A stretch of 64,000 nt of DNA, taken from the NCBI RefSeq assembly GCF_000024265.1, contig NC_013204.1, positions 2,856,501-2,920,500 on the forward strand, in the 5' to 3' direction. The stretch is from Eggerthella lenta DSM 2243 (GTDB taxonomy: Bacteria; Actinomycetota; Coriobacteriia; Coriobacteriales; Eggerthellaceae). Positions 1 to 64,000 of the stretch are shown in pieces; the first letter of the stretch is position 1, and each line of letters starts with the position of its first letter. The notes beneath the pieces were generated by a model. It had not been told where the DNA came from, did not search any database, and saw only the letters and a list, made by a program, of their open reading frames with translations. The position numbers were made by a program, and so were the translations under genes.

Positions 1-853
1 CATCAAGGACGGGCGCGGCATCTCCTCGGTATAGCAGTACTTCGATGCTCGAGCCAAGCTGATTCACTTTCTCCGCAACACGCTCTACAGCATTTTCATC
101 GCCTTCCGCCTTGCAGAAAGAACTTACTACAACTCTATATCCATTTTTCGCGAACCAATGCGAAGCATTGGCTATCCAGGTCTCGTACGCGCTGGCGTAG
201 CTTGCTAGCGATTCGGTCTGCCCCTTTGTCTTCAGGTCGATTACAGATAGCAAAGCCTGCTTCTGCTTGGGCCCGTCAAGGAAAGGAGTCGCAAAAAGAA
301 TATCCGGAGCAAATCTTACGTTTTTCAAATCAGAGAAGAGGCCCGATGATTTTTGGTCTCGGAAGCAAACGTCATTGCATCTCGAAAAGATATCGTGAAA
401 ACCTTTAAGGAACCTATTCGATCGGTAAGGCCCGAAATTTGCGCCAAGTATGAAAGTATTCATGCTAGCCCCGTATAGCCTAGCCCTGTCCTTAACCGCG
501 CAAACGCTGGAGATCAAGCCTCTTATGGTCGATGCACTTGGTTGGATAAATATGGAGCCGCCGATTACGACGAGGCACTTTTGCTTTGAAAGAACAGTTT
601 CTCTTTCACGCAGCAATCGACGCGCACGAGCAAATCTGCCGATCGCTCCTAATCTCCTGCAATCGCTTGTCCCCAGCTCGATCACCTTTAAATTATCATA
701 TTGCATCTCGAGAATGCGCTCTTCTCGAGATGCAAGCATGATGAATTGAGTGTTCGGATAGCGCTTAAGTAACGCATGGAGGAGCAAATCGTCACCAAGA
801 TTTGTCGCAGAGTAAAAGTCGACAAGGATACTGTTATTCGAAGTGGTTTGCAT
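1..853 (-). CDS. Polysaccharide pyruvyl transferase family protein (3' end off window)
   Basis: The reverse strand reads open from 853 to the window edge with no stop, so about 284 residues of a longer protein are visible. The N-terminus has the family pattern: a beta strand ending in 'DFYSATNLGDDLLL' followed by a Rossmann-like unit, and then 'VVIGGSIFIQ' near residue 110, matching the GGS/GGG-xF motif of CsaB/polysaccharide pyruvyl transferases. I chose the ATG at 853 because an AAAGG ribosome site lies 8 bases upstream; an in-frame ATG at 883 is possible. The family adds pyruvate ketals or related groups to surface sugars. It lies 224 bases downstream of the GT2 gene in the same EPS locus. 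Donor and acceptor cannot be read from the sequence. Confidence 0.8.
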   Translation of the reverse strand, partial: MQTTSNNSILVDFYSATNLGDDLLLHALLKRYPNTQFIMLASREERILEMQYDNLKVIELGTSDCRRLGAIGRFARARRLLRERETVLSKQKCLVVIGGSIFIQPSASTIRGLISSVCAVKDRARLYGASMNTFILGANFGPYRSNRFLKGFHDIFSRCNDVCFRDQKSSGLFSDLKNVRFAPDILFATPFLDGPKQKQALLSVIDLKTKGQTESLASYASAYETWIANASHWFAKNGYRVVVSSFCKAEGDENAVERVAEKVNQLGSSIEVLLYRGDAAPVLD

Positions 854-1077
854 AACGCTGCCTTTCATAACGCCGCCAATCATCCGACAGTCTCTCTTTA
901 TGGCGGCCGCGAAGGTAGTTGGTTAACATCCGAAACGTGCGAGTATTCGATATTGACCTCGCCCTAAGTTTCGCCAGCGCTTGATTCTGTTCGATCGATT
1001 CTTCTTTAAAAAGCAGCGCTGAACATCGATGCCTCACTCCAAAAAGCTCGATGCGCGAAATATCACGTCCCCTGTCT

Positions 1078-2151
1078 CTACCCACTATTAACCTGCAATA
1101 TTTTCTTAAGAGCTCGCGATGCCGCCGATTCGAGGCAAAACAATCTGCAGTGTTCGCTCTTGAGCAGGGCTAGTTCCGCTCTCTTGTCGAGGCGAATCCC
1201 CTTCATCGCGCCATGAAGCGCATATCTTTTTTTGAAGAAATCTGACCGCGACAGGGTATTGAGTTTTTCGTAATCCCGCTTTTCTGCTAAATATTTAGCA
1301 TAATTAAGAATGCTGTTTAGGCTTTTTTTGGCAAGCCCCTGCAAGAGGCCTTCGCAGCCGTATTCGTTTTCCCATTTCTCTGCATATGTATCGGCGACAG
1401 TCATGGCATTTACGATATCTTTATAATATGAATTCTGATAGGCGGCATTCGTTGTGCTCTTCGGATTGGGTCTGTAGAAATAGAGGGGATCCTCAATTTC
1501 GCAGAACGTTTTTGCCGAATCGTATATTGCCAATGTCTGCAGAAAGTCTTCTGAAAGCATCATGCCCTTGTAGGAAGAGTAATCGGCATTCAGGCAAGCG
1601 CACTCGCGCTTCACCGCTTTACGCCACATCGAGTTGTAGTTCCATGTTGTACAGAGAGACCTCAGCATGGAAGCCTTCTTTGGTTCAGCGTAGTTCGGTT
1701 CGTCTCTGGCTTGGCAAAGCAGGAGATCTCTTTCATTTGTAGTGTATGCCCACAGCACGATATCCGCCCCTGTCTGTCGCATGGCGAAGGCTATCGCATC
1801 GAAGGCACCGGGCAAAAAGGCGTCGTCGGCATCCGCGGACATGATATAACGGCCTTTCGATACGGCAAATCCTTCTACACGGGCAATAAGCGGACCTTGA
1901 TTCTCTTTGTGCACAACCTTTACCATCGATGGATGCTTGGCGGCATAAGCGTCGCAAATCGCCCCACTCGAATCCGTCGACCCATCGTCGACAAGAACGA
2001 CCTCGATGTCCTCTCGTCCTTGGGCGAGAATCGAGTTGACGCATTGATCGATATGTAGTTGAGCATTGTAAACAGGAACGACTACGGAAAAGGTCGGATT
2101 CGTCTTCGATGATAAAGCTTCATTCAAGCAGGAAACGTCAGAACTGCGCAT
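1078..2151 (-). CDS. GT2 family glycosyltransferase
   Basis: A 357-residue GT-A fold transferase. The first 120 residues carry the family-2 signature: 'FSVVVPVYNAQLHI', the nucleotide-binding 'VVLVDDGSTDSS', and the DxD-type metal site 'SADADDAF'. The remaining 230 residues are an alpha-rich acceptor region. It should transfer one sugar from a nucleotide sugar to a lipid-linked EPS intermediate on the cytoplasmic face. Two ATGs stand in tandem at 2154 and 2151; the GGAGG at 2157-2161 is better spaced for the second. It starts 9-12 bases after the EpsG stop, so the two are probably translated from one message. The sugar is unknown. Confidence 0.9.
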   Translation of the reverse strand: MRSSDVSCLNEALSSKTNPTFSVVVPVYNAQLHIDQCVNSILAQGREDIEVVLVDDGSTDSSGAICDAYAAKHPSMVKVVHKENQGPLIARVEGFAVSKGRYIMSADADDAFLPGAFDAIAFAMRQTGADIVLWAYTTNERDLLLCQARDEPNYAEPKKASMLRSLCTTWNYNSMWRKAVKRECACLNADYSSYKGMMLSEDFLQTLAIYDSAKTFCEIEDPLYFYRPNPKSTTNAAYQNSYYKDIVNAMTVADTYAEKWENEYGCEGLLQGLAKKSLNSILNYAKYLAEKRDYEKLNTLSRSDFFKKRYALHGAMKGIRLDKRAELALLKSEHCRLFCLESAASRALKKILQVNSG

Positions 2152-2162
2152 CATTGCCTCCG

Positions 2163-3281
2163 TTAAAAACCAATTGCGGAGTTGACGAGGTAGGGGATAG
2201 TCTCCGCCGCGCCAGAAATCGCATACGTATACAACCAGTATGCTGCGCAGTAAACGATCAAAAATGCCGCCAAACCGAGCTTTCCTACTCCGCTCTTCGC
2301 GTTCGCTAAGACAATCGGAACGTAGAGTATGGCCACACTTGCGAAGTAATATCCTATCCTTCCGCTTTGCACGTTAGCGGATGCAAGCTGCGAGAGCACC
2401 ACATCAAAGCAAAGCATTCCAATGAAGAGCGAAACCAGCCTGCTCTCACCCCCGTTCTTCCAATAGTAGATAAGCAGGGCAAGCAAAGGAAGGCGCAACA
2501 CAATCTGCATAGGGAGCACATGGACGTCTCCCAAATATCCGGCATATCTTCCGAAGCCGATTGCTATAAGTAGATTGCTCGCTATAGGGATAGCGAAAAA
2601 CGTTAAGATGGCGACAAGTCCCACGATGACGGTTCTCTTGATCGGGTCATTGCCGTTGGAGAGATAGACGCTCAAGGCGAGAATGCCAAAGCCAAGCAGA
2701 GCCGATGCGTGAAACAGGGTTGCCATTGCTACAAAAACAGCGTACTTCAATCGCCTGCCCTCGAAAAGATAGTGCAGTGCAAACAAAAGGATGGCGATAG
2801 CTATCCATTGCCTCATCAGGTTGAGCGTAGAATTGAAGTACATGAAGTAATAGACCGCCATGCCTAACCAAAGAGGAATGTCATGACGTACTTTGAGCAA
2901 CCCAAGATAAATCGGAACGATCGTCGCTGCCTGTATGACGAATAGCAGGGCAGGCAGCGAGTGCGTAACACTCGAAACTATCCAGACGAGAAACGAAAAA
3001 CCTATCTCATAGTCGGAGGGATGAATATACCTCCAAACGCCCCACCATTGCGACGCTTGGTAATCCGCGAAAGACACGCTTCCGTTCGCCAAGTCAAAAA
3101 GGGGCTGAACGTAAACCTGCACGTCCGTGCCTATCATGGGAGATCTCATGCCAGCTAGACAACAAGGAATGAGCAAGGAGACGACGGACCAGGACACGAA
3201 GCCGACACCTTTCCTATTCCACTTTTGAATGACTGCAATGATGGATAGCGATGCGGCGAACGAGAAGAGATAGGGGGCCAT
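2163..3281 (-). CDS. EpsG family membrane protein (putative polysaccharide polymerase)
   Basis: A 372-residue, very hydrophobic protein with about ten membrane segments. EpsG-type features are visible: 'RSPMIGTDVQVYV' in the first periplasmic loop, a G-x-E element ('YEIGFSFLVW'), the 'NLMRQWIAIAI' motif in a central helix, and 'ATLFHASALLGF' after it. EpsG proteins take the place of a Wzy polymerase in Gram-positive EPS loci. It lies in a run of minus-strand EPS genes and is the only polymerase candidate in the window. No Wzx flippase is visible here; it may lie beyond the left edge. Confidence 0.8.
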   Translation of the reverse strand: MAPYLFSFAASLSIIAVIQKWNRKGVGFVSWSVVSLLIPCCLAGMRSPMIGTDVQVYVQPLFDLANGSVSFADYQASQWWGVWRYIHPSDYEIGFSFLVWIVSSVTHSLPALLFVIQAATIVPIYLGLLKVRHDIPLWLGMAVYYFMYFNSTLNLMRQWIAIAILLFALHYLFEGRRLKYAVFVAMATLFHASALLGFGILALSVYLSNGNDPIKRTVIVGLVAILTFFAIPIASNLLIAIGFGRYAGYLGDVHVLPMQIVLRLPLLALLIYYWKNGGESRLVSLFIGMLCFDVVLSQLASANVQSGRIGYYFASVAILYVPIVLANAKSGVGKLGLAAFLIVYCAAYWLYTYAISGAAETIPYLVNSAIGF

Positions 3282-3480
3282 ATCAGCGTTCTCTCTGCTT
3301 GTCGCGAACGTTCGTGATTTTTGTTTGCGTCATCAATTGATAGCTCCTCTTCATTGGCGCCGTTTTTCGGGAAGCACGCTATCGCGATTTCGGTTGTCTT
3401 TTCAGACGGTAAGCTTGCAATAGAGCCTGGTGCAAGAACAAGCGCTCGGATTGCTTTGGGGCTACCGAACGAGCATTCTT

Positions 3481-4002
3481 CTATTGCTCAATGCGCGTTC
3501 CAAGCACTTTCGCAGGCACGCCTCCCGCTATCGAATAAGGAGGTAGATTTTTGGTGACGACAGTTCCTGCTGCCAAAATGCAACCATCGCCCACATTTAC
3601 GCCCGGCATAATCATTACTCGCCGGCCAATCCAGACATCATTGCCAATCGTGATCGGCTTAGGCAATGTTCTTCCTTGTTGATTCATCGGAATATCGATA
3701 CGACCTGTTTCGTGATTGCTCGTGTAGAAAACGCATTCAGGAGCCATCATGACATCGTTACCAATGTATATCTCTCCATGCAGCTCGCAATCGACGCCGA
3801 TACCTGAGCGATCGCCGATAACGATAAGCGATCCGAACGTAGCGCCTCGCTCAATGTTCACGTCCTCGCCAACCGAAGCGCATATTCTGCGGGCAAAGAA
3901 GCCTCGCATCCTTCGAGAAAACTTCGAATACGTACTTTGCGGCAGCAGCTTCGCCGATGCTGCATACGCAATTCTCCACATGATCCGACTTCGACCACCC
4001 AT
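3481..4002 (-). CDS. Hexapeptide-repeat acyltransferase (LbH family)
   Basis: About 173 residues. The second half is a left-handed beta-helix with the hexapeptide pattern ('IGNDVWIGRRVMIMPGVNVGD', then 'GCILAAGTVVTKN') and the closing 'GGVPAKVLG' typical of xenobiotic/maltose-type acetyltransferases. A catalytic-type His lies in 'YTSNHETGRI'. It probably O- or N-acetylates an EPS sugar using acetyl-CoA. A longer reading frame begins at 4107, but the ATG at 4002 has a strong GGGAGGTGA ribosome site 5 bases upstream and gives a family-sized protein. About 200 bases without a gene separate it from epsG; the region upstream holds a LicD remnant. Confidence 0.85.
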   Translation of the reverse strand: MGGRSRIMWRIAYAASAKLLPQSTYSKFSRRMRGFFARRICASVGEDVNIERGATFGSLIVIGDRSGIGVDCELHGEIYIGNDVMMAPECVFYTSNHETGRIDIPMNQQGRTLPKPITIGNDVWIGRRVMIMPGVNVGDGCILAAGTVVTKNLPPYSIAGGVPAKVLGTRIEQ

Positions 4003-4073
4003 GCGATCACCTCCCGAACGAAGATTTGGCTGCTTGTGCATCAAGCAAAACGCTCGCGATGTCTTGCTCTGCG

Positions 4074-4190
4074 GATGAAGTTCTGCGTCTTGGTCGGAGT
4101 CGCACAATCAGAACCGTACGCCTCTTCACGGTACCGCCCCATCTTCTTTGGCACCGGGTATCGTCTGCTCTCTAATGCTGTTCCCTTCAC
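4074..4190 (-). pseudogene. LicD C-terminal fragment (gene remnant)
   Basis: Reverse-strand translation here reads 'ALESRRYPVPKKMGRY' followed by 'REEAYGSDCATPTKTQNF'. This aligns without gaps to the C-terminus of the intact LicD protein directly upstream ('AFESRSFPVPGNSDSY', 'LKAMYGNDYMTPTRQADS'), with about 14 identities in 33 positions, including the PVP, Y-x4-YG-x-D and TPT elements that mark LicD proteins. No N-terminal or catalytic LicD sequence precedes it, and the frame has no convincing ribosome site. I read it as the tail of a second licD gene left by recombination. It could instead be a short expressed peptide, but nothing supports that. Confidence 0.65.
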
Positions 4191-4269
4191 CAGAAGCAAC
4201 CATGATGAGGGGCTTGCGTGATCCGCATCATGCACATGCACCAATCCCAAACCGTCCGTTTCGAATCTC

Positions 4270-5091
4270 TTATGAATCGCCCCCGGACTCTCTTAGCCAC
4301 GCAACTCCATGAAAAGAATCAGCCTGTCTGGTCGGCGTCATGTAGTCATTGCCGTACATTGCCTTAAGATAGGAGTCGGAATTCCCGGGAACGGGGAAAG
4401 ACCGTGATTCGAAGGCTTCCAACCTGCATGGAAACACCCAGTTTCTCGGTATGATGTAATCCGCATCGTACGGACAAGCTAAAAAATCGCCGTCGCTTCG
4501 AGATCCTAATTGGACCAGTTTCTCAACGAGCTCATGGCATCTTTGCGGACCGACGCCATGGAACATGATTCGGGTGACGAGGCCTGCGAACTTCGACACC
4601 TTGCCCAACGGGGCAGATCCATCCCTTACGTAGGCGCTGCAATACGCCTTGTTCGCGAAGTTCGCCAGCTTGAGCCTCGCTCTCGTAGGCCAACCGCTTC
4701 GCGCGAAAGCGTCAACAGGGAAGAAATCGATGAAAACTCCCATGTCTCTTACCGGCAGGTTCTTTGGTTCGACGAGGGAAGTGCGGCAATCGACCATCTT
4801 GGCGTACGGATGCCGGTAATCAGGAGGATTGAAGGGGCGTAGAACGCGATATCTGTCGTTTGTGTTTTGCTCAATGGCGCTGAAGAGTCTCTCGCAATCC
4901 TCCCTTTTTATGGCGACGTCGATGTCGTCGTCCCAGGGAATGAAGCCGCCATGCCGAACCGCTCCAAGCGCGCTTCCGTAGAACAGGCAGTACTCGATAC
5001 CCTCCTCCACGCAAACGCTATCAAGAAACTCAAGCATGGAGAACTCGATGGCTTGGATCTCTTGAAGGGACAGCTTTGCTGTCTCATCCAT
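4270..5091 (-). CDS. LicD family phosphotransferase
   Basis: A 273-residue LicD/fukutin-like nucleotidyltransferase-fold protein. Near residue 45 it has 'YGSALGAVRHGGFIPWDDDIDVAI', read here as two parts: the GSALGAVRH substrate loop and the WDDDIDV metal-binding acidic cluster. It ends with the 'PVP...YLKAMYGNDYMTP' tail. LicD proteins move phosphocholine or similar phospho-groups onto surface glycans. The ATG at 5091 follows an AGAGGTG site and overlaps the end of the GT4 gene by 8 bases, so I prefer it to the in-frame ATG at 5115. Translational coupling to the GT4 gene is likely. The transferred group cannot be deduced. Confidence 0.87.
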   Translation of the reverse strand: MDETAKLSLQEIQAIEFSMLEFLDSVCVEEGIEYCLFYGSALGAVRHGGFIPWDDDIDVAIKREDCERLFSAIEQNTNDRYRVLRPFNPPDYRHPYAKMVDCRTSLVEPKNLPVRDMGVFIDFFPVDAFARSGWPTRARLKLANFANKAYCSAYVRDGSAPLGKVSKFAGLVTRIMFHGVGPQRCHELVEKLVQLGSRSDGDFLACPYDADYIIPRNWVFPCRLEAFESRSFPVPGNSDSYLKAMYGNDYMTPTRQADSFHGVAWLRESGGDS

Positions 5092-6166
5092 GAAGCACCT
5101 CTTTGTACAAACCAAGCAACGCGTCGACTGAGTTTTCGACCGAGTAGCCCTTTTTTACGGTTTCGAATCCCTGTATTGCGAGCCTCTTGCGCAACACAGG
5201 GTCCTGCACGAGCAAAGCCAGGCATGTGCGGAGCGATTCGGGATCCCCCGGTTCGCAAAGCATCCCGTTTCGTCCGTGGTGTATGACTTCTGGGACGGAT
5301 CCGCAATCGGAAGCGACCGAAGCGACGCCGGCTCCCATGGCTTCGAGAAGGGATATGGGAAGAACCTCTCGCTTTGAAGGAAGGGCAAACACGTCGGCCT
5401 CGACCAGCAGATCCCTCTTCTTTTCCGAATCCACCCATCCCACGAAGCTGCAATTTACGCCTTCCCGTCGAGCCAGAAGCTGGTATCTCTGAGTCTCCTC
5501 GTCGCTTCCCGATCCGGCCAGCACGAGTTCGATTACGGCGCCGTTTCGAACGAGGGCTCCCGTGGCTTCTATCAGCGTACCGACGCCCTTTTCCTCCTCC
5601 AGCCTGCCTAAGAACAAGATGTTGCAGCAGGATCTTTCATCGTGATCGGGCTTTGCGCTCGGATCGCCCAATGGAACGCCGTTCGGGATCACGTGGACGA
5701 TCGAGCGTTTGATGTCCAGCTCGTCGCAGATCAGGTCCTTCCACTTCGAGGAAAGGACGATCAGAGCATCCGCGAGCGACAGGAACTTCTTAATCTCGTT
5801 TTTCGATCCCGAATCGCCTTCAAGGATTGCCCGCTCCATTGCGCTCGAATGGGAATGAAGAATCACTTTCTTACCCATGTTCTTAGCACGTCGGACGAAT
5901 AGAGCTTTGCGGGTCATGCTTACGCCGTACGAAAAATGAATATGAACCAGATCGCAGTCCTTCGCCTCTCTGGAGAACACAAACAGGGTGCTCAGTCCGC
6001 AGGCCAACTTGCGTGCTTTGCATCCCTCCTCGGTCGTCGCGAGATAGCGAACATTGCACCTTCTGTCCAGGCCTCCGTTTAAAAGCGTGGAAGCGCACGA
6101 TGCCATACCCCCATGCGATTCTAGACTGGGGCCGAGCATAACGACGGAGGGCCTGCCGACACTCAA
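5084..6166 (-). CDS. GT4 family glycosyltransferase
   Basis: A 360-residue GT-B fold enzyme. The N-terminal acceptor domain starts at 'SVVMLGPSLESHGGMAS'. The C-terminal donor domain has 'NILFLGRLEEEKGVGTLIEA' and the EX7E element in 'EVLPISLLEAMGAG', followed by 'SVPEVIHHGRNG', as in GT4 retaining transferases. It probably adds a sugar to the undecaprenyl-linked EPS unit in the cytoplasm. The start is TTG at 6166, lying within the last codons of wecB (4-base overlap) behind a GAAGGG site, so expression should be coupled to the epimerase gene. Donor sugar unknown. Confidence 0.9.
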   Translation of the reverse strand: MSVGRPSVVMLGPSLESHGGMASCASTLLNGGLDRRCNVRYLATTEEGCKARKLACGLSTLFVFSREAKDCDLVHIHFSYGVSMTRKALFVRRAKNMGKKVILHSHSSAMERAILEGDSGSKNEIKKFLSLADALIVLSSKWKDLICDELDIKRSIVHVIPNGVPLGDPSAKPDHDERSCCNILFLGRLEEEKGVGTLIEATGALVRNGAVIELVLAGSGSDEETQRYQLLARREGVNCSFVGWVDSEKKRDLLVEADVFALPSKREVLPISLLEAMGAGVASVASDCGSVPEVIHHGRNGMLCEPGDPESLRTCLALLVQDPVLRKRLAIQGFETVKKGYSVENSVDALLGLYKEVLHG

Positions 6167-7269
6167 TTGGCACCCTTCTCGCCCAAAACATCGGCTATGC
6201 GCTCGCTGGCATGCCCATCCCCGTAAGGGTTCGAGGCCCGCGACATCGTTTCGTAGGCCTCGTCTGACTCAAGTAGCTCGGTAAACGCCCGATATATCCG
6301 CTCCTCATCGGTTCCGACGAGTCGAAGCGTCCCGCATGCGACCCCCTCGGGCCGTTCGGTCGTGTCACGCATGACGAGCACGGGCTTGCCAAGGCTTGGC
6401 GCCTCTTCCTGGATCCCGCCCGAATCGGTGAGAACAAGGTGGCTTGCCGCCATGAAATTGTGAAAATCGATGACTTCCAAGGGCTCGACGATGCGCAGAC
6501 GATCGAAGCCGTCTAGCTCGGCATGCGCGGCTCTTCGCACCTCGGGGTTCATATGGATAGGATAGACTGCCTTCACGTCAGGATGCTCTTCCATGACGCG
6601 CCTAACGGCTCGGAACATTCGAACCATGGGCTCACCCAGGCTCTCGCGTCTATGCGCAGTGAGGAGGACGAGACGGGATCCTTGCGCCCAGTCGAGGTGC
6701 TCATTATGATAGCCCTCGCGCACTGTTGTTCGGAGTGCATCGATGCCGGTGTTGCCCGTCACGAAAATCCTTCCTACGGGTTTACCTTCGTCGAGCAAGT
6801 TGCGCTTCGATCTCTCAGTTGGGGCGAAGTAGTATTCGGCAAGGACGTCAACCGCCTGGCGGTTGAACTCCTCGGGCCAGGGAGAGTATAGGTTCCGCGT
6901 TCGGAGTCCTGCCTCGACGTGACCGACGGGGATGCGGAGGTAGAAGCACGCGAGCGCCGCAGCAAACGAGGTGGTTGTGTCGCCATGGACGAGCGCCACG
7001 TCTGGAAGCTCCCGCTCGAGAACCGACTTGATGCCGAGCATCACGCCGCACGTTACGCCAAAGAGCGTCTGGCCCGGCTTCATCACCGCGAGATCGTAGT
7101 CGGGAACAATTCCGAATGTGCGCAGCACCTGATCGAGCATTTCACGATGCTGTCCCGTGACGCACACGGAAACATCGAAGTCGGACGGTCTCGACTTTAG
7201 TTCCTTAACTAGGGGGCACATCTTGATGGCTTCTGGGCGCGTCCCGAAGATGAGCAGAACCTTCTTCAT
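6163..7269 (-). CDS. wecB: UDP-N-acetylglucosamine 2-epimerase (non-hydrolysing)
   Basis: A 368-residue GT-B fold enzyme interconverting UDP-GlcNAc and UDP-ManNAc. It begins 'VLLIFGTRPEAIKMCPLV', has 'ALVHGDTTTSFAAALA' and 'VGHVEAGLRT' in the first domain, and 'LTAHRRES', 'YPIHMNPEVR' and 'DSGGIQEEAPSLGKPVLVMR' in the second, all characteristic of the WecB/MnaA family. It overlaps the wecG-like gene upstream by 4 bases and the GT4 gene downstream by 4 bases. Its product, UDP-ManNAc, is the donor used by WecG/TagA-type transferases such as the one encoded just upstream, which fits a ManNAc-containing EPS. Confidence 0.95.
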   Translation of the reverse strand: MKKVLLIFGTRPEAIKMCPLVKELKSRPSDFDVSVCVTGQHREMLDQVLRTFGIVPDYDLAVMKPGQTLFGVTCGVMLGIKSVLERELPDVALVHGDTTTSFAAALACFYLRIPVGHVEAGLRTRNLYSPWPEEFNRQAVDVLAEYYFAPTERSKRNLLDEGKPVGRIFVTGNTGIDALRTTVREGYHNEHLDWAQGSRLVLLTAHRRESLGEPMVRMFRAVRRVMEEHPDVKAVYPIHMNPEVRRAAHAELDGFDRLRIVEPLEVIDFHNFMAASHLVLTDSGGIQEEAPSLGKPVLVMRDTTERPEGVACGTLRLVGTDEERIYRAFTELLESDEAYETMSRASNPYGDGHASERIADVLGEKGAN

Positions 7270-8024
7270 TTTCCGCTCCTCTCCTTCGATCGAATCTCCC
7301 TGCTCACAAGCCTCATGAATCGAGCGTTTCCCATGACGTACCTTCTCATCAGCCTCTTTGGCTCCTTCATCATCCTAAATAACCATTCGAGGCCCATCCT
7401 CTGCATCCAAAGAGGAGCTCTGGGGATTGATCCTGAAATCACGTCGAACGATCCGCCGACGCCGACGTAGACCCCCTTTAGACCCATAAGACGGAAATGC
7501 TCGATAACATGCTCTTTCTTCGGCGAGGTGATGCCTACAAATACGATGTTCGGCCTGCTGGATGCCACCTCTTCTCCGACTGCACTAAAATCTTCATCGT
7601 CGAAATAGCCGTCCATGATCCCACAGATGTCAAGTCCTGGATAGCTTTCCTCTAACTTCCGGCGGGCGGTCTCCACCGTGTCCCGCGTAGCTCCGAGGAG
7701 AAAGATCCGGTATCCTTCGCTCTGGGACAAGCGACACAGCTCGTGCATAAGGTCGATTCCCGCAACCCTCTCCGGGATGTCGATGCCCAGCCTTCTCGCA
7801 GCCATGACCATTGAAGCCCCGTCGGCATTTACGATTTCGCACTGCCTAATCATGCGATCCATTGTTTGATCGCTTCGCATCTGCAACAGCTTGTCAGCAT
7901 TCACTCCTGCCAGATGCGCGAACACTCCCGTCTCCACGAAATCCTTTGTTCTGGATACGGTTTGCTCCATGGTATAAGGGTCTATGGGCGCGCCCATGAT
8001 CTCGATGCGTGCAGGGTAGCCCAT
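7266..8024 (-). CDS. WecG/TagA/CpsF family glycosyltransferase (GT26)
   Basis: A 252-residue GT26 enzyme. Visible family elements are 'LAGVNADKLLQM', 'VNADGASMVMAARRLG', 'RVAGIDLMHEL', 'RIFLLGATRDTVETA', and the C-terminal 'VFVGITSPKKEHVI' and 'GVGGSFDVISG'. GT26 proteins transfer ManNAc or ManNAcA from UDP to the lipid-linked first sugar, as in teichoic acid linkage units and enterobacterial common antigen. The adjacent wecB supplies the donor. It starts three bases after the priming transferase stop. The conserved acidic residue of the active site probably lies in the NADG region; this is inferred from the family. Confidence 0.9.
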   Translation of the reverse strand: MGYPARIEIMGAPIDPYTMEQTVSRTKDFVETGVFAHLAGVNADKLLQMRSDQTMDRMIRQCEIVNADGASMVMAARRLGIDIPERVAGIDLMHELCRLSQSEGYRIFLLGATRDTVETARRKLEESYPGLDICGIMDGYFDDEDFSAVGEEVASSRPNIVFVGITSPKKEHVIEHFRLMGLKGVYVGVGGSFDVISGSIPRAPLWMQRMGLEWLFRMMKEPKRLMRRYVMGNARFMRLVSREIRSKERSGK

Positions 8025-8027
8025 TGT

Positions 8028-8999
8028 CTAGCATGCCCCTTTCCCGTTGAACATGGCCGCAACAGTCTTCGCGACCACCTTGAGGTCAACCAGGAACGAC
8101 CTTTCCTCGATGTAGGCGAGGTCCATGTCCACCATCTCCTCGAAACCGGTGTCGCTGCGGCCCCGCACCTGCCAGTAGCCGGTGAGGCCGGGCTTGACCG
8201 ACAGGCGGCGCATGGCGCGCTCGTCGTACTGGGTGACTTCGGAGGGAAGCGGCGGCCTGGGGCCCACGCAGGAGAGCTGGCCCATGAGGCAGTTCAGGAA
8301 CTGCGGGAGCTCGTCTATGGAGTGCTTGCGGATAAAGCGGCCTATGCGCGTGACGCGCGGGTCGTCCTTGATCTTGAACAGCGGGCCGTCGGCCTCGTTG
8401 AGCTCTGCGAGCTCCGCCAGGCGCTCGTCGGCGTCCTTGTGCATGGAGCGGAACTTGTACATGTCGAAGGCGCGGACCTCGCCGCCCCTCCCGATGCGCC
8501 CGACGCGCTTCTGGGAGTAGATGGGGCAGCCTGGGCTCTCAACGCGGATGGCGATGCAGAGGACGATCGAGGGGACCAGCAGCACCGCTATCGCGCACAG
8601 CGAGAACGCGATGTCGAACGCCCTCTTCACGAAGCGGTAGCCCAACCGTCCTTCCGCCGGCGCAGGGACGGGCACGGGGCCCTCGGCCTCCGACACCAGC
8701 TCGGGCGCCAGGAACGCCACGTCGGAGGCGGCCATCGGCTCGGAGCCGTATGCGGTTCCCGCCGGCGCCGCGCGGGATCCTTCGACTCGCTTCGCTCGCT
8801 CGGGATGACAACCCGAGGAGTCGCTCCGCTCAGGACGGCATTCCCCGACCCTTGCGCTCGACTTTACATAACCGCGCTTATCAGACATTGGGGGCGTGGA
8901 AATCTCCTCTTGCTCCCCCGCCGTTGCGAAGTCGTCTACCAGCGCGACGGCTCCGTCGGCGGTTACGTCTATTGATTTGTCAGGGTTTCTTTCGAACAA
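8028..8999 (-). CDS. Undecaprenyl-phosphate sugar-1-phosphate transferase (priming enzyme)
   Basis: Residues about 118-323 are a PglC/WcaJ-type bacterial sugar transferase: a membrane helix after 'KRAFDIAFSLC', the catalytic region 'DMYKFRSMHKDAD', 'HSIDELPQFLNCLMGQLSCVG' (shown as the family does), 'GPRPPLP' and 'KPGLTGYWQVRGRS'. It should start EPS synthesis by loading a sugar phosphate on undecaprenyl phosphate. The start at 8999 is a TTG overlapping the nusG-like gene by 20 bases; the ribosome site is weak, and an ATG at 8887 is an alternative. The first 115 residues are poorly conserved, and residues about 53-75 are translated from a dispersed repeat. Confidence 0.9.
   Translation of the reverse strand: MFERNPDKSIDVTADGAVALVDDFATAGEQEEISTPPMSDKRGYVKSSARVGECRPERSDSSGCHPERAKRVEGSRAAPAGTAYGSEPMAASDVAFLAPELVSEAEGPVPVPAPAEGRLGYRFVKRAFDIAFSLCAIAVLLVPSIVLCIAIRVESPGCPIYSQKRVGRIGRGGEVRAFDMYKFRSMHKDADERLAELAELNEADGPLFKIKDDPRVTRIGRFIRKHSIDELPQFLNCLMGQLSCVGPRPPLPSEVTQYDERAMRRLSVKPGLTGYWQVRGRSDTGFEEMVDMDLAYIEERSFLVDLKVVAKTVAAMFNGKGAC
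8773..8840 (+). repeat. Dispersed HPERSEG-type repeat inside coding sequence
   Basis: Positions 8773-8810 read as the well-known palindromic element built from GGGATCCTTCGACTCGCTT and CGCTCGCTCGGGATGACA. A second, shorter unit (TCCGCTCAGGACGGC) follows. On the minus strand they are translated within the priming transferase as 'PERSDSSGCHPERAKRVEGS'. Similar text recurs in many bacterial genomes as a mobile intergenic palindrome. The element sits in the variable N-terminal segment, so it probably does not harm the enzyme. Confidence 0.75.
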
Positions 9000-9492
9000 T
9001 CTCTAATCCGACTTTGACGGTTTTCACACGACCAAGAATCTCTATCTCCAGATACGCCAGGCGCTTGTGGCGATCGAGCTTCTTGATGAGACCCGTCTGG
9101 TTCATCAGCGGGCCGTTGAGGATCACGATCTCGTCCCCTTCCATCACGCCGCTCGAGAACTCGACCACGCGGTGGTCAGGCTTGGTGAACGCGTTGATGA
9201 AGGCGACTTCTTGATCGTCGAGAGGAGTGAACACATCGTTGTTGCCGAGGAGCCTAGTGAACTTGGGGACGCTTCGCAACGCCTCACGCAGCTTTCCAGG
9301 CTGGTCTGTTATTACGAAAATATAACCAGGTAGCAGCACTTCTGAACGCATTTTCCATACGCCCTGGATGCGCTTTTTGACTTCGTACTGGGGGATGAAG
9401 GATTCTTGGATCAGCTCTTCGTCGACAAGCTTGTTGATCAGGTCAAGCACGTGCTTTTCCTGGCCGCCGACCGTTTGCACGACGTACCACAA
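8980..9492 (-). CDS. NusG-family antiterminator (LoaP-like paralogue)
   Basis: A protein of about 170 residues with an N-terminal NGN domain ('WYVVQTVGGQEKHVLDLI', 'EVLLPGYIFVITD') and a C-terminal KOW domain ('VILNGPLMNQTGLIKK', then 'DRHKRLAYLEIEILGR' and 'VKVGLEIV'). The RHKRLA and GLEIV elements match specialised paralogues such as LoaP rather than housekeeping NusG. Such proteins ride with RNA polymerase and suppress termination across long surface-polymer operons, fitting its position as first gene before the biosynthetic block. An AGGGAGGTG site is best spaced for the TTG at 9492; the GTG at 9501 and ATG at 9498 overlap or abut it. A long hairpin lies about 200 bases upstream. Confidence 0.85.
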   Translation of the reverse strand: MWYVVQTVGGQEKHVLDLINKLVDEELIQESFIPQYEVKKRIQGVWKMRSEVLLPGYIFVITDQPGKLREALRSVPKFTRLLGNNDVFTPLDDQEVAFINAFTKPDHRVVEFSSGVMEGDEIVILNGPLMNQTGLIKKLDRHKRLAYLEIEILGRVKTVKVGLEIVRKKP

Positions 9493-9690
9493 TGCCATCA
9501 CCTCCCTGGCAAGACGAAATAAAGATACGGCTTCGCCCTAGCCATTCAGGCCAAAACGCAACAACGATATGCATCCTCTTGATCGATCCGGAACGCGCAC
9601 CCAGCGACGATCCCGCTTTCCTCAAGATATGTATGCTGCCGTGTTTTTCACACATCGCCCTGTCGTATCCAGAGCTTGCAGCGGTGCAGT

Positions 9691-9737
9691 TTCCTGCCGT
9701 TAGATCACAGGTCGAACCTGTGGCCTAACGGCAGGAA
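9691..9737 (-). promoter_or_regulatory. Long near-perfect hairpin upstream of the nusG-like gene
   Basis: Arms TTCCTGCCGTTAG (9691-9703) and CTAACGGCAGGAA (9725-9737) pair perfectly. After a two-base mismatch, CACAGGT (9706-9712) pairs with ACCTGTG (9716-9722) around a 3-base loop, giving 20 paired positions. It lies 15 bases after the phosphatase stop on the minus strand. No T tract follows, so it does not look like an ordinary intrinsic terminator. It could be an RNA site for the NusG paralogue, an mRNA-end stabiliser or a weak terminator. Confidence 0.6.
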
Positions 9738-9752
9738 GCCGTCAAACCGAAC

Positions 9753-10406
9753 CTACAGACGCGCATGCGCTCCTCGCGTTCGGTACGTCCGCTTCGCTTC
9801 GGCGAAGTAGCCGTAGTGCTCCACCCGATGCGCATCGCTTGCGATGTACGCGTACAGGTTCTCGTCGAACAGGCGCTTGGCGGGCTTGCGCTCGGCTCCC
9901 ATGCGACCGCCGGCAATGAAATCGGCCGACGCTTGCAGCTTGCAACCCATCTTCACCAGACCGCGCGCCACCTCGACATCCTCCTGGATGGCGCGATAGC
10001 GCTCGGGATGAGCGATGATCACTTGGTAGCCCATCCCCTGCAGTTCGAAGATGGTCCGTTCGTATATCTCGAAGTCGGGCTTGCCCGCCCTCGTAGACAG
10101 CTCCAATAAAAACTCGTTCGTGCCGTCGAAGTGCAGATGCTCGGCCCATTCCATGCCCAATTGCATAAGCTTGGAATGGTTCACCTCGAAGCCCATCGTC
10201 AGCGGGAACCCGTCAGCGTGCGCCACGAGCAACTCGTAAGCATCCCACATCGCGTCGTAGTCGAAGTAGGGATCGCGCACATGCGGGGTACACACGATAG
10301 ACGTGATTCCCGCAGCCTTGGCAGCCTCCAGCATGGCCAGAGACTCGTCCAGGTTGCGCGCACCGTCGTCGACGCCGGGAAGGATATGGCAATGCAAATC
10401 CCTCAT
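9753..10406 (-). CDS. PHP-type tyrosine-protein phosphatase (CpsB/YwqE family)
   Basis: A 217-residue polymerase-and-histidinol-phosphatase fold enzyme. Metal ligands of the family are visible: 'DLHCHILPGVDDGARN' at the N-terminus, 'CTPHVRDPYF', 'GFEVNHSK', 'VIIAHPERYR' and 'YIASDAHR'. It dephosphorylates the C-terminal tyrosines of the partner BY-kinase, whose gene ends in a TGATG overlap with this start, so the pair should be translated together. In CpsB/CpsD systems the phosphorylation cycle sets polymer amount and length. The protein is slightly shorter than many family members (about 240-255). Confidence 0.93.
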   Translation of the reverse strand: MRDLHCHILPGVDDGARNLDESLAMLEAAKAAGITSIVCTPHVRDPYFDYDAMWDAYELLVAHADGFPLTMGFEVNHSKLMQLGMEWAEHLHFDGTNEFLLELSTRAGKPDFEIYERTIFELQGMGYQVIIAHPERYRAIQEDVEVARGLVKMGCKLQASADFIAGGRMGAERKPAKRLFDENLYAYIASDAHRVEHYGYFAEAKRTYRTRGAHARL

Positions 10407-11242
10407 CAGGCCCTACGCCCTCTTCCTGCCACGGGATCCTTAGCGAATCCGCCGCGACCGCCTGCAGGAACGGGGCTGCCCTGCGCACCGCGGGGCGCAC
10501 GACGCCCGGCCGTGGGAACCGGCGTGCGCGTCTCGGCCTGCAGCGCGGCAACATCGCCGTCGTCCTTCAACCGTCCGCCGTCCTTGGTATAGTACGCGTA
10601 ATAGTATTCGGAACCGGTGCCTTCGCAGAACGTGGCGCAGATGCCGAGGATGTTGGCATCTGCCTTCTTCAGCTGCTCGCACGCGTCCACCAGCTCGGAA
10701 CGCTTCGTCGAGCCGGGCTTGACCACCAACACCGTGCCGTCCACCAACGTGGACAGGATGGCGGCATCGACGAAGGTGCCGACCGGCGGCATGTCGTAAA
10801 TCACATAATCGTAGCTGTCCTCCAGCGTGGCAACCAGCTTCTGGTACCGCTTGGATGAGATGATGTCGGCCGGGTTGGGTATGTTCGGCTCGACGTCGAG
10901 GAAGAACAGGTTGGGAGTCTGCGTCGGCGTGACGGCCGTCTTGAGCGGTGCCGCATCGGTGAGGACGGCGTACACGCCCGCCGCAGGACGCACGTTCAGC
11001 AGGCTGGCAAGCGTGCGACGCCGCATGTCGGCCTCCACGAGCAGCACCGTCTTGCCCGACGTGGCAATAGCGCGAGCCAGCTCCACGGAGCACGTGGACT
11101 TGCCCTCGTTCGGCACCGAACTCGTCATGACGATGGAGCGGATGGGGTTGTCGGGCGACATGAAGCGGATGTTCGCAAAAAGCGTCTTCGCCGCGTTCTG
11201 CACCTCGAGCATGTTGGACGCCTGCTTCTTTTTCTTAGCCAT
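10406..11242 (-). CDS. BY-type tyrosine kinase (CpsD/CapB family)
   Basis: A 278-residue cytoplasmic BY-kinase. Walker A is 'SVPNEGKSTCSVELA' near residue 44, Walker A' is 'VLLVEADMRRR', and Walker B is 'YVIYDMPPVGTFVDA'. A tyrosine cluster 'SEYYYAYYTKDGG' lies near residue 210, unusually followed by about 60 proline/glycine/arginine-rich residues of low complexity; in most homologues the tyrosines are at the extreme C-terminus. The partner Wzz-like membrane activator is encoded 13 bases upstream. It starts at ATG 11242 behind GGAGGG. The kinase probably cycles between phosphorylated and free states with the PHP phosphatase. Confidence 0.93.
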   Translation of the reverse strand: MAKKKKQASNMLEVQNAAKTLFANIRFMSPDNPIRSIVMTSSVPNEGKSTCSVELARAIATSGKTVLLVEADMRRRTLASLLNVRPAAGVYAVLTDAAPLKTAVTPTQTPNLFFLDVEPNIPNPADIISSKRYQKLVATLEDSYDYVIYDMPPVGTFVDAAILSTLVDGTVLVVKPGSTKRSELVDACEQLKKADANILGICATFCEGTGSEYYYAYYTKDGGRLKDDGDVAALQAETRTPVPTAGRRAPRGAQGSPVPAGGRGGFAKDPVAGRGRRA

Positions 11243-11255
11243 GGCCTATACCCTC

Positions 11256-11915
11256 CTAACCCTTGATCGTGGGGATACGGCCGATGACCGGAATGCCCAG
11301 CAGTTCTTCAGCTTCTTCAGGGTTGCGCACCCGCGTGTTCAACATATCCAGCACCACCACGATGGCCACTGCCAGGAAGATGCCCGCGAGAAACGCGACC
11401 GCCGTGTACATGGCGCGCGGCGGGCCCGAGGGATCCGTGGGAACCTCGGCCGCGTCGACCACGTTGACGCTCTCGACGCCCATGACGCTTTGCGCGGTGG
11501 TGGACAGAACGGTGGATATCTCATTGGCGACGATGGCAGCCGCATCGGGCTTGCCCGCCGTCACCGAGATGCTGATGACGCGCGTGGTGGTGCCCGCTTC
11601 GACGGAAATCTTGTATCCGCTGAGCGAAGACATGCCAAGAGCCTCGGCCGTGCGCTTCTGCACGGTCTCCGACTTCGCCAAAGTCGCTATGTCGTTCGCC
11701 ATGAGCTGGCTGGCGGTGAGGTCGTTGTACGCGGTGGTGCTCGAAGAGCTCGCGTCGTCCTTCGCAGTCAGCACGTACACGGACACCGTGGCCGTGTACT
11801 GGTTCTGCATGAGACCCCAACTGAAGCCTGCCGTCGCGATCGCGAGCACGACGGGCAGCACCACCACCAGGGCCAGGTGCTTGCGCAGCAGTTTGAATAG
11901 TTCGAGCAGTGTCAT
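11256..11915 (-). CDS. Wzz/YveK-type polysaccharide co-polymerase (BY-kinase activator)
   Basis: 219 residues with two membrane segments: one near the N-terminus after 'LLELFKLLRKH', and one near 175-200 ('AMYTAVAFLAGIFLAVAIVVV'). An extracytoplasmic domain lies between. The short cytoplasmic tail 'EAEELLGIPVIGRIPTIKG' is the kinase-activating type found in CapA/YveK/CpsC proteins. It should set chain length and switch on the adjacent kinase. It lies 41 bases downstream of the LCP gene, in one apparent operon (LCP, Wzz, kinase, phosphatase). Confidence 0.9.
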   Translation of the reverse strand: MTLLELFKLLRKHLALVVVLPVVLAIATAGFSWGLMQNQYTATVSVYVLTAKDDASSSSTTAYNDLTASQLMANDIATLAKSETVQKRTAEALGMSSLSGYKISVEAGTTTRVISISVTAGKPDAAAIVANEISTVLSTTAQSVMGVESVNVVDAAEVPTDPSGPPRAMYTAVAFLAGIFLAVAIVVVLDMLNTRVRNPEEAEELLGIPVIGRIPTIKG

Positions 11916-11956
11916 TCGTTCGTCTTTCTCTTCAGCGTCGTACGTACGCTGCTTGC

Positions 11957-13177
11957 TTACTTGCCGTTAACGGTGGTCTCGGCAGCTTCGGGATTCTCGC
12001 CGGCGTCGACCGCCTTCATCAGTGTAGCCCAACCCTCGGGATCCTCGTAGCACAGCCACAGGCCGCCGTATTCCTCCATGAAGTCGCCCTTGTACGGACC
12101 GGTGCACGTGTAGATGGTGGGGTTGCCCGCCTGTGCGAAATCGGTCGCAAGCGAGATCATCGTCTGCAAGTCGATGCTCGTAGACACGCACTGGGAGAGG
12201 TTTTGGATCAGGCCGGGGATCTCGACCGGAGGAGCTTGCAGCACGTTCTTCATGAGCGCCATGGCCATCGCACGCACGTTCGACTGGCGAATGGCCTCCT
12301 GGTCGTCGCCATAGGCGGTGCGCATGCGGGCAAGCGCCACGCACTGCTCGCCGTTGAGCAGCTGGTTGCCGGCCTCGATATGGACGGGCGCCTGATCCTG
12401 CGTGTACACCTGGTAGTCGATGGTGTAGGGCACGTCCACGTAGATGCCGCCGATCGAATCCACGAACTCGGCCAACCCGGCGAACTCGATTTCCACGTAG
12501 TCGGAGATCTTCACGCCGGTGAGGTCCTGCACCGCCGTAACGGCGCCAGCCGCCCCGTTCACGGCGAACATCTGGTTGATCTTCTCGACCTTGCCGTTGT
12601 ACTCGTACGGCGTGTCGCGCGGAACCGACACCATGGTGATGACGTGGCCCACCGGATCGATGCGCACGAGCACGAGGGCGTCGGAGCGCTCCCCGTACGT
12701 CTCCCAGTTGTCCGAGCCCACCAGCAGCACGTAGAACGGCTCCATCTGGGAATCGGAGGGGGCGAGAACGCTGCTCAACTCGCTTTGCTCCTGAGCGTCG
12801 AGCGCCATGTTGCTTGCGAGGCTGCTCGTGTACCAAGCGCCGTACGCGGCGACGCCGCCCACGAGCACCACGACGACGGCGAGCGCGATAAGCGCCGCCC
12901 GCTTCAGCTTGGTGTGCTTCTTGCGCTTCTTGCGCACGCGCACGATCTCGTCAGCTTGCGAAGCGTAGCCGTAGTTCGCCGGTCGCTGGTTTGGATACGG
13001 CGTCTGCCCCGTCGGGCGCGAAGCGTACCCACCGCCCTGCGGATAAGGCCGGCTGCCATGGGGAGCCTGACCGAAACCGTCCGCAGGAGGTTGCCCATAG
13101 GCGTGAGAACCTCCGCGCGAAGCGGAGGCACCATGGCGACCCGAAGCCGTCTGTCTGTTGTTGTCGTCGAATCCCAT
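11957..13177 (-). CDS. LytR-CpsA-Psr family glycopolymer ligase
   Basis: 406 residues. The first 100 are a glycine/tyrosine/proline-rich cytoplasmic segment ending in a basic patch ('VRKKRKKHTKLKR'), followed by one membrane helix (about 100-120) and an extracellular LCP domain. LCP motifs include 'VLLVGSDNW', 'RSDALVLVRIDP', 'SVPRDTPYEY', 'KINQMFAVNG', and 'GEQCVALARMRTAYGDDQEAI', where the Arg/Asp residues bind the polyprenyl pyrophosphate. LCP enzymes move the finished glycopolymer from its lipid to peptidoglycan, so this is the probable EPS ligase. An AGGAA lies 14 bases before ATG 13177, a loose spacing. A 14-base C/G tract lies 144 bases upstream. Confidence 0.92.
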   Translation of the reverse strand: MGFDDNNRQTASGRHGASASRGGSHAYGQPPADGFGQAPHGSRPYPQGGGYASRPTGQTPYPNQRPANYGYASQADEIVRVRKKRKKHTKLKRAALIALAVVVVLVGGVAAYGAWYTSSLASNMALDAQEQSELSSVLAPSDSQMEPFYVLLVGSDNWETYGERSDALVLVRIDPVGHVITMVSVPRDTPYEYNGKVEKINQMFAVNGAAGAVTAVQDLTGVKISDYVEIEFAGLAEFVDSIGGIYVDVPYTIDYQVYTQDQAPVHIEAGNQLLNGEQCVALARMRTAYGDDQEAIRQSNVRAMAMALMKNVLQAPPVEIPGLIQNLSQCVSTSIDLQTMISLATDFAQAGNPTIYTCTGPYKGDFMEEYGGLWLCYEDPEGWATLMKAVDAGENPEAAETTVNGK

Positions 13178-13320
13178 AGGGAAAATGCGTTTCCTAACCG
13201 TCCGTCTCGCTCGTCGCGAATCTCTTCAACACTCAATTGAGCCGGAGCGCTCGTCTGTTCCGTCCTCATGATAATAGCACGGTTTCAGTTTAGCAACAGA
13301 AAAATCGGTCTTCGGTGAAG

Positions 13321-13334
13321 CCCCCCCCCCCCCC
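13321..13334 (-). repeat. Homopolymer tract of 14 C (14 G on the EPS-coding strand)
   Basis: An uninterrupted run of 14 C on the plus strand, 144 bases upstream of the LCP start. Tracts of this length are prone to slipped-strand length changes. On the minus strand it follows TTGACG plus 19 bases and precedes the TATTAT hexamer by about 45 bases, so which promoter element it would affect is unclear. Confidence 0.85.
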
Positions 13335-13516
13335 GAGTTTTTTCGTTTTCCCACGTCAACGGCAAAGTAAAGCAGTGTAAATTCTAAGTGGGAAGCTCCT
13401 TGGACATCAGATGAACATAAGGGGCTGCAGACGTTTGAAAGCCTACCGATCACGTTAAAAAACAGTCCGTTTTGATGGATTTCGGTACATATTCTCAGTC
13501 AATTTTTACATTTTCC

Positions 13517-13546
13517 TTTACTTTCCTCACCGACGGCTGGCATAAT
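13517..13546 (+). promoter_or_regulatory. Candidate sigma-70-type promoter for the helicase gene
   Basis: TTTACT (13517-13522), an 18-base spacer and CATAAT (13541-13546) lie about 155 bases upstream of the helicase ATG. The long leader suggests an untranslated 5' region, common for cold- or growth-regulated helicase genes; this is inference. Confidence 0.4.
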
Positions 13547-13700
13547 GGTCAGTCGCTTTACACGAAATTCTTTCCTGTTTCTTTTCGCGCAATGCCAACG
13601 AATCAGAAAGCGGCTCGAGTCAAGCGCAATGCACGCCGCAGGAGCGGGTGCGACCGAAAAGCGCGCATCGAGCGCGCACGAAGAGAAACGGAAACGAATA

Positions 13701-15227
13701 ATGCAGAATTTCGCCGACCTCGGCTTGTCCGAGGCTGCCCTTGCCGCCGTCGAGCGCCTGGGCTACGAGAACCCCACCCCTGTGCAGCTGCAGGCCATCC
13801 CGTTGGTCCTGGAAGGCCGCGACCTCATCGCCGCCGCCAGCACCGGCACGGGTAAGACCGCCGCGTTCCTGCTGCCCATCCTGAGCACCCTGCCGCGCGG
13901 CAAGAGGGGCAAGCGCGCGCCCCGCGTGCTGGTGGTCAGCCCCACCCGTGAGCTGGCGCAGCAGATCTCGCAGACGTGCATGCAGATCACCCGCAAGACG
14001 GGGCACTACGTGACCACCGTGTTCGGCGGTACGCCCTACGGCCCCCAGATCAACGAGATCCGACGTGGCACCGACGTGCTCATCGCCACGCCCGGCCGCC
14101 TGAACGACCTCATGAACAAAGGCGTCGTTGACCTCGGCGGCATCAAGTCCCTCGTGCTGGACGAAGCGGACCGCATGCTTGACATGGGCTTCCTGCCCGC
14201 CGTCACCACCATCGTAGACGCCACCCCCGCCGATCGCCAGACGCTGCTCTTCTCGGCCACCATCGACCACTCCATCCAGAAGAACCTGGGCTCGCTGCTG
14301 AACGACCCGGCCGTCGTGGAAATCGCCCGCAACGGCGAGACCGCCCAGACGGTCGAGCAGTTCATGATGCCCATCGCCAATTTCAAGAAGCCCGAGCTTC
14401 TGCAGGCGCTGCTGGAGGAGAAGGGCTCCGACCGCGTGATCGTGTTCGCGCGCACGAAGAACCGCACCGAGGATTGCGCCGAGGCACTGTGCGACGCAGG
14501 CTACCGTGCCGAGTCCATCCACTCGGACAAGTCGCAGGGCCAGCGCAAGCGCGCCCTCGACAACTTCCGTCGCGGCCGCACGTCAATCCTCGTGGCGACC
14601 GACGTGCTGGCGCGCGGCATCGACGTGCCCGACGTGGATCACGTCATCAACTTCGACCTGCCCGACATGCCCGAGGACTACGTGCACCGCATCGGCCGCA
14701 CGGGTCGCGCCGGAGAGCAGGGCTTCGCGGTCTCGTTCGTCACGCGCGAGTCGCGCCGCACGATGAGCGACATCGAGAAGCTCATCGGCAAGAACGTGCC
14801 CCTCATGGAGCTCGAGACCTACGAGCTGGACATGACCGTGCTGGAAAAGGGCAAGAAGGGCGCTCCGAAAAAGGGCGGCTACAAGGGCAACAAAGGCTCC
14901 GGACGCCCCGCGGGCGCCAAGCGCTCCGACAAGCGCGGCGGCGAGAAGCGCGACTTCGAGCGCCGTTCGGACAGCCGCGCCGAGGGCCGCTCGGACAACC
15001 GCCCCGGGCGCGGCAAGCGCGCCGAGGGCAAGCGATCCTTCGACGGCGCCGCCAAGCCCGACGGCCCGCGCAGCAACAACATGGATCACGCGAAGCGCCG
15101 CCTCGAAATGAACGAGAAGAAGCGCGAGAAGTCCGCTCCGAACGCGAAGGGCGCCGCCAAGCAGAACGGCTCCAAGAAGAAGGCGGGCGTCGGCGGCTAC
15201 AACTACAGCAGGTTCGCGAACAACTAA
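13701..15227 (+). CDS. DEAD-box RNA helicase
   Basis: 508 residues. Helicase core: Q motif 'FADLGLSEAALAAVERLGY', motif I 'ASTGTGKTAAFL', 'PTRELAQQ', motif II 'VLDEADRMLDMG', motif III 'LFSATI', motif V 'LVATDVLARGIDVPDVDHVI', motif VI 'YVHRIGRTGRAG'. The last 130 residues are a basic, Gly/Arg/Lys-rich tail ending 'GGYNYSRFANN', typical of RhlE/CsdA-like helicases that unwind structured RNA in ribosome assembly or decay. ATG 13701 follows a GGAAAC site; the frame is open upstream to 13545, but that segment lacks family similarity. A strong terminator follows. Confidence 0.95.
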   Translation: MQNFADLGLSEAALAAVERLGYENPTPVQLQAIPLVLEGRDLIAAASTGTGKTAAFLLPILSTLPRGKRGKRAPRVLVVSPTRELAQQISQTCMQITRKTGHYVTTVFGGTPYGPQINEIRRGTDVLIATPGRLNDLMNKGVVDLGGIKSLVLDEADRMLDMGFLPAVTTIVDATPADRQTLLFSATIDHSIQKNLGSLLNDPAVVEIARNGETAQTVEQFMMPIANFKKPELLQALLEEKGSDRVIVFARTKNRTEDCAEALCDAGYRAESIHSDKSQGQRKRALDNFRRGRTSILVATDVLARGIDVPDVDHVINFDLPDMPEDYVHRIGRTGRAGEQGFAVSFVTRESRRTMSDIEKLIGKNVPLMELETYELDMTVLEKGKKGAPKKGGYKGNKGSGRPAGAKRSDKRGGEKRDFERRSDSRAEGRSDNRPGRGKRAEGKRSFDGAAKPDGPRSNNMDHAKRRLEMNEKKREKSAPNAKGAAKQNGSKKKAGVGGYNYSRFANN

Positions 15228-15280
15228 GGCGCACTCGGGGCGAGCTGATCCGACTTCGTATCTCCCATATATATAGGTAA

Positions 15281-15321
15281 GCGCCGCGCATCGTTTCAAG
15301 ATGCGCGGTGCTTCTTCGTTT
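15281..15321 (+). terminator. Rho-independent terminator of the helicase gene
   Basis: GCGCCGCGCATC (15281-15292) pairs with GATGCGCGGTGC (15300-15311) around a 7-base loop with one G-T wobble, followed by the T-rich TTCTTCGTTT. It lies between the convergent helicase and fdhD genes. Confidence 0.85.
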
Positions 15322-15339
15322 CCGAAAGGGAACCTCTTC

Positions 15340-16185
15340 CTAGACGATGCGCTCAGGATGCGCGTACACGTTGAAGACGTCGCGCTTGGCGAATCCGACT
15401 AGCGTGACGCCCCAACGCTGGGCCAGACGCATCGACAAGCTTGTGGGCGCACCGGGAGACGCAACAACAGGGCAGCCGAGACGAATCACCTTCACGATGA
15501 TCTCGCGCGGCACCCGGCCGCTGAATAGGAGCATCTTATCCGACGCATCCACCCCGTTCAAGAAGCACCAGCCGACCAGCTTGTCCAAAGCACTGTGGCG
15601 CCCGATATCCTCGAACCATGCAACCACCCCGCACTGGTCGACCAGAACCGCGCTGTGCACGCCGCCCGTGCGCCGAAACAGCAGCGAGCGGTCCTCCAGA
15701 AGAGCCATGCGCTCGACCACCTGAGCCGCTTGCAGCGTGAGATCGGACTCCACCGGCAAGAACCCTTCCGCATCGCACGAGGGATCTCCGCCGTCACCAC
15801 GCTCGAACACTCCGGAAATCACCACCCCGCCGTCGCGCAGCGTTTCGACGTGTCGGCGACGTCGACGCGAAGCCCCGGCAACATCGACACGCACCGACAC
15901 CGCACCCGAATCCAGATCGACGTCTATAGCGCTCACCTGCTCAGGATCCGTGACAACACCCGCCAAGAACAAGTTGCCTGCGACCAGCTCGCGCACATCC
16001 CAAGGCGAACATGTCGTGTCGCACTGCCGTGCGCCGTTCACGAACACGGTCAACTCCGCCTCCTGGATGACCGAATCGTCCCGCTTCGAAAAGCGCGCGT
16101 CTTCGTACCGCACGATAGGCATATGCGTGCATGCCGAAACCTTGGACTCCGTATCGACAAGGGCAAACGAACGGCTGCGGATCAT
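15340..16185 (-). CDS. fdhD: FdhD-type sulfurtransferase for molybdoenzyme maturation
   Basis: 281 residues. The C-terminal half is clearly FdhD: 'RTGGVHSAVL', 'FEDIGRHSALDKLVG', 'LLFSGRVPREIIVKV', 'SPGAPTSLSMRLAQ' and 'LVGFAKRDVFNVYAHPERI'. FdhD passes sulfur from IscS to the bis-MGD molybdenum cofactor and binds the cofactor itself. The usual CxxC loop before the RTGG segment is not present: only one Cys remains, in 'GDPSCDAEG'. ATG 16185 has an AGAGGTG site 5 bases upstream and is preferred to an in-frame start at 16218. It is the last gene of a presumed operon with the ferredoxin and molybdopterin genes. Confidence 0.9.
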   Translation of the reverse strand: MIRSRSFALVDTESKVSACTHMPIVRYEDARFSKRDDSVIQEAELTVFVNGARQCDTTCSPWDVRELVAGNLFLAGVVTDPEQVSAIDVDLDSGAVSVRVDVAGASRRRRRHVETLRDGGVVISGVFERGDGGDPSCDAEGFLPVESDLTLQAAQVVERMALLEDRSLLFRRTGGVHSAVLVDQCGVVAWFEDIGRHSALDKLVGWCFLNGVDASDKMLLFSGRVPREIIVKVIRLGCPVVASPGAPTSLSMRLAQRWGVTLVGFAKRDVFNVYAHPERIV

Positions 16186-16275
16186 GGAGCACCTCTTTTC
16201 AACCGATCGCATTCGCAACTCCGAGCGGGCGGCGACCCGAAAAGGCCGCCGCCCGGAGAGGGAGGGAAGGCGAGA

Positions 16276-16887
16276 TCAGGCATTCACCTTGTTGGGAAGG
16301 TACCAAACCGAAGGATTCGCCCCTTCGTCGGGAAGCAGCTGGAAGCCGGCGGCGGATTCGGCCTGCTTTTTCAGCGTTTCCAAGTCGCCGAACACGCGCG
16401 CGCCAGCCGGACATGCAGCCACGCACGCCTGAGGCTCGTTGCCGCCTGCATCGATACGATCGACGCAGAAGGTGCACTTGTCAACGCGCCCCTGCGGCAT
16501 GGCGGTATACATGACGGCTTCGTACTCGTTAAGTTCGGTCCCGAAATAGCCGTCCTCGTTCTCGCGGTAATAGCGCGCGCCGTAGGGGCAAGCCATGATG
16601 CAGGATTTGCAGCCGATGCACTTCTCCTTGTCCACCACCACGATGCCGTCTTCGCGTTTGTAAGTAGCGCCCTCGGTCGGACACGCCTCGACGCAAGGCG
16701 GATTCTCGCAATGCATGCACAGCATGGGGACGATATGCATCGTTGCGTCTGGATACTCGCCCTCAAACTCTCGCTTGACATGGGAGCGCGTTATACCCGG
16801 AGGGGTTCCATGCGCCTCCTTACACGCTACGGCGCATGCGTGGCATCCCACGCATTTCTTCAGATCGATCAGCATTCCGTAAGCCAT
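16276..16887 (-). CDS. DmsB-type 4Fe-4S electron-transfer subunit
   Basis: 203 residues with four cysteine clusters: 'CVGCHACAVAC' (from residue 12), 'CMHCENPPCVEACP', 'CIGCKSCIMACP' and 'CTFC' with 'CVAACPAGARVFG', the standard layout for four [4Fe-4S] clusters. It starts 15 bases after the molybdopterin catalytic gene and should relay electrons between the catalytic subunit and a quinol-oxidising membrane partner. No signal peptide is visible; such subunits are co-exported with the Tat-targeted partner. ATG 16887 has a GAGGAG site. Confidence 0.95.
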   Translation of the reverse strand: MAYGMLIDLKKCVGCHACAVACKEAHGTPPGITRSHVKREFEGEYPDATMHIVPMLCMHCENPPCVEACPTEGATYKREDGIVVVDKEKCIGCKSCIMACPYGARYYRENEDGYFGTELNEYEAVMYTAMPQGRVDKCTFCVDRIDAGGNEPQACVAACPAGARVFGDLETLKKQAESAAGFQLLPDEGANPSVWYLPNKVNA

Positions 16888-16902
16888 GGTTCACTCCTCC
16901 CT

Positions 16903-19632
16903 TTATGCGATCTTCTCAAGCTTGACGCGAATGCACTGGTCGAACGCCGAGCACACATGATCCATGCGGTCAGGGGTCTGACCGGGAACCAGATGCACAA
17001 CGGGAACGCCCTTGTCCTTCGCAATGGGCATATAGGCCGACTTCGAACCCCAGTGCCCGCCGATGACGGCCACGCATTCGGAATGCACGCCCTCGGACGT
17101 AGCCAGCACGCCCTCCACCGATACGCCGTCGACCGTGACAAGCCTCACCTTATCACCGCTGGCGAACCCTTTCGCCCGAGCCGTAGCGGCGTTGATCTCA
17201 ATGGTGTAGCCGTAAGGGTTCTCTTCATTGATCTCGTTGATCCAGGGGTTCTCCATGAGCCACGAGTCGGTGTTGATCGCATCGGTGTAATACACGGGGA
17301 GGATGTCGAAGCCAGGATCGGTCACCTCATACCCGCAGCCGGGCTTCCAATCGGGAAGAGCCTGGTAGTCGTCGACCTCCCACGGAATGCCCAGCTCGGC
17401 GACCTTGGCCTCCACCTTGCTCTTCGCCTCCAACAGGAAGTCGAAGTACAGCGGCACGCGGCCAGGTTCACCGTTTGCCCAGATGTACACTTCGTCAACG
17501 GTGCGAGGATGATCGTACACAGCATGCTCTTTCAGCCATGCGAAGTCGTGCTCTTCGTCGATGTTGGATTTTAAGATGGAATCGGCGAAAGCCTCTACGT
17601 CGAGCTTCTGGTCCATGGGTACCGAATACTCGTCCTTCACGCGGAACATGCCGTTAAGCGTGGCGATGAATTCGGCGTTCTTTCCGGCGCGACTTGCCAA
17701 TTCTGCGAACAGCTGCCAGCTGGAAGGCGCGCCGTCCTTCGGCTCGACGACCTTCTGCCACACGGGAACGGTCCACGGATTTTCCAAACCGCCGATGACA
17801 CGATGGTTGCCTGCTGCATGCGGCAGCGGCTCGGTGCGCTCCAGATAGCAGCATTCGGGCAAGATCACATCGTAGAAATAGGACGACTCGTTCAGAAACA
17901 TATCGATGCCTACAACGTACTCGTAATTCTTGAAGATTTCAGCCTGTTCGTCGTAGTTGCCCCACCATTTGATGGGATTGCATGCATAGCAGAGAGCGAC
18001 CTCGGCGGCCTGCGTGCGATACAGGTCGGGATGAGCCTGGGCAATGTGCTCGAAGTGGTTGTCGTCGGACATGGGCTGGAGTTCCATCATGCCCATGGTC
18101 GTAGGCGTGTAATCGCCTTCGTACACCTTTTTATAGTAAGAGTTCGGGAATGCAAGCAGCAGACCGGCGCAGTCGATGAGCCCCTCGGGCTCCCATAAAC
18201 CGGGGCGCCACGACATGGTCGGGTTGTCGTCGGCCCAGCCGTTGCAGATGGGATCGAAACCGCAGAAGCCGCCGACGGAGTTCGTCGAACCGATGAGGTT
18301 GTTCAGGCTGAACACGGCCCAGCAGCTATGGAAAGCGTGCTTATGGCGCGTGATGCCGGAAAACGCGTCGACGGCAGCAGGGCGATAAGGCAACGTCACG
18401 CCGTCGATCTCGGTGGTCTGGCCGATGCAGGCCGCTTCGCCAAGCTCTTTGGCAACCTGGCGGATAGTGGCCGCGGGAACCGTGGTTATGCTCTCCTGGT
18501 ACTCGGGCGTGTAGGTCTTCAGATGCTCTTTATACAGGGTGAATCCTGTCGAGCACTGCCTGCCGTCCACCTCGAACGTACCCTCGAGTTGGGGGGCGCT
18601 GCACCGATCGTAAGGCTTCGCCTCGCCGTCGGAATCCATGTACAGCGAATGCCCTGTCTTCTCGTCGAAGACGATGCGCTTGGTATCCAGGTCGACCAGA
18701 GAAGGGCCGTTGGTACGATTCGCAAGGAACTCGATGTCGATGAGGTTTTCCTCGTGAACGAGCACGTACGCGATGGCAAGCGCCGCAGCGGCATCGGTGC
18801 CGGGGCGAATAGGCACCCAGAGATCGGCTTTCTCTCCCGCAGCGCCCATATGCGGATCGAACACCACGTGGCGCAAACCGTTCTTGCGACGCTCAGCGAA
18901 AGGCTCGACGGTCATGTTGTATCCATGACGGGTAGCCGTGCCCGCATTGGTGCCGAACTGGACGACGTAGTTGCAGTTGACATAGTCGGGACGCGCATTG
19001 CCCGTCCCCGTGAACAGGTATTCTATCTGATGGACCCCGGCTCCGCAGATATCGGAGCAGCTGCCTTCGGCGTTGCCGTAGATCACGCCGAGTGCCGTAT
19101 GGCGCACCAGAGAGCCGATCTGGCTAGCCACCATGGACATGCCGGTGACGGCGTGCGGGCCGCTGCGCTCGATAGCCGCCTTCATGTGCTCGTCCACCAA
19201 CCCGTAGGCCTCGTCCCAGCTGATCTCCTCCCAACCCGGATCCTCGTCGAAGCCCTTCTTGGGATTCGTGCGCTTCAGAGGCTTGGTGATGCGGTTGGGA
19301 TCGTAGAGTTGCATGATGCCCGACGCGCCCTTGCCGCATATATGCCCGCGGCCGATGGAGCTGTCGGGATTGCCCGTCAGTTCTACCACAACGCCGTCGA
19401 TGACATGCGCTTTAATGGAGCAGTTGTTGAAGCACATGTTGCAGGTAGTGGGGATCCACTCGCCCGCTTTCGGATCGTAGGCCGTTTTCTCGACCCCCGC
19501 CGTATGCTCGGACTCCTTTTCGGCGCCTGGCGCGCAACCGACGATACCGCCCGCTAGCCCTACGCCGAGCGCAGTCGCCCCCCCGCCCGCCACAAAACCC
19601 CTTCGGCTGATTCCCATGCCGTTCTCGCTCAT
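16903..19632 (-). CDS. Tat-exported molybdopterin oxidoreductase, DMSO reductase family
   Basis: 909 residues. The N-terminus has a twin-arginine signal ('GISRRGFVAGGG') ending in a lipobox-like 'GGIVGCAPG', suggesting a Tat-exported lipoprotein. Cys 64, 67, 71 and 99 ('CNMCFNNC', 'HICGKG') should bind the [4Fe-4S] cluster. Domain order then follows the family: 'PNRITKPLKR', 'GWEEISWDEA', a probable cofactor region 'EGSCSDICGAG', and a C-terminal beta-barrel ('MENPWINEINEENPYGYTIE'). The substrate is not clear: homologues reduce sulfur, arsenic or N/S-oxides or dehydroxylate catechols, and Coriobacteriia carry many paralogues. Operon order is this gene, ferredoxin, fdhD. Confidence 0.92.
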   Translation of the reverse strand: MSENGMGISRRGFVAGGGATALGVGLAGGIVGCAPGAEKESEHTAGVEKTAYDPKAGEWIPTTCNMCFNNCSIKAHVIDGVVVELTGNPDSSIGRGHICGKGASGIMQLYDPNRITKPLKRTNPKKGFDEDPGWEEISWDEAYGLVDEHMKAAIERSGPHAVTGMSMVASQIGSLVRHTALGVIYGNAEGSCSDICGAGVHQIEYLFTGTGNARPDYVNCNYVVQFGTNAGTATRHGYNMTVEPFAERRKNGLRHVVFDPHMGAAGEKADLWVPIRPGTDAAAALAIAYVLVHEENLIDIEFLANRTNGPSLVDLDTKRIVFDEKTGHSLYMDSDGEAKPYDRCSAPQLEGTFEVDGRQCSTGFTLYKEHLKTYTPEYQESITTVPAATIRQVAKELGEAACIGQTTEIDGVTLPYRPAAVDAFSGITRHKHAFHSCWAVFSLNNLIGSTNSVGGFCGFDPICNGWADDNPTMSWRPGLWEPEGLIDCAGLLLAFPNSYYKKVYEGDYTPTTMGMMELQPMSDDNHFEHIAQAHPDLYRTQAAEVALCYACNPIKWWGNYDEQAEIFKNYEYVVGIDMFLNESSYFYDVILPECCYLERTEPLPHAAGNHRVIGGLENPWTVPVWQKVVEPKDGAPSSWQLFAELASRAGKNAEFIATLNGMFRVKDEYSVPMDQKLDVEAFADSILKSNIDEEHDFAWLKEHAVYDHPRTVDEVYIWANGEPGRVPLYFDFLLEAKSKVEAKVAELGIPWEVDDYQALPDWKPGCGYEVTDPGFDILPVYYTDAINTDSWLMENPWINEINEENPYGYTIEINAATARAKGFASGDKVRLVTVDGVSVEGVLATSEGVHSECVAVIGGHWGSKSAYMPIAKDKGVPVVHLVPGQTPDRMDHVCSAFDQCIRVKLEKIA

Positions 19633-19898
19633 GGTGCTACCCCCTTCAGCTCGTCTACGAGGGCACCCGCAACTTCAGCGGCTGTCCCCTCCGACACCGC
19701 TTAGTGTCTGCTGTCAAGGTACTCTATAGTTCTATGACAGTCAATCACTTTAATTATCCTATCTTGAGCATGAAGAAGAGTGTGCGTAGCCCCGCTGCCT
19801 GCGCGCATCGGCCATGGAAATGCTGGACCAAGCGACGGTCCAGGCAGCATACGCGATTCGAAGCTGATGCTTCATGAAACATCTGCGCTAGTTTCGCC

Positions 19899-20822
19899 CT
19901 ACTTCAAGAAGCTGTCGATATTGTTGAACGCTTCGCCGAACGCGCTCGGGGCAATGACGAGACCGCCCTTCTCTTTGACGCTCTCATAGATGAGGTTCAT
20001 CGTGCGAAGTTGGAGCGCCTTGTCGTTGCGATCGTAGACAGCCGCCGCATCGACAAACATCTCGGAGATGTCTTTTTCGATTTCTGCGAGCAAGAGTCGC
20101 GCGTTGCGCTCGCGCTCCGCCTGCGCTTCCTTGGACATGGCATCCTGCAGCTCTTTGGGAATAGCGATGTCGCGGATCTCCACCGATACGACCGAGATGC
20201 CCCACGAACGCGTCTTTTCGTCGAGGATATCCTTGATCTCACCGTCCAGCTGCTCTCGCCGCGTGGCAACTTCGGCCAGATTGATGCGCCCCACCGCATC
20301 ACGCAGCGCTGTTTGCGCGGCCCACCAAATGGCCGACGCGTAGTCCTCTACCTCGACGCAGGCGTCTTTGGGATTCCACACCATCCAGAACAGCACGGCA
20401 TCGATATCGAGCGGCACAAGGTCGGCGGTCAACGCCTCCTCCGCCGTGAACGGCGTGGTGATCATGCGCTGGTCAATGTGCGCAGTAGCATGTTCTACCA
20501 CGGGAACGACGAAATAAAGCCCAGGGCCAGCAATGCGGTTGAAGTTGCCTAAACGCAGCACCACGACACGCTCCCACTGCGGCGCAATACGAATGCTGAA
20601 CGCGGCCACCGCGCCAGCCATCACCGCTACGATAACCACCGTCGAGGTAAGCATGCTCCAAAGCGCAGCGAGAATGGCACCCGCAACGATAAGGAATACC
20701 GATGCCGCAAAAATGTATACGCTGTTGCGCGAGGTTTTCCGCCCGACGGGCGCAACCATACCTTTCGGCCGAACGGCCGACTCCACGCGCTTTTCTTCGT
20801 TTCGCTTCGATTTGCTTCGCAT
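19899..20822 (-). CDS. SPFH/band 7 (slipin-like) membrane protein
   Basis: 307 residues: a basic N-terminal segment, two adjacent membrane segments (about 35-80), and then an SPFH domain ('IRIAPQWERVVVLRLGNFNR', 'GPGLYFVVPVVEHA', 'VPLDIDAVLFWMVWNP') and a coiled-coil region ('MSKEAQAERERNARLLLAEI'). Slipins form large membrane rings linked with membrane order or protease control. It starts 39 bases after the GntR-type regulator, in one probable operon (nrfD, gntR, this gene). ATG 20822 follows a GGGGGAG site. No NfeD partner is adjacent. Confidence 0.88.
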   Translation of the reverse strand: MRSKSKRNEEKRVESAVRPKGMVAPVGRKTSRNSVYIFAASVFLIVAGAILAALWSMLTSTVVIVAVMAGAVAAFSIRIAPQWERVVVLRLGNFNRIAGPGLYFVVPVVEHATAHIDQRMITTPFTAEEALTADLVPLDIDAVLFWMVWNPKDACVEVEDYASAIWWAAQTALRDAVGRINLAEVATRREQLDGEIKDILDEKTRSWGISVVSVEIRDIAIPKELQDAMSKEAQAERERNARLLLAEIEKDISEMFVDAAAVYDRNDKALQLRTMNLIYESVKEKGGLVIAPSAFGEAFNNIDSFLK

Positions 20823-20861
20823 GATGGCTCCCCCGTTGCCCCAACCCCTTGGCCCGCGCCC

Positions 20862-21302
20862 CTAGGCTCCGCCCCCTAACAGCAATATCTGTTCGCTCAC
20901 CAGGTCATGGATATCCTCGGATGTCAAACCCTTAGCAAGAGCCTGCTGGACGAAATCGATTGCAAGCGCCTCGACGTCTTGGCCGACAGCCGACAGATCG
21001 ACATCCTTGAGGTCAGACACATACGTGCCACGTCCGCGCTTCGTGAAGATGTAGCCGTCACGCTCGAGATCCTGATACACTTTGTTGATGGTGTTGTAGT
21101 TCACACCCAATTGAACGGAAAGCTCGCGTACGGAAGGGAGGCGCTCGCCACGTTCGTACTTTCCTGAAGTGATGAGGAACACGAGCCGCTTGCGAATCTG
21201 AATCCACAGAGGGACGCCGCTTCTTTCGTCCACTTGGAACGAACCCATGGCGTCGAACGCTACTTCTCTTTCGATAGTCTTCTCAATCATAGTGATTGTC
21301 AT
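20862..21302 (-). CDS. GntR family regulator, YtrA-like
   Basis: 146 residues. A winged helix ('WIQIRKRLVFLITSGKYERG', 'LPSVRELSVQLGVNYNTINK', 'YIFTKRGRGTYV') is followed by a short helical tail of about 40 residues instead of a ligand domain, the pattern of the YtrA subfamily that controls membrane-transport operons. The first ATG (21302) lacks a ribosome site, so a leaderless start or the ATG at 21290 or 21248 are alternatives. TGTCATAG-like sequence occurs just upstream and again upstream of the molybdopterin gene, a possible shared operator. Confidence 0.88.
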   Translation of the reverse strand: MTITMIEKTIEREVAFDAMGSFQVDERSGVPLWIQIRKRLVFLITSGKYERGERLPSVRELSVQLGVNYNTINKVYQDLERDGYIFTKRGRGTYVSDLKDVDLSAVGQDVEALAIDFVQQALAKGLTSEDIHDLVSEQILLLGGGA

Positions 21303-21330
21303 AGTATCACATATCGCAATGACAGACTGG

Positions 21331-22233
21331 CTACATCCAGAACGATAGCAGACTCATGTCGACGAGACAGAAGCGCTCGGCGGCCACGAGAAGGGAGAAC
21401 CGCAGGCAGATGCCTCCGAGCAGCGTGCTCGCAGCCCCCACGACGAACAGTGAAGGGTTGGGCGAGCGCAGGCATTCGACATCCACCGATAGCGGCACCA
21501 CGATCCCCGCCAGCACGACACCCAACCAAAACAGCATTGCAGAATGTCCCGATAGCAACTCAGCAGCCGAATGAGCGGCAGCTTCGTCGCCCATGAGCGA
21601 AACGATGATGAACGCCGCAATGGCGATAGCCTCGATCGCAACGAGAACCGCATCGAGCCGAAGCAGACTAGCGAAACCCCCGATCGTTTCATCGCGCGAA
21701 AACCTGAAGAAGCCTATGATCGTCAGCACGGCAGCTCCGGTTGCCAACGCCGACGCGACGAACACGATCGGCACAAGCGGTGAGTTGAGAAACGGCACGG
21801 CCGGATAGAGCGAGAGAAACACGCCGGCATACAGCACCACGAACAGAGCCAGCAAAGCGGCGAAGACACTGACCACGGTTTCGGCAACGCGCAAACCCGG
21901 TCCATCATCCGCGAACCCCATTAAAAACGCCGCGAACGCTGTCGCGCAGAACAACGCAAGTGCCCACGCCCCCGCTGAAAGCAGACTGCCGGACGGGGTA
22001 AGGAACAATCGGAAAGCCTGATCGGGAGCCCCTAAATCGAGCGTAAGAAACACCGTTCCGAGCGCGACGAGTACCGGGCCAGCCAGCAAACCCGCATCCG
22101 TCACCGCGCTGGCGCCGCGCAGCCACGATCGATTGCTGACGCGCAGTGCAAAGTCCACGAACGAACCGAGCAGAAATGCACCCCCTCCCGCACCCGCAAG
22201 AAACAGATACCACGCGATATACGAACTGACCAT
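21331..22233 (-). CDS. NrfD/PsrC-type integral membrane subunit
   Basis: 300 residues with eight or more membrane segments. The N-terminus 'SSYIAWYLFLAGAGGGAFLLG' (here as in NrfD/DmsC) and 'LTLDLGAPDQAFRLFLTP' are typical of the polysulfide reductase NrfD family, the quinol-oxidising anchor of molybdo-enzyme complexes. I start at ATG 22233 because the promoter at 22276-22305 overlaps the earlier in-frame ATG at 22287. It is likely the anchor for the molybdopterin enzyme 2.6 kb away, although two other genes lie between; it could serve a distant paralogue. Confidence 0.85.
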   Translation of the reverse strand: MVSSYIAWYLFLAGAGGGAFLLGSFVDFALRVSNRSWLRGASAVTDAGLLAGPVLVALGTVFLTLDLGAPDQAFRLFLTPSGSLLSAGAWALALFCATAFAAFLMGFADDGPGLRVAETVVSVFAALLALFVVLYAGVFLSLYPAVPFLNSPLVPIVFVASALATGAAVLTIIGFFRFSRDETIGGFASLLRLDAVLVAIEAIAIAAFIIVSLMGDEAAAHSAAELLSGHSAMLFWLGVVLAGIVVPLSVDVECLRSPNPSLFVVGAASTLLGGICLRFSLLVAAERFCLVDMSLLSFWM

Positions 22234-22275
22234 GACGAGCGCGCTCCCCTCGGCGATCGATGACCCCCTGCGCCC

Positions 22276-22305
22276 ATTGTACGCCATCTGCACGGCAGAC
22301 CTCAA
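22276..22305 (-). promoter_or_regulatory. Candidate promoter of the nrfD-gntR-SPFH operon
   Basis: Reading leftward: TTGAGG (22300-22305), an 18-base spacer, TACAAT (22276-22281). It lies 43 bases before the chosen NrfD start and just after the terminator of the upstream gene, and it helps decide that start. Confidence 0.55.
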
Positions 22306-22348
22306 CGAAACGGAAAAGCGACGAAGAGCCGCACGGGTGCCACCTCGT

Positions 22349-22395
22349 CGCAGTAAAGAACCGGGCCGCAAGATGCGACCCGGTTCTTTACTGCG
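22349..22395 (-). terminator. Terminator after the HTH-membrane gene
   Basis: A perfect 17-base stem: 22349-22365 pairs with 22379-22395 around a 13-base loop. The arms carry CAGTAAAGAACCGGG and its complement; one arm contains the stop codon of the upstream gene. The leftward copy ends in CCCGGTTCTTTACTG, a modest T-rich tail. Confidence 0.8.
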
Positions 22396-23530
22396 CGTCC
22401 ACGTCGATGGGCGCGTTTTCCGCGTCACCCTTGCGGCGCTTGCGATCGCGCCACCAGCGGGACAGGCTATGCACGAGCCACTCCACTACGGGAATGGTGA
22501 GAAAGGCCACCCAGGCGGGATGCGGCTGGTTCAGCACGAACGCCATCCAGCAGAACCAGGCCACCACCGCGATGGGATACGCGCCCGACACCAGCGGCGC
22601 GAGGCGCTTGCGCCCGATGGCGTGACCCACCATGTAGTACAAGGGAATGGTCAGGAACAGAAACAGCCCCATGGCCCACGCGCCGTTCAAAATGCCCAGC
22701 AGCAGGTACACGACGATGACCACGAGCGGATACGGGAACTTCACCCACGACTTCTCGAACTCGCGTAGGTAGTGCTTGCGCACGGGAATAGACCTCCCCA
22801 CTTCGTCACCGTACTTGGCGCGAGCATCGTCGATGCTGTCGAAGCGCTCGCCCCGCACGGTGTAACCGCACGGCTCGTACCAACGCTCTTCGCGATCCCA
22901 TCCGTGATGGTACCGTGCATGCGCGTCCTGCCAGCTGTCGAACTGCTCGCCGTTAATGACCACCTTGGCGCCGTCGATGACCACATCATCGTCGCCTGCG
23001 CTGTTGCCGGGGCTCTTCACGTGCACGCCGTCCCAACCCACGTGCACTTCCTCGCCCTTCTTGGCGTCTTTCACGTGCACGCCGTCGCGCCACGACACGT
23101 GCACGTACTCGTCTCCGTCCTCCACGTGAATCCCGCCGGGACCGATGTGCACCTTGCCCTTCTTGCCGGACGATGCGGCTTCGGTTCCGCCCGACGCATC
23201 GGAGGCCGCAGCCGCATCGGCGGGCGCTGGCGGGGGATCTGCAGGGGAAGCCGTCGCAGTCTCCTGCTCGGCCTGGCGCTTAGCGGCGCGATCGGCCGCC
23301 TCGAACGTGACGTCGTCGCGGATCTCTTCGTCGACGTACAGCAGATCGTCCAGCGACAGACCGTACAGCTGAGCCAGCGCGATGAGGTTGTCGGTGTCGG
23401 GGGACGACTCGGAGCGCTCCCACTTCGACACGGCCTGCCGCGACACGCCCAGACGCGCGGCGAGCGCCTCCTGCGAAAGCCCCGCCTGCTTGCGGCGCTC
23501 GGCCAAGCGTTGCGCGATCTCTACGTTCAT
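22388..23530 (-). CDS. HTH (XRE) protein with beta-repeat segment and C-terminal membrane domain
   Basis: 380 residues. Residues 1-65 are a Cro/C1-type HTH ('RRKQAGLSQEALAARLGVSR', 'QAVSKWERSESSPDTDNL'). An Ala/Pro-rich linker follows, then residues about 125-175 with three tandem 'HV..DGVHVK'-like strands ('VHIGPGGIHVED', 'VHVSWRDGVHVKD', 'VHVGWDGVHVKS'), and then a basic region and three to four membrane helices (about 265-350) ending in an arginine-rich tail. It may be a membrane-tethered sensor-regulator; no ligand is evident. ATG 23530 has an AAAGG site. It is monocistronic between two hairpins. Confidence 0.85.
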   Translation of the reverse strand: MNVEIAQRLAERRKQAGLSQEALAARLGVSRQAVSKWERSESSPDTDNLIALAQLYGLSLDDLLYVDEEIRDDVTFEAADRAAKRQAEQETATASPADPPPAPADAAAASDASGGTEAASSGKKGKVHIGPGGIHVEDGDEYVHVSWRDGVHVKDAKKGEEVHVGWDGVHVKSPGNSAGDDDVVIDGAKVVINGEQFDSWQDAHARYHHGWDREERWYEPCGYTVRGERFDSIDDARAKYGDEVGRSIPVRKHYLREFEKSWVKFPYPLVVIVVYLLLGILNGAWAMGLFLFLTIPLYYMVGHAIGRKRLAPLVSGAYPIAVVAWFCWMAFVLNQPHPAWVAFLTIPVVEWLVHSLSRWWRDRKRRKGDAENAPIDVDAQ

Positions 23531-23620
23531 GGTGTGCTGCCTTTCTCGTTTCGTCCATAGTAGCGTACCGAAAAGACTACGGTTGCGAGGAAGCGAGCGC
23601 GACCTATTTCAGTTGGAATT

Positions 23621-23643
23621 TTCCGCAATTATTGGTTGCGGAA
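23621..23643 (-). terminator. Hairpin between ubiB-like gene and HTH gene
   Basis: TTCCGCAA (23621-23628) and TTGCGGAA (23636-23643) pair around 7 bases, nested in an outer CAGTT/AACTG pair. It lies just after the UbiB stop on the minus strand. The following AATTCC is only weakly T-rich, so its terminator role is tentative. Confidence 0.5.
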
Positions 23644-23676
23644 CGTTTGAACTGGGAAAAGAGAAGCTCCCCGGCG

Positions 23677-25332
23677 CTACAGCCTGCGCTTGCTGATGTC
23701 GAAGACCACCCATACCGACAGCACGGCAGCCCCCAGGTAGCCGAAGAACGCGAGCACCGGCACGCCCAGCAGACGCGGCTCCATCGACGACAGCGACAGC
23801 ATGCTCGATCCGATGAACAGCCCGGCTATGATGATGCCGATGGTCAGTCGGTTGATGATCTTGGCCAGCTTCGACAGCGGCGCCTCGCTGCCCAGCACCT
23901 CCACGTTCATCTTCAGCTGGCCGCGCGTGAGCATCTTGAGTGTTTCGCCGGAATACCGTGCCGCGTCGAGCGCGCCGTGCGACGACGAGCGCAGCGCGAG
24001 AGCCAGATCCTGCATGGCCTGCACAAGCTCGTCGCCCTGGTTCTTCGAGCGCTGGATATGGGCGTTGATGATGGACACGACGTTCTGGTTCGGGATGAAC
24101 GGCGCGATGGTACCCTCCAGCGTGACGATGCCGCGCGACACGCTGGTGATGGAAGACGGCAGCGTCACCTTGCACGACCGCGTGAGCATGAGGATGTCGT
24201 TCAGGAACGCCCCGATGTCGATATCGGCCACATCGCACGAGCCGTAATCGTTCAATAGCAGGTCGAGGTCGGCCAAAAAGCGCGTATGGTCGATAACCGA
24301 ATTGTCCTTCGCGATGGCAAAGGACAATAGCGCATCCTTGAGCTCGGACGAGCTCTCCATGCCAACCGCCTGGATGATATTGCCGAATCCGGCGCGATCG
24401 CGCGGCGACAAACGACCCATGATGCCGAGGTCGATGTAGACGATCTTGCCGCTGCGAACGAGAAGGTTGCCCGGATGCGGGTCGGCATGGAAGAACCCGT
24501 GATCGAGGATCTGCGAGGCGTAGTTGTCGAGGATCTTCTCGCCGATCTCCTCGAGGTCGTAGCCCGCATTCCGCAGACGGTCGGTCGCCAGGATGGGAAT
24601 GCCGTCGATGTATTCCATGACCAGCACGTACTCGCCGCACAGCTCGGTATGCACTTTCGGGCAATCGATGAAGGCGACGCCCTTGTTCAGGCGCGCGAAC
24701 TCCTCGAGGTTAGCGGCTTCGCGCTGGAAGTCCGTCTCCTCGAGGAACGTGGCCCACAGCTCTTCCACCACGTCGCGCAAGTCGAGCATCTGCTCGTCCT
24801 TCATGAAACGCGCAGCGTAGCGCGCCACCATGCGCATGATATCGATATCCTGGGCCATCGTGGTCTTCACGCCGGGGCGTTGGATCTTCACGGCCACGAT
24901 CTCGCCCGTGACAAGGCGCGCCTTGTGCACCTGGGCCAGCGAGGCGCTTCCCAGCGGCGTGGGATCGATGGCGTCGAACACGTCGCCCTGCGCGTCGCCG
25001 TAGATGTCGTCGAGCGCCTCGAGGATGGCCTCGAACGGCAGCGGGTCGCACTCCATCTGCAGCTTCGCCAGTTCGTCGCAGTACGCCTTCGGCAAAATCT
25101 CCGAGCGCGTAGACAGCGTTTGGCCGATCTTCACGAAGCTGGGGCCCAGATCCTCCAGCATGGCGCGAAAGGCCTCGGGCGTGAAACCCTTCAGGAAGTG
25201 ATGCTTCCGCAGGATATCGGATATTTCCTTGAGGCGCCGCGTGCGCGTCTTCCGATTCAGATGGAACCGATCCTCGGGATCAACCTCCGAACCGGAGCTG
25301 AAAAAATAGCGCAGCAGCGTGTTCTCCGGCAT
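23677..25332 (-). CDS. UbiB/ABC1 (AarF) family atypical kinase
   Basis: 551 residues. Family marks: the KxGQ region 'PSFVKIGQTLSTR', the alanine-rich loop 'LGSASLAQVHKA', 'VAVKIQRPGV', 'DHGFFHADPHPGNLLV' and 'YIDLGIMGRLSPRDR', with two C-terminal membrane helices ('IIAGLFIGSSMLSL', 'VPVLAFFGYLGAAVLSVW'). UbiB proteins are ATPases linked to isoprenoid quinone handling; an organism of this type is expected to use menaquinones, so the role is lipid-quinone related rather than ubiquinone synthesis. A phasin-like gene lies 24 bases upstream, forming a two-gene operon. Confidence 0.92.
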   Translation of the reverse strand: MPENTLLRYFFSSGSEVDPEDRFHLNRKTRTRRLKEISDILRKHHFLKGFTPEAFRAMLEDLGPSFVKIGQTLSTRSEILPKAYCDELAKLQMECDPLPFEAILEALDDIYGDAQGDVFDAIDPTPLGSASLAQVHKARLVTGEIVAVKIQRPGVKTTMAQDIDIMRMVARYAARFMKDEQMLDLRDVVEELWATFLEETDFQREAANLEEFARLNKGVAFIDCPKVHTELCGEYVLVMEYIDGIPILATDRLRNAGYDLEEIGEKILDNYASQILDHGFFHADPHPGNLLVRSGKIVYIDLGIMGRLSPRDRAGFGNIIQAVGMESSSELKDALLSFAIAKDNSVIDHTRFLADLDLLLNDYGSCDVADIDIGAFLNDILMLTRSCKVTLPSSITSVSRGIVTLEGTIAPFIPNQNVVSIINAHIQRSKNQGDELVQAMQDLALALRSSSHGALDAARYSGETLKMLTRGQLKMNVEVLGSEAPLSKLAKIINRLTIGIIIAGLFIGSSMLSLSSMEPRLLGVPVLAFFGYLGAAVLSVWVVFDISKRRL

Positions 25333-25356
25333 GGACGGGCAGCTCGCAGCCGTGCG

Positions 25357-25737
25357 CTAGGCGCCCGGCGTTTGCGGCGCGGCAGCCGAAGCCGCCTCGT
25401 CGTCGACGGACACCGCGGAAGCGTCGCCCACTTCAGCCTCGGAAGCCGACTTCGCGTTCGCCTTCTCGGCGAACTCGGCAGCCTTGGCGACGAACGCCGC
25501 ACGCTCCTCCGGCGTCATGGCGGCCATGCGAGCCTCCAGCACGTCGTAGCGCACGCTTGCAGCCACGTCTTCCGCCTTATGCTTCAATTCGGTGTTGATC
25601 TGCTTGCCCTGATCCACGGTGAGCTCGCCTTTGGAGATGAGCTGATCAACCAGATCCTTGGTTTTTTCGCCGGTTATGGCCATCGCGCCGATGCCGGCCA
25701 GGAAGATGTCTTTGAATCCGTCGCTGAGGGTAGCCAT
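25357..25737 (-). CDS. Phasin-like small helical protein
   Basis: 126 residues. The N-terminal 'FKDIFLAGIGAMAITGEKT' and 'DLVDQLISKGELTVDQGKQIN' match phasin-like/PhaF-type proteins often found beside ubiB. A central amphipathic helix ends 'AFVAKAAEFAEKA', then an acidic, Ala-rich disordered tail. No PHA synthase is visible in the window, so a storage-granule role is not supported; it may be an accessory to UbiB. ATG 25737 follows GGAGG. A short inverted repeat at 25764-25782 lies upstream. Confidence 0.75.
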   Translation of the reverse strand: MATLSDGFKDIFLAGIGAMAITGEKTKDLVDQLISKGELTVDQGKQINTELKHKAEDVAASVRYDVLEARMAAMTPEERAAFVAKAAEFAEKANAKSASEAEVGDASAVSVDDEAASAAAPQTPGA

Positions 25738-25883
25738 ACGAGCCTCCTATGCTTGCGATTCACCGTCCGCGACGCGGACGGCCTCTGCATCCATGATGCA
25801 CCAAATCGACGAAAAGGGCAATGCTCGCAACGCGAGCATGAGCGAAGCCGTCAAAGGAAGGTTGCCGCTTGTTCGCCTTGCGA

Positions 25884-25909
25884 CCGCCCCGCCGAGGTCG
25901 ACGGGGCGG
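25884..25909 (-). terminator. GC-rich hairpin after the small 65-residue gene
   Basis: CCGCCCCG (25884-25891) pairs with CGGGGCGG (25902-25909). It stands about 28 bases after the stop of the small gene. It has no T tract, so termination is only possible. Confidence 0.4.
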
Positions 25910-25936
25910 CAGGCTTCGACCGGAGTCAGCCGATCG

Positions 25937-26134
25937 TCAGCCGCGCGTCATATGCGGCGGCCTGCGTCCGATGTCGGAGCGATACAGCTCGCTCAGCAGC
26001 TGCGCAACGCTCGCCTCGCTCGTCGAGCTCCCGCCTTTCGCGACGCGATCTTCGTCGCGAGCGGACGCCTCGGCCATGCCGAGCTGCTTCATCAGATTCT
26101 TCGCTTCGTCATTGGACAAGGGTTTCGATGCCAT
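25937..26134 (-). CDS. Small hypothetical protein, 65 residues
   Basis: The frame encodes a charged, soluble protein: 'SNDEAKNLMKQLGMAEASA' and then a Ser-rich centre and 'AQLLSELYRSDIGRR'. I recognise no family. A GGGAGGAGC site lies 15 bases before the ATG (26134); a nearer ATG in another frame gives only a 10-residue peptide, so the start is uncertain. It stands alone between the phasin-like gene and the DMT exporter gene, with hairpins on both sides, which supports its being a separate transcribed unit. Confidence 0.45.
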   Translation of the reverse strand: MASKPLSNDEAKNLMKQLGMAEASARDEDRVAKGGSSTSEASVAQLLSELYRSDIGRRPPHMTRG

Positions 26135-26306
26135 CAGACATGCACGCTCCTCCCGTATGACGACAAGCTGTCAAGGCAGTTGTTACTACCTTAGTACTAT
26201 AAAGAAGGATCGCGGGATGACGGGCGAGCAACCAACAATCGGTTAGACGTGGCCAGACGAAAGGAGCGTTTCGCGGAAGCTTCGCTCACAGACGGCAGAA
26301 ACGAAG

Positions 26307-26333
26307 CGGCGAGCGGAGACCGTCCGCTCGCCG
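26307..26333 (-). terminator. Hairpin after the DMT exporter gene
   Basis: CGGCGAGCGGA (26307-26317) and TCCGCTCGCCG (26323-26333) form a perfect 11-base stem about 40 bases after the exporter stop. No clear T run follows on the minus strand. Confidence 0.5.
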
Positions 26334-26374
26334 TTCAGGATGCGAACAGGGGAACCGCATGCAGAAAAGACGCT

Positions 26375-27418
26375 TTAGGCCGCGCGCTCGGAAGCGAAAG
26401 ACCGGCGCTCGGAAGGCGCGAGATGGGGCAGCTCCACTCCCGCCAGGGACGATTGAGCGCCGAACTCCGCGCCTTCGAACCACCCTTCCTCCAACGCGAG
26501 CGCATGCTCGGCCTGCGGTGCGGGCGAAGCCGCAGGCGCGCTTTGGCGACCCTCCACCCATGTGGCGGCTACGACGCTTGCCACGATGACCACGGCGCCA
26601 GCCATACCAGCCGCAGAAAGCGCTTCGCCCAGCAGCATGAACGAGAACGCCGCAGTGAACACCGGCTCGCCTGTGAGCAGCAGCGACACGGTGGAGGACG
26701 GCAACTCCGTCAGCGCCACGTTCTGCAGCATGAAGGTAAGGCAGGTGCTGAGCAGCGCCAGAAAGGCGATAGTGCCCCAGGCTACGGGCTGCACGGCCGC
26801 CACGTTCACGGGCGGCTCGAAAACCAGCGCGCACGCAAGAGCCACGACGAACGAGGCGACTATCTGCGTTCCCGCCACCGTGGTGGCGTCCAGCTGCTCC
26901 AAGCCGCGCTCGCCGAACACGAGCGCGCCAGCCAACGCCACGGAGGACAGCAGCGCGAGGATCTCGCCCAAGCCGAACGAAGGAGCTCCCCCGTTGCTGC
27001 ACAAGAGGTAGAGCCCGACCACGACCGCCGCCTGGAACGGCAGGAAGGCCAGCGGATAACGACGGCGGTTCACCAGGCACGACAACAGCGGCGCGAACAC
27101 CACGGGCAACGCCACCAGGAAGCCCACGTTAGTGGCCGTGGTCAAGTCGAGCGCTACATTGCAGGTGAGATACGCCAGCGCCATGCAAAGCGCTGCGGGC
27201 ATCCAGGCGCCGATACGCGCGCCCTTTAGCTGGCGCACGATGCGCGGGCCGAAGAAGATCGCGAACACGAGCGCGGCCAAGCCGAACCTGATGGCGAGGC
27301 ACCACATGGGCGTGATGCTCTCGTACGCCATCTTCGTGATAGCGTTACCCGATCCGAAGATAACGGTCTGCAGCACGACGCACGCGACATAGGGCCAGCG
27401 CTTGCTACGAGTTTTCAC
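26375..27418 (-). CDS. DMT superfamily (EamA) transporter
   Basis: 347 residues, ten predicted membrane helices in two EamA repeats. Recognisable parts are 'IFGSGNAITKMAYESITPMW' in helix 1, 'LDLTTATNVGFLVALPVVFA', and in the second repeat 'NVALTELPSSTVSLLLTGEP' and 'FSFMLLGEALSAAGMAGA', typical of RhaT/YdcZ-like drug/metabolite exporters. It ends with a cytoplasmic tail of about 60 residues. GTG 27418 has a perfect AAAGGAGG site 6 bases upstream and is preferred to the open frame to 27475. It is transcribed divergently from a LysR regulator that probably controls it. Substrate unknown. Confidence 0.9.
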   Translation of the reverse strand: MKTRSKRWPYVACVVLQTVIFGSGNAITKMAYESITPMWCLAIRFGLAALVFAIFFGPRIVRQLKGARIGAWMPAALCMALAYLTCNVALDLTTATNVGFLVALPVVFAPLLSCLVNRRRYPLAFLPFQAAVVVGLYLLCSNGGAPSFGLGEILALLSSVALAGALVFGERGLEQLDATTVAGTQIVASFVVALACALVFEPPVNVAAVQPVAWGTIAFLALLSTCLTFMLQNVALTELPSSTVSLLLTGEPVFTAAFSFMLLGEALSAAGMAGAVVIVASVVAATWVEGRQSAPAASPAPQAEHALALEEGWFEGAEFGAQSSLAGVELPHLAPSERRSFASERAA

Positions 27419-27525
27419 GGGGTGCCTCCTTTCGATCCGCAGCTTGCACGGCGCTCGGCAGCGCAAGACTCTCACGTCCCGCCCTCGCGGAACTTCACTG
27501 GATGATGTTCTAGGGTTGCTGGCAC

Positions 27526-27554
27526 ATGGTATGGGTTCTCCTGATAAAAGTAAA
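27526..27554 (-). promoter_or_regulatory. Candidate promoter of the DMT exporter gene
   Basis: Leftward TTTACT (27549-27554), a 17-base spacer and TACCAT (27526-27531), 108 bases before the GTG start, within the divergent region shared with the LysR gene. Confidence 0.4.
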
Positions 27555-27587
27555 ATGAGATTATCTTTTTAAGATTTTAAGAGTTTC

Positions 27588-27616
27588 TTGTTATTCCTTT
27601 TCAAGCTCCGTATAGT
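27588..27616 (+). promoter_or_regulatory. Candidate promoter of the LysR regulator gene
   Basis: TTGTTA (27588-27593), a 17-base spacer and TATAGT (27611-27616), 55 bases before the GTG start. The AT-rich stretch 27541-27600 between the two divergent promoters is the natural place for LysR binding. Confidence 0.55.
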
Positions 27617-27670
27617 GACATACATCGAAGAACGGTGTGAAGATATTGTGAGCAAGAGAAGGAGCGATCT

Positions 27671-28555
27671 GTGGGCAACCAGAAATACGATGCGTTCCTA
27701 AAGGTGGCTGAAACAGGCAGTTTCAAACAGGCCGCCCACGACCTAGGATACACCCAGGCCGGCATCAGCTACCTCGTGAGCACGCTCGAACGAGAACTGG
27801 ACGTGCCGCTGTTCGTGCGCGACTACGGCGGCGCGCACCTCACCTCGGACGGCGCCGATCTGCTTCCCTGGGTGCAGAACGTGTGCAACAGCGAGCGCCA
27901 GCTGGAGATGCGCCTCGCCGAGCTCAAGCACCTCGAAAGCGGCATCGTGCGCGTAGCGGCGTTCACGAGCACCGCCATCCAATGGTTCCCCGGTATCGCG
28001 AAGCGCTTCCTCGCACAGCATCCAGGCATCGACTTGCAGCTGATCTGCGTCGACGACGAAGATGCACTGGAAGAGGCCGTGTGGCGCGGCGACGCTGACT
28101 GCGGTTTCTTCGTCTACCCCATCAAGCACGACCTGCACGCCGTTCCGCTGCGGAAGGATCCGCTCCTCGTGGTGCTGCCGCCCGACCATCCTCTGGCCGA
28201 CGCGCCGTTCGTGCCGCGCGAGGCGCTGGCGGAAGAGCTGTACATCCGCCTGGAAAGCGGCACGTCGTCGGAAATGGAAACGCTGTTCCGAGCGAACGAC
28301 GTGGAGCCCAACGTGCGGTTCACCATCGACAGCGACTATGCGGTGATGAGCATGGTCAGCGCGGGACTCGGATTCAGCGTGCTGGCCGACCTCATCCTGC
28401 GCGATGCGCCGTTTCCCCTGGCCGTCAAGCAGCCCGAAGTGGAAACAAGCCGCGAGATAGCCATAGCGCTGCGCTCGCTGGAAACAGCTTCAACGGCTAC
28501 GCGCGCGTTCTTGGACGCAACGCAAGCCTGGATAGCCGAGACATACGAGGAGTGA
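27671..28555 (+). CDS. LysR family transcriptional regulator
   Basis: 294 residues. The HTH is 'YDAFLKVAETGSFKQAAHDL' plus 'GYTQAGISYLVSTLERELDV', followed by 'PLFVRDYGGAHLTSDGADLL'. The effector domain has 'GIVRVAAFTSTAIQWFPGIA', 'DADCGFFVYPIKHDLHAVPL' and 'VSAGLGFSVLADLIL'. GTG 27671 has a GGAG site 8 bases upstream. It lies divergent from the DMT exporter gene and is probably its regulator, since LysR proteins usually act on the divergent neighbour. Ligand unknown. A strong terminator follows. Confidence 0.93.
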   Translation: MGNQKYDAFLKVAETGSFKQAAHDLGYTQAGISYLVSTLERELDVPLFVRDYGGAHLTSDGADLLPWVQNVCNSERQLEMRLAELKHLESGIVRVAAFTSTAIQWFPGIAKRFLAQHPGIDLQLICVDDEDALEEAVWRGDADCGFFVYPIKHDLHAVPLRKDPLLVVLPPDHPLADAPFVPREALAEELYIRLESGTSSEMETLFRANDVEPNVRFTIDSDYAVMSMVSAGLGFSVLADLILRDAPFPLAVKQPEVETSREIAIALRSLETASTATRAFLDATQAWIAETYEE

Positions 28556-28581
28556 AAGGACTGCCAACCTAAGCGAAGGCG

Positions 28582-28624
28582 GCAAGTTGCCATCCTGTGC
28601 AGCCAGCTCAGGATGGCAACTTGC
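28582..28624. terminator. Bidirectional terminator between lysR-type and HAD genes
   Basis: A perfect 16-base stem: GCAAGTTGCCATCCTG (28582-28597) and its complement (28609-28624) with an 11-base loop. It separates the convergent lysR-type gene and HAD phosphatase gene, touching the stop codon of the latter. Confidence 0.75.
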
Positions 28625-29277
28625 TAGCAGCCTAGCAGCGGCGGAACATCCGTGCCGTGGGCGCACACGTAAGTAGGACGCTCCGCTTCAAGCACGATCT
28701 GAGGGAACATACCCCATAGCGCCGCCGCGGTGGCGCAGCCCGCGCCGCTTCCCGACTGCATGTCGAAGGGACTGTCGCCCACGTACAGGCACGTCTGAGG
28801 AGCCAGCCCCAGCCGTTCGCAGCCGTGCGCCACGGGACCGGGATGCGGCTTGTGCTCCGGCCAGTCGTCGGAGCCGATGAGGAAGTCGAAGTATCCGGTC
28901 AGGCCGAACAGGTCGAGGCCCCGCATGGCCACCTCGTGTCGTTTCGACGTGACCACGGCCAGCGGCAAACCCGCTTCCTTGAGGCGTTCGAGCATGGGCA
29001 CGGTGCCGTCGAACAGCCTGATCATGTCGTCGTGCACCTCGGCGTTGTATTCCCGGTACACACGGCACAGCTCCTCGTGCACGGCCGAGTCATCCGTGAA
29101 ATCCCACATCTGGGTGTTGAGGGGCTGTCCCACCTTGGCCATGAGACGCTCGTCGGGGATAGCCTCGCGCAGCACCGTGCGCGCCGTGTAGCGAAACGTG
29201 GCGAGCAGCAGATCGTGCGTGTCGAGCAAGGTCCCGTCCAGGTCGAACAGAACGGCTTGCATATCGTGTGATACCAT
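28624..29277 (-). CDS. HAD-superfamily phosphatase (PpaX/Gph-like)
   Basis: 217 residues. Motif I 'VLFDLDGTLLDTHD', motif II 'AVVTSKRHEV', and motifs III/IV 'KPHPGPVAHGCER' and 'LYVGDSPFDMQSG' are present, with a helical C1 cap. This fits pyrophosphatase PpaX or phosphoglycolate phosphatase. I start at ATG 29277 because AAGGAT lies 5 bases upstream, rather than the open frame to 29322. It is alone on its strand after a large palindromic repeat. The substrate cannot be assigned from sequence. Confidence 0.9.
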   Translation of the reverse strand: MVSHDMQAVLFDLDGTLLDTHDLLLATFRYTARTVLREAIPDERLMAKVGQPLNTQMWDFTDDSAVHEELCRVYREYNAEVHDDMIRLFDGTVPMLERLKEAGLPLAVVTSKRHEVAMRGLDLFGLTGYFDFLIGSDDWPEHKPHPGPVAHGCERLGLAPQTCLYVGDSPFDMQSGSGAGCATAAALWGMFPQIVLEAERPTYVCAHGTDVPPLLGC

Positions 29278-29326
29278 ACCATCCTTCATTTCCGTTATGC
29301 GATTCGCGCGAAGCGCGAACAAGAAC

Positions 29327-29451
29327 TCGCAGGTTGGCGCAGTAAATCAGCGAGAGGCGCCCTGACGCCCGAGATCGCGGGGAGGGCGAGGGCGAAGCGT
29401 ACTTCGGTACGCGAGTCCTCGACCTCGCCACGAGATCGGGTGCCAGGGCGC
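29327..29451. repeat. REP-like element with a 95-base imperfect palindrome
   Basis: A leading segment 29327-29354 (TCGCAGGTTGGCGCAGTAAA then TCAGCGAG) recurs near-identically at 55020-55046. It is followed by a large imperfect palindrome (29357-29451) centred on a TTCG loop, with arms starting GCGCCCTG and ending CAGGGCGC. It lies between proS and the HAD gene. The structure suggests a mobile palindromic repeat; no transposase is present. Confidence 0.65.
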
Positions 29452-29467
29452 ATCGCAGCGTCGGCCG

Positions 29468-29495
29468 GTTCCGCGTGCCGTCAGGCACGCGGAAC
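29468..29495 (-). terminator. Hairpin after proS
   Basis: GTTCCGCGTGCC (29468-29479) and GGCACGCGGAAC (29484-29495) form a perfect 12-base stem 4 bases past the proS stop. No T run follows on the minus strand. Confidence 0.6.
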
Positions 29496-29499
29496 ACCC

Positions 29500-31254
29500 C
29501 TACTCGAACAGGCCGCCGAACAGGGACAGCTCGGAGCCCCAGACCTTGGCGTTGCGCTGGGAGAACGCCAGCGCGTCGGTGAGGGCCGCCAGCGGGATGT
29601 CGCGGCGAGCGCCCGTGCTGCGGCGCTTGATCTCCACCTTCTGCTCGGCCAGGCCGCGCTTGCCCACGATGACCTGCAGCGGCCAGCCGATGAGGTCGGC
29701 ATCGGCGAACTTCACGCCGGCGCGCTCCTTGCGGTCGTCGATGACCACCTCGAGGCCAAGCTTCGCCAGGTCGCTCGCCAGCTTCTCGGCCGCGGGCTGC
29801 ACCTCGTCGTCGCCCACCGTCAGCGGGATGACGCACACGTGCGCGGGCGCCACCGTGAGCGGCCACATGATGCCGTTCTCGTCGTTGTGCTGCTCCACGA
29901 TGGCAGCCATGGTGCGCGAGATGCCCACGCCGTAGCAGCCCATGAGGAACGGCTGCTCGGAGCCGTCTTCCGCCATGAACGTGGCGCCCATGGCCTTCGA
30001 GTACTTGTCGCCCAGCTGGAACACCTGCGACACCTCGATGCCGCGCGCGCCGTCCAGCGGCAGCCCGCACGACGGGCAGCTGTCGCCCGGCTGCACGATG
30101 CACAGGTCGGCCCATTCGTCCACCTGGAAGTCCTCGCCCAGGCGCGCGCCCACGTAGTGGTAGCCGTCTTCGTTGGCCCCCACGACCCACTTCGGCACGG
30201 CCTGCAGGCTGCGCGCCGCGATGACGTAGGCGCTCTCCGGCAGTCCGACCGGGCCCATCGAGCCCTTGTGCAGGCCGAAGGCTTCCATGTCCTCGTCGGT
30301 GAGCAGCGTGAAGCCGCCGGCCACGCGCGCCGCCTTCAGCTCGTTGAGCTCGTGGTCGCCGGGAATGAACATGACCACCAGCTTGCCCTCGTCGTTCTTG
30401 CCGGACAGGGCCTTCACCGTGGAGGACTCGGGGATGTCCAAGAACGCGGCCAGTTCGGCGATGGTGTGCACGCCAGGCGTGGCGACCTTCTCCATCGGCA
30501 CGTCGTAGACGGTGGGGCGCGCCAGGCAGTCGCCGGCTTCGGTGTTGGCCGCGTAACCGCAGGTGCAGTGCACGAGCTCGGCTTCGCCCGCTTCGGCGAG
30601 CGCCATGAACTCGCAGGTCACGCTGCCGCCGATCTGGCCGGGGTCGGCCTCGACGGGACGGTAGTCCATGCCCATGCGGTCGCAGATGCGCCCGTACGCC
30701 TCGCTCATGTCGTCGTAGGTCTTCTGCAACGACTCCTGGTCGGCGTGGAAGCTGTAGGCGTCCTTCATGATGAACTCGCGGCTGCGCAGCAGCCCGAAGC
30801 GCGGGCGGATCTCGTCGCGGAACTTCACCTGGATCTGGTACAGCGACAGCGGCAGCTCTTTGTAGGAGCGCAGCTCGTTGCGCACGAGGGAGGTGATGAG
30901 CTCCTCGTGGGTGGGTCCGAGGCAGAACTCGCGGTCGTGACGGTCGACGAGGCGCATGAGCTCGGGGCCGTAGTCGTTCCAGCGGCCGCTCTCGTGCCAC
31001 AGCTCGCCGGGCTGCAGCGCCGGCATCATGATCTCCTGCGCGCCGATGCCGTCCATCTCCTCGCGCACGATGTTCTCCACCTTGGCCAGCACGCGCTTGC
31101 CCAGCGGCAGGAAGGTGTACACGCCCGAAGCCGTCTTGCGGATGAAGCCCGCGCGCAAAAGCAGCCTGTGGCTGGCGATCTCCGCGTCGGCGGGATCCTC
31201 CTTGAGCGTGGGCGCGTACAGCTGGCTCATGCGCATGATATTCACGTTCGTCAT
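29500..31254 (-). CDS. proS: Prolyl-tRNA synthetase
   Basis: 584 residues, class II synthetase of the bacterial (ProS type 1) form with the editing INS domain. Visible: 'MRMSQLYAPTLKEDPADAEI', 'LLLRAGFIRKTASGVYTFLP', motif 2 'VKFRDEIRPRFGLLRSREF' with 'MKDAYSFHAD', the INS region ('CTCGYAANTEAGDCLA' to about residue 400), motif 3 'CYGVGISRTMAAIVEQ' and the anticodon domain. It charges tRNA-Pro with proline. ATG 31254 overlaps the ispG stop in an ATGA, so translation is coupled. The frame is open further upstream only as an artefact of high GC. Confidence 0.97.
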   Translation of the reverse strand: MTNVNIMRMSQLYAPTLKEDPADAEIASHRLLLRAGFIRKTASGVYTFLPLGKRVLAKVENIVREEMDGIGAQEIMMPALQPGELWHESGRWNDYGPELMRLVDRHDREFCLGPTHEELITSLVRNELRSYKELPLSLYQIQVKFRDEIRPRFGLLRSREFIMKDAYSFHADQESLQKTYDDMSEAYGRICDRMGMDYRPVEADPGQIGGSVTCEFMALAEAGEAELVHCTCGYAANTEAGDCLARPTVYDVPMEKVATPGVHTIAELAAFLDIPESSTVKALSGKNDEGKLVVMFIPGDHELNELKAARVAGGFTLLTDEDMEAFGLHKGSMGPVGLPESAYVIAARSLQAVPKWVVGANEDGYHYVGARLGEDFQVDEWADLCIVQPGDSCPSCGLPLDGARGIEVSQVFQLGDKYSKAMGATFMAEDGSEQPFLMGCYGVGISRTMAAIVEQHNDENGIMWPLTVAPAHVCVIPLTVGDDEVQPAAEKLASDLAKLGLEVVIDDRKERAGVKFADADLIGWPLQVIVGKRGLAEQKVEIKRRSTGARRDIPLAALTDALAFSQRNAKVWGSELSLFGGLFE

Positions 31255-32345
31255 AGCTTTCCTATCTCCTCCATCAAAGCGTCCACGATGGCGCTCTCCT
31301 CCACCTTGCGGACGACGTTTCCCTTCGAGAACACCACGCCCGATCCAACCCCGCACGCCACGCCGATGTCGGCGTCGGCGGCTTCGCCCGGGCCGTTCAC
31401 CACGCAGCCCATGACGGCCACCTTGAGCGGCTTGTCGAGGTTCGCGATGCGTCCCTCCACCTCGCGCGCCAGCCCGATGAGGTCCACCTGGCAACGGCCG
31501 CATGTGGGGCAGCTGATGAGCTCTGGAGCGCGTCGGCGCAGGTCGAGCGCTGAAAGCAGCGTCCAGCACGCGCGGATCTCCTGCACGGGGTCGTCTGTGA
31601 GCGAGATGCGCAGCGTGTCGCCGATGCCCTCTTCCAGCAGGATCCCCAAACCGCAGGCGCTTTTGATGGCGCCTTGGAAGGTGGTGCCGGCCTCGGTGAC
31701 GCCGATATGCAGCGGCACGTGGGGCAGCTCCTTGCTGAGCAGGCGGTACGTGCGCACGGTAGTCATCACGTCGTGAGCCTTCGCGCTGACCACGAGTTCG
31801 TGGAAGCCGCGACCCTCGCAGTAGCGCACGTAGTCGACGGCCGAGCGTGCCAGCTTCTCCGATTGCGAGAGATCGTCGCGTGCAGCCAACTCGTTGTCGA
31901 GCGAGCCCGCGTTCACCCCGATGCGGATGGGGATGCCCGCCTCGCCCGCCGCGTCCAGCACGGCATCGGTTTTGGCCAGGCCCCCGATGTTGCCGGGATT
32001 GATGCGCAGCTTCGCCGCGCCGCGTTTGGCGGCCTCGATGGCGATGTTCGCATCGAAGTGGATGTCGGCGACCACCGGCAAAGGCGACCGCTCGCATACA
32101 GCCTGGAACACGTCGAGGCTTGAGCGGTGCGGGATGGCCATGCGCACGATCTCGCAGCCCGCTTGCGCGAGCGCGTCGATCTGCGCGAGGTTCGCCGCGA
32201 CGTCGGTCGCCGGGGCGTTCAGCATGGACTGCACGACGACGGGCGCGCCGCCGCCGAGCGGCACGGAGCCCACCGACACCCGGCGGGTAGCCTCGCTAGG
32301 TTTGGCATGCGTTGCCACAAGAGCCTCCCGTTCTCCATCCCCCAC
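31251..32345 (-). CDS. ispG: 4-hydroxy-3-methylbut-2-enyl diphosphate synthase
   Basis: 364 residues. An N-terminal TIM barrel ('VVVQSMLNAPATDVAANLAQ', 'PLPVVADIHFDANIA', 'AKLRINPGNIGG') is followed by the reductase domain with the [4Fe-4S] ligands in 'SCPTCGRCQVDL' and 'VMGCVVNGPGEA'. It converts MEcPP to HMBPP in the penultimate step of the MEP pathway; dxr in the same region makes an earlier intermediate. The start is uncertain: 32345 is the first in-frame start, and the region upstream is a 525-base gap. It overlaps proS by 4 bases. Confidence 0.96.
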   Translation of the reverse strand: MGDGEREALVATHAKPSEATRRVSVGSVPLGGGAPVVVQSMLNAPATDVAANLAQIDALAQAGCEIVRMAIPHRSSLDVFQAVCERSPLPVVADIHFDANIAIEAAKRGAAKLRINPGNIGGLAKTDAVLDAAGEAGIPIRIGVNAGSLDNELAARDDLSQSEKLARSAVDYVRYCEGRGFHELVVSAKAHDVMTTVRTYRLLSKELPHVPLHIGVTEAGTTFQGAIKSACGLGILLEEGIGDTLRISLTDDPVQEIRACWTLLSALDLRRRAPELISCPTCGRCQVDLIGLAREVEGRIANLDKPLKVAVMGCVVNGPGEAADADIGVACGVGSGVVFSKGNVVRKVEESAIVDALMEEIGKL

Positions 32346-32870
32346 CGCGTGCAGGCGCGGTGCTGGAACAGCGTCTCAACAGCCCGCAGGCTGCACGCGC
32401 CCAAGCGCGTCGCCGGCTATTTTACCTCTGATTACCCGGTTTCCGGCCAAATGCACAGGGATTTCGCGGGCGGGCGCACGACAACGAACGCACGCGAGGG
32501 CGCGGGAGGGAAAACGAGCGAACGAGTCGCACGCGCCGACGCGCCATCGAACCACCCGAACCGCACTGGAGGGCGCGTGCAGCGAAAAACGCCCGAATCT
32601 CCCAAGTTCGCGAGTTATGCGCACCTCCGTCATCCCGGAACGACCGTTTCGGGCGCAGTCGAGCGTTTCCGCTCAAGAAAACGCCAGGTCAGAAGTTTTC
32701 TTTGACTTACTTCGGTCACGCAGTCCGGTTTCGAAGTGCACATAACTCGTGGACATGGTGCTTTTCGAGCGATTTCGATGACGGAAGCGCGCGCAAGTCA
32801 AGGACTTGCGCGCCGACCGCAACGCCGAACGGTTCGCGAGCGCTGCGCACGCTGGCGCGGGCAGCGCGCT
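32346..32870. other. 525-base gap with an inverted repeat pair
   Basis: No convincing gene. It contains an inverted pair, CGAGTTATGCGCAC (32611-32624) and GTGCACATAACTCG (32736-32749), with 13 of 14 bases matching, flanked by CTCCGTCATC on one side and GATGACGG on the other. This gives a palindrome-bounded segment of about 175 bases. The core is lower in GC (for example TTTTCTTTGACTTACTTCGG). It lies between ispG and the M50 protease gene, and may be a defunct non-autonomous element. Confidence 0.5.
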
Positions 32871-33965
32871 CTAACCGCCGAAACCCGCACCCGAGATGAT
32901 GCGCTGGATATCCTGGTTCGCCATGAACAGGAAGAAACCGATGAACAGGATCATGCCGGCCGCGCTCAGGTAGTTGAGCGCGCGCATGGTCACGACCTTG
33001 CGCGAGATCTTCTGGAACACCTCGATGACGAAGCGGCCGCCGTCGAGCGGCAGGATGGGCAGCAGGTTCATAATGCCGAGCGACACCGAGATGGAAGCCA
33101 CGAACGAGATGGCGCTCGCCAACCCCAGATCGACCGCCTGCTTCGACATGGCGGCGATCCCGATGACCGACGTCGAGTTCTGCACGACCTCGCCCGCCGT
33201 CGACGGATTGAACAGCCCCGCGATAAGCTGCACCACCATGCCGATGTACATGAAGCCCATCTGGATCGCATCGAGCGGGTTGACGTTGACGTGCCGGATG
33301 TCGCCCGCGCTGGTCTGAACGTCCACGCCGATGAGCGAGAACAACACGACGAACAGCAGGACCGCGAACAGCAGGTTCACGGCCACGCCGGCCACGAGGA
33401 TGACCGAGCGCTTCCAGAACGGCAGGCTGCGGTACTGCTGCTTGTACTCGCTTTCGAACAGCGCATGCGCGTCTTCCACCGGGCGCGCCTGCCCCAGCTC
33501 GTAAGCGACGGCTCCTGCGGCTACCTGCTTCTTGCTTGGCTTGACCACGGGGGCGCGGTACGTGTTGTACTTGTCTTGCTTGGTGGGGCCGGCGATGCTG
33601 CCCCATTCGACGAGCTCGTCGAGCGCCTCGTACGCCGCGTCATCGGTGATGCCGCAGTCGCGGGCGATGTCTTCCATGTTCGCGGTTCCGCGGCGGTAGA
33701 GCGCGGCCAGCACGGGCTCGAGGTACGGGCTCATCTCGCCCGGCTCCATCCCGCACACCTTCGCGTAGCCGCCCAGCAGAAACGGCGTGACGCCGAACTT
33801 CGTGCCCCATTTCGTGAAGCCAATGTTGGGACCGGGAAGCCCCAGCATGAACTCGGTCACGCGCACGCCGAACGCACGCGCCGCCAGATAGTGACCGCCT
33901 TCGTGGATGAACACGAGAAAGCCCAAGATGAGCGTGGCGTAGACGATCATGAGAACAATATCCAT
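32871..33965 (-). CDS. M50 site-2 metalloprotease (RseP-like)
   Basis: 364 residues. The zinc motif 'FIHEGGHYLAARAFGV' lies in helix 1 and the second metal motif 'NLLPILPLDGGRFVIEVF' near residue 315, with further membrane helices at about 195-220 and the C-terminus. These are S2P/RseP intramembrane proteases that cut membrane-bound anti-sigma factors or signal-peptide remnants. The usual PDZ domain is not evident; residues about 90-150 look like a winged helix ('MEDIARDCGITDDAAYEALD', 'LVEWGSIAG'). Its position between dxr and ispG is the common bacterial order. Confidence 0.9.
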   Translation of the reverse strand: MDIVLMIVYATLILGFLVFIHEGGHYLAARAFGVRVTEFMLGLPGPNIGFTKWGTKFGVTPFLLGGYAKVCGMEPGEMSPYLEPVLAALYRRGTANMEDIARDCGITDDAAYEALDELVEWGSIAGPTKQDKYNTYRAPVVKPSKKQVAAGAVAYELGQARPVEDAHALFESEYKQQYRSLPFWKRSVILVAGVAVNLLFAVLLFVVLFSLIGVDVQTSAGDIRHVNVNPLDAIQMGFMYIGMVVQLIAGLFNPSTAGEVVQNSTSVIGIAAMSKQAVDLGLASAISFVASISVSLGIMNLLPILPLDGGRFVIEVFQKISRKVVTMRALNYLSAAGMILFIGFFLFMANQDIQRIISGAGFGG

Positions 33966-34396
33966 AAACTCGGTTCCCTTTCGGTCGCGAGGAATGCTTC
34001 TTTCGTGCTCTCATTATAAAGAGAAGGGCGAGCGGCACGGGCGCTGCGAACCGATGTGCGAAAAAACTACAAGGGCTGCGCGATGCGCGCACGATGCGTG
34101 AGCGTTTGCACGATTTGCGGAGGCTCGGCGGGCGTACGGCGCACACGGTCCGCAAGCCCGTCGCGCACGCACGCTGGGACCGCGTTGGATTCGTTGGCAA
34201 AGCGCGTGCAATCCGCGTTGGAAACAGGGGCACGCCACGTGGAAAACGAGCTGGAACCGCGTTGGATTCGCACCAGATCCGAGAGGAATTCCCGCTAGAC
34301 CCACGCCAACAAAACGTGAGATGGCGTCGTTACAATGGAAGAGCGGGCCCGCGCAAACGAAACAACGAACCGGAGGAGCCTTTGGAGAGGATCGCC
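33966..34396. other. 431-base gap with repeated ACCGCGTTGGATTCG motifs
   Basis: Between the protease gene and the DUF4160 gene. The 15-base ACCGCGTTGGATTCG occurs at 34179-34193 and 34256-34270, with a degenerate ATCCGCGTTGG at 34211-34221. Related text is found in reverse orientation at 40685-40745. A promoter for the DUF4160 gene should lie here but I cannot name one. No gene is supported. Confidence 0.5.
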
Positions 34397-34663
34397 ATGC
34401 CAGAAATTTGCACCTTTTACGGCATCAGGATCACTATCAATTGGGAGAAGAACGCTCCGCACCATAAGCCGCACTTCCATGCTTCCTACGGAGGCTTCGA
34501 GGCGGTATACTCGACGGAAGGAGAGCTGCTTGCAGGCAAGCTTCCTCCCCGCCAGACGAAACTCGTCATAGCATGGGCAGCGCTGCACAAGCCCGAACTT
34601 GACGACAATTGGTACCTTGCAAGCTCGAACGGAACCTGTTTTCGCATTGACCCGCTGATCTGA
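34397..34663 (+). CDS. DUF4160 family protein
   Basis: 88 residues. It has the DUF4160 hallmarks: 'MPEICTFYGIRITINWEKNA', the His-rich 'PHHKPHFHASYGG', and 'LPPRQTKLVIAWAALHKPEL'. DUF4160 genes commonly pair with a DUF2442 gene, and the pair has been proposed as a toxin-antitoxin-like module; the biochemical role is not established. ATG 34397 has an AGAGG site 6 bases upstream; the frame is open further upstream but unlike the family. The partner starts 10 bases downstream. Both stand opposite in strand to the surrounding housekeeping genes. Confidence 0.85.
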   Translation: MPEICTFYGIRITINWEKNAPHHKPHFHASYGGFEAVYSTEGELLAGKLPPRQTKLVIAWAALHKPELDDNWYLASSNGTCFRIDPLI

Positions 34664-34673
34664 GGAGGGCGCA

Positions 34674-35258
34674 ATGGAGTGGCATCTCGACAAGAAGATC
34701 ATCGACTTCGGCTTCGACGACGAAGATACGATCGTCATCGACTGGAACGACGGCAGAAGAAGCGCGTTCGACCCGTATCCCTACATGAAGGGCGCCATGG
34801 AGAAGCTGCTGGACGAAGACTACCTGAAATTGGCGTACCTCACCGGTTACGGGCGAGGCATCGCGTGGCCCGGCAACCTGGACTTCGGCGCGCAGCTTCT
34901 CTACGAAGCGTCCGTTACCGACAACTCCGAAGCGCCCCTGCCGCCACGAGGCCCGCACATGCGATGGAGCCCCGAGGCGCTCATCGTCCGCCTTAAGTTT
35001 GCCGAGGACGGCAAGATCCTGGTCGATTGGAGCGACGGAACCGTCCGCGAGTTCGACGCATGGAACCATGCGAGCGACGACGACATCGAAAAGTTCGTCG
35101 ATCCGACCTACCTTGCGCAAGCGCGCGTCGCACCCGAGCGGGATGCCATCGTCTGGCCCGACGGCGAACGCTTCGATGCCAAAACGCTCTACGAGCGCTC
35201 GGCCGTCGTGGGCTTCGAACCCTCGGCGAAGCATCTCGCGCGCGGAGCCCTTCGCTAG
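34674..35258 (+). CDS. Tandem DUF2442 protein
   Basis: 194 residues made of two similar halves. Half one has 'IVIDWNDGRRSAFDPYPYMK' and 'GRGIAWPGNLDFGAQLLYEA'; half two has 'ILVDWSDGTVREFDAWNHAS' and 'RDAIVWPDGERFDAKTLYER'. Each matches a DUF2442 unit, which usually occurs singly (about 80-90 residues). It follows the DUF4160 gene by 10 bases with a GAGGAGGG-type site, so the two form an operon. Its 3' end overlaps the convergent dxr gene by 4 bases. The function of the duplicated form is unknown. Confidence 0.82.
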   Translation: MEWHLDKKIIDFGFDDEDTIVIDWNDGRRSAFDPYPYMKGAMEKLLDEDYLKLAYLTGYGRGIAWPGNLDFGAQLLYEASVTDNSEAPLPPRGPHMRWSPEALIVRLKFAEDGKILVDWSDGTVREFDAWNHASDDDIEKFVDPTYLAQARVAPERDAIVWPDGERFDAKTLYERSAVVGFEPSAKHLARGALR

Positions 35259-36502
35259 CGCACGTTCCTGCGCGCTTCCGCTCGCGCCCAAGCGTCGAGC
35301 TCTTCCAGCTGGTCGAGGCTTTCCACGCGTTGGACGCCTTGGCGCTCGTGGGCGTCCATGACGGCCTCGACGCACGCGGCGATCCCCAGGTAGCTGCCCT
35401 CTTCAGCGAGGAAGGCGGCGACGGCCACCTCGTTCGCGGCGTTCATCACGCAGGGCAGCGTGCCGCCGCGCTCGCCGGCCGCGCGAGCCAGCGCCAGGCA
35501 ACGGAACGTGTCGGTGTCGGGAGCGGCGAATTCGAGGGTACCCAGCTTCGTGAAGTCGAGCGGCTCGACCGGCGCGTCCCAGCGCTCAGGGTACGACAGC
35601 GCGAACTGAATGGGGATGCGCATGTCGGTGGTGCCCAGATGGGCCTTCACGCTGCCGTCCGAGTACTCCACCATGGAGTGGATGGCGCTCTGCGGCTGCA
35701 CGACCACGCTGATGCGATCGTAGGACATGGCGAACAGGTGGTGCGCCTCGATGACCTCGAGACCCTTGTTCATCAGCGTGGACGAGTCGATGGATATCTT
35801 CGCGCCCATGTTCCACGTGGGGTGCGCGAGCGCCTGAGCGGGCGTGATATCGGCCAGGTCGGCTCGCGTGCGGCCGCGGAACGGTCCGCCCGACGCCGTC
35901 ACCCACAAGCGCGACACCTCGCGCGGGTCTTCGCCCAGAAGGCACTGGTAGATGGCGCCGTGCTCGGAATCGATGGGCATGAGGCGCCCCGGCTCGGCGG
36001 CCATCGGCATGATGAGGTCGCCGCCCACCACGAGCGACTCCTTGTTCGCGAGCGCCAGCACCTTGCCAGCTGCGAGCGTCTCGTAGCTGGCGCGCAGGCC
36101 GGCCGCGCCCACCAGCGCGTTCACCACGATGTCGGCCTCGGGCAGGCGCACGAGGTCCACCACGGCGTCGGCACCGAACCCGAGCGACCCTTCGCCGCCC
36201 GCGTTGTGACGCGCCACGGCCTCGGCCAGCGACGACGGCGCGCTCGCTGGCTGCTGCGTGCCTCCGTGCGATCCGCTCAGGATGGCGTTTCGCAGCTCGT
36301 CGGCAATCGGCTGCTCAGCCAGGCGCTCGTCGCCCACCGCGAGGTGGCGCACGCCGAACTCGCGCGCTTGCGCCAGCAGCTCGCCCACGCGCGTGCCCAC
36401 GGCGAGGCCCACCACCTCCAGCTTGTCCGCATGGCGACGCACAACGTCCAGCGTCTGCGCGCCGATGGAGCCCGTGGAGCCCAAGACCACTATGCGTTTC
36501 AT
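35255..36502 (-). CDS. dxr: 1-deoxy-D-xylulose 5-phosphate reductoisomerase
   Basis: 415 residues. NADPH site 'VVLGSTGSIGAQTLDVVRRH', then 'LALANKESLVVGGDLIM', the metal/substrate region 'PIDSEHGAIYQCLLG', 'LWVTASGGPFRGR', and 'HPTWNMGAKISIDSSTLMNK' followed by 'GLEVIEAHHLFA'. It makes MEP from DXP, the first committed MEP-pathway step. Compared with typical Dxr, an extra segment of about 25 residues after 'RNAILSGSHGG' contains DNA resembling the dispersed CCGCTCAGGATGGC unit. It ends in a 4-base convergent overlap with the DUF2442 gene and follows cdsA by 72 bases. Confidence 0.96.
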   Translation of the reverse strand: MKRIVVLGSTGSIGAQTLDVVRRHADKLEVVGLAVGTRVGELLAQAREFGVRHLAVGDERLAEQPIADELRNAILSGSHGGTQQPASAPSSLAEAVARHNAGGEGSLGFGADAVVDLVRLPEADIVVNALVGAAGLRASYETLAAGKVLALANKESLVVGGDLIMPMAAEPGRLMPIDSEHGAIYQCLLGEDPREVSRLWVTASGGPFRGRTRADLADITPAQALAHPTWNMGAKISIDSSTLMNKGLEVIEAHHLFAMSYDRISVVVQPQSAIHSMVEYSDGSVKAHLGTTDMRIPIQFALSYPERWDAPVEPLDFTKLGTLEFAAPDTDTFRCLALARAAGERGGTLPCVMNAANEVAVAAFLAEEGSYLGIAACVEAVMDAHERQGVQRVESLDQLEELDAWARAEARRNVR

Positions 36503-36574
36503 GCACGCCTCCTAGAAACAGGTCGAACGTAAACCGTCGGTAGGGTTGGCTGCGGCGCCCGAGGCCTGCCGCCG

Positions 36575-37507
36575 TCAGATCAGCGGAACCGGGAACGGGA
36601 TGCAGCCGAAACCCAAAAGCAGTATCGCCGAGGTCACCGCCACCAAGAACAGCGAGTCGCAGCGATCCAGCAGGCCGCCGTGGCCCGGCATGATGGTGCC
36701 AGAGTCCTTGAAGCCGGAATTGCGCTTGATGCGGCTCTCGGCCAAGTCGCCCAGCACGCCCATCAGCCCGCTGATGAGCCCGAACGCCATCGCTTGCGGG
36801 ATGGACATCGTCACGCCGGGAATGAGGGTCATCAAGCACCAGAACGCGGCCGATCCCACGAGCCCCGCAATGAACCCCTCCCAGCTCTTCTTCGGCGAGG
36901 TGCGCGGCGCCAGCTTGTGCTTGCCGAACTTGCTTCCCACCAGATAGGCGAACGAATCGTTCGCCCATACGCTGAGGAAGATGCCCAGCGCCAGCACGCC
37001 GCCCCATGGCTGGGGCAGCGCCGTGCGGACGACCACGAGCCCCGACAGCAGCATGCCGCAGTACGCAGCTCCGAAGAAGCTCACGCCCACGTCGGGCACG
37101 CGCGCCCGCATCCAGAACACGTACCACACGATCAGCGCCAACAGCAACGCGAGGCTCACGTACAGCGCACCGTTCAGCCCCAGCAGAAACACGCTGAGCG
37201 GGTACAGCATGGCCGCGATGATGCCGAGCATCTCGTTGGGCAGCTTCGCGTCCGAACGCAGCATATAGTAGAACTCGCCCGCCGTGATGCCCGCCGTAGC
37301 CACCAGGAACGCCACGGTGGTCCAGTCGCTGACGAGGATGCACAAAACCGACAGCGCCACATACACGAATCCCGTGCGGAAACGCACTTGCAAGTCGGTG
37401 GCGTTCTTCAGCTTCTCGGGCGTCTTCTCATAGGCGAAATCCTTGATGCGCCCCGTGCGCGAGCGGTCATCTTCCGCCTCAGCCTGTTCGTCGGGCCGCG
37501 GCGCCAC
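36575..37507 (-). CDS. cdsA: Phosphatidate cytidylyltransferase
   Basis: 310 residues with about eight membrane helices. The C-terminal signature is clear: 'LAPRTSPKKSWEGFIAGLVG', 'GDLAESRIKRNSGFKDSG' and 'PGHGGLLDRCDSLF'. It makes CDP-diacylglycerol for phospholipid synthesis. The first 45 residues are charged and cytoplasmic. The GTG start at 37507 directly follows the uppS stop (37508), so coupling is likely. The order uppS-cdsA-dxr is the usual one in many bacteria. Confidence 0.95.
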   Translation of the reverse strand: MAPRPDEQAEAEDDRSRTGRIKDFAYEKTPEKLKNATDLQVRFRTGFVYVALSVLCILVSDWTTVAFLVATAGITAGEFYYMLRSDAKLPNEMLGIIAAMLYPLSVFLLGLNGALYVSLALLLALIVWYVFWMRARVPDVGVSFFGAAYCGMLLSGLVVVRTALPQPWGGVLALGIFLSVWANDSFAYLVGSKFGKHKLAPRTSPKKSWEGFIAGLVGSAAFWCLMTLIPGVTMSIPQAMAFGLISGLMGVLGDLAESRIKRNSGFKDSGTIMPGHGGLLDRCDSLFLVAVTSAILLLGFGCIPFPVPLI

Positions 37508-38287
37508 CTATTTCACCGCCCCGAACCGGCGATCGCGCGACTGGAACTCCAGCAGCGCGCGCAAGAACTCGTAACGATCGAAGTCCGGCCACAGCGTCTC
37601 GGTGCACACGAACTCGGAATAGGCGATCTGCCACAGCAGGAAGTTCGACACGCGCATCTCGCCGCTGGTTCGGATGAGCAGGTCGGGGTCGGGGATGTCC
37701 GCGGTGTACAGATGGCGAGACAGCGTCGCCTCGCTCAAAGGCTCGGGTTCGCGGCCCTCGCGCAACGCGGCATGCGCGCCGTCCATGTAGGACCGCATAG
37801 CGTCGAGCAGCTCCACGCGGCCGCCATAGTTCACGGCCACGACCAGCGTCATCCCGTCGTTGTCCTTCGTCTTCTCCCACGCCTTCGCGAAGGCGTCGCG
37901 CGTCTTCTTGGGCAGCTCGTCGGTGCGCCCGATGGTCATCACGCGCACGTGCTCTTCGTGCAGGCCGTCCACCTCGGCCAGCATCGTGGTGGCGAACAGG
38001 TTCATGAGGCCGATGACCTCGTCCTGCGGGCGCTTCCAGTTCTCGGACGAGAACGAGTAGATGGTCAGGTAGCGCACGCCCACGTCGGACGCGCAGCGGA
38101 TGGTTTCGCGCACCGCCTCGATACCGGCCTTATGGCCGAACAGGCGGTTCTTCCCCCGCTCTTTCGCCCAGCGGCCGTTGCCGTCCATGATGACGGCCAC
38201 ATGCTGCGGCACCTCCGCAGCATCGAGCTGCGACGGATCGAGATCCGCCGGGGGGTTGGGGAATATGTAGTCAAGCGACTTATTCAA
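37508..38287 (-). CDS. uppS: Isoprenyl transferase (undecaprenyl diphosphate synthase)
   Basis: 259 residues. The cis-prenyltransferase motifs are 'HVAVIMDGNGRWAKERGKNR' with the catalytic Asp, 'YLTIYSFSSENWKRP', 'VNYGGRVEL', and 'DPDLLIRTSGEMRVSNFLLW' followed by 'QIAYSE'. It makes the C55 lipid carrier required for peptidoglycan and for the EPS unit assembled by the first region of this window. The start is TTG at 38287. A terminator and a long hairpin separate it from frr. Confidence 0.95.
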   Translation of the reverse strand: MNKSLDYIFPNPPADLDPSQLDAAEVPQHVAVIMDGNGRWAKERGKNRLFGHKAGIEAVRETIRCASDVGVRYLTIYSFSSENWKRPQDEVIGLMNLFATTMLAEVDGLHEEHVRVMTIGRTDELPKKTRDAFAKAWEKTKDNDGMTLVVAVNYGGRVELLDAMRSYMDGAHAALREGREPEPLSEATLSRHLYTADIPDPDLLIRTSGEMRVSNFLLWQIAYSEFVCTETLWPDFDRYEFLRALLEFQSRDRRFGAVK

Positions 38288-38307
38288 GGCTACCTCACAA
38301 AAGACGA

Positions 38308-38337
38308 GAAGCCGACGGCCTCATGGCCGCCGGCTTC
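38308..38337 (-). terminator. Terminator between frr and uppS
   Basis: Leftward, GAAGCCG-x-CGGC pairs with GCCG-x-CGGCTTC (arms 38308-38319 and 38326-38337, one mismatch), followed by TCGTCTTTTG. It probably ends or attenuates transcription from pyrH-frr ahead of uppS. Confidence 0.7.
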
Positions 38338-38372
38338 GGAGATTTAATTCGGCTTCGCCGAATTAAATCTCC
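38338..38372 (-). promoter_or_regulatory. Perfect 15-base hairpin covering the frr stop codon
   Basis: GGAGATTTAATTCGG (38338-38352) and CCGAATTAAATCTCC (38358-38372) pair around a CTTCG loop. The frr TAA lies inside the stem. It abuts the terminator hairpin, and both contain a GAAGCCG-like segment that could pair alternatively. Confidence 0.6.
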
Positions 38373-38920
38373 ATGACCTCGGCTTCCTTCTTCTTGAACG
38401 CCTCGTCGACTTCGGCGATGTACTTGTCGGTGAGCTTCTGCACCTCCGCCTGGCCGCGGCGCTCGTCGTCCTCGGGAAGGCTGTCTTCCTTGACGGCGCG
38501 CTCGATGGCGCTGTTGGCATCGCGGCGGGCGTTGCGCACGGCTACGCGGGCTTCCTCTGCGTAGCCCTTACACTGCTTCACCAGCTCGCGGCGGCGCTCC
38601 TCGGTGAGCGCGGGGAACGGCAGGCGGATGACTGAGCCGTCGTTCGACGGCGTCACGCCCAGGTCGCTCTGGAGGATGGCATGCTCGATGGCGCCCAGCA
38701 CGCCTTTGTCCCACGGCTCGATGACCAGCATGTGCGCGTCGGGCGTCTTGACGCCCGCCATCTGGTTCACCGGGGTGGGCACGCCGTAGTAGTCCACCCT
38801 GATGCGATCGAGCACCATGGCGTTCGCGCGCCCGGTGCGAACGGAGGCGAATGCGTCGCCCAGCGAGCCCAGCGCCTTCTCCATGCGCTCTTCGGCCTGC
38901 ATCATAATATCGTCGATCAT
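38363..38920 (-). CDS. frr: Ribosome recycling factor
   Basis: 185 residues, exactly the usual length. Visible: 'AEERMEKALGSLGDAFASVR', 'TGRANAMVLDRIRVDYYG', 'PTPVNQMAGVKTPDAHMLVI', 'GSVIRLPFPALTEERRRELV' and 'KADEAFKKKE'-like C-terminus. It splits post-termination ribosomes with EF-G. ATG 38920 has an AAAGGA site and gives the standard N-terminus, so I prefer it to the in-frame start at 38935. It lies between pyrH and uppS, the common order. Confidence 0.96.
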   Translation of the reverse strand: MIDDIMMQAEERMEKALGSLGDAFASVRTGRANAMVLDRIRVDYYGVPTPVNQMAGVKTPDAHMLVIEPWDKGVLGAIEHAILQSDLGVTPSNDGSVIRLPFPALTEERRRELVKQCKGYAEEARVAVRNARRDANSAIERAVKEDSLPEDDERRGQAEVQKLTDKYIAEVDEAFKKKEAEVMEI

Positions 38921-38993
38921 CCCGGTTCCTTTCACCCTGCGTTTCGCAACGCGTCCGCCGCCGACGGAGGCGGGTGCGCGCGTTTTCGTTATT

Positions 38994-39716
38994 CTACTGC
39001 GATTCTACCGTGGTTCCCACGTCTTCGCCCTTCAAAGCGCGCGAAATGTTGCCTTTAACGGTAAGGTCGAACACGATCATGGGAACGTCGTTGTCCATGC
39101 ACAGCGACGTAGCCGTGGAATCCATGACGTTGAGCCCCTTGGAGAGCACCTCCATGTAGCTAACGCGGTCGTAGCGCTTGGCATCGGGGTTCTTCTTGGG
39201 GTCGCTGTCGTACACGCCGTCCACCTTCGTGGCCTTCATCAGCACGTCCACGTCCAGCTCGCAGGCGCGCAGCGCCGCGGTGGTGTCGGTGGTGAAGTAC
39301 GGGTTGCCCGTGCCGGCGGCCAAGATGACCACGCGACCCTTCTCCATGTGGCGGATGGCGCGTCGGCGGATATAGGGCTCGGACACTTCCTGCATGTTGA
39401 TGGCGCTCTGCACGCGCGAGAAGATGCCGTGGCGCTCGAAGGCATCCTGCAAGGCCAGCGCGTTCATCACCGTGGCCAGCATGCCGATGTAGTCGGCCTG
39501 CGCGCGATCCATGCCCTCGGCCGAACCGGCCAAGCCGCGGAAGATGTTGCCGCCGCCCACGACCACGGCCATCTGCACGCCGGCGCGCACGATTTCGGCG
39601 ATCTGATCGGCAAGGTCGTCCACCACCTTCGGATCGATGCCGTAGCCGACGTCGCCCGCCAGCGCCTCGCCGGACAACTTGAGCAGCACGCGATCGTAGC
39701 GGTATCCTTCAGACAT
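38994..39716 (-). CDS. pyrH: UMP kinase
   Basis: 240 residues, amino-acid-kinase fold: '[20 protein letters not shown]', '[13 protein letters not shown]', '[20 protein letters not shown]' and '[16 protein letters not shown]'. It phosphorylates UMP to UDP as a hexamer controlled by GTP and UTP in the family. The next gene to the left is frr. The usual upstream neighbours rpsB and tsf are absent; a methyltransferase gene lies there instead. Confidence 0.96.
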
Positions 39717-39887
39717 AAGCCTTATCCTCTCGGTGGTCGTTCATATAGGTTGCTCTAACCGTTCATCTTACCCGAAAATGAAAACGACCGCGCCCTGCTC
39801 GCACGCGTTTTCCGGCATTTCACGCAAAGGACAGACGACAACGCGGGGCGCACCGGAAGCTCTAGAAGGCGGCGGACAGCGCGTTCG

Positions 39888-40568
39888 CTAGCGCCGCGCG
39901 CAGGCGACGGCGGCCGTGAACGACCGGCCGATCAGCTCTTCGGCGATGTCGGTGCCGTCAGGTTCGACGGGGCGCTCGCGCTCGAAAGAGCACAAGGAGA
40001 AGCCAGCGCGATCCACGGCGATGCGGGCGAATTCGGCTTGAGAGCGAGCGGCGCCGAACACGTTGCCCGCGCACGCAAACGCCTGCATGGCGGCGGTCGG
40101 AAGCGGCTCGTCCGCGAACACGCCCGCATGGTAGAGGAAGCCGTCCGGCGCAAGGACGCGCGCCGTCTCGCGCAGCGCCCCTTCGAGATCCCATGCCAGG
40201 TTCAGCACGCTGTTCACGATCACGACGTCGAACGACGCGTCCTCCACGCCCGCCGCGCGCAGGCCCTCGAAGCACCCCCGCGCGAACGCAAGCCGCTCGG
40301 CCCACGCGGCGCCCTCCGCGCGCGCGGCCGCGGCCGTCGCCTCCGCGCGGGCCACGCAAGCGGCGGAAGGGTCGACGCCCAGCACGAACCCGTCCGGCCC
40401 CACCCGATCAGCCAGCTTGTACGCGCCCTTGCCGTTGCGGCATCCCAGGTCCAGCACGCGCATGCCGCGCAGATCCTCGGGCAGGAGCATCTCGCACCTG
40501 CCGCTGTACCCGTCGCGCGGCATCTCCGCGTAGTGGGCCTCCGCATGCCGAAGCTCGAGTTCGTCCAC
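39888..40568 (-). CDS. Class I SAM-dependent methyltransferase
   Basis: 226 residues. The SAM-binding core is 'RVLDLGCRNGKGAYKLADRV' followed by 'GFVLGVDPSAACVARAE', and later 'FDVVIVNSVLNLAWDLEGAL' and 'LAPDGFLYHAGVFADEPLP'. The 'HYAEMP..GYSG' N-terminus and this core recall methyltransferase type 11 and ArsM-like enzymes, but the cysteines of arsenite methyltransferases are not conserved. GTG 40568 has an AAGGAG site 6 bases upstream; the frame is open to 40757 without support. Substrate unknown. Confidence 0.87.
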   Translation of the reverse strand: MDELELRHAEAHYAEMPRDGYSGRCEMLLPEDLRGMRVLDLGCRNGKGAYKLADRVGPDGFVLGVDPSAACVARAEATAAAARAEGAAWAERLAFARGCFEGLRAAGVEDASFDVVIVNSVLNLAWDLEGALRETARVLAPDGFLYHAGVFADEPLPTAAMQAFACAGNVFGAARSQAEFARIAVDRAGFSLCSFERERPVEPDGTDIAEELIGRSFTAAVACARR

Positions 40569-40684
40569 GTTCGCTCCTTCCCTTCCGACCGGCGCCTCGC
40601 GCGCACGGCCCTCAGCGCGCGGCGACGGCCTGCGGCCAGCGGCCTTTTGCGGTAGACGGTCGACGCTACCCCGATCTAGCGCAA

Positions 40685-40745
40685 TTCTAACGCGGATCTT
40701 ACGCAAATTTGGCGCGGAACCAACGCAGATCCAACGCGTTTTCCA
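40685..40745 (-). repeat. GCGTTGGAT-type short repeats
   Basis: On the minus strand this reads AACGCGTTGGATCTGCGTTGG, then further AAGATCCGCGTTAG-type units: three or four imperfect copies of a GCGTTGGAT motif, in opposite orientation to the copies at 34179-34270. (The motif is quoted in part.) It lies in the untranslated region upstream of the methyltransferase. Confidence 0.4.
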
Positions 40746-40830
40746 TGCGGTTTCCACATCTCGTTACGCCTGGTAAACAGCATCGTCTCCCGGTCGATGA
40801 GGCTGAATCCCCCATGTTATTTTTCACTTC

Positions 40831-41835
40831 ATGGATATCTATCTGAGTCATAGTTCGTCGCTGACGTTCTGGTCGTCTTTCGAAATCAGCTCGGGTGCGC
40901 TCGCGCGCTGTCAGGACTCCAGAAGCCCTTCCTGGAGAAAAGACGAACCGCTGCCCTCAGAATGCAAGGTCACCGAACTCCTGATCCGCGAGCTTGCCAG
41001 AATGCCGGAGCTCGAGGGCATCGCGCTCCCCCTGCACGTCATCGTGTCGATCCAAGCGGCACGCAGCAGATGCGGGAAAGTCGCCTGCCACGTGAGCTCC
41101 GCAATGTTTCCCAGAGGATCGTTCGTACGCATCGCCCGCAACGTGCTTGCAAGCTCGCCCGAGCTCTGCTTCGTGCAAATGGCTTCGGAGCTGTCGCTTC
41201 CCGCGCTGATCAGGCTTGGATTCGAGTTGTGCGGCACATATGGAGTGGCAACGGTTGGAAAAGCGGACTTCCGGTTCGAGCGCCCCTTCACCACTCCCGC
41301 CCGCCTCGCGCGCTTCCTGGACAAAGCCGCGAACATGCCGGGAACCGTCAAAGCCCGAAAAGCCCTCAAGCACCTCGTCGCAGGCTCCGCCTCCCCGATG
41401 GAAACGACCATGGCCATGCTGCTCTGCCTCCCGCTCCGCATGGGCGGGTACGCGCTTCCCCAACCGCGTATGAACCACGCCGTGAACCCTCGAGGGCGAT
41501 CGAGGCTCGCAGTCGATGACAAATGCTACTATTGTGATTTGATCTGGCCGAACGCGAACATCGCGCTTGAATACGACGGCCGCGAGCACCATGGAACCGT
41601 CAACAAGATGGCCGACGACGCGACACGGCGCAACAACCTGCTCGACCGCGGCGTCTCCGTCTTGACCGTCACAACGAGAACGGTCCGAAACCTCATCGAG
41701 CTCGATCATATCGCACGCACCCTGTCGAGGCAGCTCGGGTTCCGTCCGCGATACGACCAGCAAGCGTGGCGCACCAAACAGCACGAGCTGCACGGCGAAC
41801 TGCTGGGCTCCTCCTTCATGACGGTTGCCATGTGA
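40831..41835 (+). CDS. Orphan protein with C-terminal Vsr/DUF559-like nuclease fold
   Basis: 334 residues. The N-terminal 200 residues resemble nothing I can name ('MDIYLSHSSSLTFWSSFEIS'; many Arg/Ala helices). The C-terminal 110 residues look like a PD-(D/E)xK/very-short-patch-type nuclease: an upstream Glu in 'SPMETTMAMLLCL', 'CYYCDLIWPNANIALEYDGR' with Asp and Glu, 'HHGTVNKMADDATRRNNLL' and 'GVSVLTVTTRTV'. The N-terminal helices could act like AbiEi-type antitoxin folds, but that is conjecture. It stands alone. ATG 40831 lacks a strong ribosome site. Confidence 0.7.
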   Translation: MDIYLSHSSSLTFWSSFEISSGALARCQDSRSPSWRKDEPLPSECKVTELLIRELARMPELEGIALPLHVIVSIQAARSRCGKVACHVSSAMFPRGSFVRIARNVLASSPELCFVQMASELSLPALIRLGFELCGTYGVATVGKADFRFERPFTTPARLARFLDKAANMPGTVKARKALKHLVAGSASPMETTMAMLLCLPLRMGGYALPQPRMNHAVNPRGRSRLAVDDKCYYCDLIWPNANIALEYDGREHHGTVNKMADDATRRNNLLDRGVSVLTVTTRTVRNLIELDHIARTLSRQLGFRPRYDQQAWRTKQHELHGELLGSSFMTVAM

Positions 41836-42257
41836 GGGGAAAATCCCCGTCTGATGGTAAAAACGAAACGGTTGGGCAATCTCGAACCCTAGGAAAAGCG
41901 CACCCGAGAGCGACGCGTGAAAGCAAACGGAGCATAACCCCAGGTGGCGGAAAAATCGATCGGCGAAGACGGTCCGGCCGAATTACCCAACCGATCGATT
42001 TCTACCGCACAGGGCAAAAAAGTGCGACACGCGCGCAAGAGCGCCGCTAAGAGACGGGAAAGACGAGGGCGACAGGACGCGCAGAAGCGCGAAGGCAGCG
42101 CAAAGGCGGGGGAGGCGCTGCGGGGAAAAGATGACAGGGACGAAAGATGCCGCAGGGACGCGCAGAAGCGCGAAGTCGCGGATCCAACGCGCGAAGGGCC
42201 GCATCTTGCTCGATGCGGCCCTTCGGCTAGGAGAGGGGATGGTGCGTGTCGCGCAGG
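41836..42257. other. 422-base structured gap between nuclease-like gene and htrA
   Basis: No gene. It holds an inverted repeat AAATCGATCGG (41953-41963) / CCGATCGATTT (41991-42001), and a 20-base direct repeat (GGACGCGCAGAAGCGCGAAG) at 42075-42094 and 42156-42175, 81 bases apart, within two related A/G-rich units. The htrA terminator follows. Confidence 0.55.
42192..42225 (-). terminator. Terminator of the htrA-type gene
   Basis: CGAAGGGCCGCAT (42192-42204) and ATGCGGCCCTTCG (42213-42225) form a perfect 13-base stem 32 bases past the stop. There is no strong T tract. Confidence 0.65.
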
Positions 42258-43718
42258 CTAGGCAGCGTCCTGCTGGGAGCTGCCGGAGCCGCCGCCGAAC
42301 AGGCGCTCGAGCATAGACTCCTGCGCGCTGTTCTGCTGGGTCGACGCGCTCTGGGAGCTTTCATCGGAGCCGAGCGTGACCTCGACTTGCTTGGTCTCGC
42401 CGTTGCGGTTCACGTCGAGCGTCACCTTGTCGCCCGGGTTCTTGGAGCGCACGTCCAGCATGAGGTCGCTGGCGGATGCGACGTCCTTGCCGTCGAACTT
42501 CGTGACGATGTCGCCCTCCTGCAAGCCGGCTTCGGCCGCGCCGGAGCCTTCGCTGACGGCCGCCACGTAGGCGCCTTCGTCAACGGACAGGCCGTAGCGC
42601 TTGGCGTTCTGCGCGTTCACGGTGGAGAGGGACACGCCGAGCTGCGCATGGGTCGGGGTCTTGCCGTCGATGATCTGCTGGGCGAGGTTCACCGCGTAGT
42701 TCACCGGGATGGCGAAGCCGACGCCAGAGTAGTTGCCGGAGTACGACGTGATCAGCGTGTTGATGCCGATGAGCTTGCCGTCCGCGTCGACGAGCGCGCC
42801 GCCGGAGTTACCGGGGTTGATAGCGGCGTCAGTCTGGATCATATTCGGGTAGATGGTGGATTCGCCCGTGCTGTTGCCGTACTGGTCGGTGGAGGCGTTC
42901 ACAATCTGAGAACGGCTCGTGGCCGACACGATACCGGTGGCAACGGACTGTTCGAGGCCGAACGGGCTGCCGATGGTCATGACCCACTCGCCGATGACGA
43001 GCTTGTCGGAGTCGCCGATCTCGATGGGCGTAAGGCCGCTGGCATCCTTGGCCTTGATGACCGCGACGTCGGAGCTGGGATCGCTGCCCACGACCTCGGC
43101 GTCGTAGGTCTCGCCCGCGATGGTGACCTTGTACGCGCTGCCGCCTTCTACGACGTGGTTGTTCGTGATGATGTAGCCGTCGGCGGTGAGCACGACGCCG
43201 CTTCCCAGCGAGGACTTCGTCAGCGTGCCGGCTTCAGATCCGTTGCCGGCCCCAAAACCGTACATGCCGCCCGCATTGGACTGGTTCGTGTACACATCGA
43301 TGGCGGCCACGGAGGGAAGCGCCTTCTGCGCGACGGCCTCTGCCAGCGTCTGGTCGGACTCGGCGTCGGTAGCGTTGATGCTGCCGGAGTTTTGCGAACC
43401 CAGCTGCGTCGCAGACGAAGAGGATCCGGAATCGTTACCGCCCGCAGTGGCTTGCCAGATGCCGAAGCCGCCCAAACCGATGGCGCAGGCGACGGCGGCA
43501 CCGCAGAAGGCGAGCAGGAACGTGCGTCCGCCGTGCGACTTCTTCTCGACGGTCACTCCTCCTGCCGGATGCTGCGGGTGCTGAGGCTGCTGATAGTACT
43601 GCTGTTGCTGCTGATAATAAGGCTGCTGCCCCATGGGGGCGGCATGCTGGGCATGCTCGTCGCCCTGCGTCGGCGGCACGGGGCCGTTGCCGGGGGTGCT
43701 GCCATGCGTATCGGTCAT
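42258..43718 (-). CDS. HtrA/DegP-type serine protease with PDZ domain
   Basis: 486 residues. A Gln/Pro-rich cytoplasmic segment (1-80, 'PYYQQQQQYYQQPQH'), one membrane helix ('TFLLAFCGAAVACAIGLGGF'), and a trypsin-like domain with the triad His in 'IITNNHVVEGG', Asp in 'SSDVAVIKAKD' and Ser in 'INPGNSGGALVDADG'. A PDZ domain follows ('GAYVAAVSEGSGAAEAGLQE', 'GDIVTKFDGKDVASASDLML'). It is an envelope quality-control protease. ATG 43718 has an AAGGAG site; a GTG at 43727 lies too close to it. The upstream region holds a palindromic operator candidate. Confidence 0.94.
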   Translation of the reverse strand: MTDTHGSTPGNGPVPPTQGDEHAQHAAPMGQQPYYQQQQQYYQQPQHPQHPAGGVTVEKKSHGGRTFLLAFCGAAVACAIGLGGFGIWQATAGGNDSGSSSSATQLGSQNSGSINATDAESDQTLAEAVAQKALPSVAAIDVYTNQSNAGGMYGFGAGNGSEAGTLTKSSLGSGVVLTADGYIITNNHVVEGGSAYKVTIAGETYDAEVVGSDPSSDVAVIKAKDASGLTPIEIGDSDKLVIGEWVMTIGSPFGLEQSVATGIVSATSRSQIVNASTDQYGNSTGESTIYPNMIQTDAAINPGNSGGALVDADGKLIGINTLITSYSGNYSGVGFAIPVNYAVNLAQQIIDGKTPTHAQLGVSLSTVNAQNAKRYGLSVDEGAYVAAVSEGSGAAEAGLQEGDIVTKFDGKDVASASDLMLDVRSKNPGDKVTLDVNRNGETKQVEVTLGSDESSQSASTQQNSAQESMLERLFGGGSGSSQQDAA

Positions 43719-43850
43719 GTGCTTCACGCTCCTTCGATTCGTGCTGGTCTATGATCGCCAAGCTTTTCATTTTTGAATGCCGTCACCTTAGCACGCTCCT
43801 TCCCAGATCAGAGACGCTTGCGAGCAAATGTCACCTTTGCGTCATGGAAT

Positions 43851-43890
43851 TACACCATTTGGTGTACGGAACGCAACCGAGTTGTACACC
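43851..43890. promoter_or_regulatory. Palindromic operator candidate with a third half-site
   Basis: TACACCATTTGGTGTA (43851-43866) is a perfect 7-base inverted repeat with a 2-base centre, and GTACACC recurs at 43884-43890. It lies in the divergent region between htrA (start 43718) and the gene at 44012, so it could control either. Confidence 0.5.
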
Positions 43891-44011
43891 CGCAGGCGCA
43901 CGCGAGCGACGCATGCCGCCCGAACAGCCGATTTTCCGAAGAACTTTGCTACGCGAAGCGGGCGGCGCATGTAAGATACGAACGAACAACGATGCCGTCG
44001 GAGGAGATCGC

Positions 44012-44545
44012 ATGGCCGAATCGCCGCGACCGCGCCGCAGCGCGGGAACATGGTTCCAATCCCTGTACGTCCGCGTGCTGTTGCGGTTGCTGCCGCATCT
44101 GATCAACGTCTTCAAGCACGTGTCGCCCAAGATCCGCGCGGAGGTTGATTACCTCGAGCCGGGCTACACGTTCATGTTATCCGTGAACGGGACGGATCTG
44201 GCGTGCGCATGCCGCCGCACCGCATCCGGCTCGTTCAAGCGCGTTCCTCCCGCCGCCATCGCCTCGGACGTGGAGCCCGGCAGCGGCGTGGCCAGCGCCG
44301 ACGCGCAGGCCTTCACCGTCGACTACGTCATCGCGTTCCGGTCGCTGGCCTATGCGTTCGCCTGCTTCACCGGCGGTATGACGCTGAAGGCGGCGCTCGC
44401 GCAGCGTGCGTTCTCCACGCGCGGGCCCAACAACACGGGCGTGGCCCTCACCTATATGTTCACGGCGCTGCTGAAGCTGTTCTTCGGTTGGCGCGCCGCG
44501 TACCGCACGCCGAAGCCGCTCGCACCGTCCGCCCCGCGCGCCTAG
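44012..44545 (+). CDS. Hypothetical protein, possibly SCP2-like
   Basis: 177 residues. It has a helical basic start ('WFQSLYVRVLLRLLPHLINV'), then a compact domain: 'YTFMLSVNGTDLACACRRTA', 'VDYVIAFRSLAYAFACFTGG' and 'MTLKAALAQRAFSTRGPNNT'. The 'F.L.VNGT' to 'GG.T...A....' progression resembles sterol-carrier-protein 2 domains that bind hydrophobic ligands, but the match is weak. ATG 44012 has a GGAGGAGATCGC site, preferred to the frame open to 43751. It lies 27 bases before the alcohol dehydrogenase gene and is probably cotranscribed, suggesting a role with lipid-like alcohols or aldehydes. Confidence 0.7.
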   Translation: MAESPRPRRSAGTWFQSLYVRVLLRLLPHLINVFKHVSPKIRAEVDYLEPGYTFMLSVNGTDLACACRRTASGSFKRVPPAAIASDVEPGSGVASADAQAFTVDYVIAFRSLAYAFACFTGGMTLKAALAQRAFSTRGPNNTGVALTYMFTALLKLFFGWRAAYRTPKPLAPSAPRA

Positions 44546-44572
44546 CGCTATCCAACCTGCAAGGAGAAGCCC

Positions 44573-45760
44573 ATGCAAGGATTCGAATTCTGTTGCCCCA
44601 CGAAAATCGTCTGCGGCGCGCATGCGCTGGACAAGCTGCCCGACGAGGTGGCCGACCGCGGCATGAAGCACCCGCTGGTGATGACCGACGCGGGCCTCGT
44701 GAAGCTGGGCGTGGCCGCGAAGCTGACCGGCGTGTTGGATGCCGCCGACGTGCCCTACGAGGTGTTCGACCAGGTGCCTCCCGACTCGTCGATGGACGTG
44801 GTGAACGAGGTGGCGCGCCTGTACGCCGAACGCGGCTGCGACGGGTTCGTGGCCATCGGCGGCGGCTCGGTCATCGACACGACGAAGGGCGCGGCCGCGT
44901 CGCTGGCCTGCGAGGGCGTGGACTTCGCCACGCTGCAAGGCTCGGAGATTCTGAAGGCCGACCTGCCGCCGTTCATCGCCGTGCCCACGACGGCCGGCAC
45001 CGGCAGCGAGGTGACGCTGGTCGCCGTGGTTGCCGACACGCACAAGCATGCGAAGCTGTCGTTCACCTCATACAAGCTGGTGCCGCACGTGGCCATCCTC
45101 GACCCCGCGCTCACCTCGTCGCTGCCGCCGAAGCTGACGGCCACCACCGGCATGGACGCGCTCACCCACGCCGTGGAGGCGCACACGTCCATCCAGAAGA
45201 ACCCCGTGTCCGACGCGTTCGCCGCGAAGGCGATCGAGCTGATCGCGGCGAACCTGCCCACGGCCTGCCGCGACGGCGCCAACACCGACGCGCGCACCAG
45301 CCTGGCGCTGGCCTCGCTCATGGCGGGCGCCGCGTTCTCGAACGCGATGGTGGGCATCGTGCACGCCATCGGCCACTCGCTGGGCGGCCTCTGCCACATC
45401 CCGCACGGCCAGGCCATGATGATGCTGCTCCCCCACTGCGTGCGGTTCAACCTGGATCGAGGCATCCACGCCGGCCTCTACGGCCAGCTGCTGGACGCCC
45501 TCGCGCCCGCGCGCGCCGCGGCCTTGGGCGCCACTGCGACGCCGGAAGCGCTCGATCGCGCGTTCCTCGACGAGCTGACCGCCTTGAACGACCTGTTCCA
45601 CCGCGAGTACGGCGTGCCGCTCACGCTGTCCGAGCTGGGCGTGTCGCGCGACGACCTGCCCGCCGTGGCCAAGCAGGCGCGCTACGACGGCGCCGCGCTG
45701 TACAACGAGACCGAGATCACGCTTGAGGACGCGATGACCGTCCTCGAAGCCGCCTACTAA
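44573..45760 (+). CDS. Iron-containing alcohol dehydrogenase
   Basis: 395 residues. Group III (Fe-ADH) features: 'FEFCCPTKIVCGAHALDKLP', the NAD region 'GFVAIGGGSVIDTTKGAAA', 'PTTAGTGSEVTLVAVV', 'TATTGMDALTHAVEAHTS' and the metal ligands in 'GIVHAIGHSLGGLCHIPHGQ'. It should oxidise an alcohol or reduce an aldehyde with NAD(P). An AAGGAG site precedes ATG 44573. It is followed 19 bases later by an aldehyde dehydrogenase gene, so the pair could convert an alcohol to an acid or the reverse. Substrate not predictable. Confidence 0.95.
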   Translation: MQGFEFCCPTKIVCGAHALDKLPDEVADRGMKHPLVMTDAGLVKLGVAAKLTGVLDAADVPYEVFDQVPPDSSMDVVNEVARLYAERGCDGFVAIGGGSVIDTTKGAAASLACEGVDFATLQGSEILKADLPPFIAVPTTAGTGSEVTLVAVVADTHKHAKLSFTSYKLVPHVAILDPALTSSLPPKLTATTGMDALTHAVEAHTSIQKNPVSDAFAAKAIELIAANLPTACRDGANTDARTSLALASLMAGAAFSNAMVGIVHAIGHSLGGLCHIPHGQAMMMLLPHCVRFNLDRGIHAGLYGQLLDALAPARAAALGATATPEALDRAFLDELTALNDLFHREYGVPLTLSELGVSRDDLPAVAKQARYDGAALYNETEITLEDAMTVLEAAY

Positions 45761-45779
45761 AGCAAGCGAAGGAGCCCGC

Positions 45780-47189
45780 ATGACCGCCACCCCCTCCTAC
45801 GAGAGCATCGCCGACGTCGAGGCCGCCGCGCAGAAGATGCGCGACTTCTTCCTGACCGGAGCCACGCTGGACGTCGACTACCGCCGCCAGGCGCTCGCGA
45901 AACTGAAGGCGTACCTCAAGGCGAATGAAGAGCGCATCCTGTCCGCGCTGACCGCCGACCTCGGCAAAGCCCCTTTCGAAGGCTACGCCACCGAGCTGGG
46001 CCTCGTCTACGACGAGATCAACACCTGCCTCAAGCACCTGAACAGCTGGTCGAAGCCGCGCCGCGTGCCCACCCCCATCGTGCACTTCCATTCCACGTCG
46101 AAGGTGCACCCCAGCCCCTTGGGCGTGGTGCTGGTGCTGAGCCCCTGGAACTACCCCGTGCAGCTGGCGCTCGTGCCCCTGGTGGACGCCATCGCGGCCG
46201 GCAACTGCGTGGCGCTCAAGCCCTCGCGCACGTCGAAGCACACGAGCGAGCTCTTGCTCGATATCCTGTCAAACGTGTTCCCGCCCGAGTTCGTCTGCGG
46301 CTTCCCCGGCTCCGGCGCGATGAACGACTGGCTGCTGGAGGTGCGCTGGGACCAGATATTCTTCACCGGCAGCCCGAACGTGGGCCATGCCATCATGGAG
46401 GCGGCGGCGAAGCACCTCACGCCCGTGGTGCTGGAGCTGGGCGGCAAGAGTCCCTGCATCGTGGACGAAACGGCGAACGTGAAGCGCGCAGCGCAGCGCG
46501 TGGCCTGGGGCAAGGGCATCAACTGCGGGCAGACGTGCGTCGCGCCCGACTACTTTCTCGTGCACGAGCGCGTGGCGGACGACTTCGTGCGGCAGCTGGA
46601 CGCGTGCTTCCACCAGTATTACGGCGAGGACATCCTCGCGTGCGACGAATGGCCGCACATGATCAGCCAACGCCACTTCGAACGCGTGATGGGGCTGATC
46701 GAACATCGCAACCCGGATGCCACGGTGGCGTTCGGCGGGCGCGGCGACGCAGGCACGCTGCGCATCGAGCCCACGTGCCTGCGCGGCGTGACGCTGGACG
46801 ACCCGGTGATGAACGAGGAGATTTTCGGCCCCGTGCTGCCGGTCATCACGTACAAGACGCTGGACGAGGCGTTCGCCATCGTGCGCACGTTCGAGAAGCC
46901 GCTGGCCACATACGTGTTCAGCGATGACAAGGCCGTGCAGCAGCGCGTCATCCGCGAGCTGCCGTTCGGCGGCGCCACCGTCAACGACGTCGTCATCCAC
47001 CTGGCCAACAACCACATGGGCTTCGGCGGCGTGGGCAACTCCGGCATGGGCGCCTACCACGGCAAGGTGGGCTTCGACTGCTTCACGCACTACAAGTCCA
47101 CGCTGAAGAAGGGCACCTGGATCGAGATGCCCATCCGCAACCCCCCGTTCGGCGACAAGATCAAGCTGCTGCGCATGCTGATGCGCTAG
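45780..47189 (+). CDS. Aldehyde dehydrogenase (ALDH3-like)
   Basis: 469 residues. Class 3-type features: 'LKAYLKANEERILSALTADL', 'LVLSPWNYPVQLALVPLVDA', 'IFFTGSPNVGHAIMEAAAKH', catalytic Glu in 'VVLELGGKSPCIV', catalytic Cys in 'GKGINCGQTCVAPDYFLVHE', and 'EEIFGPVLPVITYKTLDEAF'. The C-terminal 'WIEMPIRNPPFGDKIKLLRM' is amphipathic and could touch the membrane. It oxidises aldehydes to acids with NAD(P). The ATG follows a GAAGGAG site, in operon with the Fe-ADH and the 44012 gene. Confidence 0.95.
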   Translation: MTATPSYESIADVEAAAQKMRDFFLTGATLDVDYRRQALAKLKAYLKANEERILSALTADLGKAPFEGYATELGLVYDEINTCLKHLNSWSKPRRVPTPIVHFHSTSKVHPSPLGVVLVLSPWNYPVQLALVPLVDAIAAGNCVALKPSRTSKHTSELLLDILSNVFPPEFVCGFPGSGAMNDWLLEVRWDQIFFTGSPNVGHAIMEAAAKHLTPVVLELGGKSPCIVDETANVKRAAQRVAWGKGINCGQTCVAPDYFLVHERVADDFVRQLDACFHQYYGEDILACDEWPHMISQRHFERVMGLIEHRNPDATVAFGGRGDAGTLRIEPTCLRGVTLDDPVMNEEIFGPVLPVITYKTLDEAFAIVRTFEKPLATYVFSDDKAVQQRVIRELPFGGATVNDVVIHLANNHMGFGGVGNSGMGAYHGKVGFDCFTHYKSTLKKGTWIEMPIRNPPFGDKIKLLRMLMR

Positions 47190-47201
47190 GATCCGCACCA
47201 A

Positions 47202-47230
47202 CGCCGTCGACGCTTCGGCAGTCGACGGCG
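47202..47230. terminator. Bidirectional terminator between aldehyde dehydrogenase and flavodiiron genes
   Basis: CGCCGTCGAC (47202-47211) and GTCGACGGCG (47221-47230) form a perfect 10-base stem with a 9-base loop between the two convergent genes. Confidence 0.65.
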
Positions 47231-47232
47231 CC

Positions 47233-48417
47233 TTAGCCCTTTACGCCCTGCTTGATGGTCTCCTGCAACCGAGCCAGATGATCCTCGTCCTCGATCCACT
47301 GGTGGCTCAGCGTGCCCAGAGGCAAGTCGAAGCCGCACGCCTCCAACGCCGCAGCAACCTCGTCGGGACCGTTGGTCCCCCAACCGTAGGAACCGAACGG
47401 GATGCCCACGCGCCCCTCCCAGCCTGCTTTCGGCGAGAGGCCCTTGAGATAGCACAAAAACGCGGCAACCGTGGGCATCATGCCGTTGTTCAGCGTTGGC
47501 GACCCTACGGCTACGAACTTCGCCGATAAAAGATCGGTCATGATGTCTGAGATATGGTTCGCCTTGAGGTCGAACAGCCGGGTGGGCACGCCGCACTCGA
47601 TGAACGCCTCCACGATTTCGAGCGCCATGTCCTCGGTGGTGTGCCACATGGAATCGTACACGACGATAGCGCTGTCATCGGGGGCGAGCGAACTCCACCG
47701 CCCGTACTCCCCCAGGATCTCGGCCACATGGCTGCGCCAGATGACGCCGTGGCTGGGAGCGATCATGTCGACCTCGCACCCTTCGAACGACTTGAGCGCC
47801 TTTTGAACATGGCGCGAGTACGGCATGACGATGTTGGCGTAGTATTTCTTCGCCTGCGCCAGCACCTCGGGCAGGCCCACCTCGTCGTCGAAGTGCTTCG
47901 ACGACGCGAAATGCTGGCCGAACGCGTCGTTGGAGAACAGGATGCGGTCGTATTCGGAATACGTGGCCATATTGTCGGGCCAGTGCACCATCATGGTCTG
48001 AGTGAAGGAAAGCGTTCGCTTGCCGATGCGCAGGGTATCGCCCGTCTTGACCGGCACGTAGCCGCGGTCGCCGTAATGGGCGGTCAAACCGTTCACACCG
48101 TGAGGACCGCTGGCGTAAATTTTCGCACGCGGAGCGAGGTAGGAAATGGCAGGAACCGCGCCGGAGTGATCTTGCTCTACGTGGTTGACGATGACGTGCT
48201 CGATACAGGCCGGATCGACCACCTCGCTGATACGCTCGATAAGTTCGCCGGCGAAAGCCGGTTTGCAGGTATCGATAAGGGTCACCTGCTCGTCCATGAT
48301 AAGGTAGGCGTTGTACGTGGAACCGCGATCCGTCGTGTATCCGTGGAAGTTGCGCTCGTTCCAATCGATGCCGCCCACCCAGTACACGTCGGGCTTCACC
48401 TTCACCGCATGCAGCAT
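47233..48417 (-). CDS. Flavodiiron protein (A-type flavoprotein)
   Basis: 394 residues. The N-terminal beta-lactamase-like domain carries the diiron ligands: 'VNHVEQDHSG' (H-x-E-x-D-H), 'MVHWPDN', 'LFSNDAFGQH' and 'APSHGVIWR'. The C-terminal flavodoxin domain has 'AIVVYDSMWHTTEDMALEIV', 'FVAVGSPTLNNGMMPTVAAF' and 'FGSYGWGTNGP'. It reduces O2 to water, or NO to N2O, and protects strict anaerobes. ATG 48417 has an AGGAG site 7 bases upstream, preferred to the open frame to 48489. No rubredoxin domain is fused; an external electron donor is needed. Confidence 0.95.
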   Translation of the reverse strand: MLHAVKVKPDVYWVGGIDWNERNFHGYTTDRGSTYNAYLIMDEQVTLIDTCKPAFAGELIERISEVVDPACIEHVIVNHVEQDHSGAVPAISYLAPRAKIYASGPHGVNGLTAHYGDRGYVPVKTGDTLRIGKRTLSFTQTMMVHWPDNMATYSEYDRILFSNDAFGQHFASSKHFDDEVGLPEVLAQAKKYYANIVMPYSRHVQKALKSFEGCEVDMIAPSHGVIWRSHVAEILGEYGRWSSLAPDDSAIVVYDSMWHTTEDMALEIVEAFIECGVPTRLFDLKANHISDIMTDLLSAKFVAVGSPTLNNGMMPTVAAFLCYLKGLSPKAGWEGRVGIPFGSYGWGTNGPDEVAAALEACGFDLPLGTLSHQWIEDEDHLARLQETIKQGVKG

Positions 48418-48437
48418 GGCCGCTCCTATCGTTCGCC

Positions 48438-48461
48438 GCCCCTCCCCCGACGGGGAGGGGC
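48438..48461. repeat. GC hairpin upstream of the flavodiiron gene
   Basis: GCCCCTCCCC (48438-48447) and GGGGAGGGGC (48452-48461) form a perfect 10-base stem with a 4-base loop, 20 bases upstream of the flavodiiron start. It could be a terminator of the MerR gene, a leader hairpin or a small REP unit. Confidence 0.45.
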
Positions 48462-48510
48462 TCTCGTCTCTCGGCTGAAATGTTATCACATGGAAAGCAA
48501 TTGCCGAGAG

Positions 48511-49320
48511 CTACCTCTTCTCCACCGGCACCTGGATCTCGGTGAGCCACTCCGATTCGGGAATGCCGCTCCATACGCCGTCGATGTAGCTCTCGCGCGG
48601 CAGATCGGTCAAGCGATAGCCGTTCCGCTCCACCCACTCCATCGCGAACGCGTAGGCGCGCGGCAGGTCCGCGTACGAACCGCGGTGCATGACGGACACC
48701 ACCGTGGCAGCCGGAACCTCCTCGAACACGATGCCGTCGGCTTCCACGCCGAAATCCTCCACAGCCTCGCTGTACTTCATGGTGATGTCGCGCTCTTTGT
48801 ACTCTCCATCGAGGTATTTGATGAAGCAGTACTCGGGCGTGGCGCATTTGAGGTCGGGGTTGGCCGCCTTTACGGCTCGCCCTATGGCGGGAATGACCTC
48901 GAAATACGCCGAATAGTCCGGCACCGTCATCGTTTTGGAGAACACGATGCAGCTGGGAATGTCTTTGATGGTTGCCTGATAGCCCATGGGAAACCCCTTT
49001 CCTTCGTCTGAAAGCATGAATGCGATGCGCGCGAGGCGATCCTGACGCGCGGCGAGTTCCCGTTCGATCTCACCGCGGCGCCGCACGAGGATAGGCTGCG
49101 GGTCGGCGCCGCGCACGATGGCGGTCACCTCGTCCACCGACAGCCCCGCCTGCCTGAGCGCCTGGATACGATGCAACTCTGCAAGCTGCTGGGTCGTGTA
49201 CAGGCGGTACCCGGTGACGCCGTCCACCGCAGCCGGCTTCAGAAGCCCGATGCGATCGTAGTGATGCAGCGTCTTGACGGTAGTTTTGCCCATCTTCGAG
49301 AACTCTCCGATGTAGAACAC
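48511..49320 (-). CDS. MerR family regulator with GyrI-like effector domain
   Basis: 269 residues. The MerR HTH is 'YIGEFSKMGKTTVKTLHHYD' followed by 'RIGLLKPAAVDGVTGYRLY', with a linker coiled coil ('RRRGEIERELAARQDRLARI'). The C-terminal 150 residues are a GyrI/BmrR-type ligand domain ('ATIKDIPSCIVFSKTMTVPD', 'VFEEVPAATVVSVMHRGSYA'). It should bind amphipathic or cationic compounds and activate a transport or detoxification gene. GTG 49320 has a GGAGGTG site, preferred to the open frame to 49374. Its target is unclear; the downstream flavodiiron gene is possible. Confidence 0.92.
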   Translation of the reverse strand: MFYIGEFSKMGKTTVKTLHHYDRIGLLKPAAVDGVTGYRLYTTQQLAELHRIQALRQAGLSVDEVTAIVRGADPQPILVRRRGEIERELAARQDRLARIAFMLSDEGKGFPMGYQATIKDIPSCIVFSKTMTVPDYSAYFEVIPAIGRAVKAANPDLKCATPEYCFIKYLDGEYKERDITMKYSEAVEDFGVEADGIVFEEVPAATVVSVMHRGSYADLPRAYAFAMEWVERNGYRLTDLPRESYIDGVWSGIPESEWLTEIQVPVEKR

Positions 49321-49570
49321 GGTTCTCACCTCCTTCTCATCGCATTCAACAGCCTCCCGCAACGGGAGGGTCAAGGGGTTGCCTGAAATCAGTATCGCTC
49401 ACCCCTTGCGCGTGCGATCCGAGAACATGAGGAGGTTTTGCGACTCGTGAAACAATTCGTCAACGACTGACGTGTTTGAAGCGAAAGGCTTTCTCACGAA
49501 TTTCTTTCAGGTTGTTTTCAACATCCGCCGATAAGCTAGAAGCAGGCCGACCCAAGAGAAAGGTGCGAGC

Positions 49571-50437
49571 ATGGCTGCACAATCGCCCCGCAGACGCGCC
49601 TCGCGCATTCGAACCGCCGCCTACCGACGCCGGCTGTTCGCCCGTCAGACAAATCCGCTCGCCAGCCGCGAGCGCCCGATTTTCAGGCGAAGGCGCGGAC
49701 GCTGGACCGCCGCACGCCTGTGCTTTTTCGGCGCGGCGGCGTTGTTGGCGGGCGCGGTTTCGTTTTCCATGCTGTCGTTTCCCCCGGCCGCAGCCGATAT
49801 AGACGCAGAGAAGCGCGCGGCGCAGGACGTTGCTTCGTTGCAAGAAGACGTCTCGCATCCGCAACGCTCCGCCTCCCTGGAGGTGCCCGCCCTAGCGCAG
49901 AACCCCGAGCTGCCCACTGGCTGCGAGTCGGTGGCGCTGACGAACGCGCTGCTATCGCTCGGGTTCAACCTGGGAAAAACGGATATCGCCGACAACTGGC
50001 TTCCCTTGAGCGAAGACGACTTCGTGACGGCGTTCATGGGCGACCCGCATTCGACCGACGGCCACAGCTGCATGGCCCCGGCAATCGTCCGAACCGCCGA
50101 CGCCTATCTGGCCGCGCAAGGATCTTCCCTGGAGGCGACCGACATAACCGGCTCGTCGCTCGACCAAGTACTCGATCAAGTGGCCGGCGGCAACCCCGTC
50201 ATCGCCTGGTGCACCATAGGGCTGGAGCCGCCCGGCGCCGCCTACCGGACGGCGCGCGAAAACGGCCGCACCTACCGTCTATACGCGAACAGCCACTGCG
50301 TGGTGGTGAGCGGCTACGATTTGAACGAAGGCCTCGTGCTGGTCAGCGACTCGCTGGCCGGCCAGGTGAGCTACGATCTCCAGCAGTTCGCCGTTCGCTA
50401 CTACGAACTGGGCGCGCAAGCCGTGGTCATCGAATAA
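49571..50437 (+). CDS. C39-like cysteine peptidase, membrane-anchored
   Basis: 288 residues. An arginine-rich N-terminus of 48 residues, one membrane helix ('LCFFGAAALLAGAVSFSMLS'), a linker, and a C39_2 domain: catalytic Cys in 'PELPTGCESVALTNALLSLG', His in 'LYANSHCVVVSGYDLNEGLV', and Asp in 'LVSDSLAGQVSYDLQQF'. Such single-domain peptidases act outside the cell on unknown substrates; they differ from ABC-exporter C39 domains. ATG 49571 has an AAAGGTG site. It is divergent from the MerR gene and ends 20 bases before the convergent nfo gene. Confidence 0.88.
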   Translation: MAAQSPRRRASRIRTAAYRRRLFARQTNPLASRERPIFRRRRGRWTAARLCFFGAAALLAGAVSFSMLSFPPAAADIDAEKRAAQDVASLQEDVSHPQRSASLEVPALAQNPELPTGCESVALTNALLSLGFNLGKTDIADNWLPLSEDDFVTAFMGDPHSTDGHSCMAPAIVRTADAYLAAQGSSLEATDITGSSLDQVLDQVAGGNPVIAWCTIGLEPPGAAYRTARENGRTYRLYANSHCVVVSGYDLNEGLVLVSDSLAGQVSYDLQQFAVRYYELGAQAVVIE

Positions 50438-50457
50438 GCGGCCGCGCGAACGCTCGC

Positions 50458-51291
50458 CTATTCATGCGCCCTGCGCAGCGCGGCGATCTCTTCGGCGTAG
50501 CCTGCGAGATCCGGGTTGGGGGTCTCCAGGTAGAACGGCAGGTCGCGCAGCTTCGGATGGTTCGTCACGGCGGCCAGGGCTTTGAAGCCGATCTCGCCTT
50601 CGCCGATGCGGGCATGGCGGTCCTTATGCGAACCGCGGGCATTCATGCTGTCGTTGAGGTGGATGGCATGCAAACGGTCGAGCCCGATCACACGGTCGAA
50701 CTCCTCCAGCACGCCGTCGAGGTCGCCCACGATGTCGTAGCCCGCGTCCCACACGTGGCACGTGTCCAGACACACGCCCACGTGGCTCTCCAGCTCCACC
50801 TGCGCGATGATGGCCGCCAGCTCCTCGAACGTGCCGCCGATCTCGCTGCCTTTCCCCGCCATCGTCTCCAATAGCAACGTGGTGGTCTGATGCGGCAGCA
50901 GGCTCTGGTTCAGCGCGTCGGCGATCTTGGCGATGGCAACCTCGCACGGCTGGCCGACAGCGCTGCCGGGATGCATGTTGTACAGCTGATGCGGCGTCTC
51001 CTCCATACGGCCGAGGCCCTCGGCCAGCACCATGAGCGCGAAATCGCGCGTCTGCTGCTTGTCGGAGGCGGGGTTCAGCGTGTAAGGCGCGTGCGCCAGG
51101 ATGCGCTCGATGCCATGCTCGGGCGCATAGGCGGCAAAGGCCGCGATGTCTTTCGGGTCGATGGCCTTCGCACGGCCGCCGCGCGGGTTGCGCGTGAAGA
51201 ACTGGAACGTGTTGGCGTCGATGGACACGGCGTCCTTCGCCATGTGGAGATAGCCCTTCGCGCTTGAGAGGTGGCAGCCGATGGTGAACAT
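50458..51291 (-). CDS. nfo: Deoxyribonuclease IV (AP endonuclease)
   Basis: 277 residues, TIM-barrel endonuclease IV. Metal and active-site segments: 'IGCHLSSAKGYLHMA', 'ILAHAPYTLNPAS', 'LLLETMAGKGSEIGGTFEEL', 'GVCLDTCHVWDAGYDI', 'HAIHLNDSMNARGSHKDRHA' and 'GEGEIGFKAL'. It cuts at abasic sites in base-excision repair using three zinc ions. An AAAGGATG site precedes ATG 51291. A copy of its start region, including the first seven codons, stands 132 bases upstream. Confidence 0.95.
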   Translation of the reverse strand: MFTIGCHLSSAKGYLHMAKDAVSIDANTFQFFTRNPRGGRAKAIDPKDIAAFAAYAPEHGIERILAHAPYTLNPASDKQQTRDFALMVLAEGLGRMEETPHQLYNMHPGSAVGQPCEVAIAKIADALNQSLLPHQTTTLLLETMAGKGSEIGGTFEELAAIIAQVELESHVGVCLDTCHVWDAGYDIVGDLDGVLEEFDRVIGLDRLHAIHLNDSMNARGSHKDRHARIGEGEIGFKALAAVTNHPKLRDLPFYLETPNPDLAGYAEEIAALRRAHE

Positions 51292-51651
51292 GCCCGCATC
51301 CTTTCCGATGGTTTAATCGTGACGCACATAGTAGCATATAGGAGCGCCGGACCGAACGGCTCGTGTGCAATGTCGCAGGTTCTACGCGTTCGCGCGAGCC
51401 CGGTGGCATCCGATGGTGAACATGTGGCGAGATCCTTCCGATCAGGGAGCTTTCCCGCCATCGTAGCGCCCGGCCGTCGCCGCGCGGCACCGGCGAGCGC
51501 CGCTGAACCCACTTGTTGGAAGGCCGTTGAAGAACCGTGCAGCCGAGCGCAATCCGACCGAGCGGCGGCGAAGCGGCCGTACGGTCTGCGATAGTGTCGG
51601 TCGTCTGCAAGGTTCGCCCGACGCGCGCGGCAAGCCGCCGAAAACCCCGCG
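51292..51651. other. Region upstream of nfo carrying a duplicated nfo start
   Basis: No complete gene. Positions 51403-51423 read ATGTTCACCATCGGATGCCAC on the minus strand (given in part), one base different from the true nfo start at 51271-51291, and the ribosome-site regions match too (ATCGGAAAGGAT versus ATCGGAAGGAT). The copy would encode only MFTIGCHRARANA before a stop. The rest holds no recognisable feature up to the SdpI promoter. Confidence 0.7.
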
Positions 51652-51684
51652 TTGACGCCCCCCCCCCCCCGGACGATCTATACT
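51652..51684 (+). promoter_or_regulatory. Putative phase-variable promoter of the sdpI-like gene
   Basis: TTGACG (51652-51657) and TATACT (51679-51684) are separated by 21 bases, 13 of which are an unbroken C run (51658-51670) followed by GGACGATC. Optimal sigma-70 spacing is about 17, so loss of four C would give a consensus-like spacer. This is the known architecture of promoters that switch by slipped-strand mispairing. The start codon lies 47 bases downstream. Confidence 0.75.
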
Positions 51685-51731
51685 GGAAGGCGAGAGAGCC
51701 GCTGAAAGGGAGCGAACCGAAAGGACGCATC

Positions 51732-52382
51732 ATGAAGAAGGGCTACATCGCCGTCGGCGTTCTGTTCGCTATCGACGTCGCCGTTACGGCGGCGTTCGTG
51801 GCGATCATGCCCGACCAGGTGCCGGTCCATTTCACGGGCGGCGAGATCGACCGCATCGGCAGCAGGTTCGAAAGCTTCACCGCGCCCGCTCTCGCGCTTG
51901 CGTTCGGCCTGTTCATGATGTTGCTTACGAGGTTCGGCGACGAAGGCAACCGCGCAACCATGATGAAGCTGACCGTCGGCATGCAGGCGATCTTCATCGC
52001 CGTGACGGTGTTCGCATCCCTGAACATCCTGTCGCACGACGTTTCGGATATCTCCCTCGGCGCTCCCGACGCCGGCATGTCGAAGATCGCCGCTTTCGTC
52101 ATCGGCGCCACGCTGCTGTTCCTCGGCTACCTCATGCCCAAAGCGACCCGCAACTCGGCCTTCGGCGTTCGCCTGCCGTGGACCCAGAAAAGCGATGCCG
52201 CGTGGCAGAAAGGCCAGCGCTTCGGCGCGCGCACGTCCATCCCCGCCGGCATCCTCATGATCGTCTGCGGCATCCTCTTCGACGGCGATCTCGCATTCGC
52301 CGCCACCATGGTCGTCTTTGCAGCCTGGGCGCTCATCAGCATCATCGGCTCGTACTTCGCGTGCAAGGACATCGATGCCTGA
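51732..52382 (+). CDS. SdpI family membrane protein (DUF1648 plus SdpI domains)
   Basis: 216 residues with about six membrane helices. Residues 8-55 are DUF1648-like ('IMPDQVPVHFTGGEIDRI'), and the C-terminal part is SdpI-like: 'LLFLGYLMPKATRNSAFGVR', 'LPWTQKSDAAWQKGQRFGAR'. In Bacillus, SdpI gives immunity to the SdpC toxin and passes a signal to its repressor; whether this homologue protects against a toxin is unknown. ATG 51732 has an AAAGGA site. It is transcribed alone from the C-tract promoter. No SdpC-like gene or ArsR-type repressor is adjacent. Confidence 0.88.
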   Translation: MKKGYIAVGVLFAIDVAVTAAFVAIMPDQVPVHFTGGEIDRIGSRFESFTAPALALAFGLFMMLLTRFGDEGNRATMMKLTVGMQAIFIAVTVFASLNILSHDVSDISLGAPDAGMSKIAAFVIGATLLFLGYLMPKATRNSAFGVRLPWTQKSDAAWQKGQRFGARTSIPAGILMIVCGILFDGDLAFAATMVVFAAWALISIIGSYFACKDIDA

Positions 52383-52483
52383 GCGGTTGATGAATCTCCA
52401 CCGTTTGTTCGATTGCGCTTGCTGGCTCCAACCTGTATTATGTAGGCATTCGGGCTGGTCGAAAGATCCGGGCCTGACGGGAA

Positions 52484-52503
52484 GGCGGAGGTTTTTCTCC
52501 GCC
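52484..52503 (+). terminator. Hairpin after the sdpI-like gene
   Basis: GGCGGAG (52484-52490) and CTCCGCC (52497-52503) with a GTTTTT loop. It lies 100 bases after the sdpI-like stop and before the convergent ecfT gene. The T run is in the loop, not after it, so termination efficiency is uncertain. Confidence 0.45.
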
Positions 52504-52549
52504 ACTTCTATCTCTGGAGTTCCAGGCTAGCGAACCGCTTCCGCAGCCG

Positions 52550-53320
52550 TTACAGCAGCACTCCCAGGGCCACGGCGATCGCAACGAGCGCGAGGGATCC
52601 CGCCATCGCGGCCACGTCGGCTGCGACGAACGGGTACTCCTTGTAGCCGCTTGTCGCGGTGCGCAGGTTGAAGCCGCGCACCTCCGCGGCTATGGCGGCG
52701 CTGTTGGTCTTGCGCACCGACGACACCAGCAGCGGCACGCACAGCGGCACCATCAGGCGCACCTTCCGCACGATGCCGCCCGCGTCGAACTCCACGCCGC
52801 GCGCCGTCTGCGCTTCCATGATGCCCTTCATGTCGTTCATGAACATCGGGATGAAATGGATGGTGGATGTGAAGGTGAACGCGTACTTGTACGGCACGTG
52901 CAGCACCTTCACCACGGCGTTCGTGATGTCGTTCATCTTGGTGACGTAGAACACGAGGAACAGCGGGATGGCCGCAGCCACGAGGCGCACCACCGTGGTC
53001 AACGCCGCCAGCAGACTGCCCGTGCCGACGTAGCCCCACGGCAGCTCTACCAGCACCGCGCCGCTGGGCGTCGTGAGCACCTGCACTACAGCCAAGATCA
53101 GCGAGAACGCGAACACCGCCTTCGCCAGACCGATGGCGGGCCTCACCATGCCGCACGTCGCGGCCAGCGCGAAGCCTGCCGCCAGCAGCACGGCCAAGAA
53201 CGCGAGGTTGCTGGAGCAGAAGCACGCGAGCGCGAACGCCGCGGCCGCCGCCAGCTTGGCCACCGGGTTCATGCGATGCAGCGGACTGGTGCCGGGCACG
53301 TATTCCAGAAACGAGCTCAT
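52550..53320 (-). CDS. ECF transporter transmembrane component (EcfT)
   Basis: 256 residues with five to six membrane helices. The coupling-helix motifs 'GIMEAQTARGVEFDAGG' and 'SVRKTNSAAIAAEVRGFN' correspond to the two Ala-Arg-Gly elements by which EcfT contacts the ATPases. It joins the S component to the two ATP-binding subunits encoded upstream. ATG 53320 overlaps the ATPase stop in ATGA and has an AAAGGAG site 8 bases upstream. Last gene of the S-A-A-T operon. Confidence 0.93.
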   Translation of the reverse strand: MSSFLEYVPGTSPLHRMNPVAKLAAAAAFALACFCSSNLAFLAVLLAAGFALAATCGMVRPAIGLAKAVFAFSLILAVVQVLTTPSGAVLVELPWGYVGTGSLLAALTTVVRLVAAAIPLFLVFYVTKMNDITNAVVKVLHVPYKYAFTFTSTIHFIPMFMNDMKGIMEAQTARGVEFDAGGIVRKVRLMVPLCVPLLVSSVRKTNSAAIAAEVRGFNLRTATSGYKEYPFVAADVAAMAGSLALVAIAVALGVLL

Positions 53321-54165
53321 GCGCACACGCTCCTTTCGCTCGTCCGAACTTCCTCCATGACGGCCGCGGCCATCTCGTCCAGCGTGTTGGCGCGGCCGAC
53401 GGGCCCGTCCGCGAGGTGCGGCATCTCGCGGCCCAGCTCAAGCGACAGCTCCACGATCTGCGGCGGGACGAGCGAGGCGCGCTCGAGCGTTTCACGGTTG
53501 CGCAGCACGTCGAACGTGGGAGCGTCGTCCACCACCTCGCCGCCGCTCATCACGATGCAACGCGCCGCGTAATCGGCCACCACCTCCATGTCGTGGCACA
53601 CCATGACCACCGTGGTGCCTCGCTCGTGGATGCGGCGGATGATGTCCATGACCTTCACGCACTCGCGATAGTCCAGGCCGGTGGTCGGCTCGTCGAGCAC
53701 CACCACCGGCGGCGCGAGCACCACGATGGACGCCAGCGCCAGCAGCTGGCGGGCGCCGCGGTTCAACAGGAACGGGTCGTCGTCGGGGTCGAAGGCGAAC
53801 TCCTCGACGATCGCGTCGACGCGCGAGTCGGCGTCCGGTCCGTCCAGCCCCAGCGCTTTGAAGCCGAACAGCAGCTCCTCGCGCACCGTGTTGCAGCAGA
53901 TCTGGCTGTCGGGGTTCTGGAACAAAAAGCCCACGCGGCGGGCCAGCTCGCTGGTGCGCAGGTCGCTCGTGGGGACGCCGTCGATGAGCACCTGGCCGGC
54001 ATCGGGCTTGAGCAGGCCGTTCATCAGGCGCATCGTGGTGGACTTCCCCGCCCCGTTCGTGCCGACGAACGCGACGAACTCGCCGTCGCGGATGGTGAAG
54101 CTCACGCCTTTCAGGATGGGAGCCGACCCGTCGTAGGACGCGTGCACGTCGCGGAACTCGATCAT
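53317..54165 (-). CDS. ECF transporter ATPase subunit (second)
   Basis: 282 residues. Walker A 'FVGTNGAGKSTTMRLMNGLL', Q-loop 'VGFLFQNPDSQI', Walker B 'VVVLDEPTTGLDYRECVKVM' and switch His in 'VVMVCHDMEVVADYA'. The ABC signature is unusual: 'LLNRGARQLLALASIVV' lacks the normal LSGGQ and reads NRGARQ. The partner ATPase has a standard LSGGQ, so the pair may be functionally asymmetric, as in some ECF systems. ATG 54165 follows GGAGG and overlaps the previous gene by 4 bases. Confidence 0.93.
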   Translation of the reverse strand: MIEFRDVHASYDGSAPILKGVSFTIRDGEFVAFVGTNGAGKSTTMRLMNGLLKPDAGQVLIDGVPTSDLRTSELARRVGFLFQNPDSQICCNTVREELLFGFKALGLDGPDADSRVDAIVEEFAFDPDDDPFLLNRGARQLLALASIVVLAPPVVVLDEPTTGLDYRECVKVMDIIRRIHERGTTVVMVCHDMEVVADYAARCIVMSGGEVVDDAPTFDVLRNRETLERASLVPPQIVELSLELGREMPHLADGPVGRANTLDEMAAAVMEEVRTSERSVCA

Positions 54166-55001
54166 GCGAGCACCTCCTTCAACGCCTCGCGCGCCTCGCG
54201 CACGTTACGGACGGGCGCGCCGGCGTACAGGCCTTCAGCGCGCAGGCGGTTCATGAGCGTGGTCGAACGCGGGCAGTTCACGCCGATGGCCTTCAGCTCG
54301 TCCGAATGTTCCAGCACCTGCGCGGGGGCGTCGGCGAAGCGAATCCGCCCCTCGTCGACGACGACCAGCATATCGGCGTACTGGGACAACAGCGCGATCT
54401 TCTGCTCCACCACCACGACGGTGGCGCCATGCTCGCGCGCATAGCGCGCCAAGAGGTCGAACACAGTGCGCGAACTCAGAGGATCGAGTTCGGCGGTAGG
54501 CTCGTCCAGCACGAGCACCCGCGGGTTCAGCGCCAGGACGGACGCGATGGCCACCTTCTGCTTCTGCCCGCCCGACAGCGACGAGATCACGCGGTCGCGC
54601 ACCTCGGAGATGCCCATGTCGGCCAGCGCCTGCGCCACGCGATCCTCGATCTGGCCGCGCGGCACGCCGAAGTTTTCCAGGCCGTACAGGATCTCGTCCT
54701 CCACGACCGACGTGACGAACTGGCTGTCGACGTCCTGGCAGACGCTGCCCACCAGCCGCGACACGTCGGTGAGCGCGACTTCGCAGGTGTCCAGCCCGTC
54801 GACGACGACGGAGCCGTAGAAGTCGCCCGGATAGCAATGCGGGATGATGCCGTTCAGCGCGTAGGTCAGCGTGGATTTGCCCGAGCCGGCCGCCCCGGTG
54901 ATCCCGACGAACGCGCCGTCGGGAATGTCGAGGTCGATGCCGCTGACCACCGGGCGGTCGCCCTCGCGGTACCGGAACGTGAAGTCGCGTATCTTGATCA
55001 T
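54162..55001 (-). CDS. ECF transporter ATPase subunit (first)
   Basis: 279 residues. Walker A 'ITGAAGSGKSTLTYALNGII', Q-loop 'VGSVCQDVDSQFVTSVVEDE', canonical signature 'SSLSGGQKQKVAIASVLALN', Walker B 'VLVLDEPTAELDPLSSRTVF', and an H-loop position occupied by Gln ('VVVVEQKIALLSQYADML'), so the switch residue is not His. With the neighbouring ATPase, in which the signature rather than the H-loop is altered, this suggests one complete and one degenerate ATP site. It starts 81 bases after the S component, with a hairpin between. Confidence 0.93.
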   Translation of the reverse strand: MIKIRDFTFRYREGDRPVVSGIDLDIPDGAFVGITGAAGSGKSTLTYALNGIIPHCYPGDFYGSVVVDGLDTCEVALTDVSRLVGSVCQDVDSQFVTSVVEDEILYGLENFGVPRGQIEDRVAQALADMGISEVRDRVISSLSGGQKQKVAIASVLALNPRVLVLDEPTAELDPLSSRTVFDLLARYAREHGATVVVVEQKIALLSQYADMLVVVDEGRIRFADAPAQVLEHSDELKAIGVNCPRSTTLMNRLRAEGLYAGAPVRNVREAREALKEVLA

Positions 55002-55019
55002 GAAAGAGTCTTTCTGGGG

Positions 55020-55046
55020 TCGCAGGTTGGCGTAGTGAGTCAGCGA
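55020..55046 (+). repeat. Second copy of the CGCAGGTTGGCG repeat
   Basis: TCGCAGGTTGGCGTAGTGAG then TCAGCGAGG matches 29327-29354 except at about three positions. Here the large palindrome that follows the other copy is absent. It lies between the S component and the first ATPase gene. Confidence 0.6.
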
Positions 55047-55055
55047 GGCGGGCTG

Positions 55056-55080
55056 TTTCGCCGTTCGGAGAACGGCGAAA
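55056..55080 (-). terminator. Intercistronic hairpin after the S component
   Basis: TTTCGCCGTT (55056-55065) and AACGGCGAAA (55071-55080) form a perfect 10-base stem 2 bases past the S-component stop. There is no T tract, so it may instead adjust the S-to-ATPase expression ratio by stabilising the upstream mRNA. Confidence 0.5.
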
Positions 55081-55082
55081 CC

Positions 55083-55709
55083 CTAGCGCTTCAGCACCTT
55101 CTTCAGCGGCATGGCCAGGACTTGGACGAGGATGCAGTTGAACGTGGCGGTGCCGAAGACGATGGCGGCGTACGTGGCCAGGGCCACCATGACGTCGCCG
55201 CCCGTGGACACCACGTTGATGTAGACGGACAGCAGGGCGAAGGTGCCGCCGGACACCACCGTGGAGACGAACGTGTTCACCAGCGGGTTGAGGTCGAGCT
55301 TGCCGCCGATGCGCAGGGGCACCTTGATCAGCAAGCCGCAGGCGAGCGCGCCCAGGACCTCGGAGGGGATGTTCAGAAGCGGCGTGGCGTTCAACAGGGG
55401 GATCTGGCAGATGAGGCCGGCCAGCAGGCCGATGACCAGGGCCTGTCCCAGCTTCGGACGGGTCAGGATGATGGCCAGGCAGTACATCGCGATGATGAAG
55501 TTCGGCTTCATGCCCATCGACGAGAGCAGCGAGCCCACCGTCAGCTTGAGCACCGCGCCCGCGGCCAGCAGCACGGCGATGAGGATGAGGTCCTGCGTGG
55601 ACAGGCCCGCCCTGCTCGGCGCCGCCGCCACTTCGCGCTTGCGCGGCGCTGACGCCTCGCCTGCCGTCGCCGTTTGCGTCGCAACCTCGCGCTTGATCTG
55701 CTGTTCCAT
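55083..55709 (-). CDS. ECF S component, TrpP-like tryptophan transporter
   Basis: 208 residues: a charged N-terminal 45 residues, then five to six membrane helices. The core 'LILIAVLLAAGAVLKLTVGS', 'GMKPNFIIAMYCLAIILTRP' and 'LLAGLICQIPLLNATPLLNI' resembles TrpP (YhaG) proteins, the tryptophan transporters of Firmicutes. The T-box leader upstream with a UGG specifier supports tryptophan as substrate, and the downstream A-A-T genes complete a dedicated ECF transporter. ATG 55709 has a GAGG site; the longer open frame to 55781 overlaps the leader. Assignment rests on sequence plus regulation. Confidence 0.82.
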   Translation of the reverse strand: MEQQIKREVATQTATAGEASAPRKREVAAAPSRAGLSTQDLILIAVLLAAGAVLKLTVGSLLSSMGMKPNFIIAMYCLAIILTRPKLGQALVIGLLAGLICQIPLLNATPLLNIPSEVLGALACGLLIKVPLRIGGKLDLNPLVNTFVSTVVSGGTFALLSVYINVVSTGGDVMVALATYAAIVFGTATFNCILVQVLAMPLKKVLKR

Positions 55710-55850
55710 GTTCCTCAATCCTCTCTTGGCGGAGTCCCCGCCGGTCGCGTGCCCCTCCCGGGGCGTCTGGTTTGCCGGCACGAACTTCGCGGACGAGGAT
55801 CACTCCGCGCAATCAACCTCATGGCCTCGGCGCTGTGCGCCCCCGCAATG

Positions 55851-56150
55851 AAAAAGACCTGTCCTTCTCATCGAAGGACAGGTCTTGTAAACCTGCGGTG
55901 CCACCTTCACAGTTGATTCCGCGATGCAGAACCCTCTCACGAACATGCCAACACATGTTCTGCCCTTAACGCAGGCTCACGGTCCAGATACTCGGTCAGC
56001 CCGGCCGCTTGCGCGCCGCGCCTTCCTTTCCCCTTTCCCTCGGCGATCCATTTACCATCCAGCTTACTGCGGGAATCCCAGCTGCGCCCGCTCTCTGTGA
56101 GTGCTCATGACGGCTTGACCTTCGCCTCATCGGTTTCAAGGTATTAAGTT
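55851..56150 (-). ncRNA. T-box riboswitch leader, probably tRNA-Trp specific
   Basis: On the minus strand the T-box consensus appears as GGTGGCACCGC (55895-55905). Downstream is a terminator: 13-base arms AAGACCTGTCCTT (55854-55866) and its complement (55874-55886), ending in a T run at 55851-55855. Upstream, a Stem-I-like region includes CAGAGAGCGGG, and TGG (56048-56050) sits in a bulge between AAA and ATCGCC, where TCGCC can pair with GGCGA 5' of it. The specifier UGG fits tryptophan. Uncharged tRNA-Trp should favour the antiterminator and switch on the transporter. Confidence 0.88.
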
Positions 56151-56159
56151 GTGGCGCAA

Positions 56160-56190
56160 ACTATAGCACAGTGTTAGGAAAAGCTGTCAA
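56160..56190 (-). promoter_or_regulatory. Promoter of the T-box/ECF operon
   Basis: Leftward TTGACA (56185-56190), a 19-base spacer and TATAGT (56160-56165), preceded by TGC to give an extended -10. It lies directly upstream of the T-box leader. Confidence 0.7.
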
Positions 56191-56225
56191 GAAGTTTTTC
56201 ACAGCATCCGTCGGACGTGTCCGGC

Positions 56226-56319
56226 GTGCCAAAGGGACGGGTGTCTTGACACACGCCCCTTTGGCACCATTCCCTTGATACCATCAAAGCGTGTCAAATC
56301 ACCCGTCCCCTTGACACGC
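56226..56319. repeat. Paired palindromes at the 3' end of the tetR gene
   Basis: Hairpin one (56226-56267) has 20-base arms starting GTGCCAAAGGG with two mismatches. Hairpin two (56289-56319) has perfect arms GCGTGTCAA/TTGACACGC. The second supplies the last codons and the stop of the TetR gene. The GTGTCAAGGGGACGGGTG text looks like a REP-type mobile palindrome. The pair may also terminate tetR. Confidence 0.65.
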
Positions 56320-56946
56320 CTTGTCGCCGGCCGACAGGTACGCGGCGACAAGGCGGCGCGTTTCGGCCGCCGACGGCTCCAAATCGCCGCACACGGTCAG
56401 CATTGAGCGAGTGCGGGCGAGGCCGATAGCGGTCGACGACGCCACAAGCGCCTCCTCCTCCACCGAGCGATCCGTCAGCATACGCCGTTCGGGGCACTCG
56501 GCTAAATGCGCGCGCAAAGCGTCGGCCATGGAGCGCTGAATAGCCAATATGTCGCGCTGACCTTGAAAGAACAGCTGAGGCATGGAGCGCAGCGCTTCGC
56601 GTCGCAGGTTCACAATGCCCTCGTCCACGCCCGAAGCGGCGCCCGTTCCCACTACGCCGACCAACACGTCGAGGTAGCAGGCTTCGCTATGCTCTTCGAG
56701 GATGCGAACCAGCTGTTCGTCGTCGGGAAACGAGTCCAGACGACCCATGATGGCGGCCGCTTTCGATGGGAAGTAGTTGAAGAACGTCTTCTTGGAGATC
56801 TCGGCACGGGCGCAGATGTCCTCTACCGTCACGCCGTCGTAGCCCCGTTCGATGACCAGCTCTAACGCCGCTCGCTCCACCGAAAGCCTGGCTTTGAGCT
56901 TCTTACGATACCGCAGGCCTTCCGCCGACGGCTTTGTCTGTTCCAC
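56299..56946 (-). CDS. TetR family transcriptional regulator
   Basis: 215 residues. The HTH is 'LSVERAALELVIERGYDGVT' followed by 'VEDICARAEISKKTFFNYFP', then 'SKAAAIMGRLDSFPDDEQLV' leading into a helical ligand domain. GTG 56946 lies after an AAAGGG site. It is divergent from the MFS-CBS exporter gene, which it probably represses; a palindrome at 57038 lies between them. Its final residues 'ACQGDG' are encoded by a palindromic repeat, so the C-terminus may differ from close relatives. Confidence 0.93.
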   Translation of the reverse strand: MEQTKPSAEGLRYRKKLKARLSVERAALELVIERGYDGVTVEDICARAEISKKTFFNYFPSKAAAIMGRLDSFPDDEQLVRILEEHSEACYLDVLVGVVGTGAASGVDEGIVNLRREALRSMPQLFFQGQRDILAIQRSMADALRAHLAECPERRMLTDRSVEEEALVASSTAIGLARTRSMLTVCGDLEPSAAETRRLVAAYLSAGDKACQGDG

Positions 56947-57037
56947 GTTGCGCGCACCCTTTCATCGCCGCGATGTGCCGTTTCGGTGCAGGGTACCACA
57001 ACTTTACTGCCGAGCACTTTTCATCTACCGAATGAAT

Positions 57038-57056
57038 ATTTATACTGAGTGTAAAT
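57038..57056. promoter_or_regulatory. Candidate TetR operator
   Basis: ATTTATACTGAGTGTAAAT is an 8-base inverted repeat around TGA with one mismatch, in the 213-base divergent region between the tetR and MFS genes. The size and position fit a TetR-family operator. Confidence 0.55.
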
Positions 57057-57159
57057 CACGTCAACCGCATGACAACGGGCGTCTTTGAAGTCGGGTTAGC
57101 TGCAAGCTCCCCTTCAAAGGCGTTTTTGTTCGCAGCGCACATTCGGAAGGAACAGGTAT

Positions 57160-59133
57160 ATGGGTTTAACGCGCAAGCAGATCGTCATGCTGGCCGTGCT
57201 GGTGTTCGGCACGTTCGTGACGGTTCTGAACCAGACCGTCGTCGCCCCGGCGCTGCCGTCGGTCATGACCGAGATGAGCGTCGACGCCTCCATGGCGCAG
57301 TGGCTCACCACCGGCTTCACGCTGGTGAACGCCATCATGATCCCCATCACGGCTTTCTTGACGGACCGCTTCACCACCAAGCGGCTCTTCCTCGTGTCCA
57401 TGGTTATCTTCACGTTGGGCAGCTTCCTTGCGGGCTGGGGTCCCAGCTTCGTCGTGCTGCTGCTGGGCCGGCTCGTGCAGGCCGCCGGCGCGGGCATCCT
57501 CATGCCCCTTGTGATGACGGTGCTCATGTGGACGTTCCCCGTGGACAAGCGCGGTACGGCCATGGGCCTGTTCGGCATCGTCATCGCGTTCGGCCCCGCC
57601 ATCGGCCCCACCGTGGCGGGCGTCATCATCGACCGCTACACCTGGCACGATATGTTCTACATCATCACCGCGCTGTCGGCCGTCGTAGTGCTTATCGGCG
57701 CGTTCGTGCTGCAGAAGGGCGGCGAAACGAAGAAGGACGTCACGCTCGACGTGCCCTCCGTCATCCTGTCGTCGCTGGGTTTCGGCGGCCTATTGTACGG
57801 CCTGTCCACCATCGGCTCCTACGGCCTGCGTGCCGACGCTATCGCCGGCACGCTCGTTGGCGCGGTAGCGCTCGTGTTCTTCTTCCGACGCCAGCTGAAG
57901 ATGGAGAAGCCCATGCTGCAGGTGCGCGTGCTGCAGAACCGCAAGTTCCTCATCGCCACGATCATCGGCATGTTGGTGCAAGGCGCGCTTTTGGCTGCAG
58001 GCATCTTGGTGCCTATCTACCTGCAGTCGCTCATGGGCTACTCCGCCACCGTGTCCGGCCTCGTGTTGCTGCCCGGCGCCATCATCATGGGTGCCATGGG
58101 GCCCATCGCCGGCCGTCTGTTCGACAAGCACGGACCGCGCGTGCTGGCGCTCGTGGGCATGGGCGTGCTCACGCTGACTACGTTCTGCTTCGCATTCCTG
58201 AGCACCGAAACCGGCATCATCACCTTGACCCTTCTGTACACCGTGCGCCTGTTCTCGCTGTCGCTGGTGAACATGCCCATCACCACCTGGGGCATGAACG
58301 CGCTCGACAACGAGCTGGTGAACCACGGCACTTCGGTGAACAACACGTTCCGCCAAGTGGCGGGCTCGCTGGGCACCGCCATCATCGTTTCGGCCTCCAC
58401 TATCGCCACGAACATGAGCTCCCGGACGATGACTCCCACGCAAGCCAGCATCTTCGGCATCGACGTGGCGTTCGCCCTAGCCGGCGCGCTGTGCCTCGTC
58501 GGCTTCGTCATGGTCGTGGCGCTGGTGAAGAACAAACCGGGCGAGGCCGCCGAGAAGGATCGGGACAACTCCCGCCGCACGGTGCTGGAGTCCATCATGA
58601 AGCGCGACGTGTACACGCTGCCCGCCAACGCCACCGTGGCCGAAGCCATGCAGGTGCTGGTGGACCGGCACATCAGCGCCGCCCCGCTGGTAGACGAACA
58701 GGGCAAGGCCGTGGGCTTCGTATCCGACGGCGATATCATGCGCTACCTGTCGAAGCGATCGCAGATGCTGATGGACCCCGTGGTCATGATCATGCAGACC
58801 GTGGACGCCGACGGCGGCAACCAGGACTTCGCCCGCAAGCTCGACGAGCTCATGGGCATGCCGGCGAAGAGCATCGGCGCGAAGGGCATCATCGGCGTGG
58901 ACGTGCATGCCGACCTTCCCGAAGTGTGTCGCGTGTTGGGCGAGAACCACTTGAAGAAGGTGCCCGTGCTGGACGAGGGCCAGGTGGTGGGCGTGATCAA
59001 CCGCTCCGACATCACGCACTACTCCATGCAGCAGTACCTGGCCGAGCGCGACGCCGAAGCGGCGTCGAAACTGGAGCGCTCCGAGGAAGCCGCCGCGCTC
59101 CCCGACGACGAAGCGATGGCATCGTCCATCTAA
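57160..59133 (+). CDS. DHA2-family MFS exporter fused to a CBS-domain pair
   Basis: 657 residues. Residues 1-480 form a 14-helix DHA2 drug exporter: motif C-like 'IAFGPAIGPTVAGVIID', 'FLTDRFTTKRLFLVSMVIFT', 'AGAGILMPLVMTVLMWTFPV', and a late 'NNTFRQVAGSLGTAIIVSAS'. Residues about 495-640 are two CBS units: 'SIMKRDVYTLPANATVAEAM' with 'HISAAPLVDEQGKAVGFVSD', and 'HLKKVPVLDEGQVVGVINRS'. CBS pairs bind adenosyl nucleotides and usually gate transporters or enzymes, so this exporter may sense energy or nucleotide state. ATG 57160 has a GGAAGGA site. Confidence 0.93.
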   Translation: MGLTRKQIVMLAVLVFGTFVTVLNQTVVAPALPSVMTEMSVDASMAQWLTTGFTLVNAIMIPITAFLTDRFTTKRLFLVSMVIFTLGSFLAGWGPSFVVLLLGRLVQAAGAGILMPLVMTVLMWTFPVDKRGTAMGLFGIVIAFGPAIGPTVAGVIIDRYTWHDMFYIITALSAVVVLIGAFVLQKGGETKKDVTLDVPSVILSSLGFGGLLYGLSTIGSYGLRADAIAGTLVGAVALVFFFRRQLKMEKPMLQVRVLQNRKFLIATIIGMLVQGALLAAGILVPIYLQSLMGYSATVSGLVLLPGAIIMGAMGPIAGRLFDKHGPRVLALVGMGVLTLTTFCFAFLSTETGIITLTLLYTVRLFSLSLVNMPITTWGMNALDNELVNHGTSVNNTFRQVAGSLGTAIIVSASTIATNMSSRTMTPTQASIFGIDVAFALAGALCLVGFVMVVALVKNKPGEAAEKDRDNSRRTVLESIMKRDVYTLPANATVAEAMQVLVDRHISAAPLVDEQGKAVGFVSDGDIMRYLSKRSQMLMDPVVMIMQTVDADGGNQDFARKLDELMGMPAKSIGAKGIIGVDVHADLPEVCRVLGENHLKKVPVLDEGQVVGVINRSDITHYSMQQYLAERDAEAASKLERSEEAAALPDDEAMASSI

Positions 59134-59160
59134 CGCGCCCTTCCCTTTTCGCTCCCCTGA

Positions 59161-59190
59161 GACGGCAGCCGCTTGGCTGCCGTCTTTTTT
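59161..59190 (+). terminator. Rho-independent terminator of the exporter gene
   Basis: GACGGCAGCC (59161-59170), GCTT loop, GGCTGCCGTC (59175-59184), then six T. Confidence 0.95.
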
Positions 59191-59281
59191 CGCAGCGCAT
59201 CCCACCGCTTTCGCAGCGGTCGCCTACAGACTCCCCTTGCATGCTAGCATCTGAGCGTTAACCTGCCCGAAGGGAACTCCC

Positions 59282-61234
59282 ATGAGAAAACGCCTGATCG
59301 CTCTTGCTACCGCCCTCGCATTCGCCTGCCTGCTCGACCCAAACGTCGCATTCGCGAGCGCTGTTCCCGTCACCATCGAAATCGGCGCCGACGGCGCGCC
59401 GATCGGCACGTCGGGAGAAGGCTGGACGTACGCCGACGGCAAGCTCACGCTTGGCGCGGGGCACGCGTTCACGTTCACGGGCCACGCGCTCAACGTCTCG
59501 AGCGAGAACCTCCTTCGGAACAAGGGCGTCATCGAGGACGGCACGTTCGTCGATGCGTCGCAGACGTCCGGTTTCGCCGTGCGCAACGAAGCGGGCGGCG
59601 TGATCAGGGGCGGCGCGTTCACCGCAAGCATCGGAAACGCGGGCATCATCGCAGGTGGAACCTTCAACAGCGACCCGAACGATCCCACAAAATCGTACGT
59701 GAGCACCTCCTCCGGCACCATCACGGGCGGCACGTTCGACTGCATGGTCATGGGGATGAGAAGCGGCGCGATCGAGGACGGCACGTTCAACGAGTCCGTG
59801 AACATATTCAAAGGCTTCGCCATCAACGGCGGAACGTTCAACGGAGAGGTGAACAGCGGCAACAGCTCCAACCTCGGCGGCTCCATCTGCGGAGGCACGT
59901 TCAACGGCCGCATGCAGAATCAGGGAACCATCGAGGACGGCGTGTTCCACGGAACCGTGCAAAACGCATCCAACAACGCCGGCGCCGGCGCCATCGCGGG
60001 AGGCACGTTCAACGGCTACGTGAACAACTACGACGGCGCCGTGATTTCGAGCGGCACGTTCAACGACGGCGGCGAAAACAACAACGTGACCAACGACGGC
60101 ACGATACGCGGCGGCGAGTTCAACATCGGAGTGGACAACGGCGGAGCCATCGAAGGTCAGGGCGTATTCAACGCATACGTGCAGAACGGATACATGAGGT
60201 TCGATCCCGACGAGAACCGATCCTGCACCATCAAAGGCGGCACGTTCAACTCGGATGAAATAGACAACTTCGGAACCATCGAAGGCGGTACGTTCAGCGG
60301 CAAGATTCTCAGCAGGGGCGTCATCGCGGGCGGCGCGTTCTCCTCCACCAGCTCCGTGACAAGCAACGACGAAGACACCACCACCGGCGGCGGCACCATA
60401 TCCGGCGGCACGTTCGACGGCACCGTAACCAACGGCGATCCCGACCCCGACTACAACAACGCCGTCCTGACGGGCGGCACGTTCAACGGCAGCGTGACGA
60501 ACCACGGAACCATCGCAGGCGGCACGTTCCTTAGCGACGTGACCAACCGAGGCGTCATCGAAGGCGGTATCTTCGAGAACGTCATCAGCGACCAGGGCGG
60601 CACCGTGACCTCGTGCGCGTATCCGCTGCGCGCGAACCTGACCGGGCTGTCCATTGCCGCGGTACCCAGCGCAATGCCGAAGAACACGGCTGCAGGCTTC
60701 CCGGCGGAACCGTCCGCCGCGTTGACCGCCGCGTTCGAGAAGGACGGCGCAGATGCGAACCTCTACCAGCTGAGCGCGAACGAAGGCTACCTGCTGCCCG
60801 ACGCGATCGACGTGCGCTGCGGGGCGGCCGACGGGCAAACGCTCGCACTGGCCGCGGGCACCGATTACACGTACGACCCGGCCACCGGCGCGATCGCGAT
60901 CAAGAAGAGCGTCGTCACCGGGCCGTTGCTCCTCGCGGCGCAGGGCGCGGCGGCTCCCACGCCCCCGGTTCCCCCAACGCCGGACACGCCGGCGCCCGCT
61001 CCGGAACCCGAGACTCCAGCACCGAAGCCGGAGTCGAAGCCCGATGCGCCCAAGCCCTTGCCAAGCACGACCGACTCCAAGCAGGCACCGGCGAACGCCG
61101 CCGCACTCGCCGCGACGGGCGATGCGCCCCTGCCGCAAATTGCGCTGGGCATCGCGCTTCTCGCCGGCGGCGTAACGCTGACCTGCGCGATCGCCATGCA
61201 GATCACGCGGAAAAAGCGGAGCAACCGCTCGTAG
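59282..61234 (+). CDS. Cell-wall anchored repeat protein (LAxTG sortase substrate)
   Basis: 650 residues. A signal peptide ('KRLIALATALAFACLLDPNV' ending at AFA-SA) precedes about 400 residues of tandem units of the form 'GxIxGGTFNG' ('GTFNGSVTNHGTIAGGTF', 'GTFDGTVTNG'), spaced about 16-20 residues and probably forming a beta-helix. A Pro-rich wall-spanning segment (about 560-600, 'PAPEPETPAPKPESKPD') follows, then the sorting signal 'LAATGD', a membrane helix and 'RKKRSNRS'. LAxTG is the motif of actinobacterial class E sortases; no sortase gene is in view. Probably an adhesin or surface stalk. ATG 59282 has a GAAGGG site. Confidence 0.88.
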   Translation: MRKRLIALATALAFACLLDPNVAFASAVPVTIEIGADGAPIGTSGEGWTYADGKLTLGAGHAFTFTGHALNVSSENLLRNKGVIEDGTFVDASQTSGFAVRNEAGGVIRGGAFTASIGNAGIIAGGTFNSDPNDPTKSYVSTSSGTITGGTFDCMVMGMRSGAIEDGTFNESVNIFKGFAINGGTFNGEVNSGNSSNLGGSICGGTFNGRMQNQGTIEDGVFHGTVQNASNNAGAGAIAGGTFNGYVNNYDGAVISSGTFNDGGENNNVTNDGTIRGGEFNIGVDNGGAIEGQGVFNAYVQNGYMRFDPDENRSCTIKGGTFNSDEIDNFGTIEGGTFSGKILSRGVIAGGAFSSTSSVTSNDEDTTTGGGTISGGTFDGTVTNGDPDPDYNNAVLTGGTFNGSVTNHGTIAGGTFLSDVTNRGVIEGGIFENVISDQGGTVTSCAYPLRANLTGLSIAAVPSAMPKNTAAGFPAEPSAALTAAFEKDGADANLYQLSANEGYLLPDAIDVRCGAADGQTLALAAGTDYTYDPATGAIAIKKSVVTGPLLLAAQGAAAPTPPVPPTPDTPAPAPEPETPAPKPESKPDAPKPLPSTTDSKQAPANAAALAATGDAPLPQIALGIALLAGGVTLTCAIAMQITRKKRSNRS

Positions 61235-61594
61235 CCAACGAGAGAGGGCACCGGCAACGGACAGGGCACGTCGAGCGCCAGCACGGCGGGTCCTTGCACG
61301 AAACGCGTCCTTTTTTGCACAAAAAGACGCGACGTTTGATATTTCGCGGTCGCAGCTTGCAGCAGCAATTCGAGCAGCCGAAGAAAACAGCAGGTCAAGG
61401 AAGCGCGCTTCCCAACAAGGGAGCGCGCTTTCGTTTTGTCGCGCCTTTTCTCAGCCCCGTGCGTCAAACGTCGCATCTTTTTGTGCACCGCAGGGGAAAT
61501 CTCCTGCACAACCGCCATCGGCAGACAACGCAACGGGGATCGCCGCTAACAGCGAACGGCGCGGAACGCAAGAAAAACGAGTCGCCCGCTTGGG
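61235..61594. other. 360-base gap with a 170-base palindrome-bounded segment
   Basis: No gene. GCACAAAAAGACGCGACGTTTGA (quoted in part; 61317-61339) and its inverse (61464-61486) differ at one of 23 positions. The first copy can also fold locally with CGCGTCCTTTTTT just upstream. Inside is a terminator-like hairpin (61401-61430, arms AAGCGCGCTTCCC and GGGAGCGCGCTT) followed by TCGTTTTG, which probably ends transcription of the surface-protein gene. Confidence 0.6.
61401..61437 (+). terminator. Terminator-like hairpin after the surface-protein gene
   Basis: Arms AAGCGCGCTTCCC (61401-61413) and GGGAGCGCGCTT (61419-61430) pair with one bulge, followed by TCGTTTT. It lies inside the palindrome-bounded segment. 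Confidence 0.6.
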
Positions 61595-63310
61595 CTATCC
61601 GGCCGCTCGGGCCAGCATCTCGCGCGCGTGCGCAAGCGATGTCTCGGTAGCATCGCCCGACAGCATGCGCGCGATTTCGGCGGGACGCTCGCTTTCGGGC
61701 AGCTGCCGCAGGTCGGTTTCGGGCATGGCCCCCTCGTCCCCCGCAGCCTTGCGCACCACGTAGTGCGCCTGGCCTCGGACGGCCACCTGCGCGAGGTGCG
61801 TGACGACGATCACCTGGTGCGTGCGCGCCAAATCGGCCAGCACGTCGGCCAGCGCCACGGCGGTCGAACCTCCCACGCCCGCATCCACCTCGTCGAACAC
61901 AAGCGTGTCCACGTCGTCGACCTCGCCCAGCACCACCTTCACGGCCAGCATGACGCGGCTGACCTCGCCGCCCGATGCGATGCGCGCGAGCGGACGCGCC
62001 TGCATGCCGGCGCCAGGTCGGAACAGGAACTCCACGGCCTGCGGGCCCGCCTTCGTCCACTGAACGCGCTCGAGCGGTGCGAGGTCGCACACCAGCTGCG
62101 CCCCGCCCATTTCCAGGCGATCCATCTGCGCCGTCACGGCTTCGGCGAACCGCGGGGCGGCCTCGGCGCGCGCGTCGGCCAGCGCGGACGCCGCCTGCGC
62201 GAGCGCCTCTTCGGCCAGGTCGAGCTCCCGCTGCGCCGCGCGTTCGCGCTCGGCGGCATCGTCCACGAGCGATACGAGGTCGGCCGCTTCGGCGCGACGC
62301 GCCAGCACGTCTTCCATGCGCGGACCGTACGTGCGCAGGAGCCCTTGCAGCGAAGCCATGCGCTCTTGCTGCTGCGCCAGCGTCTCGGGGTCGAACTCCA
62401 CGCCCTCGCGGTAGTCGCGCGTCTCGCGCGCCATGTCCTCCAACACGTAGCCCGCCTCGCGCAACGCGTCGGCGAACTCGCCCAGCTTGGCATCGTAACG
62501 CGCCGCACCGTCGAGCGCCGCCACCGCGCTGCCCAGCGCGTCGATGGCCCCCTGCTCGCCCGCAAGCGCCTCATGCGCCCCGTTCGCAGCGACAGCCAAT
62601 GCCTCAGCATGCTCCACGCGGGCGAGGTCGTCCAGCAGCTCGTCGTACTCGCCCTCGCGCGGATCCACCGCGTCGATGCGCTGCAGCACGAAGCGCGCCT
62701 CGTCGAGCTTGGCCGAGGACGCCTCGCCCGCCTCGCGCACGCGCGTCAGCTCGGCCGCCGCCGCGTTCGCCGTCGCGAACGCCTCCTCGTAGGCGGTGCG
62801 CGCCTGTACCACCGCGTCGCCCGCCCAGGCATCGAGCATACGAACATGTTGGGACGTTTTCATGAGCTGCTGGTGCTCGTGCTGACCGCACAAGTCGATG
62901 GTGGGAGCAATGGCGCGAGCCAGCTCGCCGACGCTGGCCATGCGGCCGTCGATGGACACGCGCGAACGCCCGTCCGAGGTTACGCGGCGCATGGCGACCA
63001 GCTCGACGGGAACGCCGTCGTCCGCCTCCCCGCTTTCAACCGCGTCAGCGGAAGACCGGCCCGCAAGATCGTCGGAAGACGCAAAGCCGGAAAAGACGGC
63101 GCCGTAGAACCTCCCCGACACGGAGAGGGCTTCCTCGCCGTCGCGGACGGCGTCTTTGTCGGCGCGCGCACCCATGAGCAGCTTCAACGCCGAGAGCAGC
63201 GCCGTCTTGCCCGCGCCCGTCTCGCCCGTGAGCACGGTCAGCCCGCGCGCCGGCACCAGCGTCGCCTCGCGGATCAGCGCCAGGTTCTCAACTTGGATCT
63301 CGTCGATCAT
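61595..63310 (-). CDS. recN: DNA repair protein RecN
   Basis: 571 residues, SMC-like ATPase. 'MIDEIQVENLALIREATLVP' and Walker A 'VLTGETGAGKTALLSALKLL' are at the N-terminus; two coiled-coil arms follow; the C-terminal head has 'LARIASGGEVSRVMLAVKVV', Walker B 'DTLVFDEVDAGVGGSTAVAL' and 'QVIVVTHLAQVAVRGQAHYV'. It helps recombination repair of double-strand breaks. ATG 63310 has a GAGGTG site. It is monocistronic here; the usual neighbours (argR, nadK) are not adjacent. Confidence 0.96.
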   Translation of the reverse strand: MIDEIQVENLALIREATLVPARGLTVLTGETGAGKTALLSALKLLMGARADKDAVRDGEEALSVSGRFYGAVFSGFASSDDLAGRSSADAVESGEADDGVPVELVAMRRVTSDGRSRVSIDGRMASVGELARAIAPTIDLCGQHEHQQLMKTSQHVRMLDAWAGDAVVQARTAYEEAFATANAAAAELTRVREAGEASSAKLDEARFVLQRIDAVDPREGEYDELLDDLARVEHAEALAVAANGAHEALAGEQGAIDALGSAVAALDGAARYDAKLGEFADALREAGYVLEDMARETRDYREGVEFDPETLAQQQERMASLQGLLRTYGPRMEDVLARRAEAADLVSLVDDAAERERAAQRELDLAEEALAQAASALADARAEAAPRFAEAVTAQMDRLEMGGAQLVCDLAPLERVQWTKAGPQAVEFLFRPGAGMQARPLARIASGGEVSRVMLAVKVVLGEVDDVDTLVFDEVDAGVGGSTAVALADVLADLARTHQVIVVTHLAQVAVRGQAHYVVRKAAGDEGAMPETDLRQLPESERPAEIARMLSGDATETSLAHAREMLARAAG

Positions 63311-63458
63311 CGCGCACCTCTTACAGCCTCGTTCGTTCCAGAGCCATCAAGTATAGCAGCGCGAGGGCGCGCCGCCGAAGCGGATTCGCCCAGTCGCTCA
63401 AACCGCTTAAACCTAGCGCAGGGTCCACGCCTTTCCGACGCGCGTTACGCGCCGTGGC

Positions 63459-64000
63459 TCACAGCGCGAACCGCTCCTTCGCGCTCGTCGGCTTGGCCTG
63501 GGCGCGATGATGCTCCATGAGGTACGCCACGCAGTCGGTGCGGTTGCAAGCGCGCAAAAGCTCGATCTGCCGATCGAACGAGGCATCGTCGATAAAACCG
63601 GCCTTGACCAGAGCTTCCACCATGTTCCGATCTCCCTCGCGCGCGATGCGCTCCTGGGCCTCGCGCCCGTAGCCCCGCAGGTGCGACACCAGAACCGAGC
63701 GCATGTCGTCGGCGAGCCGGTAGGGTACGGCCAGCCGGTGCAGCAGCGCGCCCAAACGATCGGGCAGGTTTTTCCCCGACCGCAGAAGCTCGTCGTAGCG
63801 CCCGAAGTCGAACGGAACGCCGTCGGAGGCGTCCGTCAGAAAGCAGGTGAGCAGCTGATCGGCCGACACGTGCACGATCGCCCCCACGTGCGACAGGCGG
63901 CACACCGCGTACTCGAAGCTGCCCTCCCCGACCGAGCGCACGCTCGCCGGGATAAGCACGGGCCCCTCCAGCTTACGCGACCAGAAGCAGTGCGCGCCGA
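63459..64000 (-). CDS. Partial protein with ankyrin-like C-terminus (5' end off window)
   Basis: 180 codons are visible and the frame continues past the right edge without a stop ('HCFWSRKLEG' precedes a possible GTG at 63959), so the true start is outside. 'PASVRSVGEGSFEYAVCRLS' resembles the last unit of a BspA-type leucine-rich surface or scaffold protein, and the tail 'NMVEALVKAGFIDDASFDRQ' with 'IELLRACNRTDCVAYLMEHH' resembles the helical, ankyrin-like ends of such proteins. The family is not certain. It lies 148 bases upstream of recN on the same strand. Confidence 0.65.
   Translation of the reverse strand, partial: GAHCFWSRKLEGPVLIPASVRSVGEGSFEYAVCRLSHVGAIVHVSADQLLTCFLTDASDGVPFDFGRYDELLRSGKNLPDRLGALLHRLAVPYRLADDMRSVLVSHLRGYGREAQERIAREGDRNMVEALVKAGFIDDASFDRQIELLRACNRTDCVAYLMEHHRAQAKPTSAKERFAL

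Follow-up and report, generated by a model that had tools for sequence, protein, structure and literature searches.

What does a NusG paralogue do in the middle of a capsule locus of Eggerthella lenta DSM 2243, and which signal in its leader would it read? We analyzed a stretch of 64,000 nucleotides (hereafter the window; bases 2,856,501-2,920,500 of the closed 3,632,260-bp genome), in which a regulatory quartet of the LCP, Wzz, CpsD and CpsB families lies 5′ of the paralogue on the same strand. Genes for a polyprenyl sugar phosphotransferase, WecG, WecB and more polysaccharide functions follow 3′ of it, again on the same strand. The genes on which the argument turns are these, in the order of transcription:

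11957-13177, minus strand: LCP-family transferase gene (PF03816, 105.7 bits).
11256-11915, minus strand: Wzz-type chain-length determinant gene (PF02706, 34.2 bits; cut-off 25.5).
10406-11242, minus strand: cpsD-type tyrosine autokinase gene (TIGR01007, 155.4 bits; cut-off 108.05).
9753-10406, minus strand: cpsB/capC-type phosphatase gene, the last of the quartet (PF19567, 136.7 bits).
8980-9501, minus strand: loaP, the gene of a LoaP-class NusG paralogue.
8028-8999, minus strand: first EPS gene, encoding the polyprenyl sugar phosphotransferase (PF02397, 203.2 bits).

The product of the reading frame at 8980-9501 reached 166.6 bits against the curated NCBI model NF033641 (antiterm_LoaP; cut-off 125), which bears out the proposal, made from the sequence alone, that a LoaP-class gene heads an EPS block in an actinobacterium. 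It also contains the NusG N-terminal domain (PF02357, 56.1 bits), and the score for a KOW domain was just below the threshold (PF00467, 20.2 against 22.3 bits). Among PDB sequences, the best match was 8f5g_A. The models for RfaH (TIGR01955, 35.2 against 144.5 bits), for UpxY (NF033644, 59.1 against 100 bits) and for the housekeeping NusG all remained below their cut-offs on this product. The true start is probably the TTG codon at 9490-9492, which aligns with the ATG-TGG of relatives. The same-strand polysaccharide genes downstream agree with the linkage of LoaP to long biosynthetic operons. A search for promoter-like sites on the minus strand from 9347 to 10804 gave none, and we therefore place the loaP leader inside a longer message. 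Three genes in the genome exceed the LoaP cut-off; a fourth, at 124.4 bits, is the tandem neighbor of one of these, and an additional lower-scoring copy is probably the housekeeping gene.

Between cpsB and the capsule block, we distinguished the following elements:

9687-9741, minus strand: E1, a long hairpin with core arms at 9691-9712 and 9716-9737, then a basal C-A mismatch and three more pairs.
9566-9632, minus strand: E2, the proposed LoaP-loading RNA of 67 nt, backed by covariance model R1 (90.5 bits), by covariation and by its own minimum-energy fold.
9604-9611, minus strand: ATCGTCGC, an 8-mer on the 5′ side of helix P2 of E2.
9530-9537, minus strand: the GGCGAAGC box, which resembles ops in its position and, in part, in its sequence.
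8867-8882, minus strand: the 16-bp inversion site GATAAGCGCGGTTATG, with three exact copies in the genome and the junction described in PMC13174815.

The sequence-only reading had pointed to a near-perfect hairpin of 20 pairs without a U-tract between the quartet and loaP, and E1 is that hairpin: its core has 22-nt arms that are 91% complementary and form 20 pairs around a 3-nt loop. The extended form (9687-9741) has a folding energy of −37.1 kcal/mol (z = −8.44), and 0 of 200 shuffled sequences were equally stable. E1 begins 11-15 nt past the cpsB stop codon at 9753-9755 (11 nt in the extended form) and about 190 nt upstream of loaP. It was ruled out as an intrinsic terminator, as AACTGCACCGCTGC rather than a U-tract follows the 3′ arm, and as a dispersed repeat, as a genome search with the leader as the query found, besides the query, no more than part of another loaP leader and a single 21-bp match at chance level. 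A UNCG loop (UUCG) for the window hairpin was not kept either; close relatives read UCCG or CCCG.

The 3′ strand of E1 is part of the conserved GCAGGAAACTGC, and in relatives the arms vary freely while the 3′ strand retains GCRGGAAACYGC. We compared 30 distinct leaders, after rows with N or identical segments had been dropped; in two of them (L048 and L065) the 85-nt segment lacks a long hairpin, and one (L058) pairs differently. When 3′ strands were set against foreign 5′ regions (26 leaders, then 14 once similar arms were removed), the own partner was the best in 9 of the 14 dissimilar leaders, with mean energies of −32.8 kcal/mol for own and −21.3 kcal/mol for swapped partners. With 8-nt arms, at least 7 pairs formed in 20 of 25 own arms versus 38% of swapped ones, a moderately strong result and less clear than that of the duplex comparison. 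A lack of covariation had been named beforehand as refuting the proposal for this hairpin, and the hairpin passed the test: exchange of the 5′ arms for those of other leaders weakens the pairing considerably. In five leaders of the Olsenella/Atopobiaceae type (L158, L160, L166, L168 and L174), E1 is replaced by a long hairpin with the conserved 3′ flank GGAGGCTC.

E2 lies between E1 and loaP and has 19 pairs and two bulged uridines. Its outer helix P1 pairs 9622-9631 with 9572-9582 (CAU-A-UCUUGA with UCAAGA-GG-AUG), and its inner helix P2 occupies 9589-9615 (CGGGA-U-CG-U-CGC-loop-GCG-CG-UUCCG), contains both bulged uridines and is closed in the window by the loop UGGGU. The E2 of the window folds alone into the model structure as its minimum-energy fold, with an unremarkable energy (z = −1.54). 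Loci of relatives, 29 plus 40 stretches, were taken for only the better of the matches listed, and the phmmer table has 108 domain rows, 96 after repeats were removed. For the covariance model, 36 of the 96 leaders were chosen by pattern and aligned, and 14 of these 36 served as its seeds. In the alignment of 56 E2 matches (40 distinct rows, seeds included and fitted to the model), 94.4% of the cells are paired and 13 of the 19 pairs have changed on both sides; none of 500 shuffles was as good, and slid structures pair at 33-56%. A second set of 54 rows, 51 of them distinct and weak matches included, gave 93.0% paired cells and 14 of 19 pairs changed on both sides; here, 3 of 500 shuffles reached the pair count and 0 of 500 the other measures. 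Neither the window nor any of six related loci contained a match that reached the gathering score of an Rfam 15 family, and the best weak match (E = 0.44) was to a microRNA model.

E2 is linked to loaP. Over the genome, the model scored 90.5, 51.5 and 49.2 bits, with the next score at 22.4, and each of the three over-cut-off loaP genes has one strong E2 upstream, so that E2 accompanies loaP in three different neighborhoods of one genome. Among 246 genomes of the class, we found 57 matches in 38 genomes. Fifty-three of the 57 precede a same-strand LoaP gene by 28-248 nt; the remaining four comprise one before a LoaP fragment, one at a contig end and two weak partial matches. LoaP is present in 35 of the 38 E2-positive genomes versus 81 of the 246 overall (Fisher p about 1e-16, with related genomes being non-independent). 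In 36 loci around E2 matches, a LoaP-like frame occurred at the 32 strong ones (one of them a fragment) and at none of the four weak matches of the own genome. Under the stricter filters in use, 46 of the 81 LoaP-carrying genomes gave no E2 match; therefore, other leaders rely on a different signal or on a variant that the model cannot reach. Across the phylum, E2 appeared in only eight of 296 sampled genomes, all from Coriobacteriales. At L018:6676-7967, E1 and E2 lie between the members of a tandem loaP-like pair that is followed by a sugar transferase, and such pairs were seen again in several relatives.

We then extended the comparison to one genome per species with LoaP proteins, which gave 80 loci, 43 from Coriobacteriia and 36 from Bacillota; L210, whose upstream sequence is missing, was dropped from the motif and core-box counts. 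Within 420 nt before loaP, the 8-mers found most often were ATCGTCGC (63 of 79 leaders) and GGCGAAGC (61 of 79), and in downstream control stretches of equal length the latter was found in 2 of 73. A core related to E2, AUCGUCGC, recurs in the LoaP leaders of both Coriobacteriia and Bacillota. Matches to the E2 model are mostly high-scoring in Coriobacteriia; in Bacillota there are some weak ones, in the same place and on the same strand, with the core AAUCGUCGC-NNNG-YCGCGUU. In both phyla, the core precedes the box at a median distance of 66 nt (26 of 43 coriobacterial and 31 of 36 Bacillota leaders). The related core contains UUCG or AUCG in some Bacillota leaders, and a scan for UNCG stem-loops with at least 4 pairs, of little informative value, found them in 6 of the 36 Bacillota leaders. 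We do not claim the consensus of an RNA polymerase pause for the box, because many coriobacterial boxes fit it and those of Bacillota do not. Apart from a tandem-repeat study (PMC3818501), none of the papers available contained "GGCGAAGC" together with "NusG".

These counts bear on the proposal that E1 is the RNA recognized by LoaP, with E2 as an accessory. E1 is strongly conserved, covaries, has the conserved 3′ strand and sits in the loaP leader. However, ten orphan loaP leaders of the L001 type lack E1, and one of these belongs to an over-cut-off loaP gene of the E. lenta genome. The E1 motif occurs in 15 of the 80 loci and in 0 of the 36 Bacillota leaders, which retain the E2-like core and the box. 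The E1 loop is not conserved. A LoaP site in E1, as originally read from the sequence, is thus quite improbable, and E1 was dropped as the first choice because it is missing from the orphan and Bacillota leaders. The expected conservation of the hairpin before other loaP-like genes held in relatives, where the arms covary, and failed in the ten orphan and the 36 Bacillota leaders. By this comparison, E2 is probably the better candidate for the RNA read by LoaP, because it is common to the three loaP leaders of the genome, to other coriobacterial leaders and, as the related core, to those of Bacillota.

The conservation of the box, which equals that of the RNA core, raises another reading, namely that LoaP is recruited in the manner of RfaH by non-template DNA, through a mini-hairpin of GGCGAAGC, and that E2 acts through folding or another factor. 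RfaH with its ops/JUMPstart element is likewise a NusG paralogue for capsule and LPS operons that uses a short conserved DNA box in the leader, where a mini-hairpin is possible, and the non-template strand of ops is described as forming a small hairpin (PMC5995543). The GC-GAA-GC of the box can form a tiny ops-like hairpin (the ops stem is C3:G8; PMC5995543), and 18 of 30 coriobacterial boxes have TG at positions 11-12, as ops does. However, Bacillota boxes carry this TG in only 2 of 31 cases, the copy in the window has TA at its end, and the binding of single-stranded DNA by Bacillus velezensis LoaP is described as nonspecific and of low affinity (PMC12691694). The window box GGCGAAGCCGTA is identical by eye to ops GGCGGTAGCGTG at 7 of 12 positions and does not count as an ops element. 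The protein itself falls below the RfaH model TIGR01955, the box has GGCGAAGC in place of the ops sequence GGCGGTAGCGTG, and the E. lenta leader, in contrast to that of RfaH, also conserves a structured RNA. We therefore judge recruitment by DNA to be unlikely, and we retain E2 as the favored candidate for the LoaP-loading RNA.

A relation of E2 to terminators was seen in the orphan-type leaders. In eleven of these (L001, L024, L025, L028, L030, L031, L033, L034, L049, L051 and L066), which include the own-genome loaP at 2,252,011, the 3′ strand of helix P1 in E2 overlaps with the 5′ arm of an intrinsic terminator that stands just before loaP; the uninterrupted terminator pairing is shorter in L024 and L034. 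For the L001 leader, the fold of lowest energy is the terminator, and E2 is disrupted in it. This overlap has the design of an attenuator that something, most simply LoaP, would have to hold open. The same competition would be expected if E2 were a riboswitch-like element, or the target of another protein, that controls loaP without loading LoaP. We give this reading little credence, as E2 is tied to loaP across three neighborhoods in one genome and LoaP proteins, on the published account (PMC12691694), bind a leader hairpin. In the window leader, an intrinsic terminator comparable to those of the orphan leaders was not found; the sole candidate, at 9527-9545, is unconvincing and came from a scan that gave 9 sites versus 12.9 in shuffles. 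A scan of the EPS block for terminators likewise showed no excess.

The leader also stands beside a site of genome rearrangement. In E. lenta DSM 2243, two capsule inversions of 2.06 Mb and 32.5 kb (SV1 and SV2) with a 16-bp junction are reported, together with changed CPS expression (PMC13174815). We located exact copies of this 16-mer at 806,530 (plus strand), 2,832,809 (plus strand) and 2,865,367 (minus strand) of the genome; the copy in the window is 2.06 Mb and 32.6 kb from the other two, in agreement with the published sizes (PMC13174815). The window copy lies 97 nt past the end of loaP, inside the 5′ part of the sugar-transferase frame. The 5′ head of the first EPS gene (8883-8999) is on the loaP side and forms part of the cassette, and the frame runs across the junction from this head into DKRGYV. 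The other two copies have a sugar-transferase body in the same frame, without loaP and without the head. The similarity among the three sites begins exactly at the 16-mer (90% over 719 bp to one copy, 82% over 294 bp to the other). Because it continues past the 16-mer, recombination between homologous genes would be a possible route to the inversions, and a dedicated recombinase need not be assumed. Within the sugar-transferase frame, a palindromic repeat-like 31-mer, CTTCGACTCGCTTCGCTCGCTCGGGATGACA, occurs at 8780-8810, with one copy in the window.

All four Eggerthella genomes compared contain the exact 16-mer, with one copy after loaP in each. In L223, the loaP cassette is joined at the 16-mer to a thymidylate-kinase frame that is continuous with the head, and in L224 to a nucleotidyl-transferase/epimerase pair, as a fixed cassette with exchangeable blocks predicts. 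In Paraeggerthella (L219; G007:C53:87843-87858), a copy with one mismatch is present about 140 nt past loaP, and the site may thus be older than the genus Eggerthella. Upstream of the two silent sites, by 57 and 40 bp, stands a 17-bp palindrome, GGGGTCANNNTGACCCC, that occurs at only two places in the genome, 806456-806472 (L215) and 2832752-2832768 (L216). Similar palindromes precede the silent sites in three other Eggerthella genomes; an insulator, a regulator site and a recombination accessory site are possible roles.

Would the inversions, then, do more than exchange promoters? The cassette brings upstream genes and presumably their promoter, which the silent sites lack, so capsule switching could be a plain promoter swap to which LoaP and its leader add little. 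Against this stand the minus-strand interval 9347-10804, which yielded no promoter-like site and keeps the leader within a longer message, and the make-up of the cassette, which at the junction in four Eggerthella genomes includes loaP and the E2 leader. We regard a plain swap as rather unlikely. As the junction lies 97 nt past loaP, the quartet, E1, E2, loaP and the head can be read as a fixed cassette that would feed whichever capsule block is joined to it.

Overall, we consider it probable that E2 loads LoaP, that LoaP both regulates its own synthesis and antiterminates, and that the capsule block joined at the inversion site is fused to the antiterminated message. The putative cassette would comprise LCP-Wzz-CpsD-CpsB, E1, E2, the GGCGAAGC box, loaP as the last complete gene and the head of the first EPS gene. 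A polymerase arriving from the quartet would leave E1 folding behind cpsB and E2 folding next. The nascent E2 RNA would capture LoaP made from the same cassette, and near the GGCGAAGC box LoaP would pass onto the RNA polymerase. The LoaP-bound polymerase would then cross the leader, loaP itself and the EPS genes that follow, passing the terminators and pauses in the leader and in the EPS genes. Because LoaP would aid read-through of both, the expression of loaP and that of the EPS genes would reinforce each other. The 16-bp site would determine the capsule block that is joined, and blocks beginning with a sugar transferase would be fused in frame. Should transcription stop in the leader, E1 would most likely mark the 3′ end of the quartet message and protect it. 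The signals themselves are supported by the comparison of leaders; capture, loading, read-through and feedback are inferred by analogy with B. velezensis LoaP.

In B. velezensis, LoaP is described as binding a leader hairpin that it requires, and as antagonizing NusA-dependent termination; a pause between the hairpin and the terminator is said to help its action (PMC12691694). On the published description, the dfn/mln systems resemble our leaders in having a LoaP-class NusG paralogue, a leader RNA hairpin before a long biosynthetic block, and a pause and terminator in the leader. In E. lenta, by contrast, the conserved RNA precedes loaP itself, in mid-operon; the leader additionally has a long 5′ hairpin, the GGCGAAGC box and, within E2, the outer helix; the E2 loop is UGGGU where the dfn hairpin has UNCG; and the product of the block is a polysaccharide. 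The report on SV1 and SV2 (PMC13174815) concerns the same genome, the same 16-bp site and loaP; beyond its available account, we place the junction in the first gene after the loaP leader cassette and find the same site in three further Eggerthella genomes. Its authors propose opposing LoaP and LuxR-like regulators rather than a cassette, and in the main text of that report the terms hairpin, in-frame and palindrome were not found. A search of the available titles and abstract openings, mostly outside subscription journals, on LoaP and on structured RNAs of Coriobacteria revealed no description of E1, E2 or the box.

More tentatively, we speculate that LoaP uses a two-part loading signal, a AUCGUCGC RNA hairpin followed by an ops-like GGCGAAGC box, that has been kept across two phyla. 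In Eggerthella, this loader might serve as the fixed read-head of a switch worked by megabase inversion, in which the capsule would be chosen by the joined block and not by a promoter. Two short, strongly conserved signals in the LoaP leaders of two phyla are open to direct test. Moreover, the cassette would provide a simple answer to a question that PMC13174815, in its available text, leaves open, namely, why an inversion of half the genome alters capsule expression and phage sensitivity.

Follow-up and report, generated by a model that had tools for sequence, protein, structure and literature searches.

Does the run of 13 cytosines in front of an SdpI-like gene of Eggerthella lenta DSM 2243 work as a genetic switch? 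Most known phase-variable promoters of the porA/opc/fetA design belong to surface antigens of Gram-negative pathogens, and an original prediction, made from the letters of the DNA, had proposed such a promoter for this gut actinobacterium. We find that a phase-variable promoter of this kind, set by slippage, is the best explanation of the locus, and we put its probability at about 0.72.

Architecture of the promoter and its gene

The window, meaning the whole stretch of DNA that was analysed, is 64,000 nucleotides long and belongs to an E. lenta genome assembled as a single contig of 3,632,260 bases. The promoter, its gene and the upstream remnant described below lie on the + strand. The −35 hexamer TTGACG (51652..51657) and the C13 tract that abuts it (51658..51670), presumed to be slippage-prone, were read directly; they are followed by a non-repeat part of the spacer, GGACGATC (51671..51678), and by the −10 hexamer TATACT (51679..51684). 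The original prediction had described these two hexamers, the 21-base spacer between them and the 13 C within it, and both coordinates and letters are exactly as it claimed. Sigma-70-type RNA polymerase works best with about 17 bases between the hexamers. The loss of four C, leaving 9, would bring the spacer to 17, and this part of the earlier arithmetic also holds. Transcription is predicted to start at 51690..51692, from the distance to the −10, and a probable ribosome-binding site, AAAGGA (51720..51725, read directly), ends six bases 5′ of the ATG, which is at 51732 and 47 bases past the −10. A simple scan of 51280-51760 found no second promoter-like site. The gene (51732..52382) lies between two others, one for deoxyribonuclease IV, which is divergent, and one for a cobalt-type (ECF) transporter (CbiQ), which is convergent. 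On its 3′ side, a hairpin-like sequence, GGCGGAGGTTTTTCTCCGCC, was seen by eye at window 52484-52503.

The gene encodes a protein of 216 aa with DUF1648 and SdpI domains (Pfam PF13630, E 4.9e-16; PF07853, E 2.2e-10), which score 59.1 and 40.4 bits against curated cut-offs of 28.2 and 28.7; the SdpI-like identity first assigned to it is thereby borne out. Strong hydrophobic segments run along the 216 aa by simple hydropathy, and a search by sequence found no solved structure of a relative. In Bacillus subtilis, SdpI has two roles, in protection from the SDP toxin and in binding of the repressor SdpR (PMC6818787, PMC11995493). Because SdpI is the sole characterised member of its family, and may stand for a small part of the possible functions (PMC11995493), the immunity role that family membership suggests for the tract-bearing protein is a lead and not a result. 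We found no SdpC toxin (TIGR04032) in the four Eggerthella genomes, with the B. subtilis control giving the expected match, so if the protein protects at all, the toxin would be foreign or unrelated to SdpC.

Conservation of the promoter in relatives

We compared the locus among the members of a clade, with one genome per species: E. lenta (G000, the window genome), E. sinensis (G002), two other Eggerthella species (G001 and G003) and one Gordonibacter MAG (G043). The same promoter architecture stands upstream of the SdpI-like gene in all five (5/5), with TTGAC and TA(T/C)ACTGG common to every promoter. The tract varies in length between species within an otherwise retained promoter: given that homopolymer lengths in assemblies are error-prone and exact tract lengths are thus unsure, there are 13 C in E. 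lenta, 18 in G001, 11 in G003, 12 in E. sinensis and 9 in the Gordonibacter MAG, this last tract being counted after TTGAC and leaving 8 C inside the spacer if the hexamer is TTGACC. From the end of the tract to the −10 there are eight bases in each of the four Eggerthella species and seven in the MAG, with differing letters. The resulting spacers measure 21 (E. lenta), 26 (G001), 19 (G003), 20 (E. sinensis) and 15 bases (G043); a spacer of 16-18 occurs in 0/5 alleles, and that of G001 is nine bases off the optimum. The five SdpI-like proteins form one branch (support 95/94), and the common descent of the genes means that the five promoters do not count as independent events.

The sequence upstream of the promoter has changed within the clade. 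G001 and E. sinensis both have an ABC-2 permease gene whose end lies just 5′ of the promoter. The E. lenta upstream region aligns by blastn with those of G003 and G001 (75% identity over 100 bases, E 3e-13, the alignment including the promoter), and from this alignment E. lenta probably retains only the decayed 3′ end of the permease gene (51594..51649), so that the promoter would have been kept while its neighbour was lost. A mobile origin was considered and rejected, as there was no match among plasmids or viral contigs with tools that may omit near records.

The other SdpI homologues of the family were examined for similar tracts. A run of C or G longer than 5 within 300 bases upstream was found in 0/9 of them, and in most of those whose upstream region was read, an ArsR-type gene ends at the start of sdpI. 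E. lenta itself carries a paralogue (G000:1553601) that adjoins a Pfam-confirmed ArsR-type repressor gene. The tract-bearing gene has no adjacent ArsR-type repressor, its neighbours being the deoxyribonuclease IV and CbiQ genes. The tract is therefore confined to the branch without an adjacent repressor.

Frequency of the motif across the class

To place the tract in its genomic background, we carried out a genome-wide census based on pattern searches. Runs of at least 12 C number 12 in the E. lenta genome, counting both strands, whereas the CC frequency of the window would predict about 0.5. The pattern TTGACN-C9 occurs at one place per genome in the four Eggerthella species, always upstream of the sdpI-like gene, and at three more places in 138 genomes of the family, two of them in the Gordonibacter MAG and one elsewhere. 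These three places, at L064, L069 and L070, were set aside, with no fitting −10 in front of a gene. We then searched 398 genomes of the class with a composite motif, TTGACN-C7-N(2-22)-TAYACT, which gave 6 matches, 5 of them the sdpI promoter, against 0 for the reversed control. A looser motif found the sdpI-like gene alone in each Eggerthella genome, apart from one extra place in E. lenta, and had 2 control matches. With a single TTGACN-C9 place per Eggerthella genome and no match of the composite motif in the reversed control, a chance motif was rejected, and by these counts the sdpI tract promoter is not a product of chance.

The sixth match to the composite motif lies in another genus of the family (L076 1500-1530), before an ABC-transporter operon, and reads TTGACC-C8-TTCGCTGT-TATACT with a spacer of 15. 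It is possibly a second, independent promoter of the same design.

Alternative explanations

The promoter may be real and its tract a fixed or slowly evolving element, belonging to a poorly spaced promoter that needs an activator or a special DNA shape and tolerates drift in length. DNA of poly-dC/poly-dG can take an A-like form that is shorter per base, and the alleles all lie off 17 (15-26), as if 17 were neither needed nor favoured; the genus also conserves a C tract that lies outside a recognised spacer. However, long uninterrupted runs of C mutate readily, and without selection for their upkeep one would expect substitutions to break them up; this run stayed pure although the sequence 3′ of it changed. 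It also abuts the −35 exactly, and the remainder of the spacer stays at eight bases. We regard a fixed element as unlikely, though it should be kept in view.

Slippage might instead have driven the neutral growth of a C-rich spacer in a high-GC genome, with expression unaffected. This would be in keeping with the 12 long C tracts of the genome, but it accounts poorly for a unique place that is kept in 5/5 clade members versus 0/9 other homologues, and for a motif that is nearly absent elsewhere in the 398 genomes; we consider neutral growth quite improbable.

We give almost no credence to a translational switch, in which the tract would lie within the coding region of a longer protein starting at a GTG (51537) and slippage would shift the frame. 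In E. lenta no stop interrupts the frame between 51537 and 52382, tract included, but this reading was rejected on the relatives, whose frames do not run through the tract: those of G003 and E. sinensis close just 5′ of the ATG (open frames of 223 and 220 aa), and the upstream ABC gene of G001 has its stop before the tract. Moreover, protein similarity begins at the ATG, and it is the −35 and −10 that are conserved instead. An assembly error, or the chance pairing of a homopolymer with promoter-like hexamers, is hardly believable, for although homopolymer lengths are error-prone and simple hexamers do arise by chance, the architecture is present in five genomes with 0 control matches in 398, which refutes this reading for the architecture.

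Proposed switch and its expected states

In the slippage-set promoter that we favour, poly-C fills most of the spacer of a sigma-70-type promoter. Slipped-strand mispairing at replication would add or remove C and so shift the distance between −35 and −10, and this change in distance would switch or grade transcription of the single SdpI-like membrane protein gene. Expressing and non-expressing cells would then be mixed within a clonal population, with ON cells possibly protected from a membrane-acting toxin or antibiotic. The earlier claim of a phase-variable promoter thus stands for what could be read: the kept hexamers, a tract length that changes between species, a gene of the SdpI family and the porA/opc/fetA design. 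Switching at the level of the population, an effect on transcription and tolerance are what we infer from these.

The sequenced E. lenta allele is expected to be off or weak, because TATACT has no TG one base before it and, at C13, only the C run lies 17 bases upstream of the −10. That the ON state has 9 C is a guess, since no sequenced allele sits at the assumed optimum of 17 (15, 19, 20, 21, 26). Either cultured strains rest OFF, or the optimum is not 17 with such DNA, or length is irrelevant. The switch hypothesis can be put to a direct test, since E. lenta DSM 2243 has shuttle vectors and a lacZ reporter (PMC9734109).

If the promoter does switch, sister cells of this common human gut species would vary randomly in how sensitive they are to a toxin or antibiotic. 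A further proposal, which we offer tentatively and think somewhat doubtful, is that slippage would maintain a standing minority of cells with the immunity-like protein, as a genetic hedging of tolerance to a neighbour's toxin or antibiotic, parallel to the regulator-controlled ArsR-sdpI pair in the same genome.

Comparison with known systems

In Neisseria, the unstable homopolymers between −10 and −35 of porA, fetA and opc are thought to alter sigma-factor binding via spacer length (PMC2791445). The E. lenta promoter matches this design, as originally proposed, in having a homopolymer of at least 8 flanked by −35 and −10 hexamers. It differs in belonging to an actinobacterium of the Coriobacteriia, in driving a gene for an SdpI-family membrane protein and not a surface antigen, and in that we infer the switching from sequence.

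The B. subtilis sdpRI operon, which shares the SdpI protein family, is expressed in only part of the population through Spo0A bistability (PMC6818787). In contrast, the Eggerthella gene has no adjacent SdpR-like repressor and the genus no SdpC relative, and heterogeneity in Eggerthella would come from genetic slippage, not from a regulatory circuit. Separate ArsR-sdpI pairs without a tract are also kept in Eggerthella.

Two other systems bear comparison. In Gardnerella, which is also an actinobacterium, homopolymer tracts of at least 8 are abundant and one varies between colonies (PMC11287997); the tested tract is tied to a GA-module protein, and the part of the report considered here holds no spacer-tract promoter of an immunity-like gene (PMC11287997). 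The capsule inversions of E. lenta provide reversible genetic heterogeneity in the same species (PMC13174815), but these are megabase inversions and not homopolymer slippage, and homopolymer or poly-C is not mentioned in their description (PMC13174815).

Our searches of the open-access literature turned up no account of promoters switched by poly-C in Eggerthella or Coriobacteriia, nor of an SdpI gene under phase variation, which agrees with the earlier remark that no description was known. The switch design is known, and the lineage and the kind of target are new as far as the open-access literature was searched. Two genera of gut actinobacteria have retained the design, on a gene whose family serves in immunity and signalling.

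Other C tracts in Eggerthella

The sdpI tract seems not to be the only long C tract that Eggerthella keeps. In the window, a C14 tract (13321-13334) precedes a DEAD-box RNA helicase gene by about 210 bases, outside a recognised promoter spacer, and tracts of C13, C14 and C16 stand at the matching place in three other Eggerthella species; the bases on its 3′ side, GAGTTTTTTCGTTTTCCCACGTCAA, are almost unchanged across the Eggerthella species. Because this tract is also kept, outside a recognised promoter spacer, a conserved C tract is not in itself proof of a promoter switch. Among the E. lenta tracts of at least 12 that were read, the sdpI tract alone is set in a clean promoter.

The further long C tracts, at least one of them retained at the same place, raise the possibility that slippage sets other genes as well. 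A CheR-type methyltransferase gene of E. lenta has a C15 tract shortly upstream (G000:C1:3092016-3092030), and its CheR-type relative in E. sinensis is split in two frames at an intragenic C9 tract (L115 1889-1897). Finally, by eye, the C tracts at L028 (~1501-1512) and L004 (~1501-1510) appear to lie in the loop of an inverted repeat.
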